Below, piece by piece: positions 1 to 64,000 of a stretch of DNA of 64,000 nucleotides. A model generated the notes under the pieces. It was not told the DNA's origin, did not search any database, and saw only the letters and a program-made list of their open reading frames with translations. Position 1 is the first letter of the stretch. Every line of letters begins with the position of its first letter. Origin of the DNA: Rhodospirillales bacterium (lineage in GTDB: Bacteria; Pseudomonadota; Alphaproteobacteria; ATCC43930; CGMCC-115725). Location: positions 62,001 through 126,000 of the forward strand of contig CANJCB010000001.1 of the NCBI GenBank assembly GCA_947473305.1, read 5' to 3'. The position numbers and the translations under genes are program-made.

Positions 1-792
1 ACCCAGGACAGCGTCAAGCTGCGCCTGGAGCGGGACCAGCCGCTGAGCTTCCTCGAATTCAACTACATGATCCTGCAGGCCTACGACTTCCTGGAGCTGG
101 CGCGGCGGCGCGACTGCATCCTGCAGATCGGCGGCTCGGACCAATGGGGCAATATCATCAGCGGCGTCGAATTGGGCAGGCGGGTGGACAGCCGGTCGCT
201 CTACGGCATGACCTCGCCGCTGATCGCCACGGCTTCAGGGGCCAAGATGGGCAAGACCGCGCAGGGCGCCGTCTGGCTCAACGAGGACCGGCTTTCGACC
301 TACGACTATTGGCAGTTCTGGCGGAATACCGAGGACGCCGACGTGGGACGTTTCCTGCGGCTCTTCACGGAACTTCCGATCCCGGAGATCGAACGGCTGG
401 AAAAGCTCGAAGGCAGCGGGATCAACGACGCCAAGATCGTGCTTGCCAATGAAGCGACCGCACTCCTCCATGGCCGCGCCGCGGCTGAGGGAGCGGCGGA
501 AACGGCACGGCGGGTCTTCACCGAAGGCAGCATCGGCGGGGATCTGCCGGTCATAGAAACCGCGCGCTCCGCTCTGGAAGCCGGCAAACCGGCGATCCAG
601 CTTTTCCACGAAGCCGGCCTCGCGACCAGCCTCGGGGAAGCGCGCCGCCTTATCCGTGGCGGCGGGGCCAAGATCAACGATCAAGTGTTGAGCGATGAGG
701 CACGTGTGGTGACGCTCGCGGATGTCAACGGCGAGGGCGTGGTGAAACTTTCCGCCGGGAAGAAACGTCACGCTTTGGTAAGAACGGTCTAA
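1..792 (+). CDS. tyrS: Tyrosyl-tRNA synthetase, C-terminal part (5' end outside window)
   Basis: Cytoplasmic enzyme that charges tRNA-Tyr with tyrosine. The frame is open from base 1, so the N-terminal Rossmann half with the HIGH-type motif lies before the window. Visible are the class I stretch [12 protein letters not shown], a KMSKS-type loop written KMGKT (fragment residues 82-86), and an S4-like RNA-binding domain at the end ([16 protein letters not shown]). The fragment is 263 residues, against roughly 400-420 for the whole enzyme. It converges on the dioxygenase beta-subunit gene, with two hairpins in the short gap. The family call is certain; only the start is missing. Confidence 0.97.
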
Positions 793-805
793 GACCCCTC
801 ACCCT

Positions 806-854
806 CCCATCGTTTCCCGATGGGTCCCACTCTCTCCCGCAATGCGGGAGAGAG
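806..854. terminator. Two adjacent hairpins between convergent genes (REP-like / bidirectional terminator)
   Basis: The first hairpin has a 7-bp stem, CCCATCG (806-812) with CGATGGG (818-824). The second has a perfect 11-bp stem, CTCTCTCCCGC (830-840) with GCGGGAGAGAG (844-854) and a 3-nt loop AAT. They fill the gap between tyrS and the convergent dioxygenase operon. The CTCTCCCGC-AAT-GCGGGAGAG core resembles palindromic repeats that are common in intergenic DNA of high-GC proteobacteria. There is no T-run, so termination is an inference. Confidence 0.6.
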
Positions 855-869
855 GCTATAAGGCAAAGG

Positions 870-1361
870 TCAGAATGGCAGGGTCAGAGCCGGGTAGATC
901 CCATCGCAATCGGTGAGATCGACGCGCTTTTGGATCATGCGGACAGCCCCATCCACCACTCGCAGATGGTGGGTATAGCGGCCGCCGTAGATGCGCCGCT
1001 CGTCGCCCAAGCGGTCCTCCATCATGATGAAGTTGGAGCGCGTGACGAAGTCGGCGGGCGCCAGCCCCTTTTCCAGGATGGTCACATTCGAGACGAGATG
1101 GATCGTCCGCGAATGGGGGATCTGGACATGGATCTTCGGGTGGCGCAGCCGCTTGATCCGCGTCTCCCGGATCTCCTTGTCGTCGAAGAACAGCGAGACG
1201 TGGTCGTAGGGATCCTTCTGATCGGGCTTGGCGGGCACCCAATAGATCCCGTCGTCGGTGAAAAGATCCGACCACTTCTCGAATTCGCGGTCGTCGAGCA
1301 GGCGAACTTCCTCATAGAGAAAGGCTTCGACGGCCCGCAGGTCCGGCGCTTTGAAATCCAT
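870..1361 (-). CDS. Aromatic-ring-hydroxylating dioxygenase, beta (small) subunit
   Basis: Small subunit (163 aa, close to the usual 160-185) of a Rieske non-haem iron oxygenase, a structural partner of the alpha subunit. The SnoaL/NTF2-like cone fold is suggested by the family pattern: an N-terminal helix with VEAFLYEEVRLLDDREFEKW, then YWVP and a SRTIHLVSNV strand region. It starts 14 nt after the alpha-subunit stop, with AGGAG overlapping that TAG stop, so it is probably translated as the last gene of the operon. The substrate cannot be read from the sequence. No ferredoxin or reductase gene follows. Confidence 0.9.
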   Translation of the reverse strand: MDFKAPDLRAVEAFLYEEVRLLDDREFEKWSDLFTDDGIYWVPAKPDQKDPYDHVSLFFDDKEIRETRIKRLRHPKIHVQIPHSRTIHLVSNVTILEKGLAPADFVTRSNFIMMEDRLGDERRIYGGRYTHHLRVVDGAVRMIQKRVDLTDCDGIYPALTLPF

Positions 1362-1375
1362 CTTGAGCCGAACTC

Positions 1376-2659
1376 CTAGCGAACGTTCATCAGGGAGAGC
1401 CAGACTTTGTGCTGGTTGCGCTGCCCGATCTCGCTGGCGCGATCGCCGTGCATGACGCCGTTATTGTCCGTCACATCGCTGCGATGGCCGCGAGCGATAA
1501 GGCACCACGGGCTGCCTTCGGCGCTCTGCCCGATCTGGCATCGGCGGAAGGCCTCCAGATCGTCGGTCTGGACGAAAGAGCCGGCCGAATGGGTGATGTT
1601 GAGATATTTCACGATATCGCGGAAGACCTGGGGCGGTGCCCCGACCATCCGTACCGGATAAACCAGCACTTCGGTCAGGTCGGCGGCGATCGGCCGCACG
1701 ATGCGGACCGCGTGCTGGGCGATCAGGATATCGACGCTCGGATAGATCGTCAGGCTGTGACGCTTCTGCTTCAGGATATCGTCGGCCTTTTCCGCCCCGT
1801 GACGAGCGGCCAGCGCCGCGCGGTATTCCTCCCAGACGCCGCCGGTCTGGCTGACGCTGGAGAACATCGAGCCTTCCGAGGTATGGCCGTTCGGAAAGGC
1901 CCAGACGCCGATCTTGGACACGAGCGGCATCCCGTCCTTGTCATAGAAGGGCGCCCGCCCCCCGGTCGAGCCCGGCCGCCGCTTGAATTGCATCCCATCC
2001 TCGTCGACGGTCGAATCATGGGCCGCGTTGGGATGATAGGTATCGGCGAGGTTCTCGAACTGGTGCTTCCAGTTGCCCCGATAGCGGTAGCGATGGACGC
2101 CGCCGGAAAGGTCGATCTTCTCTTCCGGCGAGCAAGCGATCAGCTCGTCGATGCCCATGGTCGCCGGCCCGAGCCATTCGGCAAGGCTTTGCCCGGTCGG
2201 CGAGAAGCTCGCAAAGACGAAGCCCCGGTAGTTGGCGACCCGGGGCAGGCTCGGCATGCCGCGCGCCGGATCGTCGAGATCGACGTCCGCCGGATAGTCC
2301 TCGCGCTGCGGCACGCCCGCGAGCGCCCCGTCGAGCTTGAAGGCCCAGCCATGATAGCAGCAGCGGAAGGTATGGGCATTGCCGCAGGGCTCGTTGACGA
2401 CCTTTGCCCCGCGATGGCCGCAGCGGTTGAACAGCACCTTGATCGACTGATCGCGCTGGCGAACCATCACGATCGGCTGGCCGAAGAGGTCGAGCGACTG
2501 GAAGTCGCCCGGCTCCTTCACTTCGCTCTCGTGGCCGATATAGATCCAGACCCGGCGGAAAATCCGCTCCACTTCCAGATCGAAGATCTTGGGGTCGGTA
2601 TAGACCGACTGGTGGATGGCGTCGTCTCGAACCAGAGAACCGATATCTATACCGTCCAT
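1376..2659 (-). CDS. Rieske [2Fe-2S] ring-hydroxylating dioxygenase, alpha (large) subunit
   Basis: Catalytic subunit (427 aa) that inserts oxygen into an aromatic or similar substrate using electrons from a reductase chain. The Rieske cluster ligands are C80-x-H82 and C100-x2-H103, with the expected 17-residue gap. The mononuclear iron site shows as NLADTYHPNAAH (D206 bridging, H209 and H214 as ligands), with a later acidic stretch around QTDDLEAFRRCQ typical of the family. It lies 18 bp downstream of a binding-protein gene and 14 bp upstream of the beta subunit. The electron-transfer partners are not in the window. Substrate class unknown; family certain. Confidence 0.95.
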   Translation of the reverse strand: MDGIDIGSLVRDDAIHQSVYTDPKIFDLEVERIFRRVWIYIGHESEVKEPGDFQSLDLFGQPIVMVRQRDQSIKVLFNRCGHRGAKVVNEPCGNAHTFRCCYHGWAFKLDGALAGVPQREDYPADVDLDDPARGMPSLPRVANYRGFVFASFSPTGQSLAEWLGPATMGIDELIACSPEEKIDLSGGVHRYRYRGNWKHQFENLADTYHPNAAHDSTVDEDGMQFKRRPGSTGGRAPFYDKDGMPLVSKIGVWAFPNGHTSEGSMFSSVSQTGGVWEEYRAALAARHGAEKADDILKQKRHSLTIYPSVDILIAQHAVRIVRPIAADLTEVLVYPVRMVGAPPQVFRDIVKYLNITHSAGSFVQTDDLEAFRRCQIGQSAEGSPWCLIARGHRSDVTDNNGVMHGDRASEIGQRNQHKVWLSLMNVR

Positions 2660-2677
2660 GATCTCACAATCCTTGTT

Positions 2678-3769
2678 TTAAGAGGCCATCCACTGAGCGT
2701 AACGCTCTTCGAGTTTGGCATAGTTGACGCCCCAGGCGGGGTCGATCCGGACGCCCACCGCCAGGTTCGCCGGATAAGTCGGAAGGTCCTTGGCGACATT
2801 CTCGGGAATGAACTTGAAGGCTTCGGGGTTCGCCGGCCCGTAGGGCAGACGCTGGGCATAGTCCGCCAGCCGCTCCGGCTGGATCGATTGCTTGATATAT
2901 TCCCAGGAGGCCTTGATGTCCGGCGCGCCCTTGGCGACGCCGATGTTGGTGATAAGCATCATGTTGCCTTCCCAGACCAGTTCCACGGGAACGCCCTGCT
3001 TTTGCAGGTCGGTCGCCCGCGCGTTCCAGATCATCATCATGTCGACCTCGCCGTCGCGGAGAAGTTGCTGCGACTGGGTACCTTGCGTCCAGAAGACCTT
3101 GATATGGGGTTTGAGCTCATCGAGCTTCTTGAAAGCCCGGTCAAGGTCGGGCGGATAGAGCTTGTCTTTCGCCACTCCATCGGCCTGCAGCGCCGCGAGA
3201 ACCGAGGTGATGGCATCGCCGGCATTAAAGCTGCGGTTGCCTGGAAATTTCTTCACGTCCCAGAAATCCGCCCAGTTCTTAGGCCCGCCGTTCGGGAACT
3301 TGTCCTTCCGGTAGCAGAGGTTGTTCGAGAGCGTGGTGAAACCAATACCGTTGGCATAGACGGCGCCATCCCAGAGCTTGCTCTTATCGATGATGGTCCA
3401 GTCGATGGGCTCGACCAGCCCTTCCTGCTCGGCTCGGCCCCATTGGGCCTGGTTGAGCGTGGTTATGTCCCATTCGTATTGGCCCGACGTCACCTGGGCT
3501 TTCCACTTGGCGTAGGAAACCGGCGTCACAGGCTTGACCGGGATGCCCGTCGCCTTCGTGAAGGGCTTATAGAAAGCCTCGTTCTCAGCTTCGGTGAGCA
3601 CGCCACCCCAGGTGTTCATCAACACCTGCTTGTTTTGCGCCTGAGCCTCTTTGGCGAGGAGGAATTGATCCGCCAGCGCGGCAGTCATAACGACGCCCGC
3701 GCCCTTCAGGAAAGTCCGTCGTGTCTGCTGCGATTTTGTCCTGGTCATTTTCTTCTTCTCCGCGCTCAT
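2678..3769 (-). CDS. ABC transporter periplasmic substrate-binding protein (PotD-like), Tat-exported, paralogue 2
   Basis: Extracellular solute-binding protein of the polyamine/spermidine-like class. The N-terminus has a twin-arginine signal (TRRTFLKGAG) followed by a hydrophobic Ala-rich segment and an AQA cleavage region. The mature part begins with MNTWGG and includes FYKPFTKATGI and the TQSQQLLRDGEVDMM motif. By eye it is about two-thirds identical to the gene immediately upstream, so the two are tandem duplicates. The first codons lie in one copy of a 32-bp tandem repeat: ATG at 3769 has GGAAG in front of it, and an alternative ATG at 3748 has GGAG about 11 nt upstream. No permease or ATPase gene is adjacent, so it is an orphan binding protein beside a dioxygenase. 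Confidence 0.9.
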   Translation of the reverse strand: MSAEKKKMTRTKSQQTRRTFLKGAGVVMTAALADQFLLAKEAQAQNKQVLMNTWGGVLTEAENEAFYKPFTKATGIPVKPVTPVSYAKWKAQVTSGQYEWDITTLNQAQWGRAEQEGLVEPIDWTIIDKSKLWDGAVYANGIGFTTLSNNLCYRKDKFPNGGPKNWADFWDVKKFPGNRSFNAGDAITSVLAALQADGVAKDKLYPPDLDRAFKKLDELKPHIKVFWTQGTQSQQLLRDGEVDMMMIWNARATDLQKQGVPVELVWEGNMMLITNIGVAKGAPDIKASWEYIKQSIQPERLADYAQRLPYGPANPEAFKFIPENVAKDLPTYPANLAVGVRIDPAWGVNYAKLEERYAQWMAS

Positions 3770-3813
3770 GAGGACTTCCAGTTCTTCTTCTCCGCGCTCA
3801 TGAGGACTTCCAG
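3750..3813. repeat. Perfect 32-bp tandem duplication at a gene junction
   Basis: The 32 bases at 3750-3781 (beginning TTCTTCTTCTCCGCG) recur exactly and immediately at 3782-3813. The upstream copy carries the last codons and stop of the first binding-protein gene; the downstream copy carries the start of the second. Because 32 is not a multiple of 3, the ATG in the first copy (3801) opens only an 11-codon frame that ends at the second copy. The likely origin is slippage or local duplication. Confidence 0.95.
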
Positions 3814-4874
3814 CTGGCGTAGCGTTCTTCGAGCTTGGCGAGATTGTCGGCGCCCCAGATCGGGTCGACGGACACACCGATCTCCAGGTTCTTGGGATAA
3901 GTCGGCAGGTTGCGCGCCGCCGCTTCCGGAATGAACTCATAAGCCTTTGGATTGGCTGGCCCATAATAAAGCCGTTGTGCATAATCCGCCAGCGGTCCGG
4001 GCTGCAAGCAGAATTTCACATATTCCCAGGCGAGCTTGGCATTGGGGGCCTTCTTGGCCACACCGAAGACAGTCACATTGTTGATGGCCTGATCCCAAAC
4101 AAGCTCGATCTTATGCCCTTGGGCGATAAGTTCGCTGGCACGCGCGTTCCAGATCAGCATCATGTCGACCTCGCCATCGCGAAGAAGTTGCTGGGACTGG
4201 GTGCCCTCTCGCCAGAAGACCTTGATATGCGGCTTGATCTCTTCAAGCTTCTTGAAGCCTCGATCCAGGTCCAGCGGGTAAAGCTTGTCCTTGTGGACCC
4301 CATCGGCCATGAGCGCCGCCATGACGGCTTGGACCGCATCCCCGTCATAAAGGCTGCGGGTGCCGGGAAACTTCTTCACATCCCAGAAATCTGCCCAGTT
4401 GCGGGGTCCGCCGTTCGGAAACTTGTCTTTGAGATAGCAGATGTTGCTCGACAGCATTGTGCTCGCGATCCCATTCGCGAAGACCGCTCCCGGCCAGAGC
4501 CAATCCTTGCCGACGATATCCCAGTCGATGGGCTCGACCAGCCCTTCGCGCTCCGCGCGCAGCCATTGGGCCTGATTGATCGAGGTGATGTCCCATTCGT
4601 AATGGCCGCTCGTCACCTGCGCCTTCAACTTGACGTAGGACACCGGGGTCACCGGCACGACCTTGATGCCGGTCGCCTTGGTGAAGGGCTTGTAGAACGC
4701 TTCGTCCTGAGCCTGGGTGAGGCTGCCGCCCCAGGTGTTCACATACAGCGTACGGGTCTGCGCGATCGTCCGATCGGTGATGATCAACGGCCCCGCCACC
4801 GCGGCCCCAGCCACAGCACCTGCCCGTTTCAGAAAACTACGTCGGCTCTGACCCATTCTCGCGGATTGTCCCAT
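3798..4874 (-). CDS. ABC transporter periplasmic substrate-binding protein (PotD-like), Tat-exported, paralogue 1
   Basis: Binding protein of 358 aa, first gene of the dioxygenase operon. The ATG at 4874 was chosen because GGGAGGAA (4878-4885) precedes it at good spacing; an upstream in-frame start has no such site. The N-terminus carries a twin-arginine signal (SRRSFLKRAG) with a hydrophobic core AGAAVAGPLII. The mature body shares with its downstream paralogue the segments FYKPFTKATGI, QVTSG-YEWDIT, KDKFPNGGP and QSQQLLRDGEVDMM. It probably captures a small organic solute for an importer encoded elsewhere, presumably the dioxygenase substrate or a relative (inference from context). Confidence 0.9.
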   Translation of the reverse strand: MGQSARMGQSRRSFLKRAGAVAGAAVAGPLIITDRTIAQTRTLYVNTWGGSLTQAQDEAFYKPFTKATGIKVVPVTPVSYVKLKAQVTSGHYEWDITSINQAQWLRAEREGLVEPIDWDIVGKDWLWPGAVFANGIASTMLSSNICYLKDKFPNGGPRNWADFWDVKKFPGTRSLYDGDAVQAVMAALMADGVHKDKLYPLDLDRGFKKLEEIKPHIKVFWREGTQSQQLLRDGEVDMMLIWNARASELIAQGHKIELVWDQAINNVTVFGVAKKAPNAKLAWEYVKFCLQPGPLADYAQRLYYGPANPKAYEFIPEAAARNLPTYPKNLEIGVSVDPIWGADNLAKLEERYASWKSS

Positions 4875-4967
4875 TTGTTCCTCCCAACGCGGCACTTCGA
4901 CGGCCGTTGTATTCAAAATTAGCCAAGACGCCGGCGCTGCACAAGCCGCGACCCTCTTTGGGATCGG

Positions 4968-7900
4968 CTATTCCTTCGACTCGGGCTCTTCGGACCTCTG
5001 GCGTGGCGCCGTGGGATCGCCGGGACCGAAGAGGAAAAGTCGCCGCAAAACGCCGGGCGCCAGGGCGCTCAAGGGGTTGACGTTAATCTTCGGGTCGGAA
5101 AGATCGCCGGCCATCCGGAAATTCGCGGCGAAGATTCCCTGCCCTTCCCCGCCCAGGAGCAGATTGCCGAGAAGCGGAATGTTCCCGAGGATGCTGTTCA
5201 GCGTATAGGCAGGGACGAGCGTACCGTTCAAATCCAGGCTGCCTTTCGCAAAATCCACGGCGCCGCTGGCATTGATCCCCATCGCCCCGCCGTAGGCCCG
5301 CGCGTCCTTGAAGGAGATGAGACCGTCCTGCAGGGTAAAATCCCCGGTCAATTTCGCGAAGGGGATGCCTCCGCCGTTGAGGAGGTTCGAAACGCCGCCG
5401 AGCGAGGCCAGGGACAGAAGTCGCGCGAAAAGCGGCGCCTTGATGACTCGATAGTCGGTGCCATCCAGACTGCCCGTGAAGCGCCTCCGGTCGCCGGAAT
5501 CGACAGCCTGACCGATGATCGCAAACTCGCCGCCCACCACATTTTCCGAGACGTCGAACAGGCGGAGCGTCGCCCCCAGATCCGTGCTGCCGATGCGGAA
5601 GCTGCGATCCCCGGAGGATTCCCCGAACCGAAGGTTGATCTTGCCATTGCCCGGAAGCGTCGCATCGAAGCGCGCGGCCTGCCAATGAAGCCCGTCGCTG
5701 AACAACTGCGCCGCGACATCGCGGGCCTCCCGCTCGGACCCCAGGATCAGCCTGTCGAGCTGCGCGTCGATAAGCAGCGGATCGGTCGCGGCCGTATTGC
5801 TGTCCTTGCCGATATCCGCCATGAGCGCCGAGATATCGAGGCTTTTCCCCCGGACCTCCGCCCGCCAGCCACCCTCCTTGCGGCGATCGATCACGGCACT
5901 GACATCGGTGGCGCCGAAGGCAAGCTGCTTGACCTCGACATGCTGGGGCGCCTGCTGCGCATCCAGGGCCACGTCGAGTTGGGCGCTGAGATCGCCTGCC
6001 TTGATCGAAACATCCCGAACCCGCGAGACATGATCGTCCGTGACGTCCAACGACATCTTAGCGCTACCCGCGGCGCCGGCTCCCTTGGTCCAGCCGAGCT
6101 GCGGCAGCTGCAGGTTCGCCTCCTTGAGGTCGAGCCCGAGGCTCATCTGCGCCCGCCGGGGCCCTGCGGTGACATAGTTGAGGTCGACGCCGATCGGGCC
6201 CCAAACGAGATTCGGAAGGATGTCGACGCCGAATTTGCGGCGCATCTCTTCATCCATCACGCCTTTAAGCGTGTATCGCTTACCCGCCGGATCTTTCGCA
6301 TTGAAGCTCTGCGTCCAGCTCACCGCGGCCGCGAAACCCGCAAGACGGCTTTGTCCCTCGGCCACCAGCCCCCGGTTGTCGAGCCTCAGGTCGAAAGTCC
6401 CCTCGCTCAGATCGAGACCGAAGAGCATCTTCTCGATCCCGGTTTCGGTTAGTTTGGCGTTCACCTTGAATTCGACATCCGAGGTTTTCAACCAACGCGC
6501 CAGAGGCAGCTTGAACGAAAGCTGTCCGACCGCCTTGCCCACCGTTTTGGCAGGGTCGATGCCGAATTCCCGGGCATAGCCGAGCGGCTTGCTGTCGATC
6601 ACTTCCAAGGCATCGCGCAAGGGGCCATCGATCGAGACCGTGATGGCGCCCTGCTCGTCATGGGTGTCGAGCTGGGTGAGATCGATCAGCCCGGCGGAGA
6701 CTTTGGTCGATTTGAGCGTCCCGATCGTCGGGCGGAGGGTGAAGCGTTTCTGATCGAAGCTCGCGGTGCCCTCGACGCCGCGAACCGGCGGCAGCGGCTT
6801 GAAATAGTCGACCGTTACTCCGCGATAGCTCATCGCCCCGATAAACTCGCGCGCAACCGTATTGACGAGCGCGCCGTCCTTGAGCTCGAGGTCGAGCCCC
6901 ACGCTCACCTTCGTCTCGGTCGCAATGCCATCATGAATATTGTTCGTTACCCATTCGCGCGCATCAACCGCGACGCGCTCGGGCCAGAGACGCGGCAGGT
7001 CGTTGGCGAGCACATTCAGGATAACCACCTGCGCATCGAGCGCCAGCCGCCCGGTCAAGGTTGCCGCGACCTCGCGCAGGCCTTCGACGGCGCCGGTGAT
7101 CTCCGCATGCATCTTGCCCTGATCGAGCGTCACCCGCTCCACCTTGAGGCGTCCTGTCGTCACGTCGTAAGTAGCGCCGATCTGCCCGCCGTCCAGCGCC
7201 AGGCTTCCTCCGACAAGCGCGGAGTGTTGCAGGGACCCAGGGCCGAGCTTCAAATCGGCCCTGGCGCTCTCGATCCGCAAGGCGCCGAGATCGAGGGTGA
7301 GCCCGATTTCCCCGCTGACCGGAACCCGGACCGCGGCCAAGGGAGCCAGCATCGGCGCCGCCGAGGCAAAGCGGGCGGGTTCAAGGTCTCCGATCCCCAG
7401 ATCCAGCCGGAGACGCTTATCCGGCTGGGAAAAATTCAGCCTTCCCGCCAGTTCCGCATTCTCTCCGCCCGCCTCGACAGTCAGGGCTATCGTGCCGGAA
7501 ATACCCGAGGGTTCGCGAACGACCGATACATTCGCACGGCGCGCCCGCCAGGTGAGGCCGAGCGCTTCGTCGGCGAATGCGATCGTCGCCCCCCGGAGCG
7601 AGAGCGTCCTGAGATAGCCGAAAGAACTTCTCGGATTGGGCGGCGCGCTCAGTTCCGCGAGAAGTTGGGTTCCGAAGTCGGGGCCTCCCTCACCCGCATC
7701 GAGGTCGACCCCAAACCGCAGCGTCCCGTCGCTGGCGCGGACAAAGCGAAGATTCGGCTCCTCCAGGACCAGGCGCGTCGGCGCGATCACGCCATTCAGG
7801 GCGGCTCGAAGGCTCAGATCGACAGCGATTTCCGGCAAGGAGAGCCTGGCCTCGCCATTGCTGCCCGAGATCCGCACGCCCCGCGCCACCAGCCCGAGCG

Positions 7901-8123
7901 ATACCTCTTCTCGGTTCAAGGTGAGCAGGGTGTGCTCGATCTGGACGGAGAGCCCGGAATCGGGCTCAACCAGCGCGTCTTCCAGATAGGGCGTCAGGGA
8001 ATCGAGAGAAATCGGGCCGCTGCTCAGGCGCCAGGCCCCAAAGGCGAGCACGATCACCGTGGCGGCGGCCAGCGCCCCCAGCAGCTCCACGAATCCTATC
8101 GCGAGTTTTCGGACGATCCTCAC
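4968..8123 (-). CDS. AsmA/YhdP-like (DUF3971) envelope protein
   Basis: Large protein (1051 aa) with one N-terminal membrane segment (about residues 7-28, GFVELLGALAAATVIVLAFG) and a long beta-rich periplasmic body ending in an AsmA-like C-terminal region (FTLQDGLISFKDARAYGGAMGINASG). The YhdP/AsmA family bridges the inner and outer membranes and is implicated in phospholipid transport; that role here is by family. The start is taken as GTG at 8123, preceded by GGGGAGAGG; longer in-frame starts would run into the promoter region or body of the divergent glnE. There are 106 bp between the divergent starts and a 93-bp gap to the downstream binding-protein operon. Confidence 0.85.
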   Translation of the reverse strand: MRIVRKLAIGFVELLGALAAATVIVLAFGAWRLSSGPISLDSLTPYLEDALVEPDSGLSVQIEHTLLTLNREEVSLGLVARGVRISGSNGEARLSLPEIAVDLSLRAALNGVIAPTRLVLEEPNLRFVRASDGTLRFGVDLDAGEGGPDFGTQLLAELSAPPNPRSSFGYLRTLSLRGATIAFADEALGLTWRARRANVSVVREPSGISGTIALTVEAGGENAELAGRLNFSQPDKRLRLDLGIGDLEPARFASAAPMLAPLAAVRVPVSGEIGLTLDLGALRIESARADLKLGPGSLQHSALVGGSLALDGGQIGATYDVTTGRLKVERVTLDQGKMHAEITGAVEGLREVAATLTGRLALDAQVVILNVLANDLPRLWPERVAVDAREWVTNNIHDGIATETKVSVGLDLELKDGALVNTVAREFIGAMSYRGVTVDYFKPLPPVRGVEGTASFDQKRFTLRPTIGTLKSTKVSAGLIDLTQLDTHDEQGAITVSIDGPLRDALEVIDSKPLGYAREFGIDPAKTVGKAVGQLSFKLPLARWLKTSDVEFKVNAKLTETGIEKMLFGLDLSEGTFDLRLDNRGLVAEGQSRLAGFAAAVSWTQSFNAKDPAGKRYTLKGVMDEEMRRKFGVDILPNLVWGPIGVDLNYVTAGPRRAQMSLGLDLKEANLQLPQLGWTKGAGAAGSAKMSLDVTDDHVSRVRDVSIKAGDLSAQLDVALDAQQAPQHVEVKQLAFGATDVSAVIDRRKEGGWRAEVRGKSLDISALMADIGKDSNTAATDPLLIDAQLDRLILGSEREARDVAAQLFSDGLHWQAARFDATLPGNGKINLRFGESSGDRSFRIGSTDLGATLRLFDVSENVVGGEFAIIGQAVDSGDRRRFTGSLDGTDYRVIKAPLFARLLSLASLGGVSNLLNGGGIPFAKLTGDFTLQDGLISFKDARAYGGAMGINASGAVDFAKGSLDLNGTLVPAYTLNSILGNIPLLGNLLLGGEGQGIFAANFRMAGDLSDPKINVNPLSALAPGVLRRLFLFGPGDPTAPRQRSEEPESKE

Positions 8124-8229
8124 GGACCTCTCCCCAGCCGCCTCAACTCGACGCCGGCCGCCTCGCCGATCTTGACCCATCCATCCCGAGCGCGCAGTCT
8201 GCGCGCCCACGACCGAGACCGCCGGAACG

Positions 8230-11200
8230 ATGCGCCAGTCCTTCTTTCTCGCCTCCGCCGCCTCTCGCATGCCATCGCCGGCCGATCCTGAGCTTGCCGC
8301 TCTGGGATTGGCCCGCTGGAGCGATGTGGCCGCCGATCTTCCAGATCAATCCTCCGCCCGGGGCGCGCGCGAACTCGCGGCATCGCCTGAAGGGCGCGTC
8401 ATTCTAGAAGCGCTGTTCGGCAACAGCCCTTTCCTGACCGATAGCTGTCTCAAGGAACCCGCCTTCTTTCAGGACCTGCTTATGAACGGTCCTGAAGATA
8501 CTTTCGCCGAACTCATGCGGGCGCTCAACCGCGAACTGGCGCTCGGGCCGAATGGGGCGCCGGGTCCCGATCGCGCCACCGTCATGCGGATACTGCGGAT
8601 CAGCCGCCGCCGTGCTTCCCTGGTGATCGCGCTGGCCGATATCGCGGGCGCCTGGGATCTCGAAAAAGTCACGGAAGCGCTGAGCGGTTTCGCCGAAATG
8701 GCGATCGGATATGCGACTCGGCACCTGCTGGCGGCGGCCGGGGCGGCCGGAGAGCTCGAACTGTCGGAGCCCACAGCGCCCGAGCGGTTCAGCGGCCTCA
8801 TCGTGCTCGGCATGGGCAAGCTCGGCGCGCGCGAACTCAATTATTCGAGCGATATCGATCTCGTCCTGCTCTTCGACACGGAAAAGGCGCGCTATACGGG
8901 CAAGCGCACGGTGCAGCAGCTCTTCGCGCAGCTCGCCCGCGACCTGGTCCAGATGCTCTCGGAGCGCACCGCCGACGGTTATGTCTTCCGGACGGATCTT
9001 CGGCTGAGGCCCGACCCGGCGTCGACGCCGCCCGCCCTGTCGGTCCTGGCGGCGCTTACCTATTACGAAAGCACGGGGCAGAATTGGGAACGAGCCGCCT
9101 TCATCAAGGCCCGCCCGGTCGCGGGGGACCGCTTGGCGGGAGCGGCCTTCCTGTCGGACCTGACCCCCTTTCTCTGGCGCAAGAACCTCGATTTCGCGGC
9201 AATCGAGGATATCCATTCGATCAAGCGCCAGATCAACGCCCATCGGGGCGGCGGCCGGATCGCGCTCCTCGGCCATAACGTGAAGCTGGGGCGCGGCGGC
9301 ATCCGGGAAGTGGAATTCTTCGCCCAAACCCAGCAGCTGATCTGGGGCGGCCGCATGCCCGAACTGCGTCTCTCCGCCACCTGCGCGACGCTGGCCGCGC
9401 TGGCCGAGACCAAGCGGATCACCCCGAAGGTCGCCCAGGAATTGACCGAGGCCTACAGCTTCCTGCGCCGGGTAGAACATCGCCTCCAGATGGTGGACGA
9501 CCAGCAGACCCATACGCTGCCCACGGATGAGGCGGCTTTCGCGCGCATCGCGACCTTTCTCGGTTTCCCGACGCGCGGCGCCTTCGCGCAGCGGATACTC
9601 GAAACGCTGGCCACGGTCGAACGGCGCTATGGCGAGCTTTTCGAGGAGGCGCCGACCCTTTCTGGGCCGGGCAATCTCGTGTTCACCGGCACGGACGACG
9701 ATCCCGAAACGCTGGCTACCCTCGCTACCCTCGGCTTTGCCGACCCACCGACCGTCTCCGCGACCGTGCGCGGCTGGCATCATGGCCGCTATCGCGCGAC
9801 ACGGAGCCAACGCGCCAGGGAGCTTCTCACCGAACTCGTCCCCATGCTGTTGAAGGAACTGGGCGCCACCGCCCATCCCGATACGGCGCTGATCAGGTTC
9901 GACCAGTTCCTGGGACGCCTGCCGGCGGGGGTTCAGCTCCTCTCGCTGTTCCATGCCAATCCCGGCCTCCTCGCGTTGGTCGCGGAGATCATGGGTGCTG
10001 TCCCCAGGCTGGCGGACGAATTGGCGCGACGCCCTATCCTGCTTGACGGCGTGTTGACGGAAGGGTTCTTCGATCTCCTCCCCAACCGGGAAACGCTCGC
10101 CGCGGATCTGGAACGCGCGCTTTCGGCGGCACGGCATTACGAGGAGATATTGGATCTCTCGCGGCGCTGGACCAACGACCGCAAGTTCCAGATCGGTGTC
10201 CAACTCCTGCGGCAGCGCATCGACGGGGACCAGGCCGGGGCGGCCTTCGCGGATGTGGCGGAAACGGTGATCGCGACCCTGCTGCCCAGGGTCGAGGAGG
10301 AATTCGCCCGGTCCCATGGCAAGATCGAAGGCGGCGGCCTCGCCGTCTTCGGGCTCGGCAAGCTCGGCGGGCGGGAAATGAGCGTCGTCTCCGACCTTGA
10401 CCTCATCCTGATCTATGACGCGCCGGAAGCGGTGGAAGTCTCGGATGGCGCGAGGCCGCTTGCGATCCCCACCTATTACACCCGGCTCAGCCATCGGCTG
10501 ATCAACGCGCTGACCGCCTTGACCCAGGAGGGCAATCTCTACGAAGTCGATATGCGCCTGCGCCCCTCGGGAAGCGCCGGCCCCACCGCCTCGAGCCTGG
10601 AGGCTTTCCGTCGCTATCACAGCGAGCTGGCCTGGACCTGGGAGCATATGGCCCTGACCCGTGCCAGGGCGATCGCCGGTCCGGCTTCGTTGCAAGCAAG
10701 GGGCATGGCGGCGATCCACGAGGTCGTAACCCGGCCGCGCGGCCCGGACCTTTTGCTGCGGGATGTCGCGGATATGCGCCTGCGCATGGCCGAGGCCCAT
10801 CGAGCACCGCCTTTCTGGGACGTGAAGCATCTGCGCGGCGGCATGGTCGATGTGGAGTTCATCGCCCAATATCTGATCCTGCGCGAGGCCGCCCGGCTGC
10901 CTCACGTCATCGCGGCGAATACCAGCGCGGCGCTCGAAAAACTCGGTGCGGGCGGCGTTCTCGATCCCAAGACCGCCGAGGCGCTCGGCGACGCCATGCG
11001 TCTCTGGCGCGGCGTCCAGGGTTTCCTGAAACTCACCCTCGACGGCGCGGCGCTCGACGAGGAGGCGCCACCTCATGGACTTCGGCAAGCGCTCGCCCAA
11101 TGCGCCGGTGCGGTTGACTTCGAGGCGCTCAAGACCGCTATGATGGCGACCGCAGCGCGCGTGCGTGCGATCTATGCCGCCCTCATAGAGACGCCCGCCG

Positions 11201-11232
11201 CCACCGCGCGCCTGCGCCTACCCGCAGACTAA
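8230..11232 (+). CDS. glnE: Bifunctional glutamine synthetase adenylyltransferase / adenylyl-removing enzyme
   Basis: Cytoplasmic regulator (1000 aa) that adenylylates glutamine synthetase and removes the AMP by phosphorolysis, in response to PII signals. Two nucleotidyltransferase half-proteins are visible: GMGKLGARELNYSSDIDL near residues 195-212 (removase half) and GLGKLGGREMSVVSDLDL near 708-725 (transferase half), each with the DxD metal-binding pair. The full family length is present. The ATG at 8230 has only a weak GGAA in front; a second ATG at 8269 is possible. It leads a plus-strand run with bcp 12 nt downstream. Confidence 0.96.
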   Translation: MRQSFFLASAASRMPSPADPELAALGLARWSDVAADLPDQSSARGARELAASPEGRVILEALFGNSPFLTDSCLKEPAFFQDLLMNGPEDTFAELMRALNRELALGPNGAPGPDRATVMRILRISRRRASLVIALADIAGAWDLEKVTEALSGFAEMAIGYATRHLLAAAGAAGELELSEPTAPERFSGLIVLGMGKLGARELNYSSDIDLVLLFDTEKARYTGKRTVQQLFAQLARDLVQMLSERTADGYVFRTDLRLRPDPASTPPALSVLAALTYYESTGQNWERAAFIKARPVAGDRLAGAAFLSDLTPFLWRKNLDFAAIEDIHSIKRQINAHRGGGRIALLGHNVKLGRGGIREVEFFAQTQQLIWGGRMPELRLSATCATLAALAETKRITPKVAQELTEAYSFLRRVEHRLQMVDDQQTHTLPTDEAAFARIATFLGFPTRGAFAQRILETLATVERRYGELFEEAPTLSGPGNLVFTGTDDDPETLATLATLGFADPPTVSATVRGWHHGRYRATRSQRARELLTELVPMLLKELGATAHPDTALIRFDQFLGRLPAGVQLLSLFHANPGLLALVAEIMGAVPRLADELARRPILLDGVLTEGFFDLLPNRETLAADLERALSAARHYEEILDLSRRWTNDRKFQIGVQLLRQRIDGDQAGAAFADVAETVIATLLPRVEEEFARSHGKIEGGGLAVFGLGKLGGREMSVVSDLDLILIYDAPEAVEVSDGARPLAIPTYYTRLSHRLINALTALTQEGNLYEVDMRLRPSGSAGPTASSLEAFRRYHSELAWTWEHMALTRARAIAGPASLQARGMAAIHEVVTRPRGPDLLLRDVADMRLRMAEAHRAPPFWDVKHLRGGMVDVEFIAQYLILREAARLPHVIAANTSAALEKLGAGGVLDPKTAEALGDAMRLWRGVQGFLKLTLDGAALDEEAPPHGLRQALAQCAGAVDFEALKTAMMATAARVRAIYAALIETPAATARLRLPAD

Positions 11233-11244
11233 GGATTCCCCTGA

Positions 11245-11709
11245 ATGAGTCTCGAAATTGGCAATACCGCCCCGGATTTCACCCTGCCGACCGACGGCGG
11301 CGGCAAAATCACCCTGTCCAAGCTCCGCGGCAAGAAGGTGATCGTCTACTTCTATCCCAAGGACATGACGCCGGGCTGCACCACGCAAGCCTGCTCCTTC
11401 CGGGACAACGGGCCGGATTTCTCGGGCACGGACGCGGTCGTCATCGGCATTTCCAAGGACAGCGTCGCCTCTCACGACAAGTTCAAGCAGAAGTACGAGC
11501 TGTCCTTCACGCTTGCCGCAGACACCACGGGCGAGGTTTGCGAAAGCTACGGCGTCTGGATCGAGAAGAGCCTCTATGGGCGGAAATACATGGGGATCGA
11601 TCGCGCGACCTTCCTGATCGACCAGAAAGGTGTTGTCCGCGGCGTCTGGCACAAGGTGAAGGTGAAAGGCCACGTGGAAGAAGTCCTGAAGGCGGCCCAA
11701 GCGCTCTGA
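11245..11709 (+). CDS. bcp: Thioredoxin-dependent thiol peroxidase (Bcp/PrxQ family)
   Basis: Peroxiredoxin of 154 aa that reduces hydrogen peroxide and organic hydroperoxides with electrons from thioredoxin. The peroxidatic site is the diagnostic MTPGCTTQAC, with the peroxidatic cysteine and a second cysteine five residues later, as in atypical two-Cys Bcp enzymes. FYPKDMTPGC and the later RATFLID strand fit the family, as does the length. AAGGA lies about 9 nt before the ATG. The stop overlaps the proposed CTG start of the next gene, suggesting co-translation. Confidence 0.95.
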   Translation: MSLEIGNTAPDFTLPTDGGGKITLSKLRGKKVIVYFYPKDMTPGCTTQACSFRDNGPDFSGTDAVVIGISKDSVASHDKFKQKYELSFTLAADTTGEVCESYGVWIEKSLYGRKYMGIDRATFLIDQKGVVRGVWHKVKVKGHVEEVLKAAQAL

Positions 11710-12527
11710 ACCCTTCACCCGACACGCTCGCCTCGGCGGCCTTCGCCGTTCTCGCCGCCGCCGATCCCGGCGAGAAGGTCGCGCTAAGCCGCCGGACCGC
11801 CGAGATCTGGCGGGGGCGCGGTTTCCGCGCCATCGGGACCGCTCGCCCCCCGTCCCGACCGGCGCGCCCCGAAAAGCCCGATCTCCTGCCGCCGCGGGAC
11901 ATGCCGAGACGGCGGGCCGGCGGCTCCCATGCGGGGCGCGTCGCCCTGCTTCATGCCATCGCGCATATCGAACTCAACGCAATCGACCTCGCCTGGGATA
12001 TCGTCGCCCGCTTTGCGGACCAGGATCTCCCGCATGCCTTCTTCGACGACTGGATCGCCGTCGCCGCCGAAGAGGCGGAACACTACGCCCTTCTGAGCGC
12101 CCGGCTTGGCGATTTCGGCGCGGCCTATGGCGACCTTCCCGCTCATGACGGTCTTTGGGAGGCGGCGGAACTGACCGCTCACGACCTTTTGACAAGATTG
12201 GCGGTGGTTCCCCTGGTCCTGGAAGCGCGCGGGCTCGACGTCACGCCCGACATGATCCTTCGGCTCGACCGGGTGGGCGACCCGGAGAGCGCCAATATCC
12301 TGCGGCGCATCTATGAGGATGAGATCGGCCATGTCGCCACGGGCCGGCGATGGTTCGAGGAGATCTGCGCCTTGCGCGGGCTTCCGGCCGTCGAGACCTG
12401 GCAGCGCCTGATCCGCGATCACTTCAAGGGGACGCTCAAGCCGCCCTTCAACGATGAAGCGCGCGCCAGCGCCGGCTTCGACGCCCGCTACTACCAGCCG
12501 CTCGCCGCGATGCCGGGAAATCCGTGA
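11706..12527 (+). CDS. Ferritin-like DUF455 family protein
   Basis: Helical protein with carboxylate/histidine pairs typical of ferritin-like di-iron folds: AHIELNAIDLAWD, AEEAEHYALL and YEDEIGHVATG. Members are often annotated as DUF455 or ferritin-like; the reaction is not established. Family similarity starts at about LASAAFAVLAAADPGEKVALSRR, but no ATG, GTG or TTG is near that point. The best candidate is CTG at 11706, overlapping the bcp stop as CTGA, with AAGGCGG about 10 nt upstream; the only in-frame alternative is a TTG at 11538, deep inside bcp. The start is therefore uncertain and the rest is firm. Confidence 0.8.
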   Translation: MNPSPDTLASAAFAVLAAADPGEKVALSRRTAEIWRGRGFRAIGTARPPSRPARPEKPDLLPPRDMPRRRAGGSHAGRVALLHAIAHIELNAIDLAWDIVARFADQDLPHAFFDDWIAVAAEEAEHYALLSARLGDFGAAYGDLPAHDGLWEAAELTAHDLLTRLAVVPLVLEARGLDVTPDMILRLDRVGDPESANILRRIYEDEIGHVATGRRWFEEICALRGLPAVETWQRLIRDHFKGTLKPPFNDEARASAGFDARYYQPLAAMPGNP

Positions 12528-12579
12528 CATGCCATGACCTTACCTTGTCGCCCATGAAGCCCACGCGTATATCCAGGGA

Positions 12580-13941
12580 ATGATGAAAGTGGCCGTCCTC
12601 ATTCGCCGGATGAGATCTCTCTGCGCTGCGGCAGTCCTCATCGCGGCCATGACCGCCCTTTTCATCGGCTGGACGAAGCCGGGCGCGGCGCAAAGCTCGC
12701 GGCAATCTTCCTCGGTCGCCGAATACATCTATACGAGCGCCCGCCCGCAGCTTCTGCAGGTCCGCACCTTGGTGATCTCGGCCGGACGCCAGTCCTCCAT
12801 CGGATCGGGGTTTCTCGTCAGCGCCGACGGGCTGGCGATCACCAATTATCATGTAATCTCGCAATTCGCCCTCGAACCCAAGACCTATCGGCTCGAATAC
12901 ACCTCGGCGGATGGCCATATCGGCCCGCTGCAGCTCCTGGGCATCGATCTGGCTAACGACCTCGCCATGGTGAAGATCGACCGGGGGGACCAGCCTTTCC
13001 TGAAATTCGACGACCGCGCCGCCTCCGGCACCCTGCCCAATGGCGAACGGCTCTATTCCATGGGCAATCCGCTCGATCTCGGCTTCACCATCGTCGAAGG
13101 AACCTATAACGGCCTTGTCGACCGAAGCTATACCGAGCGCATCCACTTCTCCGGCGCGGTCAATCCCGGCATGAGCGGTGGCCCTACCGTCACCGGCGAA
13201 ACCCGTATCGCGGGCATCAATGTCGCCAAACGCCTCGGCAGCGATCTCGTAAGCTTCCTCGTGCCGGCGCGGCATGCGGTGACGCTCCTGAAGCGCGTGC
13301 AAGACGGCAATATCCCGACCGATGGCGATTTTCGGGCGGAAATCGGCCGCCAGCTCAATGCCTGGCAGGCGGAACTCTACAAGACCATGGCCGACGACGG
13401 GTTTCGCGCCTCTTCCTTCGGTCCCTATCGGGCGGTCGAAAGCGCGGCGCCCTGGTTCACCTGCTGGGCGCAGACCAACGCCGGACGGATCCCGAAGCCC
13501 CGGGCCGACGTGAGCAGCACCACCTGCAACGGCGAGACCCAGCTCTTCATCGCCAACGATCTGACCACCGGCCTCGTCCGCATCGGCCAGACCTATCTGC
13601 AGAGCACCGATCTCAACCAGTTCCAATTCGCCTCCCTGCTTTCCGAGCAGGGCCTCACGGAATGGTCCGGCCGCTGGTCCCGCCGCTGGCAGACGCCGCA
13701 GCGCTGCACCGAGGATTTCGTCGCCGTCATGCCGTCGAGCGAGCATCCCCCCTTGCGGGTCGTCTGGTGCTCCCGGGCCTACCGCGATTTCGAGGGGATC
13801 TACGACACCTCGCTCATGGCCGTGACCCAGGACGACGGCAAGCGGGCGCTCGTCTCCCGCCTCATCCTGCAAAGCGTGAGCTACGACAACGCGGTCGCGC
13901 TCTCCAAGCGCTTCATCGAAGCGGTCCAATGGGCGAAGTGA
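12580..13941 (+). CDS. Secreted trypsin-like serine protease (S1C/DegP-like, no PDZ seen)
   Basis: Protein of 453 aa with an N-terminal signal or anchor segment (CAAAVLIAAMTALFIGW) ending near GAAQ. The catalytic triad is readable: H91 in AITNYHVIS, D127 in ANDLAMVKI and S199 in NPGMSGGPTV. The C-terminal half, about 220 residues with several Cys and Trp, is not a recognisable PDZ domain, unlike classical DegP. The start is ATG 12580 or the adjacent 12583, after CCAGGGA. Its stop lies inside the next gene (13-nt overlap with the FHA membrane protein), so the two are probably translationally coupled and functionally linked. Likely envelope quality control or signalling; substrate unknown. Confidence 0.85.
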   Translation: MMKVAVLIRRMRSLCAAAVLIAAMTALFIGWTKPGAAQSSRQSSSVAEYIYTSARPQLLQVRTLVISAGRQSSIGSGFLVSADGLAITNYHVISQFALEPKTYRLEYTSADGHIGPLQLLGIDLANDLAMVKIDRGDQPFLKFDDRAASGTLPNGERLYSMGNPLDLGFTIVEGTYNGLVDRSYTERIHFSGAVNPGMSGGPTVTGETRIAGINVAKRLGSDLVSFLVPARHAVTLLKRVQDGNIPTDGDFRAEIGRQLNAWQAELYKTMADDGFRASSFGPYRAVESAAPWFTCWAQTNAGRIPKPRADVSSTTCNGETQLFIANDLTTGLVRIGQTYLQSTDLNQFQFASLLSEQGLTEWSGRWSRRWQTPQRCTEDFVAVMPSSEHPPLRVVWCSRAYRDFEGIYDTSLMAVTQDDGKRALVSRLILQSVSYDNAVALSKRFIEAVQWAK

Positions 13942-14912
13942 CCTGGGTCGAGATCCTGTCGCACCATCACCGCGAGGTGCTGGCGCGCCATCGCGTCGAA
14001 AAGCCCGAGTTCAGCATCGGCCGGGGTTACGACAACGAAGTCATGATCGACGACCCCTATGTGGCGGCGCGGCATCTGCTGATCCGACCCGACGACACCG
14101 GCGCGCTCGTGGCGGAAGACCTCGGCAGCGCGAACGGCACTTTCGTGGTGCGCAGCCGGCGGCGGCTCCAGCGCTTCCGCATCAACTCCGACCGGCCGAT
14201 CAGGATCGGCCAAACCCATCTTCGCATCCGTCGCGCGGAGCATCCCGTCCCGCAGGAACGCCATCTGCCGACCCGGGTGCCGAGCTGGCCGGTCACGGCC
14301 TTGCTCGGAATAGCGATGATCGTGGTGCTGCTGGCCTCCCAATGGCTCCAGGAAAAGAGCGAATCGCAGCTCCATCGCTATGTGGAGACCGGGCTCCTCT
14401 GGGTCGGGATCGCCGTCGGCTGGACCGCGATCTGGGGGGTGGTCTGCCGCGTCTTCTCGCGCCGCGCCCGCTTCGAGCGCAACCTCAAGATCACCCTCGG
14501 CGGGCTGCTGATCTATTTCGTCTTCCGCGAGCTTCTGCAGCTGGGCGCCTATTCACTCGCCCTCACCGAGCTGCAAACTTATCAATTCGCCAGCATGGTG
14601 GTCCTGGTGGCGATCATCTGCCTGCTGCACCTGAGGACGATCGGCCAAAGCCTCATGTGGCTCAAGGGAGGGGCTCTGGCGGCGCTCGTCGTGGTCGTGC
14701 TGGCGGCTCAGGCCCTTACCCAGTCGGAAATGCAGCTCGGCAACAACCAGCAGGACTATGTACGCCGCGTGATGCCGCCGTCGCTTCGCCTGGCGCCCCT
14801 TCGCACGGAGGACGCCTTCTTCCAGAACGCCGCAAATCTGCGGCCCAATTTGGACGCCGACCGGAAGAAGGACCTTTCCGTGGGCGGGGGCTTTCTCTTC
14901 GGCAACGATTAG
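13929..14912 (+). CDS. FHA-domain protein with five predicted membrane segments
   Basis: Protein of 327 aa. An N-terminal forkhead-associated domain (about residues 26-100) shows the phosphothreonine-binding pattern: G31-R32, then ARH at 47-49 and NG at 69-70. Five hydrophobic stretches follow near residues 120-139, 153-175, 188-207, 218-234 and 246-262, and a soluble tail ends the protein. The FHA domain would sit in the cytoplasm if the odd number of segments puts the tail outside (inference). ATG 13929 lies inside the end of the protease gene. No Ser/Thr kinase is in the window. The pairing of a periplasmic protease with a membrane FHA protein suggests a signalling unit, but this is unproven. 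Confidence 0.82.
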   Translation: MGEVTWVEILSHHHREVLARHRVEKPEFSIGRGYDNEVMIDDPYVAARHLLIRPDDTGALVAEDLGSANGTFVVRSRRRLQRFRINSDRPIRIGQTHLRIRRAEHPVPQERHLPTRVPSWPVTALLGIAMIVVLLASQWLQEKSESQLHRYVETGLLWVGIAVGWTAIWGVVCRVFSRRARFERNLKITLGGLLIYFVFRELLQLGAYSLALTELQTYQFASMVVLVAIICLLHLRTIGQSLMWLKGGALAALVVVVLAAQALTQSEMQLGNNQQDYVRRVMPPSLRLAPLRTEDAFFQNAANLRPNLDADRKKDLSVGGGFLFGND

Positions 14913-14921
14913 CTGTCGCGG

Positions 14922-16047
14922 TCAGCTCTCCGCAGTGATCGCGTCCGCGCCCTTGATGCGCTGAGCCAGCGAGGCTTCGAGGAAACGGTCGAGATCGCCG
15001 TCCAGCACGGCCGCGCTATTGCCGGTCTCCATCCCCGTCCGGAGATCCTTCACCATCTGATAGGGATGAAGGACATAGGAGCGGATCTGGTGGCCCCAGC
15101 CGATATCGGTTTTGGTGGCGTTCATGGCGTCCGTCGCCGCTTCCTGCTTTTCCAGCTCCAATTCGTAGAGCCGCGCACGGAGCATCGAGAAGGCGGTTGC
15201 CCGGTTCTTATGCTGGGAGCGCTCGCTCTGGCACTGCACGACCACATTGGTGGGCAGATGGGTGATGCGGACGGCACTGTCCGTCTTATTGATGTGCTGC
15301 CCGCCGGCGCCTGACGCCCGATAGGTGTCGATGCGCAGGTCCTTGTCCAGGATCTCGATCTCGATGGTGTCGTCAACCACCGGATAGACCCAGGCCGAGG
15401 CGAAGCTCGTATGGCGGCGCGCGTTTGAATCGAAGGGCGAGATGCGGACGAGCCGATGGACGCCGCTCTCGGTCTTGAGCCAGCCATAGGCGTTTTCGCC
15501 CATGATCTTGAGCGTCGCCGACTTGATGCCCGCCTCTTCGCCGGGGCTTTCTTCCAGCCACTCGACCTTATAGCCGTGCTGATCGGCCCAGCGCGTGTAC
15601 ATGCGCAGCAGCATGAGACCCCAGTCCTGGGCCTCCGTGCCGCCGCTGCCCGCATGGACTTCGAGGAAGCAGTCGTTGCCGTCGGCCTCGCCCGAGAGCA
15701 GGCTTTCAAGCTCGCGTTTGCCCACATCGGCGCGGAGCTTCCCGAGAGCCGCTTCGGCATCCGCGACCATGGCCGCGTCGCCTTCGGCTTCGGCCAGCTC
15801 GATCAGCTCCAGCGTGTCGTTGAGCTCGCGCTCGATCTTGAGATAGCCGCCGACCCCCTTATCGAGGCGGGTGCGTTCCCGCATCAGCGCCTGGGCCTTC
15901 TCCGGATTGTCCCAGAGCTTGGAATCCTCGGCGAGCGAGTTCAGCTCGGCGAGACGCCGGGTTGCCTGATCCCAGTCAAAGATGCCTCCTCAGCAGCGCC
16001 AGCGAGGACCTTACCTCGTCGGCGACCGCTATGATCTCAGCGCGCAT
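14922..16047 (-). CDS. prfB: Peptide chain release factor 2, expressed through a programmed +1 frameshift
   Basis: Release factor that reads UGA and UAA and triggers peptidyl-tRNA hydrolysis; GGQ is present in [16 protein letters not shown]. The zero frame starts at ATG 16047 and encodes 23 codons ending in CTT, followed at once by in-frame TGA (15978-15976). After skipping one base the frame continues as GAC TGG GAT ([15 protein letters not shown]) to the stop at 14922, giving 374 residues, a normal RF2 length. AGGAGG lies just upstream of the slip site. Without the shift the longest frame begins at 15884 and lacks the N-terminal helix region. It follows the PBP1A gene with a 56-bp gap. Confidence 0.96.
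15975..15990 (-). promoter_or_regulatory. RF2 autoregulatory +1 frameshift site (AGGAGG, CTT-TGA-C)
   Basis: On the minus strand the sequence reads AGGAGG (15990-15985), CAT, then CTT TGA C (15981-15975). This is the classical prfB recoding signal: an internal Shine-Dalgarno-like element, a slippery CTT and a poorly terminating TGA followed by C. In the known mechanism low RF2 slows termination at the UGA, the ribosome slips +1, and more RF2 is made. The frames on both sides match the RF2 protein, which supports a functional site. Confidence 0.95.
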
Positions 16048-16103
16048 TTAATCGGCTCCGTTGGAAGATGCCCGAAAGGCCGGGGTCCGGCCTCATGATC
16101 GGA

Positions 16104-18599
16104 TCAGTATAGACCGCCTGTGCCACTTGCGGGAACCGCCCTGCCCTGCTCCGACGCAACGCCGGTAACCCCGGTCGAGGCGGTGAAGCTCGAAGCGGTC
16201 GGTTCGTCGCTGCTCCCGCCCGATCCGTCGAGCACGGTGCTCTGCCCCGTCGGCTCCGTACCGGGCTTGAAGGCCTCGTAGATCGTATTGCGCTCGCCGG
16301 CGCGGGCGAGTTGGCCGGTCGTCGCATTGACCCGGACGAGCCGGATCCCCGGCGGGATGCGGAAGGGCGGAGCCGCGCGATCCTTCAGGGCCGAGGCCAT
16401 GAAGTCCTTGAAAATCGGCGCGGCGGCGGAAGCGCCGGTCTCATGCGTGCCGAGGCTTTCGGGCGAGTCGAAGCCGACATAGACGCCCACCGCCAGATCC
16501 GCCGAAAAACCCACGAACCAGGTATCGTTGGACTCGTTCGTCGTCCCCGTCTTGCCGGCGAGCGGCTTGCCGAGCGACGCGATGGAATGCCCGGTGCCGA
16601 CCGGCGAGTCGACCACGCCTTGAAGGATCGAGACGATCTGATAGACGCTGCGCGGATCGGCGACCGAGTCGCGGGTATCGGGCAGTTCGGGGGGCGCCTG
16701 ATTGTTCCAGTCCACGGCGCGGCAGGTTTCGCAGGGGCGGCTGTCCGCCTTGTAGATCGTCTGCCCGTTGCGATCCTGGACCCGGTCGATGAAGGTCGGC
16801 TTGATCCGCTTACCGCCATTGACCAGCATCGCATAGGCGAGCGTCATCTTGAGCGGCGTCGTCTGCTGGGCGCCCAGGAACATGGCGGGCTGGCGCGGCA
16901 TGCGATCCATGATGCCGAAGCGTTCGACATATTCGCCGACCGTATCGACGCCCAAGGCCGAGCCGATCCGGGCGGTAATCAGGTTGCGCGACTGCTCGAT
17001 GCCGACCCGGAGCGTCAGCGGGCCGTAGAATTTATGGGTGTAGTTGGTCGGATTCCACTTCGGCAGCCCCGGCCCCTGGTCGACGACAAAGGGGGCGTCG
17101 AGCACGAGGCTTGCCGGCGTGAAGCCATGATCGAGCGCCGCCAGATAGATGAAGGGCTTGATGGAAGAGCCCGGCTGGCGCTTGGCCTGGGTCGCCCGGT
17201 TGAACTGGCTCATCTCGTAGCTGAAGCCGCCCGAGAGCGCCAGGACGCGACCCGTATGGGGATCGAGGGCGACGACCGCTCCCGAAACGGCCGGCATCTG
17301 CCGCAGGGCGTAAAGCGGCTCGCCCTTGCGGCCCGGCTTGTTCAGATTCTCGACGAGAATGGTGTCGCCCTTGGAAACGACGTCCTTGGCCTCGCGCGGC
17401 GCCGGCCCCTGCTTGTCATCGTCCACATGCTGGCGCGCCCAGCGCATCTCTTCGAAGGGAATGCGCGCCTGACGACCATCGGCAAAGCCGATTGCCGCGC
17501 CCTCGCCGTCGGTTGCCGTCACGACGGCGAATTCCCACCCGGCGTCATTCGTACCGGCAGGCACGGGGAGAGCCTTGAATTTTTCCGCCCAATCGGCGCT
17601 CGCGTCGATATGGCCGACCGGCCCGCGCCAGCCATGCCGGCGATCATAGGCGATGAGACCTGCTCGCAAGGCCTTGTCGGCAATCACTTGTAGCGCCGGA
17701 TCGACGCTGGTCCGGACCGAGAAACCCGACTGATAGAGGGCCTTTTCGCCGTAACGCCCCAGGAGCTCGCGGCGGACCTCCTCGCCGAAATAGGTGGCGC
17801 TGACGGTTTCCGCCTCTTCGCGCCGCCGGGTCTGCAGCGGCGTCGCCATGGCCATCGCCGCCTTTTCGCGGGAAATGAAGCCCGCCTCCTGCATCCGGTC
17901 GATCACCCAATCCCGGCGGCCTTTCGCGGCCTCGGGATAGCGGGTCGGGTTGTAATTGTTCGGCGCCTTGGGCAACGCGCCCAGGTAAGCGGCCTCCTCG
18001 ATGGTCAATTGGTCGAGCGGCTTGTTGAAATAGTTGAGCGCCGCCGCGCCGACGCCATAGGTCCCGCCGCCCAGATAGATCTCGTTGAGATAGAGCTCCA
18101 GGATCCGGTCCTTGGAGAGCGCGCGCTCCATGCGCAGCGCTAAGAGCGCCTCCTTGACCTTGCGTTCGACCGAGACCTCGTTGGTCAGGAGGAAATTCTT
18201 CGCCACCTGCTGGGTGATGGTCGAGGCGCCGACCGGGCGGCGCTTGGAGCCCATATGGACCAGATCCGTCACGGCCGCCCGGGCGATCGATAGCGGATCG
18301 ATGCCCGGATGGCTGTAGAAATTCCGGTCCTCCGCCGCGAGAAAGGCGTTGATGACGAGCGGCGGCATGTCCTTTACCGGCACGAAGACGCGCTTCTCGG
18401 TGGCATATTCGGCCAAAAGGCGGCCGTCGCCGGCATGGACGCGGGTCACGATCGGGGGCTGGTATTCCGCAAGCTGCTCGTAATCCGGCAGTCCCCGGCT
18501 GAAATGCCACACCGTCAGCGCGACGAAACCCGCGCCCAGCAAGCCGATGACCAGGACCGTTCCGACCAGGAACTTGAACAACTTCATGACTGCAGCCAT
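16104..18599 (-). CDS. mrcA: Penicillin-binding protein 1A (bifunctional transglycosylase/transpeptidase)
   Basis: Class A PBP of 831 aa that polymerises and cross-links peptidoglycan at the inner membrane. It has an N-terminal membrane anchor (about residues 8-30), a GT51 domain with catalytic E90 in AAEDRNFYSHPG, an intervening OB-like region and a transpeptidase domain. The nucleophile motif SSIK is at residues 478-481 and the third box is KTGTTNESNDTW. The C-terminal tail is Ser/Thr/Gly-rich and low complexity. ATG 18599 is preceded by GAGAGG; a second ATG four codons on is possible. It is followed by prfB. In related genomes an amidase gene often lies between this gene and rne; none is seen here. 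Confidence 0.96.
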   Translation of the reverse strand: MAAVMKLFKFLVGTVLVIGLLGAGFVALTVWHFSRGLPDYEQLAEYQPPIVTRVHAGDGRLLAEYATEKRVFVPVKDMPPLVINAFLAAEDRNFYSHPGIDPLSIARAAVTDLVHMGSKRRPVGASTITQQVAKNFLLTNEVSVERKVKEALLALRMERALSKDRILELYLNEIYLGGGTYGVGAAALNYFNKPLDQLTIEEAAYLGALPKAPNNYNPTRYPEAAKGRRDWVIDRMQEAGFISREKAAMAMATPLQTRRREEAETVSATYFGEEVRRELLGRYGEKALYQSGFSVRTSVDPALQVIADKALRAGLIAYDRRHGWRGPVGHIDASADWAEKFKALPVPAGTNDAGWEFAVVTATDGEGAAIGFADGRQARIPFEEMRWARQHVDDDKQGPAPREAKDVVSKGDTILVENLNKPGRKGEPLYALRQMPAVSGAVVALDPHTGRVLALSGGFSYEMSQFNRATQAKRQPGSSIKPFIYLAALDHGFTPASLVLDAPFVVDQGPGLPKWNPTNYTHKFYGPLTLRVGIEQSRNLITARIGSALGVDTVGEYVERFGIMDRMPRQPAMFLGAQQTTPLKMTLAYAMLVNGGKRIKPTFIDRVQDRNGQTIYKADSRPCETCRAVDWNNQAPPELPDTRDSVADPRSVYQIVSILQGVVDSPVGTGHSIASLGKPLAGKTGTTNESNDTWFVGFSADLAVGVYVGFDSPESLGTHETGASAAAPIFKDFMASALKDRAAPPFRIPPGIRLVRVNATTGQLARAGERNTIYEAFKPGTEPTGQSTVLDGSGGSSDEPTASSFTASTGVTGVASEQGRAVPASGTGGLY

Positions 18600-19129
18600 T
18601 GCGGCCTCTCACCCTCGGAGGCGCGTTCCCCGCCCGCGCTCGCGGTTTATACCGCACTGCAACTAAAGTGTACCGGCATTATGGCGGCTTCAAGGCCAGG
18701 CCCCATAATCTTGCCCATTGCGGCATCGGCGCCACACCCGCTTTCAGGGTTCCTTCAAATCGCAACTACGAAGTCATTGTTCTTACGGCAATGCGACGTT
18801 ATCCTGACAAGCGCGAATTACCGCAGTCTGCCGAAGCGGCCTTATGGTCCGGAGGCGGCGTCGCGGATGGGCCTCGTGAGTTCGATGCTTCAAGGGAAGC
18901 CTCGCCGACCCGGTCCCCCTGGCGCTCGCGACAACGCGGTTTGGATGAAACCCAAAGCCGGTTTCGGCATGTGCCGAGACAAGGCTCCCTCGACGAGTTC
19001 CGCCATGGCCCACCAAAATGCGCCGTTCGACGGATTGACCGGAGGTGCCGGCGGCTTTCCCCCATGCAGGAGCCGCGAGGCCGCCGTTGTTCGCACGGTT
19101 GGCCGAGCAGGCTCCGGAGTTAGGTCTCT
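18600..19129. other. 530-bp divergent intergenic region: PBP1A promoter side and long rne leader
   Basis: No gene with recognisable similarity is visible on either strand. It separates the divergent mrcA and rne starts. RNase E messages commonly carry long, structured, autoregulatory 5' leaders, and this gap would allow one. A small hairpin TCGGC-ATGT-GCCGA lies at 18964-18977. A weak sigma70-like pair (TTGTTC at 18777-18782, 17 nt, TATCCT at 18800-18805) could start a leader of about 320 nt. Short frames within it look like chance frames. Confidence 0.55.
18777..18805 (+). promoter_or_regulatory. Candidate promoter for rne
   Basis: A -35-like TTGTTC and a -10-like TATCCT are separated by exactly 17 bases, 325 bp upstream of the rne start codon. 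The match is 3/6 and 4/6, so this is only a candidate. Confidence 0.25.
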
Positions 19130-22042
19130 ATGGCGAAACGCATGCTTCTCGACACGACCCATCCCGAAGAGACAAGGGTGGTCGTGCTCAATGGCAACCG
19201 TCTCGAAGAATTCGACTTCGAGACGTCAACCAAGAAACAGATAAAAGGCAACATCTACCTCGCGAAGGTTACGCGGGTAGAACCTTCCCTCCAGGCCTGC
19301 TTCGTCGAATACGGCGGCAACCGGCACGGCTTCCTCGCCTTCAGCGAGATCCATCCCGACTATTACCGGATCCCTGTCGGCGACCGGCCGCCCCGTTCCA
19401 TGTCCGAGCGGTCCTACGACGATGAGGATCGCCACGACGATCATCATCGGCAGGAAACGGCCCATGACACCCACGATCACGAGCATCATGGGCAAGACGA
19501 TCATGACCACGAAGATCATGACCATGAGCATCACGACCACGATGGTCACGACCAGCATGATGACGCTCACAGCGACCATGGGCATGAGGACCTAGCCCCG
19601 GACCATCGGGAAGCCGAAGCGACCGTTTCCTCTTCGCCCGAAGCCTTTCCCAGGACCGAGGCCCCGGCCGAAATCCCCGGCATGGAAGTGGCCCAGGGCC
19701 AGGAACTCGACTTCCAAGGCGCGGTTCCGCTGAAGACCGACCAGGGGGACGAAGCCCCCTCCGCCGTCCAGGAGATCGTGACCGAGCCCCAGACCGTTGA
19801 GACCCTCGACGGCGGCGACGACATCGACGAGCAGGTCCGCCACCGTGCACGTTCCACCCGGCACTACAAGATCCAGGAAGTCATCAAGCGCCGGCAGATC
19901 ATGCTGGTCCAGGTGACCAAGGAAGAACGCGGCAACAAGGGCGCCGCGCTCACGACCTATATGTCGCTCGCCGGCCGCTATTGCGTGCTGATGCCCAACA
20001 CCGGGCGGGGCGGCGGCGTGTCGCGCAAGATCACCAATGTCGCCGATCGTCGCCGGCTCAAGGATCTGGTGGGCGACCTGGAACTGCCGGACGGGATGGG
20101 CGTCATCGTCCGCACCGCGGGCAGCGAGCGGTCCAAAGCCGAGATCAAGCGCGACTACGAATATCTGATGCGGCTTTGGGAGGAGATCCGGGATCTCACC
20201 CTGAAATCGACCGCGCCGGCCCTCATCTACGAGGAAGGCAACCTCATCAAGCGGGCGATCCGCGATCTCTATTCCCGCGACATAGACGATATCATCGTCG
20301 ACGGGGAGGAAGGCTACAAGACCGCCAAGGCCTTCATGCGGATGCTGATGCCGAGCCACGCCAAGCGGGTTCAGCTCTACCGCGATCCGATCATCCCCCT
20401 CTTCCACCGCTTCCAGGTGGAAGGACAGCTCGACGCGATCCATTCCCCGGTGGTCCAACTCCGTTCCGGCGGCTACATCGTTATCAGCCCGACCGAGGCC
20501 CTGGTGGCGATCGACGTCAACTCCGGGCGCTCGACGCGCGAGCGGAATATCGAGGAGACGGCGCTCAAGACCAATATCGAGGCTGCCGAGGAAGTCGCCC
20601 GCCAGCTTCGGCTGCGCGACCTTGCCGGGCTCATCGTGATCGACTTCATCGATATGGAGGAGCACCGCAACCAGGCGGCGGTCGAGCGCCGGATCAAGGA
20701 TGCGATGCGCCACGACCGCGCAAGGATCCAGCTCGGCCGGATCAGTCCCTTCGGGCTTCTGGAACTGTCGCGCCAGCGGCTCCGGCCTTCCCTGGTCGAA
20801 GCCTCGACCCAGCCCTGCCCCATGTGCAGCGGCACGGGCAATGTGCGCTCCACCGAATCGACGTCTCTCCATGTGCTGCGCTCGATCGAGGAAGAAGGCA
20901 TCCGCCGCCGCTCCGCCGAGATCAGCGTCACCCTGCCGACCACCGTCGCGCTTTATATCCTGAACCAGAAGCGCGACATGCTCGCCCAGATCGAGACGCG
21001 GTATAACTTCCGGGTCACGATCGGCGCCGACGACAGCCTGATTCCGCCGGACTTCCGCCTGGAGCGCCTGCGCGCCTTCACGCCGGAGGAAATCGCGGCT
21101 TTGCCCGCTCCGGTCATCGAGCTGCCGCCACCCGATCCCGAAGACGACATCGATGACGAGATAGACGAGGAGGCTGAGGAAACGGCTCCGTCCGAAGGGC
21201 CGGCCGAGGAAGGCTCCCAGGACCGGCAGGACGGCGAGCACGGCCGCCGCCGCCGCCGCCGCAAACGTGGACGGCGCGGCGACGAAGAGCGGGATACCCG
21301 TTCCCCAGGCGAAGATGCCCCGCGTGACGAGACACAGGGCGAAGAGACTGAAGGCGAAGACACTCAAGGCGAAGACCTTGCTGCCACGGCGGAGGGCGAA
21401 ACCTCTGGCGAGGAAGCGGCCGGAACCCCTGAGGGTGAGGCCGAAGGCGACCGGCAGGACGACGAGGAGGGTGGCCAAGGTCGCCGCCGCCGCCGTCGCG
21501 GCCGGCGAGGCGGACGCCGCCGGGGCCGCCCGGAGGGTGGAGATGCCGAGGCCGGCGAAGCCGAGACCGGCCCGTCGGAAGCCAGCGATGGGGAAACCTC
21601 GGAGACCGGGGCAAGCGAACCCACGGTCGCTGCCGAGATGGTCGAAGCCGTCCCCGCGGAGCCCGCGGCCGAGGCCTATGGGCCAGCCGTCGAGATGAAG
21701 GAAGCCCTGGCGAGCCTCCCGGCCGTCGAGGCTGAAACAGTCGAAGCCCCGGTAACGCCCCGGCGGGGGCGCAAGCCCCGGGCCGAAGGCGAAGCCGCGC
21801 CTAAGCCGCGCCGCCGCAAGCGTGCCGGCGAAGCCGAAGCCGAAGCGGTAGAGACGGCGGAAGCGCCTGTGGCGGAGGCAGCACCTCCGCCTGCGCCGGA
21901 GCCGGCCCCTGTCGCCACCTTCCCCGAAGCTCCACCGGAGGAACCGGCAGCCGCGCCGCCCCCGGCCGTAGCCCCTCAAGCCGTCACAGGCCCCTCTGCC
22001 GCGCCCCGCAAGGGCTGGTGGCAGAGACTGACCGGGAACTAA
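19130..22042 (+). CDS. rne: Ribonuclease E/G with a large His/Asp-rich insertion in the S1 domain
   Basis: Endoribonuclease of 970 aa, core of the RNA degradosome, processing rRNA, tRNA and mRNA. Catalytic metal ligands are D462 (VAIDVNSGRS) and D505 (VIDFIDM); their 43-residue spacing equals that of E. coli D303/D346. The zinc-link motif is CPMC at 563-566. The first catalytic Asp is about 159 residues later than in E. coli because of an insertion within the S1 RNA-binding domain (about residues 95-245); residues 97-160 contain 21 His among Asp/Glu. The C-terminal 290 residues are disordered, acidic and Ala/Glu/Pro-rich, with Arg clusters near 704-720 and 784-800 as expected for RNA-binding degradosome scaffolds. 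Confidence 0.96.
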   Translation: MAKRMLLDTTHPEETRVVVLNGNRLEEFDFETSTKKQIKGNIYLAKVTRVEPSLQACFVEYGGNRHGFLAFSEIHPDYYRIPVGDRPPRSMSERSYDDEDRHDDHHRQETAHDTHDHEHHGQDDHDHEDHDHEHHDHDGHDQHDDAHSDHGHEDLAPDHREAEATVSSSPEAFPRTEAPAEIPGMEVAQGQELDFQGAVPLKTDQGDEAPSAVQEIVTEPQTVETLDGGDDIDEQVRHRARSTRHYKIQEVIKRRQIMLVQVTKEERGNKGAALTTYMSLAGRYCVLMPNTGRGGGVSRKITNVADRRRLKDLVGDLELPDGMGVIVRTAGSERSKAEIKRDYEYLMRLWEEIRDLTLKSTAPALIYEEGNLIKRAIRDLYSRDIDDIIVDGEEGYKTAKAFMRMLMPSHAKRVQLYRDPIIPLFHRFQVEGQLDAIHSPVVQLRSGGYIVISPTEALVAIDVNSGRSTRERNIEETALKTNIEAAEEVARQLRLRDLAGLIVIDFIDMEEHRNQAAVERRIKDAMRHDRARIQLGRISPFGLLELSRQRLRPSLVEASTQPCPMCSGTGNVRSTESTSLHVLRSIEEEGIRRRSAEISVTLPTTVALYILNQKRDMLAQIETRYNFRVTIGADDSLIPPDFRLERLRAFTPEEIAALPAPVIELPPPDPEDDIDDEIDEEAEETAPSEGPAEEGSQDRQDGEHGRRRRRRKRGRRGDEERDTRSPGEDAPRDETQGEETEGEDTQGEDLAATAEGETSGEEAAGTPEGEAEGDRQDDEEGGQGRRRRRRGRRGGRRRGRPEGGDAEAGEAETGPSEASDGETSETGASEPTVAAEMVEAVPAEPAAEAYGPAVEMKEALASLPAVEAETVEAPVTPRRGRKPRAEGEAAPKPRRRKRAGEAEAEAVETAEAPVAEAAPPPAPEPAPVATFPEAPPEEPAAAPPPAVAPQAVTGPSAAPRKGWWQRLTGN

Positions 22043-22055
22043 GCCTCCCGGGACA

Positions 22056-23207
22056 TCAACGCCCGGTCGTCCAGCCTTTCAGCCGCCGGGCTGCTTCCGC
22101 CATCGTCGCCGTCGACCCTGCGAAGGAAAATCGCAGGGTCGAATGGCCGCGCGCGGGATCGAAATCGACTCCCGGCGTGCAGGCGACGCCGATCTCGCGC
22201 AGCATCCTGCCGCAAAAATCCTTACTGTCGTTGGTCAGCGCCGAGATATCGGCATAGAGATAGAAAGCCCCATCCGCAGGCGCCAGGCGGTCGAAACCTG
22301 CCTTGGGCAGCTCCTCCAGCAGGAGCGCGCGGTTCTCCGCGTAGCGCGCCACATTGCGGTCGAGCTCTTCCCGGCACTCGAAAGCCGCGATGGCCGCGAC
22401 CTGGGACAGCGCCGGCGGCGAGATGAAGAGATTCTGGGCCAGGCATTCCACCGCCCGCGCCAATTCCGGCGGCACGATCATCCAGCCGAGCCGCCATCCC
22501 GTCATCGAGAAGTATTTGGAAAAGCTGTTGATCACGATGGCCTGGTCGCTGCTCGCCAGAGCCGTCGAGGCCGCGCCCTCATAGACGATCCCATGATAGA
22601 TCTCGTCGGAGACGAAGCGGATGCCCGCCGCCTCGCAATAGCGGGCCAGGGCCGCGAGTTCCGCCGCCGGCATCATGCTGCCCGTCGGATTGGCCGGGCT
22701 CGCGACGATCAGCCCGTCGAGCTTTTCCCGGGAGCCACGCACCAGATCGACCGTGGCCTGATAGCGCTGGCCGGCCCCGGCTTCCAGTTCCACCGGCACG
22801 ATACCCAGCGCGCTCAGGATATTGCGGTAGGCGGGATAGGAAGGCGAGGCCAGTCCCACCCTGTCGCCAGCATCGAACGACGCGAGAAACGAAAGAAGGA
22901 AAGCCCCGGAGGAGCCCATCGTCACCACGACCCGCGAGGGGTCCAGGTCTATGCCGTACTGACTGCGGTAATGGCGGGCGATGGCCAAACGGATCGCCGG
23001 CATGCCCAATGCATCCGTATAGCCCAGGGTCTGCCCGAGCGCGGCCCGCGCCGCTTCCACCACCCCGAGGGGGGCGCCGGTCGAGGGCTGGCCCACCTCC
23101 AAGTGAAGCACGTCGGCGCCCTTCGCCTCCTGCTCCGCCGCGGCGCGCATCACGTCCATGACGATGAAGGGCGGCACATTGCCCCGGCGTGAAACCTTCA
23201 AAACCAT
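22056..23207 (-). CDS. Class I/II pyridoxal-phosphate aminotransferase (aspartate aminotransferase-like)
   Basis: Fold-type I aminotransferase of 383 aa. The PLP-binding lysine is in NSFSKYFSMTGWRLGW; ASPANPTGSMM and the later VSDEIYHG are the usual cofactor-contacting segments, and the C-terminal HSTLRFSFAGS includes the substrate-carboxylate arginine. The exact amino-acid substrate cannot be read. ATG 23207 was chosen, starting MVLKVSRRGNVPP. It converges on rne with a 13-bp gap. Its last 90 bases contain a perfect 12-bp inverted repeat that may serve the convergent rne transcript. Confidence 0.9.
   Translation of the reverse strand: MVLKVSRRGNVPPFIVMDVMRAAAEQEAKGADVLHLEVGQPSTGAPLGVVEAARAALGQTLGYTDALGMPAIRLAIARHYRSQYGIDLDPSRVVVTMGSSGAFLLSFLASFDAGDRVGLASPSYPAYRNILSALGIVPVELEAGAGQRYQATVDLVRGSREKLDGLIVASPANPTGSMMPAAELAALARYCEAAGIRFVSDEIYHGIVYEGAASTALASSDQAIVINSFSKYFSMTGWRLGWMIVPPELARAVECLAQNLFISPPALSQVAAIAAFECREELDRNVARYAENRALLLEELPKAGFDRLAPADGAFYLYADISALTNDSKDFCGRMLREIGVACTPGVDFDPARGHSTLRFSFAGSTATMAEAARRLKGWTTGR
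22112..22142. terminator. Perfect 12-bp hairpin inside the 3' end of the aminotransferase gene
   Basis: TCGACCCTGCGA (22112-22123) pairs exactly with TCGCAGGGTCGA (22131-22142) around a 7-nt AGGAAAA loop. It lies 70 bp downstream of the rne stop codon on the rne strand but within coding sequence on the other strand. Termination of rne transcripts is a possible role; there is no T-run. Confidence 0.4.
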
Positions 23208-23292
23208 GTGTGCTCAGGCCTCCGGCCCAGTCGGTGATTGACGACGCGGGCCGGGAAGCCCAAATCTAGTCGGAACTGCCGAGGTAGAGCTT

Positions 23293-24648
23293 GTGGCGAT
23301 TCGCATCTTTCTCAGGGGCCTCTGCGCACTGATCGTTGCACTCGCGACGCTCACGGGCCGCGCTTCGGCGCAGGACCAGTTGAGCTTCATCCGCGACGCC
23401 GAGGTGGAAAGTATCATCCGCCTCTATGCGACGCCAATCTTCCGGGTGGCGGGCCTCAACGCCACCGATATCCACATCTATCTGGTCAACGACGCCCGGC
23501 TCAACGCCTTCGTCGCCGGGGGCCAGAACCTTTTCATCAATACCGGCACGATCCTGCGCAGCGAGAGCCCGAACCAGCTCGTCGGCATCATCGCCCATGA
23601 GACCGGCCATATCGCAGGCGGCCATCTGGCGCGCAGCCAGGAAGCGCTGCGCCATGCGACGATCGAATCCATCATCGCCATGGTGGCTGGCGCCGCGGCC
23701 GCCGTCGCGTCCAAAAGCCCCGATGCCGCCGCCGCCGCCATTCTCGGCGGACAAAGCGTCGGGGAGCGGTCGTTCCTGCAATATAGCGTCGGCCAGGAAG
23801 CCGCGGCCGACCAGGCCGGGCTCAATTTCCTCGAACGCACGGGCCAATCGGCGCGTGGCCTCATGCAATTCTTCAAGATCCTGGAGGGAGAAGAACTCCT
23901 GTCGGCAGCTCGGCAGGATCCTTATCTCCGGTCCCATCCCTTTACCCGCGACCGTATCAGGGCCGTCGAGGACCGGGTCTCCCGGTCCAAATTCTCGGAC
24001 ACCGCCGACCCGCCCCTCTGGATCGAGCTTCACCAGCGAATGAAGGCGAAGCTCGCGGGCTTCATCAATCCCCCGGGCCAGACGCTTGCCAAATACAAGG
24101 CGGAAGACCCCTCGATCGCGGCCCGTTATGCCCGCACCGTGGCGCTTTACCGGATACCGGATCTCAAGCGCGCCCTGCCCGCCATCGACGCGCTCATCCA
24201 GGAACGCCCTGACGATCCCTATTTCCGCGAACTCAAGGGCCAGATGCTGTTCGAGAACGGGCGCATCAAGGAAGCCGTCCCCGAATACGAGAAGGCCGTG
24301 GAGTTGAAACCCGATTCCGCGCTTCTGAGGGTCGGGCTTGCCCAGGCCCAGATCGAGACCAACGACCCGGCGCTCAACCTGAAGGCGCTTGCCCATCTCA
24401 ACGAAGCCGTCCGCTTCGAGGACCAGAACGGCGACGCCTGGCGCTTCATGGCGACGGCGCAGGGCAAGGCCGGTCAATTCGGCATGGCCGCCCTGGCGCT
24501 GGCCGAGGAAGGCCTCGTGAACGGCAACAAGAAGCAGGCCCGGCAGCAAGCCACCCGCGCCTTGCAGATCCTCCCGCCCTCCGCAGGCACCGCGCGTTTG
24601 CGCGCGCAGGATATCCAGCACGAAGCCGACCGGCCCGATAAGAATTAA
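23293..24648 (+). CDS. Periplasmic M48 zinc metalloprotease with TPR-like repeats (BepA-like)
   Basis: Protein of 451 aa with a signal peptide (about residues 1-27, ending ASAQ). The zinc-protease motif HETGH is at residues 102-106, with a candidate third ligand in the EAAADQAG segment about 70 residues later. The C-terminal part contains helical TPR-like repeats (RIKEAVPEYEKAVELKPDSALLRVGLAQAQ). This matches BepA/YfgC-type proteins that maintain outer-membrane protein assembly. The start is GTG 23293 after GAGGTAG. The next gene, a DsbA-like thiol protein, begins 19 bp downstream, consistent with an envelope-maintenance operon. Confidence 0.92.
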   Translation: MAIRIFLRGLCALIVALATLTGRASAQDQLSFIRDAEVESIIRLYATPIFRVAGLNATDIHIYLVNDARLNAFVAGGQNLFINTGTILRSESPNQLVGIIAHETGHIAGGHLARSQEALRHATIESIIAMVAGAAAAVASKSPDAAAAAILGGQSVGERSFLQYSVGQEAAADQAGLNFLERTGQSARGLMQFFKILEGEELLSAARQDPYLRSHPFTRDRIRAVEDRVSRSKFSDTADPPLWIELHQRMKAKLAGFINPPGQTLAKYKAEDPSIAARYARTVALYRIPDLKRALPAIDALIQERPDDPYFRELKGQMLFENGRIKEAVPEYEKAVELKPDSALLRVGLAQAQIETNDPALNLKALAHLNEAVRFEDQNGDAWRFMATAQGKAGQFGMAALALAEEGLVNGNKKQARQQATRALQILPPSAGTARLRAQDIQHEADRPDKN

Positions 24649-24667
24649 CCTTTTAAAGAACGAACCG

Positions 24668-25399
24668 ATGAACCTTTCCCGCCTGTTTCGCCTGGCCTTG
24701 GGCGTCATGCTTCTCTTCGCGGCCCTCACGGCGCCCCTCCTCGCCGCCCCGCCCACGCCCACGCCCACGCCCGAGCAACGCGAGATGATCGAGGGCGTCA
24801 TCCGGGACTTCATCCGCAAGAACCCCGATTTCGTCATCGAGATCTATCAGGCGGAACAGACCCGCCGGAACATCAGCGCGCATAAGGCGGAGTTGCTGGA
24901 CAGTCCCACGGACCAGGTCGGCGGAAACCCTTCGGGCGACGTGACCGTGGTCGAATTCTTCGATTACCGCTGCCCCTATTGCAAGCAGATGGAGCCAGGG
25001 ATCGCCAAGCTCCTGAAGGACGATCCCAAGATCCGCTTCGTCCACAAGGAACTGCCGGTCCTGGGTCCCGATTCCATCTTTGCCTCAAAGGTCGCGCTGG
25101 CCGCCGCCAAACAGGGAAAATACGAGGCTTTCCGGGCGGCGATGATGACGACGCGGGGGTCCATAAACCAGGACGTGATCCTGAAGGTCGCGGATCGCGC
25201 CGGCCTCGACGTGACCCGGATCAAGGCGGATATGGCCGATCCCGAGATCGACGCCATCATTCAGAAGAACCTGCGCCTGGCGGAAGCGCTCGACATCAAC
25301 GGCACGCCGGCCTTCGTGGTCGGCAACAGCCTGACGCCGGGCGCGGTCGAAATCGACACCCTGAAACGTCTCGTGGCGCAGGCCCGCGCCGGGGGCTGA
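24668..25399 (+). CDS. DsbA-family thiol:disulfide oxidoreductase (Com1/ScsC-like)
   Basis: Periplasmic thioredoxin-fold protein of 243 aa with an N-terminal signal peptide (SRLFRLALGVMLLFAALTAPLLA) and a short PT repeat after it. The redox site is C102-P-Y-C105 in FFDYRCPYCKQ, and the cis-proline loop is NGTPAFVVG. An N-terminal helical extension before the thioredoxin core resembles Com1/ScsC-type proteins, which can oligomerise. It follows the M48 protease by 19 bp and probably shares its transcript. Whether it works as oxidase or isomerase cannot be read. Confidence 0.92.
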   Translation: MNLSRLFRLALGVMLLFAALTAPLLAAPPTPTPTPEQREMIEGVIRDFIRKNPDFVIEIYQAEQTRRNISAHKAELLDSPTDQVGGNPSGDVTVVEFFDYRCPYCKQMEPGIAKLLKDDPKIRFVHKELPVLGPDSIFASKVALAAAKQGKYEAFRAAMMTTRGSINQDVILKVADRAGLDVTRIKADMADPEIDAIIQKNLRLAEALDINGTPAFVVGNSLTPGAVEIDTLKRLVAQARAGG

Positions 25400-25401
25400 A
25401 C

Positions 25402-26100
25402 TCAGGCAGCGTCGGCTTCGACGGGCAGGGGCAAGCCCGGCCCTTCGGCGCGCGCGGCGTTCACCTCGCGGCCGACGGGATGGAAATCCAGCAGATCATC
25501 GGCGGCAGGCCGCAAGAGGCCCGGCAAGACGGCGGCATCCGTCCCGGGATCGAGCCAGGCGTCGAGCGCCTCGCCCGACAGGATCACCGGCATCCGGTGA
25601 TGCAGGGGCTTCAGGACAGCGTTCGCATCGGTGGTCACGATGGAGAAGCTGTCCACATAAGCGGGCTCCCCAGACTGCGGAGCCGGGGCGGTCCATCTCT
25701 CCCAGACCCCGGCGAAAGCGAAAGGCAATCGGTCCCGGCGCGAGATAAAATAGGGCTGCTTGCCCGCCCCCTCGCCCTGCCATTCATAGAAGCCATCCGT
25801 CGGCACGATGCAGCGACGCGCGCGAGCCGCCTTGCGGAAGGCCGGTTTCTCGAAAAGCGTCTCCGCCCTGGCATTGATCATCTTGGCGCCGAGCTTCAGA
25901 TCCTCGGCCCAGGGCGGCACCAATCCCCAGCGGAGGTTCTGCAGGGTCCGCTCGCCCGCGGGATTGCGGCGCTGGCGCAGCACGGGCACATCCTGGGTCG
26001 GTGCGATATTGTAGCGGGGCTCCAGGTTCGGCTGCTCGACGAAGCGGAGAAGCTTCTTCAATTCCTGGGCGGGAGTCGTCTGGGTAAATCGTCCGCACAT
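25402..26100 (-). CDS. SOS response-associated peptidase (SRAP/YedK-HMCES family)
   Basis: Protein of 232 aa starting MCGRF. Cys2, exposed after Met removal, is the residue that cross-links to abasic sites in single-stranded DNA in this family. Other signatures are PRYNIAPTQDVPVL, RWGLVPPWA, INARAET, RRCIVPTDGFYEW and the HxRMPV-type HHRMPVIL. The start is fixed by MCGRF at 26100, although an in-frame codon lies upstream. It protects abasic sites during replication. It converges with the DsbA-like gene with a 2-bp gap. Confidence 0.95.
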   Translation of the reverse strand: MCGRFTQTTPAQELKKLLRFVEQPNLEPRYNIAPTQDVPVLRQRRNPAGERTLQNLRWGLVPPWAEDLKLGAKMINARAETLFEKPAFRKAARARRCIVPTDGFYEWQGEGAGKQPYFISRRDRLPFAFAGVWERWTAPAPQSGEPAYVDSFSIVTTDANAVLKPLHHRMPVILSGEALDAWLDPGTDAAVLPGLLRPAADDLLDFHPVGREVNAARAEGPGLPLPVEADAA

Positions 26101-26195
26101 AGAGCCCGAACCGGTTAAATCTCTGGTTTGGCATTCTGCCAAATCCTATGCTGCGAGTTGAAGCCTCCCGACAGCCGCCAAGGAAAATTCCGCCG

Positions 26196-27041
26196 ATGAC
26201 CGGTTCCGGACCGGGGGATCTTGTCCCTCTTTCTCCCGTCAATCTCCCCTTTCTCCTCAAAATCGCCCGCGCCGCCGCCTGGGATGCCGCGGCCGCGATC
26301 ATGGAGGTCTATGCCGATCCCGCCTTCGCGGTTCGCCACAAGAGCGACGCCTCTCCACTCACCATCGCCGACGAGCGGGCGGAACAGGTCATCCTTTCCG
26401 CGCTCGAAAAGGCCGAGCCCCGCATTCCCGCGATCTCCGAAGAACGCGCCTCTGCCGAGGGTCTGCCGGACGAGGCCCCGCCCCGCTTCTGGCTGGTCGA
26501 TCCGCTCGACGGGACCCGGGAATTCGTCAAACGGAATGGCGAATTCACCGTCAACATCGCGCTGATCGAAAAGGACCGACCGATCCTGGGCGTCCTCCTC
26601 GCGCCGGCCTTGGATATCCTTTACGCGGGGCTGGGTCTTGGCACGGCCGTCATGCAGCGTGGGCGCGGCGGAGCTTTGGAACCGATCGCGACACGCCTTC
26701 CCTCTGCCGAGGGCATCGTCGTCGCCCAAAGCCGGTCCCACGGCGACAAGGAATTGGACGCCTTCCTCGCTCCCTTCAAGATCAAGGAGCGGCGGGATGC
26801 CGGCAGCGCGCTCAAATTCGGATTGGTCGCGACCGGCGAGGCAGACCTCTATCCGCGCTTCGGCCCCACTATGGAATGGGATACGGCCGCCGGGCAGGCC
26901 GTGTTGGAGGCTGCCGGCGGGTCCGTCCTCAATCATGACGGCTCGCCCTTTCGCTACGGCAAGAAGGGCTTCAAGAACCCCGGATTCATAGCCTGCGGAA
27001 GCGACGACCTCGGGCTCAGCGTCCGAGAGCGCCCGTCTTAA
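26196..27041 (+). CDS. cysQ: CysQ-like 3'(2'),5'-bisphosphate nucleotidase / inositol monophosphatase family
   Basis: Magnesium-dependent phosphatase of 281 aa. The metal-binding signature WLVDPLDGTREF (Asp-Pro-Leu-Asp-Gly-Thr) and the second motif EWDTAAGQAV are both present. TREF after the DGT is typical of CysQ, which removes the 3'-phosphate of PAP made during sulfate assimilation. ATG 26196 was chosen because AAGGA lies upstream and family similarity starts soon after; a longer start at 26148 is possible. The 3' end overlaps the convergent ParA-like gene by 26 bp. General inositol-phosphatase activity is the alternative. Confidence 0.88.
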   Translation: MTGSGPGDLVPLSPVNLPFLLKIARAAAWDAAAAIMEVYADPAFAVRHKSDASPLTIADERAEQVILSALEKAEPRIPAISEERASAEGLPDEAPPRFWLVDPLDGTREFVKRNGEFTVNIALIEKDRPILGVLLAPALDILYAGLGLGTAVMQRGRGGALEPIATRLPSAEGIVVAQSRSHGDKELDAFLAPFKIKERRDAGSALKFGLVATGEADLYPRFGPTMEWDTAAGQAVLEAAGGSVLNHDGSPFRYGKKGFKNPGFIACGSDDLGLSVRERPS

Positions 27042-27669
27042 GCCGCCTCATCACCTCGGCCGCCAAGGCTTCGACTTCCTCGTCGGCACGGCTGCCGGGG
27101 GCGCTTTCGCCAATTCCCTCGCCTTCGACGAAGGCATTGGCAAGCGCGACGCGGTTGCCAATCCGTGTCGTGGCGACCGGGACCTTCAGCTCGACGAGAC
27201 GCCCCATCATGGTTTCGGTCAGGTTGGCGCGCGGCGGCACGCGGTTCAGCACGAGCAGCACCGGCACCTTTTCCTGCCGGGCGATTTCCAGGGTCGGGCC
27301 CATGGCCATGATGTCGAGCGGCGACGGCTGGACCGGGATCAGGATGAGCTGCGCCGCCCTTATGGCGATGCGAGCCTCGGTTTCGGCGCGCGGCGGGCTG
27401 TCGACCAGCACCACATCGTGATCGCGAGCCTGGCGCTCGACCTCGCCGCTGACCCGCCAGCCCGTGACGGCGGTGAAGTCGAGACCCGTTTCGCCCACGC
27501 CGAAGCGCGCCTCTCGGGTCTTGTACCAGGCCGTGAGACTGCCTTGCGGATCGATGTCGATGATCGACACCTTCCGGCTTGCGGCAAAGGCCACCGCGAG
27601 ATGGGCGGCCATTGTGGTCTTGCCGGCGCCGCCCTTCTGCTGCGCCACTGTGATGACGACCCCTGCCAT
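27016..27669 (-). CDS. Orphan ParA/MinD-family ATPase
   Basis: Protein of 217 aa with a deviant Walker A motif QQKGGAGKTT at the N-terminus, a switch I-like IDIDPQGSL and a Walker B-like VVLVDSPP. This architecture is that of short chromosomal ParA-like ATPases that position DNA or protein cargo on the nucleoid. No ParB gene or parS-like repeat is nearby, so it is an orphan. The start is ATG 27669 after AAGGGGGCG. It overlaps the convergent cysQ-like gene by 26 bp and diverges from tsaC with a 95-bp gap. Cargo unknown. Confidence 0.9.
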   Translation of the reverse strand: MAGVVITVAQQKGGAGKTTMAAHLAVAFAASRKVSIIDIDPQGSLTAWYKTREARFGVGETGLDFTAVTGWRVSGEVERQARDHDVVLVDSPPRAETEARIAIRAAQLILIPVQPSPLDIMAMGPTLEIARQEKVPVLLVLNRVPPRANLTETMMGRLVELKVPVATTRIGNRVALANAFVEGEGIGESAPGSRADEEVEALAAEVMRRLKTGALGR

Positions 27670-27764
27670 GACGCCCCCTTTTCGACGAACCTTCTGGCAC
27701 TTTGCGGGAACTCGCCCGCAGCGACAAGCGACGATAAAGGGCTTGCCAATGCTATATGTAGGGC

Positions 27765-28715
27765 ATGAGTCCGCTTGTCCCGTCACATGAAATTGCCACC
27801 GCCGCTCGCCTCCTGCGGGACGGCGGGCTTGTCGCCTTTCCCACCGAGACGGTCTATGGGCTCGGTGCCGATGCGACAAACGATCAGGCCGTCGCCGCGA
27901 TCTTCGAAACGAAAGGAAGACCGCGCTTCAACCCCTTGATCATTCACCTTCCTACCGCAAATGAAGCTCGGTCCTTCGGCGAATTCGACGACCGCGCCGA
28001 ACGCCTCGCCGCTCTGTTTTGGCCGGGACCTTTGAGCCTCGTGCTGCCGAGGCCGCCTCATTCCCCGGTCTCGCTGTTGGCCAGCGCCGGTCTCGACAGC
28101 CTGGCGCTGCGTGTGCCGGATCATCCGTTGGCAGTAAAATTGCTGAAGGAAACAGGCCGTCCGGTGGCAGCCCCCAGCGCGAATCGGTCCGGGCGGGTCA
28201 GTCCGACCACCGCAGAGCATGTGCGCGAGGAATTGGGGGAACGACTCGCGGCGATCCTCGATGGAGGACCCTGCCGCGTCGGGCTCGAATCCACGGTGCT
28301 CGACCTCACCGGCCCGGTAGCGGCGATCCTCCGGCACGGCGGCGTCACGCGGAGCGCCATCGAAGCTGCCATTGGCCCGGTCATGGAAGCCCTCGAAGAC
28401 GACAACGCCCCCCGCTCACCGGGAATGTTATCAAGTCACTATGCCCCGTCCTTGACAATTCGCCTCAATGCCGAGAACGTGCGGCCAGGGGAAGCGCTGC
28501 TCGCCTTCGGAGACAATCCCCCCTCGGGCTTCGCCGACATCCGCTGGCTCAGCCGCGCGAGCGATCTGCGGGAAGCGGCGGCTAATCTTTTCGCCTTGCT
28601 GAGATCGCTCGACCGGCCGGAGTTCTCCGGTATCGCCGTGATGCCCATACCGGAGACCGGGCTTGGGGCCGCGATAAACGACCGTCTCCGGCGAGCCGCC
28701 GCGCCCCGGGGCTAA
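27765..28715 (+). CDS. tsaC: Threonylcarbamoyl-AMP synthase, long Sua5 type
   Basis: Makes threonylcarbamoyl-AMP from threonine, bicarbonate and ATP for the t6A modification of tRNAs that read ANN codons. The YrdC domain begins LLRDGGLVAFPTETVYGLGA and contains KGRPRFNPLI and SANRSGRVSPT. The linker SPGMLSSHYAPS and a C-terminal domain make it 316 aa, the Sua5 length rather than the 190-aa TsaC form. It leads a plus-strand run; the FAD oxidase gene begins 32 bp after the stop. Confidence 0.95.
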   Translation: MSPLVPSHEIATAARLLRDGGLVAFPTETVYGLGADATNDQAVAAIFETKGRPRFNPLIIHLPTANEARSFGEFDDRAERLAALFWPGPLSLVLPRPPHSPVSLLASAGLDSLALRVPDHPLAVKLLKETGRPVAAPSANRSGRVSPTTAEHVREELGERLAAILDGGPCRVGLESTVLDLTGPVAAILRHGGVTRSAIEAAIGPVMEALEDDNAPRSPGMLSSHYAPSLTIRLNAENVRPGEALLAFGDNPPSGFADIRWLSRASDLREAAANLFALLRSLDRPEFSGIAVMPIPETGLGAAINDRLRRAAAPRG

Positions 28716-28747
28716 TCCCTTGCGGCTCCGTCGCTTTCCATCGTTAG

Positions 28748-30208
28748 ATGCTGGAAAATCACGGGAAGGAGTTCGCCACCTTGACCAGCCCAGCGCTCGA
28801 CCGGCTCAAGGACATCGTCGGTCCCAAGGGTTTCATCACAGATCCAGTTGAGATCGAGCCTTATCTCGTTGAAGAACGTGGACTTTTTCACGGTGAGACC
28901 CCGCTGGTGCTGCGGCCATCGAGTACCGAGGAAGTCGCCGCCATCGTGAAAACCTGCGCGGAAGCTCGGCTTCCGGTCGTCCCCCAGGGCGGCAATACGG
29001 GCCTGTGCGGCGGCGGAGTTCCCTGGGAAGGCGACGGGGCGATCCTCGTCAGCCTCACGCGGATGAACCGGGTCCGTGCGGTCGATCCGCTCAACTACAC
29101 GCTCACGGTCGAGGCGGGGTGCATCCTGACCGATGTGCAGAAAGCGGCCGCCGAGGCGGACCGGCTTTTCCCCTTGAGTCTCGGCTCCGAGGGGGCCTGC
29201 CGGATCGGCGGCAATCTCTCGACCAATGCGGGCGGCATCCAGGTGCTGCGCTACGGCAACGCTCGGGATCTGGTGCTGGGCCTCGAAGTCGTGCTGCCGG
29301 ACGGGCAGGTCTGGGACGGGCTGCGCGGGTTGCGCAAGGACAATACCGGCTATGACCTGAAACACCTCTTTATCGGCGCGGAAGGCACTCTCGGGATCAT
29401 TACCGCCGCGACGGTGAAACTCTTTCCGCGACCCAAAGAGATCGAGACCGCTTTCGTCGGTGTCGCGAAGGTGGAAGACGCCATGGAGTTGTTCGCCCAG
29501 GCCCGCAAGGCGAGCGGCGACCAGCTGACCGCCTTCGAGCTTATCCCTCGGATCGGCCTGGAATTCGCCATGAAGCATGGCAATGGGGTGATCGATCCGC
29601 TCGGCAGCAAGCAGCCCTGGTACGCGCTCATCGAAGTCTCGTCGAGCCAACCTGAAAGCGGATTGCGCGATACCCTGGAAGGCTTCCTGGCGAGTGCCCT
29701 GGAAAAAGGCCTCATCGCCGACGCAACGATTTCCACAAATAGCAGTCAAGCCAAAGCCTTATGGCTCATTCGCGAGACCGTTGTCGAAGCCCAGAAGCGG
29801 GAAGGCGGAAGCATCAAGCACGACGTCGCGGTGCCGGTAAGCCGGGTCGCGGAATTCATCGATCGGGCCATGAAGGCCGTCACTGACCGCCTCCCGGGTA
29901 TCCGCCCGGTGCCTTTCGGCCATGCAGGCGACGGCAATATCCATTTCAACCTCAGCCAGCCCCTGGGCTACGACAAGGCGACCTATATCGCCCGCTGGCA
30001 GGAGTTCAACGATATCGTCCATGCCATCGTCGCCGAACTCGGCGGCTCGATCAGCGCCGAGCACGGGGTCGGGCGCTTGAAGCGCGACGAACTTCTCCAC
30101 TTCAAATCGACGCTTGAACTTCAGCTCATGAAAAAGATCAAAAAGGCGATAGATCCCTTTGATATCATGAATCCGGGCAAGGTGATCTCGCCTTCGATTC
30201 CGGATTAG
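28748..30208 (+). CDS. FAD-linked oxidase (GlcD / D-2-hydroxyacid dehydrogenase-like)
   Basis: Flavoenzyme of 486 aa of the FAD_binding_4 class. The FAD pyrophosphate loop is PQGGNTGLCGGG, and GSEGACRIGGNLSTNAGG is the matching second FAD segment. The C-terminal substrate cap ends with FGHAGDGNIHFNLSQP and ISAEHGVGRLKRDEL, which carry the family His/Asp/Glu residues. Such enzymes oxidise D-lactate, glycolate, D-2-hydroxyglutarate and similar acids. The particular substrate is not decidable by eye. The next gene starts 11 bp after the stop and is an acyl-CoA dehydrogenase, so they are probably co-transcribed. Confidence 0.92.
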   Translation: MLENHGKEFATLTSPALDRLKDIVGPKGFITDPVEIEPYLVEERGLFHGETPLVLRPSSTEEVAAIVKTCAEARLPVVPQGGNTGLCGGGVPWEGDGAILVSLTRMNRVRAVDPLNYTLTVEAGCILTDVQKAAAEADRLFPLSLGSEGACRIGGNLSTNAGGIQVLRYGNARDLVLGLEVVLPDGQVWDGLRGLRKDNTGYDLKHLFIGAEGTLGIITAATVKLFPRPKEIETAFVGVAKVEDAMELFAQARKASGDQLTAFELIPRIGLEFAMKHGNGVIDPLGSKQPWYALIEVSSSQPESGLRDTLEGFLASALEKGLIADATISTNSSQAKALWLIRETVVEAQKREGGSIKHDVAVPVSRVAEFIDRAMKAVTDRLPGIRPVPFGHAGDGNIHFNLSQPLGYDKATYIARWQEFNDIVHAIVAELGGSISAEHGVGRLKRDELLHFKSTLELQLMKKIKKAIDPFDIMNPGKVISPSIPD

Positions 30209-30219
30209 GGGGCTTACGC

Positions 30220-31959
30220 ATGACAGACTATATCGCTCCGCTCGACGATATCCGTTTCGCGCTCTCGACCTTCGCCGGTCTCGACGAGATCGCCACCCTC
30301 CCCGGCTATGGACAGGCCACGGCCGATCTTGCCGAGGCGGTGCTGGAGGAAGCGGCAAAACTCGCCGCCGGCGTGCTGGCCCCGCTCAACGTCATCGGCG
30401 ACCGGCAACCCAGCGTCCTCGAAAACGGCGTCGTCCGAACTCCACCCGGCTTCGCCGAGGCTTATCGGCAATATGCCGAGGGCGGATGGAACGGACTGCC
30501 CTTTGCCGAAGAAATCGGCGGCCAGGGGCTGCCCCTGGCGCTTTCGACGGCGGTCCTCGAAATGTGGAATTCGGCGAACCTGAGCTTCGCGCTCTGCCCG
30601 CTCCTCAATATCGGCGCGGTGGAATTGCTGGAGGCTCATGGCTCGCCCGAGCAGAAGGCGCTCTACATCCCCAAGATGGTCTCGGGTGCCTGGACCGGAA
30701 CGATGAACCTCACCGAGCCCCAGGCGGGTTCGGATCTCGGCGCGATCCGGACGCGCGCGATCCGCGAGGGCGACTGTTATCGCATCACGGGACAGAAGAT
30801 CTTCATCACCTACGGCGAGCACGACTTCACGCCGAACATCATCCATCTGGTGCTGGCGCGGCTGCCGGATGGCCCGGCCGGCAGCAAGGGCCTGTCCCTC
30901 TTCGTCGTGCCGAAATTCCTGGTGAACCCGGACGGCAGCCTGGGGGAGCGCAACGACCTGCGCTGCGTGAGCCTGGAACACAAACTCGGCATCCATGCGA
31001 GCCCGACCTGCGTCATGTCCTATGGCGACAACGGCGGCGCCATCGGCTTTCTCGTCGGCCAGGAAAACCGGGGCATCGAATGCATGTTCACCATGATGAA
31101 CAGCGCCCGTCTCAATGTCGGCCTGGAAGGCGTCGCCATCGCCGAGCGCGCCTATCAGCAGGCCCGGGATTTCGCCCGCGACCGGGTCCAGGGGCGCCCT
31201 GCCACCGGTGGCGCGTCGATCCTCTACCATCCCGATGTCCGCCGGATGCTCCTCCATATGCGGTCCCTGACGGAGGCGGCACGCGCCCTTGCCTATTTTG
31301 CCGCCGGAACACTCGACCGGGCCCGCCACCATGAGAGTTCCGCCGAACGCCAACGCCAGCAACGGCTCGCCGATCTTCTCACTCCGATGGTCAAAGCCTG
31401 GTGCACCGACGCCGCCGTCGAGGTCGCTTCCCTGGGGGTCCAGGTCCATGGCGGCATGGGCTTCATCGAGGAGACCGGCGCGGCGCAGCATTATCGCGAT
31501 GCCCGGATCACTCCCATCTACGAAGGCACCAACGGCATTCAGGCTCTAGATCTCCTGGGCCGGAAATTGTTGCGGGACGAAGGAGCGGCTGCAAGGGAAC
31601 TCCTCGGCGCGATGCGTGCCAACCTGGCAGCAATCGAGAACCAGAGCGACGATCTCCAGGTGATGCGAGTCCACCTGACGGAGGGTATCGCCAAGATCGA
31701 AGAGACGATTGCCTGGCTCCTTGACCGAGCAAAGTCCGACCTTCCCCAGGCACTGGCCGGCGCAACGCCCTTCCTGGAGCTCTTTGGCACCGTAGCTTGC
31801 GGTTGGCTGCTCGCACGAGGTGCGGCCTCGACCGACGATCAATCCCGCGTTCTCACCGCGCGCTTCTTCGCCGAGCAGGTGGTTCCAGCCGCTTCCGCGC
31901 TCGGCCCCGCCATCAAGGGCGGCGCCACGGTGATGGGCTTCGACCCGGACCGGTTCTGA
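30220..31959 (+). CDS. Acyl-CoA dehydrogenase, long form (DmdC-like)
   Basis: Flavoprotein of 579 aa. The core acyl-CoA dehydrogenase signatures are NLTEPQAGSDLGAIRTRA, KIFITYGEHD and QVHGGMGFIEETGAAQHYRDARITPIYEGTNG (shown here in parts: VHGGMGF, YRDARITPIYEGTNG). The roughly 190-residue C-terminal extension, including MRANLAAIE, is typical of the DmdC/FadE5-like group, which includes 3-methylthiopropionyl-CoA dehydrogenases. The substrate is unproven; other dmd genes are absent. Its TGA abuts the TCA (reverse stop) of the convergent PmtA-like gene with no gap. Confidence 0.9.
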   Translation: MTDYIAPLDDIRFALSTFAGLDEIATLPGYGQATADLAEAVLEEAAKLAAGVLAPLNVIGDRQPSVLENGVVRTPPGFAEAYRQYAEGGWNGLPFAEEIGGQGLPLALSTAVLEMWNSANLSFALCPLLNIGAVELLEAHGSPEQKALYIPKMVSGAWTGTMNLTEPQAGSDLGAIRTRAIREGDCYRITGQKIFITYGEHDFTPNIIHLVLARLPDGPAGSKGLSLFVVPKFLVNPDGSLGERNDLRCVSLEHKLGIHASPTCVMSYGDNGGAIGFLVGQENRGIECMFTMMNSARLNVGLEGVAIAERAYQQARDFARDRVQGRPATGGASILYHPDVRRMLLHMRSLTEAARALAYFAAGTLDRARHHESSAERQRQQRLADLLTPMVKAWCTDAAVEVASLGVQVHGGMGFIEETGAAQHYRDARITPIYEGTNGIQALDLLGRKLLRDEGAAARELLGAMRANLAAIENQSDDLQVMRVHLTEGIAKIEETIAWLLDRAKSDLPQALAGATPFLELFGTVACGWLLARGAASTDDQSRVLTARFFAEQVVPAASALGPAIKGGATVMGFDPDRF

Positions 31960-32589
31960 TCAGCCCGCCGGCTTGGAATTGACGCAGCGGAGCAGCGTCC
32001 AATAGCCGAAGAGATTGCTCGGCCGGCTCTCCCGCACGCTAAGCCCGCTCACATCGAGGAAATTATCGAGCGGGAAATCGGCATGGAAGCCGATGCGGCC
32101 CGCCAGGGGCGCCAAGCCCCGCTCGACCGCGCGCATGATCCGGTTCTCGCTGGTGAAATGATTGACCACGACGATCGTCCCGCCGGGCTTGCAGACGCGG
32201 CGCATCTCGGCCGCGAATTTAGCGGGATTGGGCACCACCGAAGCAACATAGAGCGCCAGAACCGCGTCGAAACTGTCGCTCTCGAAGGTCAGATTCTCCG
32301 CATCCATCTCCAGGAGCGCTTCGACTTGGGAAAGTTTCTGCTGTTCGACCCGACGCCGCGCCTTGGCCAGCATGTCCGAGGAGACATCGATTCCGGAAAC
32401 CGCCGCATCCTTGCGGAAGAAAGGAAGCGACAGGCCGGTGCCGACGCCGACCTCGAGGATGCGCTGTCCCGGCCGGTTGTTGGCAAGCCGCACGGCTTCC
32501 TTGCGTCCCGGGTGGAAGACAGGGCCGAACACCAGATCGTAGGAACTGGAAAACAGGCGATAGGTACGAAGCGTGTCTTGCAGATCCAT
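31960..32589 (-). CDS. pmtA: SAM-dependent methyltransferase, PmtA-like (phosphatidylethanolamine N-methyltransferase)
   Basis: Class I methyltransferase of 209 aa with SAM motif I EVGVGTGLSLPFF, motif II GIDVSSDMLAKAR and post-motif FDAVLALYVASVVPNP. The N-terminal SSYDLVFGPVFHPGRKEAV and the overall length match the Rhodobacter-type PmtA that converts phosphatidylethanolamine to phosphatidylcholine at the membrane. The call to that enzyme rather than a ubiquinone-type methyltransferase is moderately confident. It is convergent with the acyl-CoA dehydrogenase. Confidence 0.75.
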   Translation of the reverse strand: MDLQDTLRTYRLFSSSYDLVFGPVFHPGRKEAVRLANNRPGQRILEVGVGTGLSLPFFRKDAAVSGIDVSSDMLAKARRRVEQQKLSQVEALLEMDAENLTFESDSFDAVLALYVASVVPNPAKFAAEMRRVCKPGGTIVVVNHFTSENRIMRAVERGLAPLAGRIGFHADFPLDNFLDVSGLSVRESRPSNLFGYWTLLRCVNSKPAG

Positions 32590-32802
32590 CTCGCGGGCTC
32601 AGTATTTCCTTTGTCCGGGAGGAACGATCTCCGCGGCCCTATGCCGGCCGACGCATCATTCAGGCGTCGGACCATCCGAAGATGCTTAACGGCCGGAGCG
32701 TAATCATTTTGCAAGAAAGTTTCAAAGATACCATCGCGCCCGCCGTCATTTCACGACGGAGCGAAGCCCTCGGCCCCGGTCTTTCCCTACCGGAGGACCG
32801 CG

Positions 32803-33333
32803 TCAGATCAGCGTGAGATGATCCGCTTCGAGACCTTTGCGGCCCTCGACCACATCGACTCTCACCCGCTGCGCGGCCGCGAGTTCCGAGATACCGCTGC
32901 GACGAAGCGCGGTGATATGGACGAAAATGTCCTTGCCGCCGCCATCGGGCGAAATGAAGCCAAAACCCTTGTCGGGCTCGAACCATTTCACCGAGCCTTC
33001 GATGCTCCCGCCGCCGCCGCTCGAAGGCCTTGGCCGTCGATCAGCTTGAGCTCTCGGCGCACTCGCAGTGCTATTGTCCATCTCGATGATATTGACGACT
33101 AGGGGTCCCTTGGCCCCATCGCCTACCTCGCAGACGACCGAGGCGCCTTCGAGAGCCTCCTCGAAACCCGCGCGCCTCAGGATGGCCATCGGCAGGAACG
33201 CGTCCTGTGTTCCGTCCGACAAAGTGACGAAGCCGAAGCCCTTGGACGCGTTGAACCACTTTACCTTTGCCTCGACTCGGCGACCGGTCTCGGCTTCCTC
33301 TGTCCGGCCGGAGCCGGGGCGACGTTCGTACAT
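32803..33333 (-). CDS. Cold-shock domain protein with two CSDs
   Basis: Nucleic-acid chaperone of 176 aa with two cold-shock domains joined by a Pro/Arg/Gly-rich linker. Domain 1 has KVKWFNASKGFGFVTL; domain 2 has SVKWFEPDKGFGFIS followed by DIFVHITAL. The RNP1-like KGFGFV/I cores are intact in both; in domain 1 the RNP2 position reads DAFLPMAIL rather than DVFVHIS, so it may bind less tightly. Two-domain CSPs are typical of alphaproteobacteria. The ATG at 33333 is favoured; an in-frame ATG lies ten codons upstream (33363). The 213 bp downstream of the stop hold no visible gene. Confidence 0.9.
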   Translation of the reverse strand: MYERRPGSGRTEEAETGRRVEAKVKWFNASKGFGFVTLSDGTQDAFLPMAILRRAGFEEALEGASVVCEVGDGAKGPLVVNIIEMDNSTASAPRAQADRRPRPSSGGGGSIEGSVKWFEPDKGFGFISPDGGGKDIFVHITALRRSGISELAAAQRVRVDVVEGRKGLEADHLTLI

Positions 33334-33384
33334 GGGAGTCTCTGTAAGAAGAGCAGACTCCATACAGTAGCGTGAAATCGAGGA

Positions 33385-33416
33385 CTGACGCCAGCCAAAC
33401 CTAGAGCTGGCGTCAG
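33385..33416 (-). terminator. Perfect 11-bp hairpin after the FAA hydrolase gene
   Basis: CTGACGCCAGC (33385-33395) pairs exactly with GCTGGCGTCAG (33406-33416) around a 10-nt loop, 45 bp beyond the FAA hydrolase stop and upstream of the cold-shock gene on the same strand. On the minus strand it is followed by TCCTCGATTTC rather than a clean T-run, so it may be a terminator or an mRNA-stabilising structure. Confidence 0.5.
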
Positions 33417-33460
33417 AAACTCCTCAGGAATCCCAACGAGTCGCGGTTGCGACCTCGGGC

Positions 33461-34309
33461 CTATTCCTTGAAGGCGAGAACCTTCTGGCGCTGCTCGCCG
33501 AGACCGGTGAGCCCAAGGCGCATGACATCACCGCCCTTCAGGAAGCGTTGCGGCTTCATGCCGACGCCGACGCCCGAGGGCGTGCCGGTCGGAATGACAT
33601 CGCCCGGCTTCAGGGTCATGAACTGGCTGATGTAGCTGACGCATTGGGCGACGGTGAAGATCATGTCGTTGGTGTTGCTGGACTGGCACATGGTCCCGCT
33701 GACCTCGCACCAGAGGTCGAGCTTCTGCGGGTCCGGGATCTCGTCGGTGGTGACAAGCCAGGGACCGATGGGCGCGAAGGTGTCGCAGCTCTTGCCCTTC
33801 GACCAATTGCCTCCACGCTCCAGCTGGAATTCGCGCTCCGAAACGTCGTTCACGACGCAATAGCCGGCCACATACTTCAATGCGTCCTGCTCGGAGACAT
33901 AGCGCGCCTCGGTGCCGATCACGACGCCGAGCTCGACCTCCCAGTCGCCTTTCACGGAGTTCTTGGGCAGCATCACGTCGTCGTTCGGGCCGATGATCGA
34001 GGTGATCGCCTTCATGAAGAGCACCGGCTCTTTCGGCAGGGCATGCCCCGTTTCGGCCGCATGCTTGGCATAATTGAGCCCGACGCAGACGATCTTCGGG
34101 ATCTGTCCGACGCAGGCGCCGATGCGCGGGGTGCCGGCTACGGTCGGCAGCTTGCCGGGATCGAGCTTGCGAAGCTTGTCGAGCGAGGCCGGGCCCAGCA
34201 CATCGGGCGTGATGTCCGAGATAACGCCGGAGAGATCGCGGATCTGACCGTCGCGGTCGAGGATACCGGGCTTTTCACGACCCGCCGGGCCGAAGCGGAG
34301 CAATTTCAT
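33461..34309 (-). CDS. Fumarylacetoacetate hydrolase (FAH) family protein
   Basis: Metal-dependent hydrolase or decarboxylase of 282 aa with the FAH C-terminal fold. Visible family segments are VGLNYAKHAAETG, EPVLFMKAITSIIGPNDDVMLP, the metal-binding DWEVELGVVIG, DVSEREFQ and the end motif GDVIPTGTPSGVGVG. Members act on fumarylacetoacetate, acylpyruvates, 2-hydroxyhepta-2,4-diene-1,7-dioate or diketo-deoxy sugar acids. Immediately upstream lies the C-terminal remnant of a short-chain dehydrogenase, suggesting it was once the second gene of an SDR-FAH operon. Exact substrate unknown. Confidence 0.92.
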   Translation of the reverse strand: MKLLRFGPAGREKPGILDRDGQIRDLSGVISDITPDVLGPASLDKLRKLDPGKLPTVAGTPRIGACVGQIPKIVCVGLNYAKHAAETGHALPKEPVLFMKAITSIIGPNDDVMLPKNSVKGDWEVELGVVIGTEARYVSEQDALKYVAGYCVVNDVSEREFQLERGGNWSKGKSCDTFAPIGPWLVTTDEIPDPQKLDLWCEVSGTMCQSSNTNDMIFTVAQCVSYISQFMTLKPGDVIPTGTPSGVGVGMKPQRFLKGGDVMRLGLTGLGEQRQKVLAFKE

Positions 34310-34348
34310 AAGATGGATGTCCTGCTGTTGTTGAATACAAATTACAGT

Positions 34349-34417
34349 CTACATCGTGAAGCCGCCGTCGATTACATGGATCGCGCCGGTTGTGAAGCGG
34401 GATTCGTCACTGGCGAG
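34349..34417 (-). pseudogene. C-terminal remnant of a short-chain dehydrogenase/reductase
   Basis: Reading the minus strand from 34417 gives LASDESRFTTGAIHVIDGGF, then T, M and a TAG stop at 34351-34349. This is the canonical last 20 or so residues of classical SDR enzymes (LASDES-x-x-x-TG, then DGG). Upstream of it the frame runs into sequence without SDR similarity and the MaoC gene follows, so the catalytic body (YxxxK, TGxxxGxG) is absent. It lies 39 bp before the FAA hydrolase start on the same strand. The remnant probably results from a deletion. Confidence 0.75.
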
Positions 34418-34578
34418 AGGTGAGAGCCGAAGCTTTCCCGATCCCCTAGCCATTAGCCGTGACGAGGGCCTTCTTCCCGGCGAGGCGACCACCCACGATT
34501 TTTCCTTTATGCGCGGGACATTGCCATGGCCCCGTCAGGGCTGTAAATCGCAAATGCCGCGAGAAAGCGGCAGATTGG

Positions 34579-35037
34579 ATGGACCCGATGGGCTTTCGTT
34601 ATTTCGAGGATTTCACGACCGGCGAGGTGATCGAACTCGGCAGCCGCACCGTCAGCGGCGAGGAGATGCTGGAGTTCGCCCGCCAATTTGATCCCCAGCC
34701 CTTCCACCTTGATGCGGAAGCCGCGAAGAAGTCCCTGCTCGGCGGGCTCTGCGCCAGCGGCTGGCATACGGGCTCGATCTTCATGCGCTTTTTCGCCGAG
34801 GGGCTGTTGAACCACTGTTCGAGCCAGGGATCGCCCGGGATCGACAAGCTCAACTGGCCGACGCCGCTCCGGCCCGGGGATACGGTGAGCGCCCGCACCA
34901 CCGTCGTGGACACACGCCTCTCGCGCAGCCGCCCGACCATGGGGATCGTGACCTTCCTGCATGAGATGACCCGCCAGAACGGCGACCTCGTGCTGCGGAT
35001 CGAGAACAGCGCCTTCCTCGGCCGCAGGCCGGAGTAG
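34579..35037 (+). CDS. MaoC-like hydratase/dehydratase family protein
   Basis: Hot-dog-fold protein of 152 aa. RYFEDFTTGEVIELGSRTVSGEEMLEFARQFDPQPFHLDAEAA shows the MaoC/(R)-hydratase layout (seen in parts: FARQFDPQPFHLD and GLCASGWHTGSIFMR); the Asp/His pair in DPQPFH is the catalytic dyad position. Such enzymes hydrate enoyl-CoAs or act in acyl metabolism. ATG 34579 was chosen because similarity begins within a few residues; an ATG three codons later is possible. A hairpin TGCCGC-GAGAAA-GCGGCA (34555-34572) lies just before the start with a purine-rich loop that could be the ribosome site. Confidence 0.85.
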   Translation: MDPMGFRYFEDFTTGEVIELGSRTVSGEEMLEFARQFDPQPFHLDAEAAKKSLLGGLCASGWHTGSIFMRFFAEGLLNHCSSQGSPGIDKLNWPTPLRPGDTVSARTTVVDTRLSRSRPTMGIVTFLHEMTRQNGDLVLRIENSAFLGRRPE

Positions 35038-35040
35038 CCC

Positions 35041-36126
35041 TTAGAGTCCCATCTCCAGGTCGGCCGCGGCTCGCTTGTAATAGGCCCCGAACCTCTCCGG
35101 AAAGAGCCAGGCACCCTGCCCGCCCCGCACCGTGGCAGGCTCGACGGAACGATAGGCGTGGGCCCAGCCTGGAGGCAGCGGCCGGCTCGTCACGGGAGCC
35201 ATCCAGAGCCGCATCAGATGGCGTTTCCGGTCGAATTCCGGATGGTCCTCGAAGGCCGTCCGCCCGTGATAGACGAGATGGTTGTTGAGGATCTGGATGT
35301 CACCCGGCTCCATCTGCATCTCCAGTTGGAATTCGGGCTCCAGGCAATATTGCTTGGCCAACACGATGCCTTCCTTCTGCAGGGGCGTCATCTCGGGCGC
35401 ACCCTTGATCTCGAAATCCACGGGATATCGCGAGGACTGGAAGCGGCTGGAAAACCAGCCGTCTCGGACGCCATAGAGCGGGCAGGTGTACCAGGGCTGT
35501 TCCCCCGCGACCCGGGCAAGCTTGATCGGCAGCGGCTCATAGAGACCGGGCAGGATATCGGGGCGCGTCTCGGCGATCCGGTCGTGGATCGCGGCGGCGC
35601 TCAATACCAGGCTGCGGCCGCCGGCCTTGGCTTTCCGTCGACAAAGCAGCATGGCGATATCGGCCGAATCCGTATGGATGCCGCTCGCATCGGCCGAGCG
35701 ATAGGACCGGCCGGTAACCTCGATCTTGTCGCCCTTGCTGCGCACGTCGCCGATCATCTCACCTTCGCCGGACTGAGGGACAACGACGCCCAGATGGAGG
35801 CATAGCCCCCAATAAAGCCCGCGCACCTGCTGTTCCGTCAGGTTTTCTAGCGGCAGTCCGCGCAGCACCAGGAAGCCGCATCCCTCCTCGACTTGCCGCA
35901 TGAGGGTCCTGAGAGCCCTGGCGACGGTCGGCAAGGGGAAATCGGCCTGGGTCGCATCGAGGTAATCCTTAGCCGAAGCCTCGTAGATCCTATAGGCCTC
36001 CAGGATCTCTCGCCGCTGAGCCTCGGAGAGGCGGTAAATCCAGGCGTCTTCCCGCTTCGCGAGATCCGGCCCGAGCCAGGAATGATCGCCGCCGATGGGC
36101 TGACAGGGGATCGCTGCTTTTCTCAT
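35041..36126 (-). CDS. TauD/TfdA-like Fe(II)/2-oxoglutarate dioxygenase, copy 1
   Basis: Non-haem iron oxygenase of 361 aa. The iron triad is visible as H151-x-D153 (GIHTDSADIA) and H287 (NNHLVYHGRTAFED), with the 2-oxoglutarate-binding arginine probably in KRHLMRLWM. It is homologous along its length to the gene at 61877-62995. Start: ATG 36126 has GGAG at 6-7 nt; an in-frame GTG at 36150 overlaps the recQ stop as GTGA, so translation may be coupled to recQ either way. The substrate is unknown; the group acts on organic acids, amines and sulfonates. Confidence 0.88.
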   Translation of the reverse strand: MRKAAIPCQPIGGDHSWLGPDLAKREDAWIYRLSEAQRREILEAYRIYEASAKDYLDATQADFPLPTVARALRTLMRQVEEGCGFLVLRGLPLENLTEQQVRGLYWGLCLHLGVVVPQSGEGEMIGDVRSKGDKIEVTGRSYRSADASGIHTDSADIAMLLCRRKAKAGGRSLVLSAAAIHDRIAETRPDILPGLYEPLPIKLARVAGEQPWYTCPLYGVRDGWFSSRFQSSRYPVDFEIKGAPEMTPLQKEGIVLAKQYCLEPEFQLEMQMEPGDIQILNNHLVYHGRTAFEDHPEFDRKRHLMRLWMAPVTSRPLPPGWAHAYRSVEPATVRGGQGAWLFPERFGAYYKRAAADLEMGL

Positions 36127-36146
36127 CCGATGCTCCGCTGCTGGGC

Positions 36147-38024
36147 TCACTCGGGCGGCGTGTGATCCTTGATTGCTTCCAGGAAGACATCGCCATAGCG
36201 GTCGAGCTTGCTCTTGCCGACGCCGGGGATCTTGCTGAGCGCCTCCAAATCCCGCGGGCGGCGTCTTACCATGTCCACGAGCGTCGCATCATGGAAGATC
36301 ACATAGGGCGGCACCGCCTGCTCCCGGGCGATTTCCAGGCGCAGGGACCGGAGCGCCTGCCAAAGCTCCTCGTCTCCAGGGCCATCCGGCCGGCCCTCGG
36401 AGGCGACCGCCCCCAACGACCGGCGGCGGGCGGACTTGGGTTCCGCCGTCTCCTGGCGGAAGGCGACAGGCACCTCGCCGCGCAGCACCTTCGGCGCACT
36501 TTCTGACAGATGGAGCCCACCGTGCCCCTCCATATCGACCGCCAGATGGCCCTGGGCCACGAGCTGGCGATAGACCGATTGCCAGCTCCGCTTGTCGAGA
36601 TCCTTGCCGACACCGAAAGTCTTCAAGCGATCATGGCCGAATTTGACCACCTTCTCGGTCGCCTGTCCCAGCAGCACGTCCACCAGATGCCCAACGCCGA
36701 AGCGCTGACCCGTGCGAAACACAGCCGAGATCGCTTTCTGAGCCGCGACCACTCCGTCCCAGACGCTCACCGGTCGCAGGCAGATATCGCAATTGCCGCA
36801 AGGCGGATGGTCGCGCTCGCCAAAATAGGCGAGCAGCACCTGCCGCCGGCAGGAAGCGCTTTCGCAATAGCCGAGCAGCGCGTTGAGTTTATGCCGCTCA
36901 ATCCATTTCTGCTTCTCGTCGAGATCGGAAGCATCGAGCATGCCCATCAGCGCCATGACATCCGGCATGCCATAGGTCATCCAGGCATCGGCCGGCAGCC
37001 CGTCACGGCCCCCGCGGCCGGTTTCCTGGTAATAGGCCTCAAGGCTCTTGGGCGCGTCGAGATGGGCGACGAAGCGGACGTTAGGCTTGTCGATCCCCAT
37101 GCCGAAAGCGACCGTCGCCACCATGACGACACCTTCTTCCTTCAGGAAGCGGTCCTGGTTACGCTGGCGCACGGCCGGATCGAGCCCGGCGTGATAGGGC
37201 AAAGCCACCCGACCCTTGCTCGCGAGCCAGTTCGCCACCTCTTCCACCTTCCGGCGGGAGAGGCAATAGACGATGCCGGCACTGGTCGGATGCTCGGCTT
37301 CCAGGAATTGGAGGAGCTGCACCCGCGCCTCGGCCTTGGGCACGACCCGGTACTGGATATTCGGCCGGTCGAAGCCTGCCGCGAAAACCCGGGCATCGTT
37401 AAGCTGGAGCCGGTCCCGGATGTCTTTCTGGGTCGGCCCGTCCGCCGTGGCGGTCAGCGCGATCCGGGGCACATGCGGGAAGCTCCCGTGCAGCACCGAA
37501 AGCTGCAGATATTCCGGCCGGAAGTCATGGCCCCATTGGGAGACGCAATGAGCCTCGTCGATCGCGAAGAGCGAGAGTTCGCATTGCTCCAACAGATCCA
37601 GGCAACGCGGCGTCACGAGCCGTTCCGGCGCGATATAAACGAGATCGAGCGTGCCCTCGCGCATGCCGCGCTCGACCTGGGCGGCCTCGCCGCCCGTCAG
37701 CGTCGAATTGAGAAAGGCGGCCTTTACCCCCGCCTGCCGAAGGGCGTCGACCTGATCCTTCATCAAAGCGATCAACGGCGACACGACCACGGCGACGCCG
37801 GGCCGCAGCAGCGCCGGGATCTGGAAGCAAAGCGACTTCCCGCCCCCCGTCGGCATCAGGACGAGACAATCCCCGCCTTCAGCCACATGGGTGATGATCG
37901 CTTCCTGCTCCCCGCGGAATTCAGGATAGCCGAAGACGGATCGAAGGATATCCCGGGCACGGTGCCGGACCGTCCCGCCACCGCCCTCTTCCAAAAGCTG
38001 ATCCGCCTCAAGCATACCCAACAC
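36147..38024 (-). CDS. recQ: ATP-dependent DNA helicase RecQ
   Basis: 3'-5' DNA helicase of 625 aa in recombination and fork repair. Walker A is MPTGGGKS (58-65) and the DEAH box is at 156-159 in FAIDEAHCVSQWGHDFRP. The helicase C half contains YYQETGRGGRDG with the arginine finger. The zinc-binding cysteines appear as CESASCRR followed by CGNCDIC. A winged-helix region and a C-terminal HRDC domain (LRSLRLEIAREQAVPPYVIF to IPGVGKSKLDRYG) complete the standard architecture. It diverges from the ABC-F gene and is followed by the TauD-like gene. Confidence 0.96.
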   Translation of the reverse strand: MLGMLEADQLLEEGGGGTVRHRARDILRSVFGYPEFRGEQEAIITHVAEGGDCLVLMPTGGGKSLCFQIPALLRPGVAVVVSPLIALMKDQVDALRQAGVKAAFLNSTLTGGEAAQVERGMREGTLDLVYIAPERLVTPRCLDLLEQCELSLFAIDEAHCVSQWGHDFRPEYLQLSVLHGSFPHVPRIALTATADGPTQKDIRDRLQLNDARVFAAGFDRPNIQYRVVPKAEARVQLLQFLEAEHPTSAGIVYCLSRRKVEEVANWLASKGRVALPYHAGLDPAVRQRNQDRFLKEEGVVMVATVAFGMGIDKPNVRFVAHLDAPKSLEAYYQETGRGGRDGLPADAWMTYGMPDVMALMGMLDASDLDEKQKWIERHKLNALLGYCESASCRRQVLLAYFGERDHPPCGNCDICLRPVSVWDGVVAAQKAISAVFRTGQRFGVGHLVDVLLGQATEKVVKFGHDRLKTFGVGKDLDKRSWQSVYRQLVAQGHLAVDMEGHGGLHLSESAPKVLRGEVPVAFRQETAEPKSARRRSLGAVASEGRPDGPGDEELWQALRSLRLEIAREQAVPPYVIFHDATLVDMVRRRPRDLEALSKIPGVGKSKLDRYGDVFLEAIKDHTPPE

Positions 38025-38140
38025 CTAGTGGCCGCACATCACCGCGGCATACTATTCGTTGTCGTTCCGAAAGACCAAGCCCGCATCCGGCACTCAGCCG
38101 CTTCGCGCGCGCCTTTTCGCATGCTATCACCCCGCCCATC

Positions 38141-40012
38141 ATGCTCACCATTACCGATCTCACCTACCGCATCGGCGGCAGGACCCTGCTCGACGGCGCT
38201 TCCACCCAGATCAACGCAGGCTGGAAAGTGGGCCTAGTCGGCCGCAATGGCGCGGGCAAATCGACCCTGCTCGATCTTATCCGGGAGGTGCTCCACCCCG
38301 ACGCCGGGACCTTGAAGCTCCAACGCGACTTGCGGCTTGGCTTCGTGGCCCAGGAAGCGCCGGCCGGCGAGCAAAGCCCGCTCGACGTGGTGCTCGCCGC
38401 CGACGAGGAGCGCGCAAGCCTCTTCGCCGAAGCCGAGACCGCCGAGGATCCCCAGCGCATTGCGGAAATCCAGATGCGGCTGGTGGATATCGACGCCCAT
38501 AGCGCGACGGCCCGGGCGGCCCGCATCCTTTCCGGCCTCGGGTTCGACCATGAGGACCAGCAGCGGCCGATGCGGAGCTTTTCCGGCGGCTGGCGGATGC
38601 GGGTGGCGCTGGCAGCGGCTCTCTTCGCTGAGCCCGACCTGCTGCTGCTCGACGAGCCCACCAACCATCTCGACCTCGAAGCGACCCTCTGGCTCGAGAA
38701 TTTTCTCGGGTCTTATCGACGGACCCTGCTGCTGGTCAGCCACGACCGCGAATTCCTGAACAATGTCTCGACCCATATCCTGTCGCTGGCCGAACGGAAG
38801 CTCTCCATTTATTCCGGCGGCTACGACGCCTATCTGCGCGCCAAGCGCGAGGCCCTGGCGCGCAACCAGGCGCTCGCCGCCAAGCAGGCGAACCAGCGCG
38901 CCCATCTCCAATCCTTCATCGACCGCTTTCGCGCCCAGGCGACCAAGGCAAGCCAGGCCCAAAGCCGCATGAAGGCGCTCGCCAGGCTGGAGCCTGTCTC
39001 GCTGGCGAGCGAGGAAGCCTCGATCCCCTTCTCCTTCCCGGATCCGGAGGAAATGAGCCCGCCGCTCATCGCGCTCGATCTGGCGGAGGTAGGCTACGAG
39101 CCCGGCAAACCGATCCTGAAGCGGCTCAACCTCCGGATCGACCCCGACGACCGGATTGCCCTCCTGGGCGCCAACGGCAACGGCAAGTCGACGCTGGCGA
39201 AATTCCTGTCGGGCCGGCTGCCGGCCCAGGCGGGAAAGCAGACCCGGTCGTCGAAACTGCGCTGCGGCTTCTTCGCCCAGCATCAGATCGAGGACCTGGA
39301 GAGCGGGCGCACGGCTTACGATCACCTGGCCAAGTTGATGAAGAATGCAGCACCCGAGAAGGTCCGCGCCGGGCTCGCGCGTTTCGGTTTCAGCCAGGAC
39401 AAGGCCTTCGTCCGGGTGGACGATCTCTCGGGCGGCGAGAAGGCGCGGCTCACGCTGGCGCTGGTCACCTACAACGCCCCTCACCTCCTGATCCTCGACG
39501 AGCCGACCAACCATCTCGACATCGAAGCACGCGAGGCCCTCGTCCAGGCGATCAACGACTATTCGGGCGCGGTCATCCTGATCAGCCACGATTGGCATCT
39601 CCTGTCATTGACCGCGGATCGGCTTTGGCTCGTGGCGAATGGCACGGCCGAACCCTTCCAGGGCGACCTCGCCGATTATCGACGGCTGCTGCTGGAGCGC
39701 CCCTCAGGAGGCGGACAATCCTCCAAACAGTCTTCCGAGCCAAACGATCGGCAGACGCGCCGGGCTTCAGCAAGCAAGCGCCGCGAAATCGATCCGCTCC
39801 GTCGCAAGGTGAAGGCCGCCGAGGACCAGCTTGCAAACCTCACGACCCGCAAGGCCGCGTTGGACCAGCAACTCGCCGACCCGGCGATCTATGCCCAGGC
39901 AGGTGTGGATATTCAGGAGATGTTACGGCGGCAAGGCGAACTGCAGGTGCAGATCGATGAGGCCGAGGCGGCTTGGCTCCAGGCTTCGGAGGCTCTGGAG
40001 CAGGCGGGATGA
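38141..40012 (+). CDS. ABC-F family ATPase (Uup/YheS-like)
   Basis: Cytoplasmic protein of 623 aa with two nucleotide-binding domains and no membrane segments. NBD1 has Walker A GRNGAGKST, signature SFSGGWRMR and Walker B LLLLDEPTNHLD; NBD2 has GANGNGKST, DLSGGEKAR and LLILDEPTNHLD. The inter-domain linker is rich in Lys/Arg/Gln (residues about 228-290), and a C-terminal coiled coil follows (RRKVKAAEDQLANLTTRKAALDQQL). ABC-F proteins act on the ribosome or in DNA/RNA-linked processes; the C-terminal coiled coil favours the Uup/YheS group. ATG 38141. Confidence 0.92.
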   Translation: MLTITDLTYRIGGRTLLDGASTQINAGWKVGLVGRNGAGKSTLLDLIREVLHPDAGTLKLQRDLRLGFVAQEAPAGEQSPLDVVLAADEERASLFAEAETAEDPQRIAEIQMRLVDIDAHSATARAARILSGLGFDHEDQQRPMRSFSGGWRMRVALAAALFAEPDLLLLDEPTNHLDLEATLWLENFLGSYRRTLLLVSHDREFLNNVSTHILSLAERKLSIYSGGYDAYLRAKREALARNQALAAKQANQRAHLQSFIDRFRAQATKASQAQSRMKALARLEPVSLASEEASIPFSFPDPEEMSPPLIALDLAEVGYEPGKPILKRLNLRIDPDDRIALLGANGNGKSTLAKFLSGRLPAQAGKQTRSSKLRCGFFAQHQIEDLESGRTAYDHLAKLMKNAAPEKVRAGLARFGFSQDKAFVRVDDLSGGEKARLTLALVTYNAPHLLILDEPTNHLDIEAREALVQAINDYSGAVILISHDWHLLSLTADRLWLVANGTAEPFQGDLADYRRLLLERPSGGGQSSKQSSEPNDRQTRRASASKRREIDPLRRKVKAAEDQLANLTTRKAALDQQLADPAIYAQAGVDIQEMLRRQGELQVQIDEAEAAWLQASEALEQAG

Positions 40013-40127
40013 CTCGTAAATGCCCCAGCCGTTTAAGCATCGTTTAACCCACTCGCTAGTATGATCCTCCCAACGAGAAGGGCTTATCACCCTTCCGCTA
40101 TCGCTTGGGCAGGGGATCAAGACCGGC

Positions 40128-40586
40128 GTGACTCAGGACATCGTGAGCGAATTGCTCGACGCCCCTTCCTGGGCCGTGCGAGCCAAGGCGATCGAACGGA
40201 TCGCCATGCGCTATACCGGTAAACGTCTCAGCGAAGACGAGCGCCAGGCCGTGGAGGACGCCTTTCGCGTCGTGCTCTACGACGGTGAGGTTCTGGTTCG
40301 CCGCGTGCTTTCCGAAAGTCTGAAGGACTGCACCGAACTGCCGCGCGACATCCTGATGGGCCTGGCCCTCGATATCGCCGACGTGGCCCGGCCGATACTG
40401 GAACATTCCCCGCTGTTGCAGGAGGAAGATCTCCTGACCATCGTCCGCGACCGCTCGCCCGATCATTCCTCGGCGCTGGCGCAGCGCGAACGATTACCTC
40501 CCCGCGTGGCCGACGAACTCCGGCTTCGAGGGGTCATGACACAGCCTCGCAGTTTCGACCTGCAAGAGGCGCGTTCAGAGCGATAA
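40128..40586 (+). CDS. Short DUF2336-like helical protein
   Basis: Protein of 152 aa starting at GTG 40128. The pattern of helices (LSEDERQAVEDAFRVVLYDGEVLVRRVLSESLKD, then LALDIADVARPILEHSPLLQEEDLLTIV) resembles the N-terminal HEAT-like part of DUF2336 proteins of alphaproteobacteria, which are usually more than 300 residues. It ends with a short charged tail (DLQEARSER), so it may be a truncated or compact member. The DNA downstream loses GC content sharply. Function unknown. Confidence 0.65.
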   Translation: MTQDIVSELLDAPSWAVRAKAIERIAMRYTGKRLSEDERQAVEDAFRVVLYDGEVLVRRVLSESLKDCTELPRDILMGLALDIADVARPILEHSPLLQEEDLLTIVRDRSPDHSSALAQRERLPPRVADELRLRGVMTQPRSFDLQEARSER

Positions 40587-41101
40587 CCTGTCGGTTATCT
40601 CCTGTCAGGACAGAAATACCTGAATGACGGTCTATCGGGCCGGATGATTACATCCGGGCATTCGGCGCCGGTCGCCGCCGACCTCATTTCTTGACATAGC
40701 CAAGAAGGGCAAGGTCGCGAAACGCTCCATTATCACTCTCCCCTCCACAAAATCGGGAGGGTTTGAAAAATTCGGAGGCCGGGAAAAATTTGAGGCCTGG
40801 AGATCAATCCCTTTTAGTCCCCCGCCTTGAACCCATCCTTTGGGGGGAACGAACAAAGTATTTACGTAAAATACGATATGACTAGAAAAATATAATAGTT
40901 TTATTTATATTTTACTTTCTTAAATTCGCATGCTTACTTTGAATGAAATATTATTTCTCTTTCTTTACTTGAAGAGCGACTCGTTACGTAACGATACTCA
41001 TCAGGTCACTGCAGATATTATTGATGTTTTAACCCGGCTTCGTCCATAATGGTGACCGCCTTGAAGGCAGTAGCCCGCCGTAGAAATCAGCGCAGGTCAG
41101 T
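40587..41101. other. 515-bp intergenic region containing an AT-rich island with two TTACGTAA palindromes
   Basis: No gene is visible. The first half holds hairpins: GATAACC-TGTC-GGTTATC at 40582-40599, and CCCTCC (40741-40746) with GGAGGG (40756-40761). GC counted by hand falls to about 17% for 40861-40920, 30% for 40921-40980 and 40% for 40981-41040, against roughly 65% for the surroundings. TTTACGTAAA (40861-40870) and TCGTTACGTAACGA (40981-40994) are perfect palindromes with a shared TTACGTAA core. A TATAAT lies at 40891-40896 without a good -35. The region probably controls the gene at 41102. Confidence 0.8.
40861..40994. promoter_or_regulatory. Paired TTACGTAA palindromic sites
   Basis: A 10-bp palindrome (40861-40870) and a 14-bp palindrome (40981-40994) share the 8-bp core and flank the most AT-rich segment, with their centres 122 bp apart. 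Such symmetric pairs are typical of operators for dimeric regulators, but no known regulator is assigned. Confidence 0.45.
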
Positions 41102-41713
41102 ATGGTCGATCAGCCGTTTACCCTTACCGAGTGCAATCTGGAAGCCAGCACGACGATTTCCTTCAAGCGTGAGGCTGCTTGCTTCGGATTTCTTTCGGCC
41201 AATGCCGTGTCGCCGCCGCTCCCGATAGATGCGATCAACCTGGACCTCGCCTCGGTGGACTATTACGGGGGGCGTGCATCGCTCTGGGCGACGCTGGAGC
41301 TTCGCTCCTCCGCGATCAACGATCAGCCGATCGCGGTTCTCGGCTTCGACGAAGGTTTCCTGCGCCCTTTCAGCCGCGCGGTCATTGAGGCCGCGGCGAC
41401 GCGCGCCGCCTATCGCATGACGATCAGCCGTGACGGCCAGTCCCGGCGCAATCGGGTGGTCGAATACGTTTCAGGTCCGGGCGTGCCCCTGACCGACCTG
41501 GTCGTGACGCCCTACGACCACGTGCTGCTGGTCGCGGCGACCTCCGCCACGGCCGATCAGACCGAAAGCCTTTTCCAGCTCCCGCGCAGCGACACCTTTC
41601 TGCGCGCCTTCGCCAAGATGACCTATCAGACCGATCAGGCGCTGCGCGACATCCTGACGGAACATGAGCGGTTGGCCCTGCGCAGCCCCGCGACCGCCCG
41701 GACGACCGTCTGA
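41102..41713 (+). CDS. Hypothetical protein, unrecognised
   Basis: Protein of 203 aa with codon usage like its neighbours and no signal peptide or membrane segment. The first half has alternating beta-like strands (AINLDLASVDYYGGRASLWATLELR, in parts), the middle has a basic patch SRDGQSRRNRVVEYV, and the end is helical (AFAKMTYQTDQALRDILTEHERLALRS). I do not recognise a family. Loosely, a beta-barrel-like core followed by a helix could fit a PilZ-type or sensor-adaptor protein, but the RxxxR-D/NxSxxG signature is not seen. It sits alone downstream of the AT-rich island and 41 bp upstream of a peptide-type binding-protein gene. Confidence 0.75.
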   Translation: MVDQPFTLTECNLEASTTISFKREAACFGFLSANAVSPPLPIDAINLDLASVDYYGGRASLWATLELRSSAINDQPIAVLGFDEGFLRPFSRAVIEAAATRAAYRMTISRDGQSRRNRVVEYVSGPGVPLTDLVVTPYDHVLLVAATSATADQTESLFQLPRSDTFLRAFAKMTYQTDQALRDILTEHERLALRSPATARTTV

Positions 41714-41728
41714 GGCCTTTTCCCCCGC

Positions 41729-41752
41729 CCCGCCCATGCTATCGTGGGCGGG
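41729..41752 (+). promoter_or_regulatory. Hairpin covering the ribosome-binding region of the downstream gene
   Basis: CCCGCCCA (41729-41736) pairs exactly with TGGGCGGG (41745-41752) around an 8-nt loop, ending 2 nt before the ATG of the binding-protein gene. The only purine-rich ribosome-site candidate (GGGCGGGCG) is inside the stem, so the structure could limit translation or act as a weak terminator of the preceding gene. Confidence 0.45.
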
Positions 41753-41754
41753 CG

Positions 41755-43437
41755 ATGGGATGGATCACGATACCTATATTGAGAGGATTGACGGTCGTGG
41801 CGCTTTTCTGCGCGCTGATGGCCGGGTCGGTTGCCGCGCGCGATAGCCTCGTCATCGGCGTCAGCCAGTTTCCGCCGACCTTCAATCCCAATATCGACAC
41901 CAGCACCGCCGGAAACTACGTGCTCGGCATGGCGCGGCGTCCCTTCACCACCTTCGACACCCAGTGGAGCCTCGTCTGCATGCTCTGTACCGAGGTGCCG
42001 AGCTTCGACAACCATCGCGCCGAGATCATCGAGCTTCCCGAGGGAAAGAAGGGCATCCGCCTCACCTTCACGATCCGGCCCGACGCGCGCTGGGGCGACG
42101 GGGTCCCGATCACCACCAAGGACGTGCTCTTCACCTATGAGGTGGGACGCCATCCCAAAAGCGGCATCAACAACGCCGAGCTTTATCGCCGTATCACCGG
42201 CCTCTCCGCGAAGGACGATAAGACCTTCGTCATGGAGATCGACAAGCTGACCTTCGACTATGCCGGGATCAACGATTTCGACGTGCTACCGGAGCATATC
42301 GAGCGCGAGGCCTTCGCCGATCCGGAGCAGTATCACAACCGCAGCCGCTTCGACACCGACCCCACCAATCCGGGGCTCTACTTCGGTCCCTATCGGATCA
42401 CGGAAGTCGTGGCGGGCTCTTATATCGTGCTGGAGCCCAATCCGACCTGGTGGGGCGAGAAGCCCTCCTTCCCCCGCATCGTCGTGCAGACCGTGGAGAA
42501 CACCGCCTCGCTGGAGGCCAACCTGCTGGCGGGCTCCATCGATATGATCGCGGGTGAACTCGGCCCCTCCATCGAACAGGCGCTGGCCTTCGAGGCGCGA
42601 CGCGGCAAGGATTACACCTTCCTCTACAAGGAAGGGCTGATCTTCGAGCATATCGACGTGAATCTCGACCATCCGATCCTGAAGGACAAGCGGGTGCGCC
42701 AGGCGCTGCTCTACGGGATCGACCGCAAGGCGATCTCGACCCAGCTTTTTGGCGGCAAGCAGCCGGTCGCCGACAGCTTTGTGCCGCCGCTCGACTGGGT
42801 CCATGCGGACGACCTCAAGACCTATCCCTACGATCCCGACAAGGCCCGCGCCGTGCTCGACGAGGCGGGCTGGCGCGACGACGGCTCGGGCATCCGCCGC
42901 AACGCCGCGGGCGAACGGCTGACCCTGGAACTCGCAACCACCGCCGGCAATCGCACCCGCGAATTGGTCGAGGAGGTCCTGCAAAGCCAATGGCGCAAGA
43001 TCGGCGTGGCGGTCCGCCTCAAGAATCAGACCGCGCGCATCCTCTTCGGCGAGACGATAAGACGGCGTAATTTCTCCATGGCGATGTTCGCCTGGTCGAG
43101 CGCACCCGAGAACGTGCCCCGCTCCACCCTGCATTCGAGCGAAATCCCCTCCGCCGCCAATTCCTATGTCGGCCAGAACGACACGGGCTTCCGTTCCGAG
43201 GAGGCCGACAGCCTCATCGACCGGATGGAGATCGAATTCGACCGCGAGAAGCGCAACGCCCTCTGGCATCGGCTGCAGGAAATCTATGTGGAGGAACTCC
43301 CCTCCCTGCCGCTCTACTTCCGGTCGGAGGCCTATATCCTGCCGAAATGGCTCAAAGGCGTGACGCCGACCGGACACCAATACCCTTCGACCCTCTGGGT
43401 CGAACATTGGCGCGCTGTGGGAAGACCCGGGAGTTGA
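41755..43437 (+). CDS. Peptide/nickel-type (family 5) ABC substrate-binding protein
   Basis: Periplasmic protein of 560 aa with a signal peptide (LTVVALFCALMAGSVAA). The SBP_bac_5 pattern is present: FTIRPDARWGDGVPITTKDVLFTYE, then LDHPILKDKRVRQALLYGIDRKAI and NPTWWGEKPS. Such proteins bind oligopeptides, nickel, glycosides or related solutes. Two DppB/DppC-type permease genes follow with 4-bp spacing and a 4-bp overlap, so this is the first gene of an importer operon. The usual two ATPase genes are missing. A hairpin precedes the start. Confidence 0.93.
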   Translation: MGWITIPILRGLTVVALFCALMAGSVAARDSLVIGVSQFPPTFNPNIDTSTAGNYVLGMARRPFTTFDTQWSLVCMLCTEVPSFDNHRAEIIELPEGKKGIRLTFTIRPDARWGDGVPITTKDVLFTYEVGRHPKSGINNAELYRRITGLSAKDDKTFVMEIDKLTFDYAGINDFDVLPEHIEREAFADPEQYHNRSRFDTDPTNPGLYFGPYRITEVVAGSYIVLEPNPTWWGEKPSFPRIVVQTVENTASLEANLLAGSIDMIAGELGPSIEQALAFEARRGKDYTFLYKEGLIFEHIDVNLDHPILKDKRVRQALLYGIDRKAISTQLFGGKQPVADSFVPPLDWVHADDLKTYPYDPDKARAVLDEAGWRDDGSGIRRNAAGERLTLELATTAGNRTRELVEEVLQSQWRKIGVAVRLKNQTARILFGETIRRRNFSMAMFAWSSAPENVPRSTLHSSEIPSAANSYVGQNDTGFRSEEADSLIDRMEIEFDREKRNALWHRLQEIYVEELPSLPLYFRSEAYILPKWLKGVTPTGHQYPSTLWVEHWRAVGRPGS

Positions 43438-43441
43438 TGGG

Positions 43442-44395
43442 ATGACCCGCTTCCTCCTTTCCCGTCTCTTCCAGGTCGTGCTCGTCCTCGCGATCATGTC
43501 TTTCGTGATCTACGGGCTTATCGGCCTGATGCCGGGCGATCCCATCGACCTGATGCTGACTTCCGACCCGCATCTGACGGCGGCCGATGTGGCGCGGCTC
43601 CGGACGTTGAAGGGGTTGGACCAGCCGCTGGTCGGCCGCTACCTCGCCTGGGGAGCTGCGGCGCTCCAGGGGGATTTCGGCTATTCCAGGCTCTATGTGC
43701 AGCCGGCGGTCTCGGCCCTGCTCCCGCGCCTCGCCAATACCGGGCTCCTTATGGGTATGAGCTTCCTGCTGGCCTTCGGCATCGCGCTCGCCGCAGGGAT
43801 CGCGGCCGCCAAACGGCCGGGATCCCGGCTCGATTCCCTCATCAGCCTCCTCAGTTTCTCCGGCATCTCCGTTCCGCCGTTCTGGCTCGGTCTGATGCTC
43901 ATCCTGGTCTTTGCCGTAACCCTGGGGTGGCTCCCGGCCGGCGGCATCGTCGAGGTCGGCAAAGGCGGTTTTCTCGACCGGCTGAGGCATCTCGCCCTGC
44001 CGGTGGCGACGCTCACCATCGTCGAGGCAGCGTCGCAGGTCCGCTTCGTGCGCGCCGCCATGATCGAGGCGCTACGCCAGGACTATATCCGCACGGCCCG
44101 CGCCAAGGGGGCCGACGAGGGCCGCGTCCTCTGGGGTCATGCGCTGCGCAACGCCATGATCCCCATCGTCACTGTGATGGCGCTCTCCTTCGGCGGTCTC
44201 TTTTCGGGCGCCCTCGTGACCGAGACGATCTTCGCCTATCCCGGCATGGGAAAGCTCATCTACGACGCCATCCTGGGCAACGACTTCAATCTCGCGCTGG
44301 CGGGGCTTCTCTTCGCGACCCTGGTGACTCTCTTGGCGAACCTTGCGGCCGATATCGCCTATGCGGTGATCGACCCTCGGATCAGTTACGCATGA
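43442..44395 (+). CDS. ABC transporter permease (DppB/OppB type)
   Basis: Inner-membrane protein of 317 aa with about six membrane segments, starting with a TM (LFQVVLVLAIMSFVIYGLIGLMPGDP) typical of the DppB class. The EAA loop that contacts the ATPase reads IEALRQDYIRTARAKGADEGRVLWGHALRNAMIPI. It follows the binding-protein gene by 4 bp, and its TGA overlaps the ATG of the next permease (ATGA). It forms the translocation channel with that partner; the ATPases must be encoded elsewhere. Confidence 0.94.
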   Translation: MTRFLLSRLFQVVLVLAIMSFVIYGLIGLMPGDPIDLMLTSDPHLTAADVARLRTLKGLDQPLVGRYLAWGAAALQGDFGYSRLYVQPAVSALLPRLANTGLLMGMSFLLAFGIALAAGIAAAKRPGSRLDSLISLLSFSGISVPPFWLGLMLILVFAVTLGWLPAGGIVEVGKGGFLDRLRHLALPVATLTIVEAASQVRFVRAAMIEALRQDYIRTARAKGADEGRVLWGHALRNAMIPIVTVMALSFGGLFSGALVTETIFAYPGMGKLIYDAILGNDFNLALAGLLFATLVTLLANLAADIAYAVIDPRISYA

Positions 44396-45279
44396 CCGCC
44401 GCGTCCCGCCTGGCCGACCGCCTCGCCCGCCCGCGCATCCTGGCGAGCGCCATCCTTCTCCTTGTCCTGGCGCTCGCCTGTTTCGGGGCGCCCATCGTGG
44501 CCTGGATCCTGGGCCAGGACGCCTCGGCCGTCGATCTCTATGCGAGGCTCCAGGGGCCGTCCCTTAGCCACCCGCTCGGCACCGACGAATTGGGTCGCGA
44601 CCAGCTGCTTCGGCTGCTCCAAGGCGGGCAAATTTCCCTGCTTGTCGGACTTTGCGCGGCTTTCGGAGCGGCCATCCTGGGGACCGGGATCGGGCTTCTG
44701 GCGGGATATCGCGGCGGTCCTCTGGATGCTTTCCTGATGCGGCTGACGGATGGGGTGATCGCCCTGCCGCTTCTGCCGCTGCTGATCGTCTTGGCGGCGC
44801 TCGATCTGAGGAAATTCGGCGTGCCACCGGCACTGGCCGATGGAGATGCGACGAGCCTCTATCGCATCGTGCTGATCATCGCCCTTCTGGGCTGGACCAC
44901 GGTAGCCCGGCTCGTTCGGGGTGCGGCGCTATCCTTGAAGAGCCGGGAATTCGTGCGCGCAGCGGTGGCGCTCGGGGCCTCGGAACGGCGGGTGATGCTC
45001 GTCCACATCCTGCCCAATCTCCTGTCGCCGATCATCGTGGCGACGACACTTTCCGTGGGCAATGTGATCCTGCTGGAATCGGTCCTGAGTTTCCTCGGCC
45101 TCGGCATCCAGCCGCCCCTGCCGAGCTGGGGCAATATGCTGAGCCGGGCCGAGGACGCGATCAATCTTGCGCCGCAACTGGCGCTCTGGCCCGGATTGCT
45201 GATCTTCCTGACGGTGATCGCCTGCAATTTCCTGGGCGACGGGCTGCAGGATGCGCTCGATCCGAGGGGCGCGGACTAG
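44392..45279 (+). CDS. ABC transporter permease (DppC/OppC type)
   Basis: Inner-membrane permease of 295 aa. ATG 44392 overlaps the preceding stop as ATGA and gives the normal DppC N-terminus: one TM (ILASAILLLVLALACFGAPIV), then HPLGTDELGRDQLLRLLQGGQISLLVG, the DppC signature. The EAA loop is SREFVRAAVALGASERRVMLVHILPNL. A longer in-frame extension upstream lies inside the previous permease and is not real. It completes the heterodimeric channel. Confidence 0.94.
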   Translation: MTAASRLADRLARPRILASAILLLVLALACFGAPIVAWILGQDASAVDLYARLQGPSLSHPLGTDELGRDQLLRLLQGGQISLLVGLCAAFGAAILGTGIGLLAGYRGGPLDAFLMRLTDGVIALPLLPLLIVLAALDLRKFGVPPALADGDATSLYRIVLIIALLGWTTVARLVRGAALSLKSREFVRAAVALGASERRVMLVHILPNLLSPIIVATTLSVGNVILLESVLSFLGLGIQPPLPSWGNMLSRAEDAINLAPQLALWPGLLIFLTVIACNFLGDGLQDALDPRGAD

Positions 45280-45289
45280 GAGGCAAGCC

Positions 45290-45601
45290 ATGGCTTTGGA
45301 ACTCAGGCCCAATTGCGAATATTGCGACAAGGACCTCCCGCCGGACTCAGGTGAAGCCCGCATCTGCAGCTACGAATGCACCTTTTGCGCCGATTGCGCG
45401 GAGACGAAGCTGCACAACGTCTGCCCCAATTGCGGCGGCGGTTTCGCACCGAGGCCGATCCGCCCGGCAACCGAATGGCGACCGGGCCTCTCCGTCGCGA
45501 AGCGCCCGGCCTCGATCAAGCGCGTCCACCTCTCCTACAGCCTCGAGGAGATCGCGAAGCACTCGGCGCGCATCGGGAAAACTCCGCCGGAGAAACGGTG
45601 A
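45290..45601 (+). CDS. DUF1272 family cysteine-rich (probable zinc-binding) protein
   Basis: Small protein of 103 aa. The first 55 residues match the DUF1272 pattern: RPNCEYCDKDLPPDS, ICSYECTFCADC and NVCPNCGGGF; nine cysteines in CxxC-like pairs suggest two zinc sites. The tail is basic (VAKRPASIKRVHLSYSLEEIAKH). ATG 45290 has GGAGG at ideal spacing; it follows the permease gene by 10 bp and is probably on the same transcript. The function of DUF1272 is not known. Confidence 0.9.
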   Translation: MALELRPNCEYCDKDLPPDSGEARICSYECTFCADCAETKLHNVCPNCGGGFAPRPIRPATEWRPGLSVAKRPASIKRVHLSYSLEEIAKHSARIGKTPPEKR

Positions 45602-45680
45602 TCAAGTGAATCTGAGCACCGCCATTCCTTCACCATCAGCGTAATTATTCGCAGCCAGCGACGCCTGCAGGAGACTCATC

Positions 45681-46802
45681 ATGATGGCCAATCTCCAGTT
45701 GACCTCCACCCTGCGCCCGAGCGGGGAAGTCGAAATCGCCTTGGCCGAGAGCGCGATGCCGGAACCGGGCGAGGGCGAAATCGTCGTCGAGATGATCGCG
45801 GCGCCGCTGCATCCCACCGACATGGGGCTGCTGTTCGCCGCCGCCGACCCCGGCACTGCCGAGCGGGTGACGCGGGACGGCAGGACGATCACGGTCCTGC
45901 AAGCGGCCCCAGGGCCGGCGATGGCGCAGCGCAGGCGCTGGGACAAAGCCTTGCCGGTCGGCACCGAAGGGGCCGGACGCGTTGTCTCGGCCGGGCCAGG
46001 CGATGAAGCCCAGGCTCTACTCGGGCGGTTCGTCGCCATCTGGGGTGGCGGCATGTACACCCGCTACCGCAAACTGCGCGCGGCCGACGCCTTGGCCCTG
46101 CCCGATGGCACGTCGGCTGCCGAAGGGGCCGCCGCTTTCGTCAACCCGCTGACCGCCTTGGGAATGATCGAGACGATGCGGGACGAGGGCTTCACCGCCT
46201 TGGTGCACACCGCCGCCGCTTCCACTCTTGGCCAAATGCTCTCCCGCCTCTGCGAACAAGAAAAGATCGGCTTGGTCAATATCGTGCGCCAGCCGGAGCA
46301 GGTGGAACTCCTGCGCTCGATCGGTGCGGAGCATGTCTGCAGCACGGGGAGCCCAAGTTTCGAGGAAGACCTCCTTGCCGCCTTGCGCGCGACGGGCGCG
46401 ACCCTGGCTTTCGATGCGATCGGCGGTGGCAGGCTCGCCAGTCAAATCCTCGCCGCCATGGAGCAAGTATGCGCCGCTGGCGGTGACTTCAGGATGTACG
46501 GCTCCGACATCAGCAAGAAGGTCTACATCTACGGGGGTCTGGACCGGGGGCCGGTCGAACTGTTCCGGAACTACGGCTCGGTCTGGGATGTCGGCGGCTG
46601 GCTGCTTTTCCCCTTTCTGAAGCGCATCGGGCCTGAACGGGCGGAACGCCTCAAGCAACGTGTGGCCGGTGAACTGAAGTCCACCTTTGTCATGACCTAC
46701 AGCCAGAGAATCTCGCTTCAGGACGTCTGCGACCCGGAAATGCTCCGGGCTGCGGCAAGGAAAGCGACCGGGGAGAAATACCTCTTAAACCTTCAACGCT
46801 GA
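45681..46802 (+). CDS. Zinc-type/MDR alcohol dehydrogenase-quinone oxidoreductase family protein
   Basis: Protein of 373 aa with the two-domain medium-chain dehydrogenase fold. The N-terminal GroES-like domain contains PLHPTDMGLL and VGTEGAGRVVSAG; the Rossmann part shows ALVHTAAASTLGQMLSRL, NPLTALGMI and ATLAFDAIGGG. Catalytic zinc cysteines are not apparent, so it is closer to NADPH-dependent enone/quinone reductases. AGGAGA precedes ATG 45681 (a second ATG is adjacent). It stands alone, convergent with an M20 amidohydrolase. Substrate unknown. Confidence 0.88.
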   Translation: MMANLQLTSTLRPSGEVEIALAESAMPEPGEGEIVVEMIAAPLHPTDMGLLFAAADPGTAERVTRDGRTITVLQAAPGPAMAQRRRWDKALPVGTEGAGRVVSAGPGDEAQALLGRFVAIWGGGMYTRYRKLRAADALALPDGTSAAEGAAAFVNPLTALGMIETMRDEGFTALVHTAAASTLGQMLSRLCEQEKIGLVNIVRQPEQVELLRSIGAEHVCSTGSPSFEEDLLAALRATGATLAFDAIGGGRLASQILAAMEQVCAAGGDFRMYGSDISKKVYIYGGLDRGPVELFRNYGSVWDVGGWLLFPFLKRIGPERAERLKQRVAGELKSTFVMTYSQRISLQDVCDPEMLRAAARKATGEKYLLNLQR

Positions 46803-46830
46803 GCGATCGGGTGGGGTTGACCCCCGGTTT

Positions 46831-47991
46831 TCAAACCAAGACCCGCTCCACCAGCCGCGCCCAATAACTGGCACCCAGGGGCAGGATCTCGTCGTTGAAA
46901 TCGTAATGGGGATTGTGGAGATTGGCCGCGTCTTCACCATTGCCAACGAGAATGTAGCAGCCGGGCTTCTCGCCCAGCATGAAGGCGAAATCCTCGGCGC
47001 CCATGCTCGGCGTGGCGTCACGGTTGACCTTGCTCTCACCAACGATATCGGCCGCCGTATCGGCCGCCAGAATGGTTTCGGCCGCACTGTTCACCGTGGG
47101 CGGGTAGCGGCGTTCGTAACGCATCTCGACACTGGCGCCGAGCGCGCCCGCCACACCCTCGGCGATGCGGCGGATGGCGGTTTCGGTCGCAGCCTGGACC
47201 TCGGGTTTGAAGGAACGGCAAGTGCCGCGCAGGACGACCTCGTCGGGGATCACGTTCCAGGTATCGCCGCCATGGATCTGGGTCACGGTCACCACGGCGC
47301 TGTCGAGCGGCGATACCATGCGGCTCGCGATGGTCTGGAGCGCGGAGACGATCTGCGCCGCCGCGACCACCGGATCGACGCCCAAATGGGGCATGGCGGC
47401 ATGGCTTCCCTTGCCCTTGACCGTCAGCTCGAAAATGTCGAAGGCGGCGAGGATCGGCCCTTCCCGCACGGCGAAAGTCCCAGTGGGAAGCCCCGGCCAA
47501 TTGTGCATGCCGAAGACGGCCTCGGCCGGGAATTTCTCGAAAAGGCCCTCCTCGATCATCACCCTGCCGCCACCTTCGTTCTCCTCGGCGGGCTGGAAGA
47601 TGAAGCGGACAGTGCCGGCGAAATTGCGGGTCTCGGCGAGGTAACGGGCCGCGCCCAGCAGCATCGTGGTGTGGCCGTCATGACCGCAGGCGTGCATCTT
47701 GCCGGGGTTCTGCGAGGCATGGTCGAAATGATTGCGCTCCGCGACGTCGAGCGCATCCATGTCGGCCCTGAGCGCGATCGTATGCGACCCGGACCGTTTG
47801 CCCTCCAGGCTCGCCACCAAGCCGGTACCCGCTAGCCCACGATGGACCTTCAACCCGAATTCCTCAAGCCGCGCGGCGACGAAGTCAGACGTACGATGCT
47901 CTTCGAAGGCGGTCTCCGGATGGGCATGCAACTCTCGCCGCCAGCGCGTCAGGTCGGGATGGAAATCGGCGATGCGGTTCACGATCGGCAT
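46831..47991 (-). CDS. M20 family amidohydrolase (hippurate / N-acyl-amino-acid hydrolase-like)
   Basis: Metal-dependent amidohydrolase of 386 aa. RADMDALDV and the metal-binding MHACGHDGHTTMLLGAARYL are the M20D signatures; QPAEENEGGGRVMIEEGLF carries the catalytic Glu pair, and FGMHNWPGLPTG and the final GAEDFAFML supply further ligands. Relatives hydrolyse N-acyl amino acids such as hippurate or IAA conjugates. It is convergent with the MDR oxidoreductase, separated by 28 bp containing a small GGGG-TTGA-CCCC stem. Confidence 0.92.
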   Translation of the reverse strand: MPIVNRIADFHPDLTRWRRELHAHPETAFEEHRTSDFVAARLEEFGLKVHRGLAGTGLVASLEGKRSGSHTIALRADMDALDVAERNHFDHASQNPGKMHACGHDGHTTMLLGAARYLAETRNFAGTVRFIFQPAEENEGGGRVMIEEGLFEKFPAEAVFGMHNWPGLPTGTFAVREGPILAAFDIFELTVKGKGSHAAMPHLGVDPVVAAAQIVSALQTIASRMVSPLDSAVVTVTQIHGGDTWNVIPDEVVLRGTCRSFKPEVQAATETAIRRIAEGVAGALGASVEMRYERRYPPTVNSAAETILAADTAADIVGESKVNRDATPSMGAEDFAFMLGEKPGCYILVGNGEDAANLHNPHYDFNDEILPLGASYWARLVERVLV

Positions 47992-48089
47992 GGCGACCTC
48001 GGAGAAGGAAAACGGCAGGATAACACGGCGTCATGGAACTTTAAGCGAGCTCAACGCTTACCCTGGTGCCTAAGCACATGGAGAGCATC

Positions 48090-48299
48090 ATGGCCTCATC
48101 ACGCATTATCGGTATTGTCCTGCTGGTCCTTGGCGTCATCCTGCTGGGATTTGGGATCAATTCATCCAATGCCCCGGTCGACCAGATCTCGCAGACCTTT
48201 TTCGGGCGTTATACCCACGACACCATGATGTATCTGGTCGGCGGCGCCATCATGGCGGTGGCCGGAGCGCTGATCGCCCTGGTCGGCAAACGCGCCTAA
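48090..48299 (+). CDS. Small membrane protein, DUF3185-like
   Basis: Protein of 69 aa with two predicted membrane helices: IIGIVLLVLGVILLGFGI and the second around MMYLVGGAIMAVAGALIALVG, separated by a short polar loop (QISQTFFGRYTHD). This layout matches DUF3185, a family of unknown function. ATG 48090 follows GGAGAG at good spacing, so it is preferred to upstream in-frame starts. It stands alone between two minus-strand genes. Confidence 0.8.
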   Translation: MASSRIIGIVLLVLGVILLGFGINSSNAPVDQISQTFFGRYTHDTMMYLVGGAIMAVAGALIALVGKRA

Positions 48300-48320
48300 T
48301 CCGCGCCGCTTCAATCCGGG

Positions 48321-49892
48321 CTACTTGAACCGGACATAACGCAGGGCGAATTCGTTGCCCGGCATCTGAACGAGATCGATCGTATCCCGCGCCGCCCAGG
48401 TCAAGACCTGCTGGTGGAGCGGGATATGGCCGATCTCTTCCTGGTGAATGCGGAAAGCCTCCGCGATCAGGGATCGCCTTTTGTCAGGATCGAGTGCGCC
48501 GACGATGGCGCCGATCAGATCGTCCACCTGCCGGTTGGAATAGCCACCGACATTGAAGCGACCGCGCCCATCCTGACGGGTCGCGATGAGGTTGATCAGG
48601 ACTTCCTGGGCGTCATAGGTCGCCGGCGCCCAGCCGATCATGTAGAAGCTCGTATTGTAGCGGGGCGCCAGCACCTTCAGGAAATACTTCGCGCGGGAAA
48701 AAGTGGCGAGCTTAACCGTCACGCCGATCCGCGCGAGCATTCCCACCACGGCCGTACAGATCGCCTCGTCATTGGCATAGCGATCCACAGGGCAATCCAT
48801 CTGCAGCTCGAAGCCCGAAGGATAGCCCGCCTCGGCCAGCAGCCGCCGCGCTTCGGCAAGATCGAAGGGCGGGCGCTTGTTAAGATCCGGGCTGAAGCCC
48901 GTGACCCCCGGCCCGACCATGAGCGCGGTAGGGATCGCAACCCCGCGCATGACGCTATCCTTGATCTGCCCTTCGTCGATCGCTTCGGCGAAGGCGCGGC
49001 GGACCCGGATATCCTTGAAGGGGTTGCGGCCCTTGACATTCGATCCCACCAACTCGTCGCGCCATTGATCCATGCCGAGGAGGATCGTGCGAAGCTCCGG
49101 TCCCTGCACGAGATGCAGGCCCGGCGCGCGACCCAGGCGTTCTCGATCCGGGGCCGGCACGCCCACGATCATATCGACCTCGCCCGAGACGAGCGCCGTC
49201 ACCCGCGTCGCATCGGTGGGTATGGAGCGGTAGATCGCCCGGGTCACGCTCGGGTCGCGCGTTCCCCACCACCGCACGTTTGGCGCCAGCACGGTCTTGT
49301 CGTCGGGATCGCGGCTAACGAGCTGGTAGGGACCCGTGCCATTGGCATGATCCGTTGCGAAGCCATCCTCGTTGCGACCGAGGTCCGCAGGCTGTTGCGC
49401 GTCATTCGCCTCCGCCCAGGTCTTGCTCATGATGTACCAACGCGCGATCTCCTCGGGCAGGATGGGATCGGGCGCTTCGGTCACGAATTCGACGGTCAGG
49501 GGATCGGGGGCACGTGCTTCCCTGATCGACGCGAGCATGCCGGCGACCTTCGATCCCGGCGCGCGGGCGCGCTCCAGCGAAAAGAGCACATCGGCGGCGG
49601 TGAAGGGCGAGCCGTCCTGGAACGTCACCCCTGGCCGCAGGGTAAACCGCCAGGTATCCGGCGTGGTCTGCGTCCAGGATGTGGCGAGCGCCGGCCCGAT
49701 CTTGAGGTCCCGGCCCCGCTCCACCAGAGGCTCGTAGATATTGCCGAGGAAGCTCAGCAGGAAGGTTTCGTTGCGCGCATAGGGATCGACGGAGACCACC
49801 GCGCCGTCGGCCGCCCAGCGGAACGTCTTCGCCGAGGCCGGCTGCGCCGCCATCGTGAGCGCCAAAAGGATGGCGAACCAGACCTTCCGCAT
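48321..49892 (-). CDS. Peptide-type (family 5) ABC substrate-binding protein, orphan
   Basis: Periplasmic binding protein of 523 aa with a signal peptide (VWFAILLALTMAAQPASA). Family 5 features include FTLRPGVTFQDGSPFTAADVLFSLERA, IRVRRAFAEAIDE and ARRLLAEAGYPSGFELQMDCP. ATG 49892 has GGGAGAGG and GAGGGG upstream; a longer in-frame start reaches into the divergent promoter. No permease or ATPase gene flanks it. It diverges from a class III aminotransferase gene with a 146-bp gap, so the two may be co-regulated. Confidence 0.92.
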   Translation of the reverse strand: MRKVWFAILLALTMAAQPASAKTFRWAADGAVVSVDPYARNETFLLSFLGNIYEPLVERGRDLKIGPALATSWTQTTPDTWRFTLRPGVTFQDGSPFTAADVLFSLERARAPGSKVAGMLASIREARAPDPLTVEFVTEAPDPILPEEIARWYIMSKTWAEANDAQQPADLGRNEDGFATDHANGTGPYQLVSRDPDDKTVLAPNVRWWGTRDPSVTRAIYRSIPTDATRVTALVSGEVDMIVGVPAPDRERLGRAPGLHLVQGPELRTILLGMDQWRDELVGSNVKGRNPFKDIRVRRAFAEAIDEGQIKDSVMRGVAIPTALMVGPGVTGFSPDLNKRPPFDLAEARRLLAEAGYPSGFELQMDCPVDRYANDEAICTAVVGMLARIGVTVKLATFSRAKYFLKVLAPRYNTSFYMIGWAPATYDAQEVLINLIATRQDGRGRFNVGGYSNRQVDDLIGAIVGALDPDKRRSLIAEAFRIHQEEIGHIPLHQQVLTWAARDTIDLVQMPGNEFALRYVRFK

Positions 49893-49973
49893 CCCCTCGC
49901 CTCTCCCTTTCTGCCCTTTATCGAGCATAAGCGGGGGCACATGCCTGTCAACAATATACCCCGATGTGCGGAT

Positions 49974-50003
49974 TTGACTTGAGTCCCGCACCGGAAGGAT
50001 AGT
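49974..50003 (+). promoter_or_regulatory. Candidate sigma70 promoter for the class III aminotransferase
   Basis: TTGACT (49974-49979, 5/6) is separated by 18 nt from GATAGT (49998-50003, 4/6). It ends 35 bp before the start codon, a plausible distance for a short leader. It lies in the divergent gap shared with the orphan binding-protein gene. Confidence 0.45.
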
Positions 50004-50038
50004 GCGCGCCAATCATCCCACATCCGGAAGGTAGCCCC

Positions 50039-51406
50039 ATGATCGAGCGCGCCAATTCCGCCGCCAAGCGCGACGCCGCGGTCCAGCTCCACCCCTATTC
50101 CTCGCTTCGCAAGATCGAGACGGACGGCGCCCTCGTCATCACCGAAGGCAGGGGGATCTATATCCGCGACGAGCACGGCAAGGAATATATCGAAGGCCTC
50201 GCCGGCCTCTGGTGCACTTCCCTCGGTTTCGGCGAGGAACGGCTGGTGCAGGCCGCCGCCGACCAGATGCGGCGGCTGCCCTTCTATCATCTCTTCGCCG
50301 GCAAGACCCATGACGTGGCCATCGACCTCGCCGAGCGGCTTCTGGCCTTGATGCCCGTCAAGATGTCGAAGGTCTTCTTCAACAATTCGGGCTCGGAGGC
50401 CAACGACACGGCGATCAAGCTCGTCTGGTACTACCAGAACGCCAAGGGCCGCCCGCGCAAGAAGAAGATCATCAGCCGGATGAAGGGCTATCACGGCGTC
50501 ACCATCGCGACCGCGAGCCTCACGGGCCTTCCCAACAACCACCGCGACTTCGACCTGCCGATCGCCAATATCCGCCATGCGGACTGCCCCCATCACTACC
50601 GCTTCGCCAAGCCCGGCGAGAGCGAGGAGGACTTTGCGACGCGGCTGGCCGAAAGCCTCGATGCGATGATCCAGCGCGAGGACCCGGAAACCGTGGCGGC
50701 CTTCATCGCCGAGCCCGTCATGGGTGCCGGCGGCGTGATCGTCCCGCCCAGGACCTATTTCGAGAAGATCCAGGCTGTCCTGAAGAAACACGACGTGCTG
50801 CTGATCGCCGACGAGGTGATTTGCGGCTTCGGGCGGACCGGCAATATGTTCGGGACCGAGACTTATGGATTGAAGCCCGACATCATTACCGTGGCCAAGG
50901 CGCTTTCCTCGGCCTATCTGCCGATCTCGGCCACGGTCATTTCGGAAGACATCTATCAAGCTTGCCTCCAGGAGAGCGACAAGATCGGCGTCTTCGCCCA
51001 TGGCTATACCTATTCCGGCCATCCGGTGAGTGCCGCCGTGGCGCTGGAAACCCTCAAGATCTACGAGGAGCGCGACATCCTGGGCCATGTGCGCAAGGTG
51101 GCGCCGCGCTTCCAGGAGAAGCTCCGCAGCTTCGCTTCCCATCCCATGGTCGGAGAAGTGCGTGGCGTCGGGCTCATCGGCGGGATCGAACTGGTTTCCG
51201 ACAAAGCGACCAAGGTTCCCTTCCCGGCGTCCTCCGGCATCGGCATGAAGCTCAGCGAGCATGCGCTGAAGCACGGGCTTATCGTGCGGCCCCTGGCGGA
51301 TACCATCGGCCTCTGCCCGCCGCTCATCATCACCGAGGCGGAGATCGACGAGATGTTCGCGCGCCTCTCCCGCTCCCTGGAGGACACTGTCGCTGGGATG
51401 CGGTAA
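50039..51406 (+). CDS. Class III (omega-amino acid) aminotransferase
   Basis: PLP enzyme of 455 aa. The PLP lysine is in DIITVAKALSSAYLPISA, preceded by the class III pattern LLIADEVICGFGRTG; FFNNSGSEANDTAIKLVWYY and SRMKGYHGVTIATASLTG bind the cofactor phosphate. The group transfers amino groups from putrescine, beta-alanine, taurine or other omega-amines to pyruvate or 2-oxoglutarate; which one is not decidable. GGAAGGTAG precedes ATG 50039. It is followed by hemA (85-bp gap). Confidence 0.94.
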   Translation: MIERANSAAKRDAAVQLHPYSSLRKIETDGALVITEGRGIYIRDEHGKEYIEGLAGLWCTSLGFGEERLVQAAADQMRRLPFYHLFAGKTHDVAIDLAERLLALMPVKMSKVFFNNSGSEANDTAIKLVWYYQNAKGRPRKKKIISRMKGYHGVTIATASLTGLPNNHRDFDLPIANIRHADCPHHYRFAKPGESEEDFATRLAESLDAMIQREDPETVAAFIAEPVMGAGGVIVPPRTYFEKIQAVLKKHDVLLIADEVICGFGRTGNMFGTETYGLKPDIITVAKALSSAYLPISATVISEDIYQACLQESDKIGVFAHGYTYSGHPVSAAVALETLKIYEERDILGHVRKVAPRFQEKLRSFASHPMVGEVRGVGLIGGIELVSDKATKVPFPASSGIGMKLSEHALKHGLIVRPLADTIGLCPPLIITEAEIDEMFARLSRSLEDTVAGMR

Positions 51407-51491
51407 AGCGCGGCAGAATGCCTCATCTCGTTTCCCTGCGAGGCCATTCGGCGATATAGTGCCTTTTTTGTAAGCGAAGCGCTCGGGGCCA

Positions 51492-52697
51492 ATGAACTAC
51501 GAGACCTTCTTCAAGCAGCGACTTGACGCTCTCCGGGCCGAGGGACGCTATCGCATTTTCGCCGACCTGGAACGCCGCGCGGGCCGTTTCCCGCAGGCTT
51601 TCGACCATCGCATCGGCGAGGAAGTCACCGTCTGGTGTTCCAACGACTATCTCGGCATGGGGCAGCACCCCTCGGTGCTGGAGGCGATGCACGAGGCGGT
51701 GTCCAATACCGGCGCCGGCGCCGGCGGCACCCGCAACATCTCGGGCACCACCCACTACCATGTGATGCTGGAGCGCGAGCTGGCCGATCTTCACGGCACG
51801 GATATGGCGCTGCTCTTCACCTCGGGCTATGTGGCCAACGATGCGGCCTTGGCGACGCTTGCGGGCAGCGTGCCGGATTGCGTCGTCTTTTCCGACGCCT
51901 TGAACCATGCCTCGATGATCGAGGGTATCCGGCACAGCCGCGCCGAGAAGGTCATCTTCAAGCACAACGACCCCGAGGATCTCGACCGGCTGCTCAGCCG
52001 CTACGACCGCGACCGGGCCAAGCTCGTCGCCTTCGAGTCCGTCTATTCGATGGATGGCGACATTTCTCCGATCAACGAGATCTGCGACGTGGCCGAACGC
52101 CATAACGCCATGACCTATCTCGACGAGGTTCATGCGGTCGGCTTGTACGGCGCGCGCGGGGCCGGCGTCGCCGAGCGCGACGGGGCGATGCATCGGATCA
52201 CGCTCATCCAGGGCACCCTTGCCAAAGGGTTCGGGATCATGGGCGGCTATGTGGCCGGCTCCACGGCGGTCTGCGATTTCCTGCGGAGCTATGCCGCCGG
52301 CTTCATCTTCACAACCTCCCTGCCCCCGGTCCTCGCGGCCGGTGCGCTGGCCAGCGTCCGTCACTTGAAGGCGAGCAGCACCGAGCGCGTCCGGCATCAG
52401 GAACGGGCCGAGACCTTGAAACAGCGCCTGCGCGACGCCAATCTTCCTGTCATGCCCTCCGTCAGCCATATCGTCCCGGTTTTCGTCGGTGACGCCCGTC
52501 TCTGCCAGCAGGCTTCGGACGAGCTTCTGGAACGGCATCGCATCTATGTGCAGCCGATCAACTATCCGACCGTTCCGCGTGGCGCCGAACGTTTGCGGCT
52601 GACCCCGACGCCGCTCCATAGCGACGCCGACATGGACCATCTGGTTGCCGCGCTTTGCGACATCTGGAGCCGCCTCGACATTCGCCGGGCCGCCTAA
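51492..52697 (+). CDS. hemA: 5-aminolevulinate synthase (C4/Shemin pathway)
   Basis: PLP enzyme of 401 aa that condenses glycine and succinyl-CoA to 5-aminolevulinate, the first step of tetrapyrrole synthesis in alphaproteobacteria. Seen are [37 protein letters not shown] (in parts), [27 protein letters not shown] and the PLP lysine in [13 protein letters not shown]. The glycine-specific THYH segment distinguishes ALAS from related oxoamine synthases. A TATAGT (51455-51460) upstream could be its -10 box. The PadR-like gene starts 4 bp after its stop. Confidence 0.97.
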
Positions 52698-52700
52698 GCC

Positions 52701-53228
52701 ATGTTCCGCGACAATTCCCTCATCCCCGCCGAATCGCTTCGCCTGGCCGCCTTGGGCTTTCTGGCGGAGAAGGACCGGCACTACGGGGATCTCGCGGCCG
52801 AGGTGAGGCATTTCACCAGCCGCGTGGTGGGGCCGTCGCTCGAACTCATGGGAACGTCGCTTGAGCTTCTCCGCTACGAAGGCCTTGTCGCAGCCGTCGA
52901 TGGCGAGGGCATGGCCGACAATGCGACCCTGCATCTGACCGATTCAGGGAAAGAAGCGCTCGTAACCTTGCTCCAAGCATCGCTACGGGCCGCGGTGGGC
53001 GATCTCAATCGCCTCAACCTCATGCTGAAGCTGCGGTTCCTGCATGTCCTGCCGGAAGCGGAGCAGAGAGAACAGCTCGATCATGTGGTCGGGCTCTGCG
53101 AGAACGAGCTTGCCCGTCTCGAAGACCTCCGCGACCACGAGGGCGAAAGCCCCGCGCTCTTCCGCGAATGGCTCGACGCGGATATCGCCCATCTGAAGAC
53201 CCGTCTGGCCGGTCTCCCCCAGGGCTGA
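52701..53228 (+). CDS. PadR-like winged-helix regulator (putative)
   Basis: Protein of 175 aa. The N-terminal half looks like a winged helix: SLRLAALGFLAEKDRHYGDLAAEVRHF, a recognition-helix region around SLELMGTSLELLRYEGLV, then the wing-like TLHLTDSGKEALVTLL. The C-terminal half is helical and probably mediates dimerisation (LEDLRDHEGESPALFREWLDADIAHLKTRL). This fits PadR or MarR-type regulators. It begins 4 bp after hemA and is probably co-transcribed, so it may sense haem status or be a passenger. Ligand and targets unknown. Confidence 0.7.
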   Translation: MFRDNSLIPAESLRLAALGFLAEKDRHYGDLAAEVRHFTSRVVGPSLELMGTSLELLRYEGLVAAVDGEGMADNATLHLTDSGKEALVTLLQASLRAAVGDLNRLNLMLKLRFLHVLPEAEQREQLDHVVGLCENELARLEDLRDHEGESPALFREWLDADIAHLKTRLAGLPQG

Positions 53229-53231
53229 TCT

Positions 53232-54674
53232 TCAGCCTTCTCTTGCTTCTGCCAGCACGTCGTCCACCATCGCATGGAATTTCTCCCAGGGCGCTTCGCG
53301 ATAGCCGTGATGCCGCACGACGAAATGCGCGCCGAGATAGGCCCTCTCGTACTGAAGGTGCCGACCGGCGAAATCGGAACTCGTGATATCCCAGGCCAGG
53401 CGGAAGAGATCCATACGGGAGAGCGCATCGAGCTGCGGCGAATGCCAATAGGTCTCGAAGGTTTCCTTCATCTCGGGATCTTCGAGGATGGAGCGGTCCG
53501 CCGGCATCTGGAACGCCCCGCCGCCACAGAGTTCCCGCACCGTATCGACGATGGGCGAGTAGTTCTCATACATCCAGTTGATCGCCGCATAGACCCCGCG
53601 CCGGCTGCATCCCATGAAGCCGTTAGGCCAATTCTCCGCCGCCTCGACCTGCCCCATGACGACATGGCCGATGGTGGCTTCCAGCGAGGCTAGCCGCCCC
53701 AGAGTTTCCAGCACGGCCGGAATCTTATCGGCTCCCGTCGCCTGGGTGATGCGGCTCGCCAGCCCGACCAGGAAACCGATCTTGACCCAGGTTCGCACAC
53801 AGGACTGATGGTTACTGAAGCTATGGCCCGGCGTCTTGTAATAGATGTCTCGGGAAAGGTTCGTGTCGTTATGGACGAAAACCCGCTCCCAGGGCACCTT
53901 CACCTCGTCACAGAGGACCATGGCGTCGGTCTCTTCGTACCGCCAGGTGAGCGGCCCTTCTATGGCCGAGGGCGTCGTGATCGGCCGCCGCGACCAGAGC
54001 GACAAGCCCGGGGCATTGACCGGGATCGCGCAAGTGATCGCCTCGGCCTCGCTGCCCGGCGCCAGGGGCTGGATATTGCCGATCCACATTTCGTTGGCGA
54101 CAGCCGCCCCGGTCGCCAGCATCTTCATACCGCTGATGACGACGCCGCCATCGGTCTCGCGCACCACGCGGAGGCTCGGAACCGGCCGGTTCTGCTGGAT
54201 ATAAAGCGCCGGGTTCCGCATCCCCTGGGGCGGCAGTACCGCATAGGTCGCGTAGAGATCGTTCTTCCGGAGATAGTCGTAATAACCCTGGATATTCGCG
54301 CCGAAGCCCGCCCGGTTCGCATCGAACATCTCCGGCATGGAGGTCATGCCCGTGACGAAGCTCGCCACATGGTCGGGCGAGCGACCGAACATCCCGAGCG
54401 TCGCCTCGGCGAAACGCCGATGCCCATTCATGCGAAACCGGAGGTCTTCCCGGGATTTGGGCTTCAGGTAATAGAAGCCGTAGCGTTCGCCCTCTTCCTC
54501 GAAGGAAAGATCGGCATTGGCGGGATCGGCCTTCAGATCGAAGAGCTTGGCCAAGGCCTGGGCCGCGCCCCGGAAGGCCGGATGCTCGATGACATTCTCG
54601 ACCCGCTCCCGCCCGATATAGACGGCACGACCATCGCGCAGCGATTCAAGATGTTCAGCGCCTGTCCGCAACAT
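53232..54674 (-). CDS. HpaB-family FADH2-dependent monooxygenase / 4-hydroxyphenylacetate 3-hydroxylase-like
   Basis: Protein of 480 aa with the acyl-CoA-dehydrogenase-like fold of the HpaB group: RTGAEHLESLRDGRAVYIGRERV near the N-terminus, then VVISGMKMLATGAAVANEMWIG and DRSILEDPEMKETFETYW near the end. Members hydroxylate phenols using FADH2 from a separate reductase (HpaC), or act as 4-hydroxybutyryl-CoA dehydratases. No HpaC and no iron-sulfur cysteines of the dehydratase are apparent, so a monooxygenase is favoured. It is the last gene of the operon with the ABC importer and SDR. AAGGGC precedes the ATG. Confidence 0.9.
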   Translation of the reverse strand: MLRTGAEHLESLRDGRAVYIGRERVENVIEHPAFRGAAQALAKLFDLKADPANADLSFEEEGERYGFYYLKPKSREDLRFRMNGHRRFAEATLGMFGRSPDHVASFVTGMTSMPEMFDANRAGFGANIQGYYDYLRKNDLYATYAVLPPQGMRNPALYIQQNRPVPSLRVVRETDGGVVISGMKMLATGAAVANEMWIGNIQPLAPGSEAEAITCAIPVNAPGLSLWSRRPITTPSAIEGPLTWRYEETDAMVLCDEVKVPWERVFVHNDTNLSRDIYYKTPGHSFSNHQSCVRTWVKIGFLVGLASRITQATGADKIPAVLETLGRLASLEATIGHVVMGQVEAAENWPNGFMGCSRRGVYAAINWMYENYSPIVDTVRELCGGGAFQMPADRSILEDPEMKETFETYWHSPQLDALSRMDLFRLAWDITSSDFAGRHLQYERAYLGAHFVVRHHGYREAPWEKFHAMVDDVLAEAREG

Positions 54675-54686
54675 GAAAAAAGCCCT

Positions 54687-55439
54687 TTAATAGAGGTGCT
54701 GGCCACCGGTGATGAAGATCTCGGTGCCGGTCACATAGGCGGCCTGCTCGCCGCAGAGATAGAAAATCGTCGAGGCGACATCCGTCGTCGTTCCCAGACG
54801 CTGGAGCGGAATACGCGGGATCAGCACGTCGTATTCCGGCGTCAGCATGGCGGTCTCGATCTCGCCGGGAGCCACCGCATTGACCCGGACGCCCAATTGC
54901 CCGAACTCCACAGCCATCTCGCGGGTCAGCGCCGAGAGCGCCGCCTTGGAGGTCGAATAGGCCGAGCCTGCGAAGGGATGGACGGAATGACCCGCGATGG
55001 AGGTCACATTGACGATGGCCCCCTTCCCCTTCGCCAGAGCCATCGCGAAGCCACGGGCCAGCACCAGGGGAGCGAAGAAGTTGAGCTGGAAGACATCGTG
55101 CCAGCCGGCGATTGGCCCGTTGAGGCAACCAAGCCGCTCCTTGAAGGGCGTCTTCGGCGAAACGCCGGCGTTATTGACCAGCGCATGGAGCGGCGCACCG
55201 GCGAGAAATTCGTTCGCCTCGGCGACGAAGCGATCCCGGCTCACGGGATCCGCCAGATGGACCGCGAAGTGCCGCGTCCAATTGGGATCCCGCTCGCAGG
55301 TATCGGGAACCTCCTCGCGAGAAGCGGAAAGAATGCGCCAACCCCGCGCGCTGAAGTAGCGGACGGTCGCATGGCCGATGCCCCGGCTCGCGCCGGTCAG
55401 CAATACGATCTTCGGTGTATCGGTGGAAACCTCGGTCAT
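54687..55439 (-). CDS. Short-chain dehydrogenase/reductase (classical SDR)
   Basis: NAD(P)-dependent oxidoreductase of 250 aa. The nucleotide loop is TGASRGIGHATVRYF, followed by NNAG, the catalytic Ser in NVTSIAGHS and YSTSKAALS with Tyr-x3-Lys. The C-terminus FYLCGEQAAYVTGTEIFITGGQHLY is canonical. It is separated by 12 bp from the HpaB-like gene and by 47 bp from the ATPase gene, so it belongs to the importer-catabolic operon. It likely oxidises or reduces an alcohol/ketone intermediate; substrate unknown. Confidence 0.94.
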   Translation of the reverse strand: MTEVSTDTPKIVLLTGASRGIGHATVRYFSARGWRILSASREEVPDTCERDPNWTRHFAVHLADPVSRDRFVAEANEFLAGAPLHALVNNAGVSPKTPFKERLGCLNGPIAGWHDVFQLNFFAPLVLARGFAMALAKGKGAIVNVTSIAGHSVHPFAGSAYSTSKAALSALTREMAVEFGQLGVRVNAVAPGEIETAMLTPEYDVLIPRIPLQRLGTTTDVASTIFYLCGEQAAYVTGTEIFITGGQHLY

Positions 55440-55486
55440 GGCCCCGAGATTACGGCACCCCGACGCGACCTGCCAGCCCGTTCGCC

Positions 55487-56227
55487 CTAATGTGCGCGGA
55501 GGATCTTTGCGACGAAATCCTTCGCCCGCTCCGTCTTCGGCGCATCGAATATCTGAGCCGGCGAGCCGATCTCGACGATGGCCCCTGCACTCATCAGGGC
55601 AACGCGGGAGGAAACCTCACGTACGAAGCCCATCTCATGGGAGACCACCAGCATAGTCATCCCCTCGCCCACCAGGAGTCGGATGATGTCGAGCACCTCC
55701 TGCACCAGCTCCGGGTCGAGAGCGGAAGTCACCTCATCAAGCAAGAGGATCTCGGGACGCAACGCGAGAGCGCGAGCGATCGCCACCCGTTGCTGCTGGC
55801 CGCCGGAAAGTTCGGAGGGATAGGCCCGCAGCTTGTCGCCGAGCCCGACTTTGGCGAGCAGCGCTTCGGCTTCGGCCTCCACTTCGCGGCGGTCGCGTTT
55901 CTTGATCTTGACCGGGGCAATCGTGACATTGCGCAGCACGTCCATGTTCCGGAAAAGATTGAACTGCTGGAACACGATGGCGCAGCGATCCCTGAGCGCG
56001 CGGAGCGAGCGCTGATCGCTGTAATCGACCGGCGTCCCATCCAGCACGACGGTCCCTTTCCGCGGCGGCAGCAGCCCCACCAGCACCCGCAGCAGCGTGC
56101 TCTTGCCGGAACCCGAAGGCCCGATGAGGCTGACGACCTCGCCCTTCTCGACCGAAAGCGATACCCCGCTCAGCACGGGTTGGCTTTTATAGGCGGCGTC
56201 GAGGTTAGTGATTTCCAGATGGGGCAA
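55487..56227 (-). CDS. Amino-acid-type ABC transporter ATP-binding protein (GlnQ/HisP-like)
   Basis: ATPase of 246 aa. Walker A is GPSGSGKST, the signature LSGGQQQRVAIARAL and Walker B ILLLDEVTSALDPE; the switch His is in VVSHEMGF. It powers import of a polar amino acid or similar solute through the two adjacent permeases. The start codon is TTG at 56227 with GGAGG six bases upstream, and the gene overlaps the permease end by 23 bp, suggesting coupled translation. Confidence 0.95.
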   Translation of the reverse strand: MPHLEITNLDAAYKSQPVLSGVSLSVEKGEVVSLIGPSGSGKSTLLRVLVGLLPPRKGTVVLDGTPVDYSDQRSLRALRDRCAIVFQQFNLFRNMDVLRNVTIAPVKIKKRDRREVEAEAEALLAKVGLGDKLRAYPSELSGGQQQRVAIARALALRPEILLLDEVTSALDPELVQEVLDIIRLLVGEGMTMLVVSHEMGFVREVSSRVALMSAGAIVEIGSPAQIFDAPKTERAKDFVAKILRAH

Positions 56228-56894
56228 GCCGATCCTCCAGCCAGGCGCCGAAGCGGGCCAAGGGGTAAGAGAGCGCGAAATAGAGCACCAGTATCGAACC
56301 GTAGGAGAGCACCGCCGTGAACCCCCGCGAGGTCAGGACCTTGCCAGCATAGGTGAGTTCCAGGGTCCCGAGTTGGGACGCGAAGGCGGTGTCCTTCACG
56401 AAAAGCAGGAAGAAGCTGAAGGCCGGCGGCAGGATGATCTTCCAGGCCTGCGGCAGGATAATCGTCAGCATGGTGCGCAGATAGCCGAAGTTCATCGTCG
56501 CCGCGGAATCCCACTGGTTGGGATGAACGCCCTCGATCCCGGCCCTAATGATCTCCGCCATGAAGGCGGTCGCAACAAAGGTGAGCGCCACCAGCGCCAC
56601 GAGGAAAAGCGACACATCCATTTTCACGAGATTGGAGGCGAAGAACGCCAGCAGCAAGACCACGAGCGGCGGCACGCGGCGGAAGAACTCGACGAAGCCC
56701 CAGGCCAACGCGCGCGGAACCAGGAAGAGCGCCCCCTTGGTCTTGCGCAAAAGCACAAGAAGCAGCCCGAAGAAGGAGCCCGCCAGGCAGCCGCCGAGCG
56801 ACAACAGCAGGGTCGCCCCCATCGCCTGAAGCAGGAAGATCCCATTGTAATAGGTGAAAAATCGCGGCGCTTCGTCCGCGAGCCTCGCCCACAT
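56205..56894 (-). CDS. Amino-acid-type ABC transporter permease (HisM-like), second permease
   Basis: Inner-membrane protein of 229 aa with about five membrane segments. The EAA loop EGVHPNQWDSAATMNFGYLRTMLTIILPQAWKIILPP is the HisM/GlnP signature (seen as parts: AEIIRAGIEGVHPNQWDSA and ILPQAWKIILPP). The ATG at 56894 overlaps the stop of the first permease as TGATG; a TTG start 10 codons upstream is a weaker possibility. It pairs with the adjacent permease as a heterodimer. Confidence 0.93.
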   Translation of the reverse strand: MWARLADEAPRFFTYYNGIFLLQAMGATLLLSLGGCLAGSFFGLLLVLLRKTKGALFLVPRALAWGFVEFFRRVPPLVVLLLAFFASNLVKMDVSLFLVALVALTFVATAFMAEIIRAGIEGVHPNQWDSAATMNFGYLRTMLTIILPQAWKIILPPAFSFFLLFVKDTAFASQLGTLELTYAGKVLTSRGFTAVLSYGSILVLYFALSYPLARFGAWLEDRLAPSGNH

Positions 56895-57568
56895 CAGATG
56901 GAACTCCGGCGTCTGCCGAAACAAAGCAGGCTCACCGCCGCGAGCACCAGGGTGGCAAGGATCGTCATCGCCACATAGAGACAGGCCGTCACGCTCAAAA
57001 GCTCGATGGCGCGAAAGGATTCCGCATTGGCGTTGATCGTGCGGCCCATCAAGTCTTCGACCCCGAAGACCCCCGCTACGGCCGTTCCCAGCACCATCAG
57101 GATGAATTTGTTCGAGATCGGTGGAAAGAGCACCCGCGCGATATGCGGCACGATGATGTAGCGGACGAGTTGAAGACGCGACATCCCCATGACCTCGGCC
57201 GCATCAAGCTCGTTGCGATGGACCGATAGGAAACCGCTTTTCAGGATCAGGGTGAGGTATCCGCCCGCGTTCAGGGTGATCCCGATGATCACCGCCTGGA
57301 GCGAGGAGAACAGGATCCCGAACTCCGGCAGGGCGAAATAGATGAAATAGATCTGCACCAAGCCGGGCGTATTGGTGAAGCAGGCCACATAGGCCCGGGC
57401 AACGCGCCGCGTCCAGACGCCGCCGAAATGCAGCGCCATGGCTCCCAGGAGCCCGATCAGCAGCGCCCCCCAGAAACAGACGAAGGCGATCTCCAGGCTG
57501 ATCAAGGCCCCCGCCAGAAGATCGGGAAGATAGCGGGTGATCTGGCCGAATTGGAAGGTGTATTGCAC
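56894..57568 (-). CDS. Amino-acid-type ABC transporter permease, first permease
   Basis: Inner-membrane protein of 224 aa starting at GTG 57568. It has an N-terminal TM region (LPDLLAGALISLEIAFVCFWGALLIGLLGAMAL) and the EAA-type loop FLSVHRNELDAAEVMGMSRLQLVRYIIVPHI, followed by FPPISNKFILMVLGTA. The permease signature is clear and the length is normal. It lies 61 bp after the binding-protein gene and overlaps the next permease by one base (TGATG). Confidence 0.93.
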   Translation of the reverse strand: MQYTFQFGQITRYLPDLLAGALISLEIAFVCFWGALLIGLLGAMALHFGGVWTRRVARAYVACFTNTPGLVQIYFIYFALPEFGILFSSLQAVIIGITLNAGGYLTLILKSGFLSVHRNELDAAEVMGMSRLQLVRYIIVPHIARVLFPPISNKFILMVLGTAVAGVFGVEDLMGRTINANAESFRAIELLSVTACLYVAMTILATLVLAAVSLLCFGRRRSSI

Positions 57569-57629
57569 CCTAAAGCCTCGCCCGGATCAGAGGCGAATCA
57601 CGGGGGCGGCTAACCCCGTTCTCCATCAC

Positions 57630-58442
57630 TCAGAAATAAGGGTTGGGCTTCACCGCGAAGATGTTGTCGGTCTTGAACCATTCCTTCCACAGCTCATCCA
57701 CATAGCCGGTGGTCTGCAGCTCGAAGATCGCCACATTGAGCCAGTTACGGAGCGTGTCGTTGCTCTTGGCGACGGCCAGTCCATTGTAATAAAGGCGAAC
57801 CGGGGTCTCCAGGACCTTCCACTTCACCTCCTTGTGGACCTCCATGTATTTGACCTCGAGTTCGACCACATTGATAGAGGCATCGGCCCGGCCCTGGGCG
57901 ATGGCGGTGACAAGGCTCGGATGGTCGTCGAGCAGGAGCAGTTTCGCCTTCGGAAGGTTCTTGGCGACGAAATCGGCGGAGGTCGTGCCACGCACTTCGG
58001 CCACCGTGTATTTGGGATCGTTGAGATCCTGCCAAATCTTGAAAGGCTTGCCCTCGACCGTCAGGACCGCATTGGCTTCGGTGGTGACCGGCACGGTAAA
58101 ATCGACCACCTTGGCGCGGGCCGGCGTCCGGGTCATCGCGCCCATCACATAATCGACCTTGCCGCTCGCCACGAAGGGGACGCGGTCGTTAGCGCCGAGC
58201 TTTACGAATTCGACCGAAACATCGAGCATCTCGGCAATCTTTTTCGACAACTGCACGTCGAAGCCGTCGAGCTCGTTCTTGTCGTTGAAGAGCGCCGTGG
58301 GCGGCACGCTGGGATTGACTCCCACGATGATCTTCTTCGATTGCAGGATTTCGTCGAGGGTGCGGGCCTGGGCCGGCAAAGCGACCTGACACAAGGCGCA
58401 GGCCAGGGCCACAATGGTCAAGCGAACGGCGGTGAGTGACAT
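57630..58442 (-). CDS. Amino-acid-type (family 3) ABC substrate-binding protein
   Basis: Periplasmic binding protein of 270 aa with a signal peptide (TIVALACALCQVALPAQA). The mature chain begins with TLDEILQSKKIIVGVNPSVPPTALFNDKNELDGFDVQLSKKIAEML, the family 3 pattern (in parts: IIVGVNPSVPPT, DGFDVQLSKKIA), then KVDYVMGAMTRTPARAKVVDFTVPV. ATG 58442 has CAGGGGG upstream. It leads an operon with two permeases, ATPase, SDR and HpaB-like genes. A palindromic operator candidate lies 60 bp upstream. Confidence 0.94.
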   Translation of the reverse strand: MSLTAVRLTIVALACALCQVALPAQARTLDEILQSKKIIVGVNPSVPPTALFNDKNELDGFDVQLSKKIAEMLDVSVEFVKLGANDRVPFVASGKVDYVMGAMTRTPARAKVVDFTVPVTTEANAVLTVEGKPFKIWQDLNDPKYTVAEVRGTTSADFVAKNLPKAKLLLLDDHPSLVTAIAQGRADASINVVELEVKYMEVHKEVKWKVLETPVRLYYNGLAVAKSNDTLRNWLNVAIFELQTTGYVDELWKEWFKTDNIFAVKPNPYF

Positions 58443-58500
58443 GGTAACCCCCTGATGTTCGGATTTAACGATGATCGGATGCGCAACCCCCGGCGCAACA

Positions 58501-58525
58501 AAGTTGTTTTGCAGATAAACAACTT
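58501..58525. promoter_or_regulatory. Palindromic operator candidate in the divergent promoter
   Basis: AAGTTGTTT (58501-58509) and AAACAACTT (58517-58525) form a perfect 9-bp inverted repeat with a 7-nt centre, in the 164-bp gap between the importer operon and the cyclase gene. Flanking AACA and GTT extend the symmetry imperfectly. The spacing and symmetry are like sites for GntR-type or similar dimeric regulators. No regulator gene is adjacent. Confidence 0.6.
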
Positions 58526-58606
58526 GTTCGTATTTAGTGTAGGCGTGCGTCGGAAGCGGTGTCAACGTCACTCCCCGCAAGCACGGCGAGTTGAACGGAG
58601 GTGCCC

Positions 58607-59602
58607 ATGAGCGCGCGATGGAATGTCCGCCCCCCAGGATCGAATTGGGGCGATTTCGGTCCCGACGACCAGCTCGGACGGCTGAACCTGATCACGCCTG
58701 AAAAGGTTCTTCAGGGTGTTGCGGAGGTTCGCGAAGGCCTGCGCTTCTGTCTCAGCCTCCCGCTCGACCTGCCCGGCGGCAATTACCACGATCTGCGCCG
58801 CTTGCCCCCGCGCCTCGCGCCGGTGGTGAAGGACGGGCGGGTGAAATATCACCTCCATGCCAATCCAAGGCATACGGATGTCTTCTCGGACGATTGGGTG
58901 ACGCTCTATCCGCAGTTCTCGACCCAGTGGGACGCTCTGGGGCATGTGGGATCGATGTTCGACGCCGACGGCGATGGCATGCCGGAACCCCGCTCCTACA
59001 ACGGCTTCCGTCCGGGCGAAGTCATCACTGGAGATGGCTTTACCGGCCTGCCGGCGCTCGGCATCGAGAATATGGCGGCAACCGGCGTCCAGGGACGCGG
59101 CGTGCTGATCGACCTATTCGCCGCCTATGGTCCCGAGCGACGGATCGTCGGTTACGACGACCTGATGCGCGTCTGCGAGGCGGACAATGTCACGGTCGAG
59201 CCGGGCGATATCCTCTGCATCCACACCGGTCAAGCCAGTGCCCTCCTGGCGGAAGGAAAAACACCCCGGCACGACACTGTGGAAAACGCCTTTTGTCATC
59301 TCGACGGCTGCGACGAGCCGCTGCTGCGCTGGATCGACGATAGCGGCGTCGCCGCTATCGCCGCCGATAACTTCGCGGTCGAGGCGGTTCCGCCCCGTGA
59401 GGCTTCGCCCGGCAAGGCCTATGAAGGGCTCCACGAACTTTGCCTTTTCAAGCTCGGCATACATCTCGGGGAATTGTGGCACTTGGGGCCGCTGGCCGGC
59501 TGGCTCAAAGCCCATGGTCGCAGCTGCTTTCTGCTGACCGCCCCGCCGCTGCGGCTGCCGGGCGCGGCAGGCTCACCGGTGACGCCGGTCGCTACCGTAT
59601 AA
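58607..59602 (+). CDS. Cyclase-family hydrolase (kynurenine formamidase-like fold)
   Basis: Protein of 331 aa. It carries the cyclase-family layout: NWGDFGPDDQLGRLNLITPEKV at the start (shown in part: DDQLGRLNLITPEKV), then STQWDALGHVG, where the usual HxGTHxD metal motif reads TQWDALGHV, and later DILCIHTGQ and AIAADNFAVEAVPP. Such metal-dependent enzymes hydrolyse cyclic or formamide substrates. GGAGG precedes ATG 58607 at good spacing, so the in-frame GTG at 58601 is rejected. It is divergent from the importer operon and probably shares its regulator. Product unknown. Confidence 0.88.
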   Translation: MSARWNVRPPGSNWGDFGPDDQLGRLNLITPEKVLQGVAEVREGLRFCLSLPLDLPGGNYHDLRRLPPRLAPVVKDGRVKYHLHANPRHTDVFSDDWVTLYPQFSTQWDALGHVGSMFDADGDGMPEPRSYNGFRPGEVITGDGFTGLPALGIENMAATGVQGRGVLIDLFAAYGPERRIVGYDDLMRVCEADNVTVEPGDILCIHTGQASALLAEGKTPRHDTVENAFCHLDGCDEPLLRWIDDSGVAAIAADNFAVEAVPPREASPGKAYEGLHELCLFKLGIHLGELWHLGPLAGWLKAHGRSCFLLTAPPLRLPGAAGSPVTPVATV

Positions 59603-59603
59603 T

Positions 59604-60221
59604 CTAAGGCTTACGCCAGACCGAAGCCAGCCAGGGTTGCTGTTCGCGTGGCAGTCCAGGGGGCCGGTAATAGTGCGTCACCTCCTAGAAACCTGCCGCA
59701 GTCACGCGATCCCGCCAGCTTTCGTAAGTCCACCAGCAACCGTAGCGATCGCCCCGCATGCCCTCCTCGTTATTCCCACGCGGATTGGAGGAAAAGAGTA
59801 CGCCCCGAGGACGCAGCGTTTTGAAGAGGTGCCTCAGAACGCGCGGCAAGGCATCGCTCGGAACATGGAACAGCGAGGCATTGGCGAAGACGCCATCGAA
59901 GCGGCTCTCCGGCAGGTCGAGCGCCAGGAAATTCTGATGCAGCACCTCGCATCCCGAATATTCCCGCGCCATGGCGGCGAATTCCCCCGAGCCATCGAGC
60001 CCCACCGCCTCATGCCCCAGGGAGTGAAAATGCTTGAGATCCCGCCCCGGCCCACAGCCGAAATCGAGAATCGCATAGGGCGGCTCGCCCTCCACCGCAT
60101 CGAGAAGAGCCGTATAATTCTGGCTGACATCATGGTCGAGGGTGGCGGCCCGGAAACTCTGCGCCGATCTGTCGTAGTGGGCGATCGTCGACGAAGTTGC
60201 CTGGGGAAGCGGCTCGGTCAC
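59604..60221 (-). pseudogene. SAM-dependent methyltransferase gene interrupted by an in-frame amber codon
   Basis: Class I methyltransferase starting at GTG 60221, which overlaps the preceding stop as GTGA. Motif I is ILDFGCGPGRDLKHF, followed by VGLDGSGEFA and the FDGVFANASLFHVP segment. The frame reaches TAG (59687-59685) after 178 residues, exactly at the conserved AAGF. Past that codon the same frame continues with EVTHYYRPPGLPREQQPWL and ASVWRKP to a second TAG at 59606-59604. The tail matches the expected C-terminus of this methyltransferase group (inference from recall), so a single nonsense change is the likely cause. Confidence 0.8.
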
Positions 60222-61822
60222 TTCGCGAGCCAGGCATCGGTCCAGCCGCGATAGAGATCGGTCTCGACCTGCATTCCCATGAGCTTGGCCGACACCCCAT
60301 TGAAGGTGAATTTTTCCCGCAGAGGAACGGTCGGAAGATCCACCGCCAGGATCGACTGGACCTGCCGGTAGAGCGCGCCGCGATCAGCCTGGACGGGTGC
60401 TACCTCGGCCTTGCGGAAGAGGTCGTCGACCTCGGGCTTCGAATATCCCGCCGGGTTGGCGTAGAGATTGCCGATACCGCCGGTCGTAAAGATCCGGGCG
60501 AGACCCAGGGCCGGATCGTTGAGCGTGCTATAGGCGTTGACCGTCACGTCGAAGTCGCGATCCGTATAGACCTTCTTCATATGGGTCACGCGGTCCAGCG
60601 CCTCGATATCCACATCGACGCCCACGGCCCGCCACATGCCTTTGAGCGCGCTCGCCACGGTCTGCTTGTCACTTTCGTCGGTGGCGTAGTTCATCCGGAC
60701 CTTGAACCGCGTCCCGTCCGCGCCCGCTTTCAACCCGGCGTCATCCAGCAGTGCGTTCGCCTTGGCGATGTCAAAGGGATAGGTCTTGTTAAAATCGACA
60801 TCGGGTCCGGCCGCCGCCCAGGGGATCTGGCTGGTGAAGGGCATGGTCGGCACCTGCCCGTTGCCGAGCCACGCATTCTTCAAGAGATAGTCCCGGTCTG
60901 TCGCCATCAGCAGCGCCTGCCGCACCCGCTTGTCGTCGAGCGGCTTCCGCAGCACGTTGAAGGCCAGATAGTCGAGGTTCGGCGCGTTGGTCGCCTTCAT
61001 CAGCCGGAGCTTCGGATTGTCCCGTACCGTCTGGTATTCGTTGTTCGGCATATAGAACTGGTTGATGAAATCGACCTCCCCGGCCTGCAGCGCCTGAACC
61101 CGGGCGGCGGGCTGACCGATGATCTTGGCCACCACCTCGTCGAGATAGGGCTTGCCCGGTTCCCAATAGTTCGGATTGCGGACGAGCCTCAAATGATCAC
61201 CCCGCCGCCATTCCTTGAGGGTGAAGGCGCCGGTCCCGATGGGGCTCACGTTCGACCCCGGGTTCTGGGGGATATTGGTACCCTCGAAGACATGCTTCGG
61301 CAGGATTGAGCCGCCCCAGCCGCAGGCCAGCGAGATCAGCAAGGGGCCGAAGGGCTGCTTCAGGTTGATCACCACCTTATCTGGCGCGGGGGCGTCGACC
61401 GATTCCAGGAGGCGCGCGGCGGCCGCGAAGGGAGGACTGATCTTGGCGTTTGCCTCCATCAGCGACCATTTCACATCCGCCGAGGTGAAAGGCTTGCCAT
61501 CGTGCCAGGACGCCTGGGTCAGCTCGAAGCTATAGGTCTTGCCGTCGGGAGATATCGTCCAGGATTTCGCCAGGAGCGGCGCGACTTCCAGGGTGCCGGT
61601 CACCCGGGTGAGCCCCTGGTAGAGAATGCAGCCGATCGAGGCATCCGGGACGCCGGTCGAGACCACCGGATTGATGGTCGGCGGGTCGTTGCCCAGGGTC
61701 AGGATGATCGTGCCGCCGCGTTGGGGCGGTCCGTCTTGCGCCAGCACCGGACCCACGGCGAGGACAAGAGCGGCAAAAGCCGCCAGATAAGCCGAACGAC
61801 GTACGATAAAGCCCTGTTGCAT
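60218..61822 (-). CDS. Peptide-type (family 5) ABC substrate-binding protein, orphan
   Basis: Periplasmic binding protein of 534 aa with a signal peptide (AYLAAFAALVLAVGPVLA). Family 5 features: WTISPDGKTYSFELTQASWHDGKPFTSADVKWSL (in parts: KTYSFELTQASWHDGKPFTSADV), FNVLRKPLDDKRVRQALLMATDR and WAAAGPDVDFNKTYPFDIAKANALL. GGAGGGG precedes ATG 61822. No permease or ATPase is adjacent; the next gene is a TauD-like dioxygenase 54 bp upstream in the same direction. The stop overlaps the interrupted methyltransferase by GTGA. Confidence 0.92.
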   Translation of the reverse strand: MQQGFIVRRSAYLAAFAALVLAVGPVLAQDGPPQRGGTIILTLGNDPPTINPVVSTGVPDASIGCILYQGLTRVTGTLEVAPLLAKSWTISPDGKTYSFELTQASWHDGKPFTSADVKWSLMEANAKISPPFAAAARLLESVDAPAPDKVVINLKQPFGPLLISLACGWGGSILPKHVFEGTNIPQNPGSNVSPIGTGAFTLKEWRRGDHLRLVRNPNYWEPGKPYLDEVVAKIIGQPAARVQALQAGEVDFINQFYMPNNEYQTVRDNPKLRLMKATNAPNLDYLAFNVLRKPLDDKRVRQALLMATDRDYLLKNAWLGNGQVPTMPFTSQIPWAAAGPDVDFNKTYPFDIAKANALLDDAGLKAGADGTRFKVRMNYATDESDKQTVASALKGMWRAVGVDVDIEALDRVTHMKKVYTDRDFDVTVNAYSTLNDPALGLARIFTTGGIGNLYANPAGYSKPEVDDLFRKAEVAPVQADRGALYRQVQSILAVDLPTVPLREKFTFNGVSAKLMGMQVETDLYRGWTDAWLAK

Positions 61823-61876
61823 GACGCGATTCCCCTCCGCTTGGCGCACGCTCCCCGACGTTAGATCACCGCTTCG

Positions 61877-62995
61877 TCAGGGTTCGAGCGAAGCCACTTC
61901 CGTCATGCCCGGCACATAGCTCCCACCGCGCCGGCCGCCGCCGTGCCACTCGTAGAAAGACTGCGGCAGGTCGCGGCCTTCCGGCGTCACCAGCCAAAGC
62001 CGCAGCATATGCCGGCGGCGCTCGGGCTCGGGATAATCCTCATAGGCCGTGCGGGTATGGGTCAGCACGAGGTTGTTGAGGAATTGGATATCGCCCTTTT
62101 CGAGCTGCATGCTCAGGTGGATATCCCGGTCATTGGCGATCTCGTCCACCAGATCGAGCGCTTCCAGCTGGCGGGCGGTCAGCTTCGGGATCTCCGGCAT
62201 CATCTGACCGGCGCGGATGCCGCCCGGAAAATGATGCCCGACGAAGCGGCCGTTGTGGATCTGGAACATCGGCATGCGGAACCAGGGCTCGGCACCTTCC
62301 GGGATCTCGCCCTTGCGGCTGACCCAGAAAGGTTCGTAGAGCACGTCCATAAGGTCCGGCCGGCGCTTCAGCACCTCGTTATGGATGGTGGCTGAGCTGG
62401 CGACGAGGCTCTCGCCGCCCGTCTTGGCAGGATGGAGGCACATGAGCCCAACGATGTCGCAGGAATCCACGTGGAAGAAGAAGCGCTCGTTGCTGCTGTA
62501 GCCGCGGACCTCCGGGTGGATGAAAATCTTGTCCTTGAGCTTCTCGACCTCAGGCTTGAGCTTGCCGGATTTGGTGCCGAGGTCGGTCACATGGCCCAAA
62601 AGCTGGCCCCGCGTATTCTGGGAGACCTGCTTTCCCAGATGACAGCCGACGCCCCAGTAGAGCGCCGCGATATCCTCGCGCGAGTAGCCGTCCACCGGGA
62701 AGCCGCGCAGCAGCACGAAGCCGCGCCCGTTGAGGATCTCCCCCTTGAGTTCGGCGAGCTTGCGACCGAAGGCGCCGAGGGGAAAATCCTCCCGCTTGAT
62801 CGCGATCAGATCGAGTTTCTTGGCCCTTACCGAGCGGAGCGCCGCCCCGAGTTCGGCGATGTCGCCCTCACTCAGGCGATACTGCCAAGCCCGCGATTCC
62901 CGGAGATCCTTGCCCTTCCAGCAGGCCGGCTCATCGACCGGCAGATGCTTGCCCCTGCTCGTCTCGAACGTTGCGGTCTGGGTGGTTGCGGTCAT
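61877..62995 (-). CDS. TauD/TfdA-like Fe(II)/2-oxoglutarate dioxygenase, copy 2
   Basis: Non-haem iron oxygenase of 372 aa. The iron triad is H175-x-D177 (FFHVDSCDIVG) and H313 (NNLVLTHTRTAYED); the cosubstrate arginine is probably in RRRHMLRLWL. It is homologous to the gene at 35041-36126: both have GRGFVLLRGFP/GCGFLVLRGLP, ALYWG, and similar length. It is the first gene of a run that continues into the orphan binding-protein gene. Substrate unknown. ATG 62995 is used. Confidence 0.9.
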   Translation of the reverse strand: MTATTQTATFETSRGKHLPVDEPACWKGKDLRESRAWQYRLSEGDIAELGAALRSVRAKKLDLIAIKREDFPLGAFGRKLAELKGEILNGRGFVLLRGFPVDGYSREDIAALYWGVGCHLGKQVSQNTRGQLLGHVTDLGTKSGKLKPEVEKLKDKIFIHPEVRGYSSNERFFFHVDSCDIVGLMCLHPAKTGGESLVASSATIHNEVLKRRPDLMDVLYEPFWVSRKGEIPEGAEPWFRMPMFQIHNGRFVGHHFPGGIRAGQMMPEIPKLTARQLEALDLVDEIANDRDIHLSMQLEKGDIQFLNNLVLTHTRTAYEDYPEPERRRHMLRLWLVTPEGRDLPQSFYEWHGGGRRGGSYVPGMTEVASLEP

Positions 62996-63152
62996 GATGC
63001 GATCCCATCTTCAGCAAGGAAGTCCGGTCGATCATAGGTTGCGAGGGCGCGCGCTTCAATGCCGAGCCCCGCCTCCCGCTTGTCACCGACATTTCAAATG
63101 CCAGAGCCGCAACCCGCCTGTAGGCTGCGCGGCCCATCGGAAGGAGCCTGAC

Positions 63153-64000
63153 GTGGACGGAACCGCTGCGGATATGACGCCCGTGATCGAGGTCGAAGCG
63201 CTGGAAAAGCGCTATGGCGACGTCCATGCCGTACGCGGCGTCAGCTTCTCGATCATGCGGGGCACCTGCGTCGGTCTCCTCGGCCCAAACGGAGCGGGCA
63301 AGACCACAACCATGCGCATGATCCTGGCGCTCGCCCATCCGACCGCCGGCCGGCTGCGGCTCTTCGGACAATCCCCGGAGGCCCTGGGCCGCACCATGCG
63401 GGAGCGCATCGGTCTCGTTCCCCAGGAAGACAACCTCGATCCCGACCTTTCCGTGCGGCAAAACCTCGAAGTCTATGGCCGCTATTTCGGCCTTCCCGCC
63501 GCGACGCTGGCGGAACGGGTGCCGAAGCTCCTCGACTTCATGCAATTGACCGAGCGCGGCGACGCCAAGGTCATGCAGCTCTCGGGCGGCATGAAACGCC
63601 GGTTGATCGTCGCACGCTCCCTGATCGCCGATCCGGAGCTGATCGTCCTTGACGAGCCTACCACCGGCCTCGATCCCCAGGCGCGGGTGCTCATCTGGCG
63701 GCGGCTTCTCGACCTTCGGCGCGAGGGCAAGACGCTGCTCCTCACCACCCATTACATGGACGAGGCCCAGCGGCTCTGCGACCGGATCATCATCATCGAC
63801 GGCGGCAAGGTGCTCGACGAGGGCACGCCGGAGGAACTGATCGGCCGCCACGTGAAGGGCCATGTGTTCGAGATCCCGAAGCCCCTGCCGGAAAGTTTCG
63901 ACGAGGAAGGCCTCGAAAGCACCGATATCGGCGATGCGATGCTCTATTACGTATCGGACCCGCTGGAGGTGACCCGGCGGCTGCCGCCGCACGCCACTTT
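63153..64000 (+). CDS. ABC transporter ATP-binding protein (NodI/ABC-2 type), 3' end outside window
   Basis: The frame is open to the end of the window: 282 codons with no stop. GTG 63153 has AAGGAG at 6-7 nt; an in-frame ATG lies at 63174. Walker A is GPNGAGKTTTM, the signature LSGGMKRRLIVARSL, Walker B LIVLDEPTTGLDP and the switch region TTHYMDEAQRLCD. LVPQEDNLDPDLSVRQNLEVYGRYFG is typical of the NodI/multidrug ABC-2 class. A membrane permease gene would be expected next. Confidence 0.92.
   Translation, partial: MDGTAADMTPVIEVEALEKRYGDVHAVRGVSFSIMRGTCVGLLGPNGAGKTTTMRMILALAHPTAGRLRLFGQSPEALGRTMRERIGLVPQEDNLDPDLSVRQNLEVYGRYFGLPAATLAERVPKLLDFMQLTERGDAKVMQLSGGMKRRLIVARSLIADPELIVLDEPTTGLDPQARVLIWRRLLDLRREGKTLLLTTHYMDEAQRLCDRIIIIDGGKVLDEGTPEELIGRHVKGHVFEIPKPLPESFDEEGLESTDIGDAMLYYVSDPLEVTRRLPPHAT

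Follow-up and report, generated by a model that had tools for sequence, protein, structure and literature searches.

The rne gene and the insertion in its S1 domain

The window, a stretch of 64,000 nt from the genome of a Rhodospirillales bacterium, contains on its forward strand a gene for RNase E with an insertion in the S1 domain. The features of this gene are as follows.

19130–22042, + strand: rne, encoding RNase E of 970 aa (ORF; Pfam RNase_E_G and RNase_E_G_Thio; match to solved structures)
19367–19864, + strand: S1-domain insertion, residues 80–245 (166 aa), between DYY79 and Y246, anchors common to relatives
19418–19609, + strand: His/Asp-rich tract with 21 His, exactly codons 97–160
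19472–19591, + strand: densest 40 residues (115–154), 16 His by residue count
19472–19554, + strand: imperfect tandem repeats of 15 and 30 bp, 75–78% match (Tandem Repeats Finder)
19817–19861, + strand: residues 230–244, predicted to form a helix where the insertion is left (AlphaFold2, low confidence there)
20513–20515, + strand: Asp462 of the Asp pair, invariant in a 24-sequence alignment
20642–20644, + strand: Asp505 of the Asp pair, 43 residues after Asp462, invariant in the same alignment
20816–20839, + strand: Zn-link motif CPMCSGTG, residues 563–570, matching CPxCxGxG

The RNase E/G catalytic core was recognized in the 970-aa product by Pfam family PF10150 (E = 2.3e-101; 339 bits against a cut-off of 25.5), together with PF20833 (E = 9.3e-32), and solved chains of E. 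coli RNase E matched the product with E of ∼4e-127. The genome has one full-length copy of rne; a second match (29%, residues 332–670) lies on contig C63 in a shorter RNase E/G-like frame. Structures of the E. coli S1 domain align by sequence to residues 36–80 (E = 2e-20). The Pfam S1 model scores 20.5 bits, below its cut-off of 22, and covers residues 37–80 only, because the insertion splits the domain. Asp462 and Asp505, which we take to be the catalytic pair with the same role as in E. coli RNase E, are exactly 43 residues apart, as had been claimed in the first-pass annotation. Both cysteines of the Zn-link, C563 and C566, are invariant in the 24 aligned sequences. In one other RNase E of our set (L192) the link reads CIYSQGTG, with Ser replacing the second Cys.

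The E. coli protein aligns up to residue 79–80 and resumes at residue 247, with 9–10 E. coli residues in between; the insertion therefore amounts to ∼157 residues, in agreement with the earlier estimate of about 150. It contains 23 His and has a net charge of −34, His excluded. The AlphaFold2 model, weak overall (mean pLDDT 61.8) and used for disorder only, has pLDDT below 50 for residues 89–229, and for nearly all of the longer stretch 89–235, with block values of 26–42 over residues 91–230. The flank that holds the predicted helix is common to relatives, with ...ETLGGDE..EE... recurring in the inserts of the family. All 22 Foldseek matches of the model at E ≤ 0.001 were RNase E chains. The insertion thus occupies the same place as other alphaproteobacterial S1 insertions and, like them, is charged and predicted to be disordered. 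Voss and colleagues described S1 insertions of alphaproteobacteria and plants as highly diverse, charged, predicted to be disordered and ∼50–150 residues long (PMC4245959); in location, length class and disorder the insertion thus follows a known pattern. A departure from the usual low-complexity insert was seen in two RNases E (L049 and L052), which have in common an apparently folded stretch of ∼80 residues, from YRGVTEINPET.EILATDEK... to ...WVAFHADN.

The tract itself is composed of 21 His, 20 Asp, 6 Glu and 3 Gln among other residues, with no Asn, Lys or Tyr, and its net charge is −23 with His excluded; the count of 21 His mixed with Asp and Glu in residues 97–160, given in the first-pass annotation, is exact. 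As in His-rich metal-binding loops, dense His is combined with Asp and Glu in a loop predicted to be disordered.

Recurrence and turnover of His-rich inserts

Within the family, 39 genomes were searched and 33 rne loci were read. Inserts were readable in 31 of them (L100 and L102, cut before the left anchor, were excluded), while six genomes (G001, G018, G019, G024, G028 and G032) with only partial or paralogue-like matches were set aside. The 31 inserts are 141–367 residues long, and seven, including that of the window, are His-rich, which we define as having at least 8 His in 40 residues.

The enrichment is patchy among close relatives. The nearest row by tree path, L084, is 87% identical over 400 core columns and has an insert of 208 aa with seven scattered His, at most three per 40 residues; inserts of L086 (161 aa) and L106 (157 aa) have two His and one, respectively. 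The sisters L085 and L086 (support 98) have 12 versus 2 His. L089 and L084, which bear one genus code and are not grouped by the tree, have 22 versus 7, and the inserts of L144 and L168 have 25 and 20, against 6 in their sister L140. Seven close pairs, which were chosen as His-rich and so give no estimate of the rate of His loss, retain His at a fraction of 0.59 of the aligned sites without gaps, the same as for Ala and Gln; the values for Asp and Glu are 0.63 and 0.65.

The first-pass annotation had proposed aligning RNase E across relatives as a check of its metal-chelating reading, and had named inserts of the same length but poor in His as evidence against that reading. Such an alignment shows that the His are not conserved between close kin, and inserts of similar length without enrichment do exist (L086, L106 and L084). 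Since L084, with its 87% identical core, and L086 are without the enrichment, the tract is not a conserved metal site; a conserved metal site or switch of RNase E is rejected on these grounds.

The class was covered by an even draw of 231 genomes at least 90% complete, 229 of which had a match. Class inserts were taken from the best-scoring 100 rows of these 229 genomes, beyond the window's genome and one other, a choice that leans to nearer relatives. Among these best-scoring 100 rows, 97 inserts were readable (L118, L147 and L185 were excluded) and six were His-rich. The same clustering was found once for Gln (3.4% of residues), once for Asn (2.2%) and twice for Lys (1.9%), in comparison with His at 1.9%. 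For the commoner residues Arg, Ser, Pro and Gly, clustering is more frequent, in keeping with their abundance.

At the mean His content of the 97 class inserts (1.9%), the binomial probability of at least 21 His in 64 residues is 2e-20, a value calculated as if residues were independent, an assumption that does not hold for repeats. When the class inserts were pooled and shuffled 200 times, none reached 8 His per 40 residues against the six observed, and shuffled family inserts gave at most one against seven; the tract is therefore far beyond what composition would produce.

Taken together, 13 of 128 rows are His-rich and need 10 state changes on a FastTree tree of the core domain, a rough figure because 39 of the 125 inner branches are weakly supported. 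Judging from the sequences compared, this recurrence of His enrichment in the S1 insertion appears to be the new and more interesting fact. A further set of RNase E genes, found in part by a pattern derived from the tract, had 9 His-rich among 70 readable inserts; it overlaps the family and class sets (L009 and L095 are apparently one gene) and was not used for frequencies.

The C-terminal disordered regions of the same proteins served as a control. They were delimited by the motif C..C.G.G in 123 of 128 rows (L109, L113, L115 and L155 were too short and L192 was without the motif). While 13 of 123 inserts are His-rich, none of the 123 C-terminal regions is, so that within the proteins compared the enrichment is restricted to the S1 insertion; the highest C-terminal counts are 7 His per 40 residues in L201 and 5 in L203. 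Among 40-mers matched for Asp (at least 8 Asp), the 267 from inserts contain 2.05 His on average and the 157 from C-terminal regions 0.22; as the 40-mers overlap one another and come from related proteins, we give the means with no P value. This contrast is not predicted by a simple drift from Asp to His in any acidic stretch. The control likewise gives no support to the view that any acidic, disordered part of RNase E tends to be His-rich. Drift in a linker, the alternative offered by the first-pass annotation, thus agrees with the patchiness among kin and sits poorly with the recurrence of enrichment in the insertion and its absence from all 123 C-terminal regions.

Repeats, codons and similar tracts in other genes

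Of 300 shuffles of codon order, 1 gave a repeat score as high as that of the window's tract, compared with 68 of 300 synonymous shuffles. The protein pattern alone is therefore enough to account for the strength of the DNA repeat, and pure fresh slippage as the origin of this tract is unsupported. Three of the 13 His-rich inserts (L085, L095 and L144) do have a DNA repeat beyond the protein pattern, with at most 3 of 300 synonymous shuffles reaching the score, and recent slippage in them is likely. For the other ten, the window's included, at least 7% of synonymous shuffles reach it. Tandem repeats were detected in 12 of 13 His-rich inserts versus 43 of 109 inserts with at most 3 His per 40 residues, a comparison that is confounded by composition and leaves out the six rows with 4–7 His per 40. 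His-rich inserts are also longer (median 230 versus 156). An eleven-copy tandem repeat of 15 bp (89% match) lies at 3653–3817 of locus L009 in the RNase E insertion; its GHADA-like units make a slippage-born His repeat.

Among the His and Asp codons of the window's tract, 21 end in T and 20 in C, compared with 18 and 47 in the remaining gene; this rise of third-position T (P = 0.02) suggests that the tract is fairly young. Asn is scarce in such tracts, with 4 Asn versus 149 His across the 13 forty-residue stretches. On the minus strand, an ORF of 119 aa (19226–19585) overlaps the tract; its hydrophobic, Met/Val/Ile-rich product reads as the shadow of CAY and GAY codons.

The codon pattern for HDHDHD, counted on either strand and in any frame, occurs in 88 of the 231 class genomes. 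From 30 of these 88 genomes we took one locus each, and 29 of the 30 loci were scanned (L250 was left out), yielding 19 with a Pfam match in the frame of the tract. Ten of the 19 belong to families of metal transport, metal insertion or metalloenzymes (three CobW, three nitrile hydratase and one each of ZnuA, HMA metal ATPase, UreE and ZrgA). The other nine are not plain metal proteins: three trigger factors, two of FtsX/MacB type and one each of ABC ATPase, FecR, cupin and RNase HII, the last with the tract ahead of the domain and perhaps upstream of the true start. The three trigger factor genes (L244, L251 and L252, from three alphaproteobacterial genomes) have the tract in or near the C-terminal domain; trigger factor is a housekeeping protein that is not, to our knowledge, a metal protein. 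Alpha chains of nitrile hydratase (L223 and L241) have an HDHDHDH stretch that precedes the domain, and the FtsX/MacB-type permeases (L227 and L228) have a long His/Asp-rich stretch between two Pfam domains.

HDHDHD outside rne was found in five of six class genomes with a His-rich insert, compared with 88 of 231 with any, genome size being uncorrected; the tally includes G221, whose RNase E insert is without HDHDHD. In the window's genome, HDH[DE]H has seven matches: two in rne, one in an apparent cation-diffusion-facilitator exporter and four in seemingly non-coding frames, as judged by eye. The exporter gene (L158, contig C3) has an N-terminal His/Asp-rich tract and is, by eye, the only other convincing gene in which the pattern occurs. 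Genome-wide His-richness is unsupported: with CAYGAYCAYGANCAY, two of seven matches fall in rne and one of the five others, by eye, in a real gene.

Interpretation and comparison with known systems

The first-pass annotation had read the tract as an unusual metal-chelating segment. The tract is indeed uncommon, at 6 of 97 class inserts, and its make-up resembles that of known metal-binding loops; the part of this reading that falls is any expectation that relatives keep the enrichment. We tentatively favor a modified version, in which the tract is a labile, dispensable His/Asp segment that weakly buffers metal and sits in a hypervariable disordered insertion. A segment of this kind, partly born from repeats, would arise in the S1 insertion, and the acidic polyhistidine tether would bind numerous ions of divalent transition metals (Zn, Cu, Ni and Co), each weakly. 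The RNA degradosome is assembled on RNase E, as are its condensates in Caulobacter. A tract on this scaffold would therefore buffer metal locally: many weak sites might be added by a dense acidic His tract, which could shield the Mg-dependent enzymes of the degradosome from mis-metallation. Since no precise site is needed, the sequence of the tract could turn over, and lineages could gain and lose it. Metal binding, buffering, condensates in the window's organism and any benefit to it are what we infer here.

Several results fit metal buffering. His-rich inserts recur (7 of 31 in the family and 6 of 97 in the class, with 10 state changes), and His clusters in 13 of 123 inserts and in no C-terminal region; in class inserts, His clusters more often than Gln, Asn or Lys. 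Tracts with HDHDHD are often found elsewhere in metal handlers, including the apparent exporter of the window's genome. In Caulobacter, the RNase E fragment 451–898 binds Cu2+ through His, with one His per Cu, and in RNase E condensates (BR-bodies) PNPase stays active under copper and fitness is raised (PMC12510024). Because of this copper binding and the protection of PNPase by condensates, we favor the metal buffer, even though fragment 451–898 is not the S1 insertion. Other results speak against it: kin have a weak tract or none (L085/L086, L089/L084, L144 and L168/L140), His is retained at aligned sites no more often than Ala or Gln, and the raised third-position T (P = 0.02) and the repeats are as slippage would give. 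Further, nearly half of the HDHDHD loci with a Pfam match (9 of 19) fall outside the plain metal proteins, and the C-terminal contrast is not absolute, given L201 and L203.

Ranking close behind, and itself a serious contender, is neutral turnover of low-complexity sequence: the insertion would tolerate almost any acidic disorder, and changes from GAY to CAY together with slippage would make and lose His repeats of no function. The patchiness of enrichment within genera is what this process would leave, as are the absence of positional constraint on His, the greater length of His-rich inserts, their tandem repeats (12 of 13 versus 43 of 109) and, in L085, L095 and L144, DNA-level repeats beyond the protein pattern. 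It is harder to reconcile with 0 of 123 C-terminal disordered regions, even after matching for Asp, or with the near absence of Asn, the transition product of Asp; moreover, in 10 of 13 inserts, the window's included, the repeat score is within the expectation from the protein pattern. If neutral turnover is the true reading, the case exemplifies low-complexity turnover that stays within a single insertion of an essential enzyme.

If, on the other hand, the metal buffer is real, one protein would link RNA decay to metal homeostasis, and the fast-evolving and poorly understood S1 insertion would gain a testable role, for which sister species that differ in having the tract offer natural pairs. 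Untagged native RNase E from species with the tract could then bind to nickel resin. A bolder form, which we consider rather doubtful, would make the S1 insertion a recurrent landing place for metal-loading His/Asp tracts, with which alphaproteobacteria would again and again turn the degradosome into a metal-responsive condensate or buffer, with mRNA decay tuned by free zinc or copper.

Somewhat less probable still, and in our opinion unlikely, is a switch at the RNA channel, in which the acidic tract would mimic RNA and block the cleft, and Zn or protonation of His would neutralize the tract and so gate the enzyme or alter recruitment of RhlB. The Caulobacter S1 insertion is partly helical and protrudes into the predicted RNA site, RNA mimicry has been suggested for its acidic side chains, and the S1/5′-sensor fragment containing it binds the helicase RhlB (PMC4245959). 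The charge of the window's tract (−23, His excluded) would suit such a role, but the tract is predicted to be disordered and close kin are without the His, while a switch of an essential enzyme should be kept. A supply of zinc to the Zn-link of RNase E itself, as proposed for His-rich tails of metallochaperones, is quite improbable: the window protein has the link (CPMCSGTG), and UreE and CobW families have the same kind of tract, yet the C..C.G.G pair is present in 127 of 128 rows and 115 of 128 are without a His-rich insert. Selection on an antisense gene (19226–19585, minus strand) or on a repeat at the DNA level, instead of on the coding strand, is scarcely credible, since the overlapping 119-aa hydrophobic ORF that suggests it reads as a codon shadow and most of the relatives read have no such tract.

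A literature search limited to open-licence papers, and hence weak evidence of absence, returned no paper on a His-rich insertion in RNase E; in PMC4245959, the word ‘histidine’ is used twice, both times for purification tags. The closest known counterpart is the S1 insertion of Caulobacter crescentus RNase E (PDB 4OXP), a structure that matches the window protein by sequence. Both insertions occupy the same S1 site and are charged and predicted to be disordered; the window's has 166 residues and differs by its His/Asp-rich center, which is found in 13 of the 128 relatives. The theme in common with Caulobacter RNase E and its BR-bodies (PMC12510024) would be RNase E as a His-based metal binder that protects a partner enzyme, which for the window protein is a prediction by analogy. 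Unlike the copper-binding fragment 451–898, with its one His per Cu, the window protein has a dense tract in the N-terminal domain. Loops of the zinc proteins ZnuA, ZrgA, CobW, UreE and PA4063 resemble the tract in being disordered surface loops with dense His and Asp; those of PA4063 are disordered without zinc and form micromolar sites that use Asp and His (PMC8561739). These five are transport or chaperone proteins, whereas the window protein is an RNase in which the tract is not conserved.
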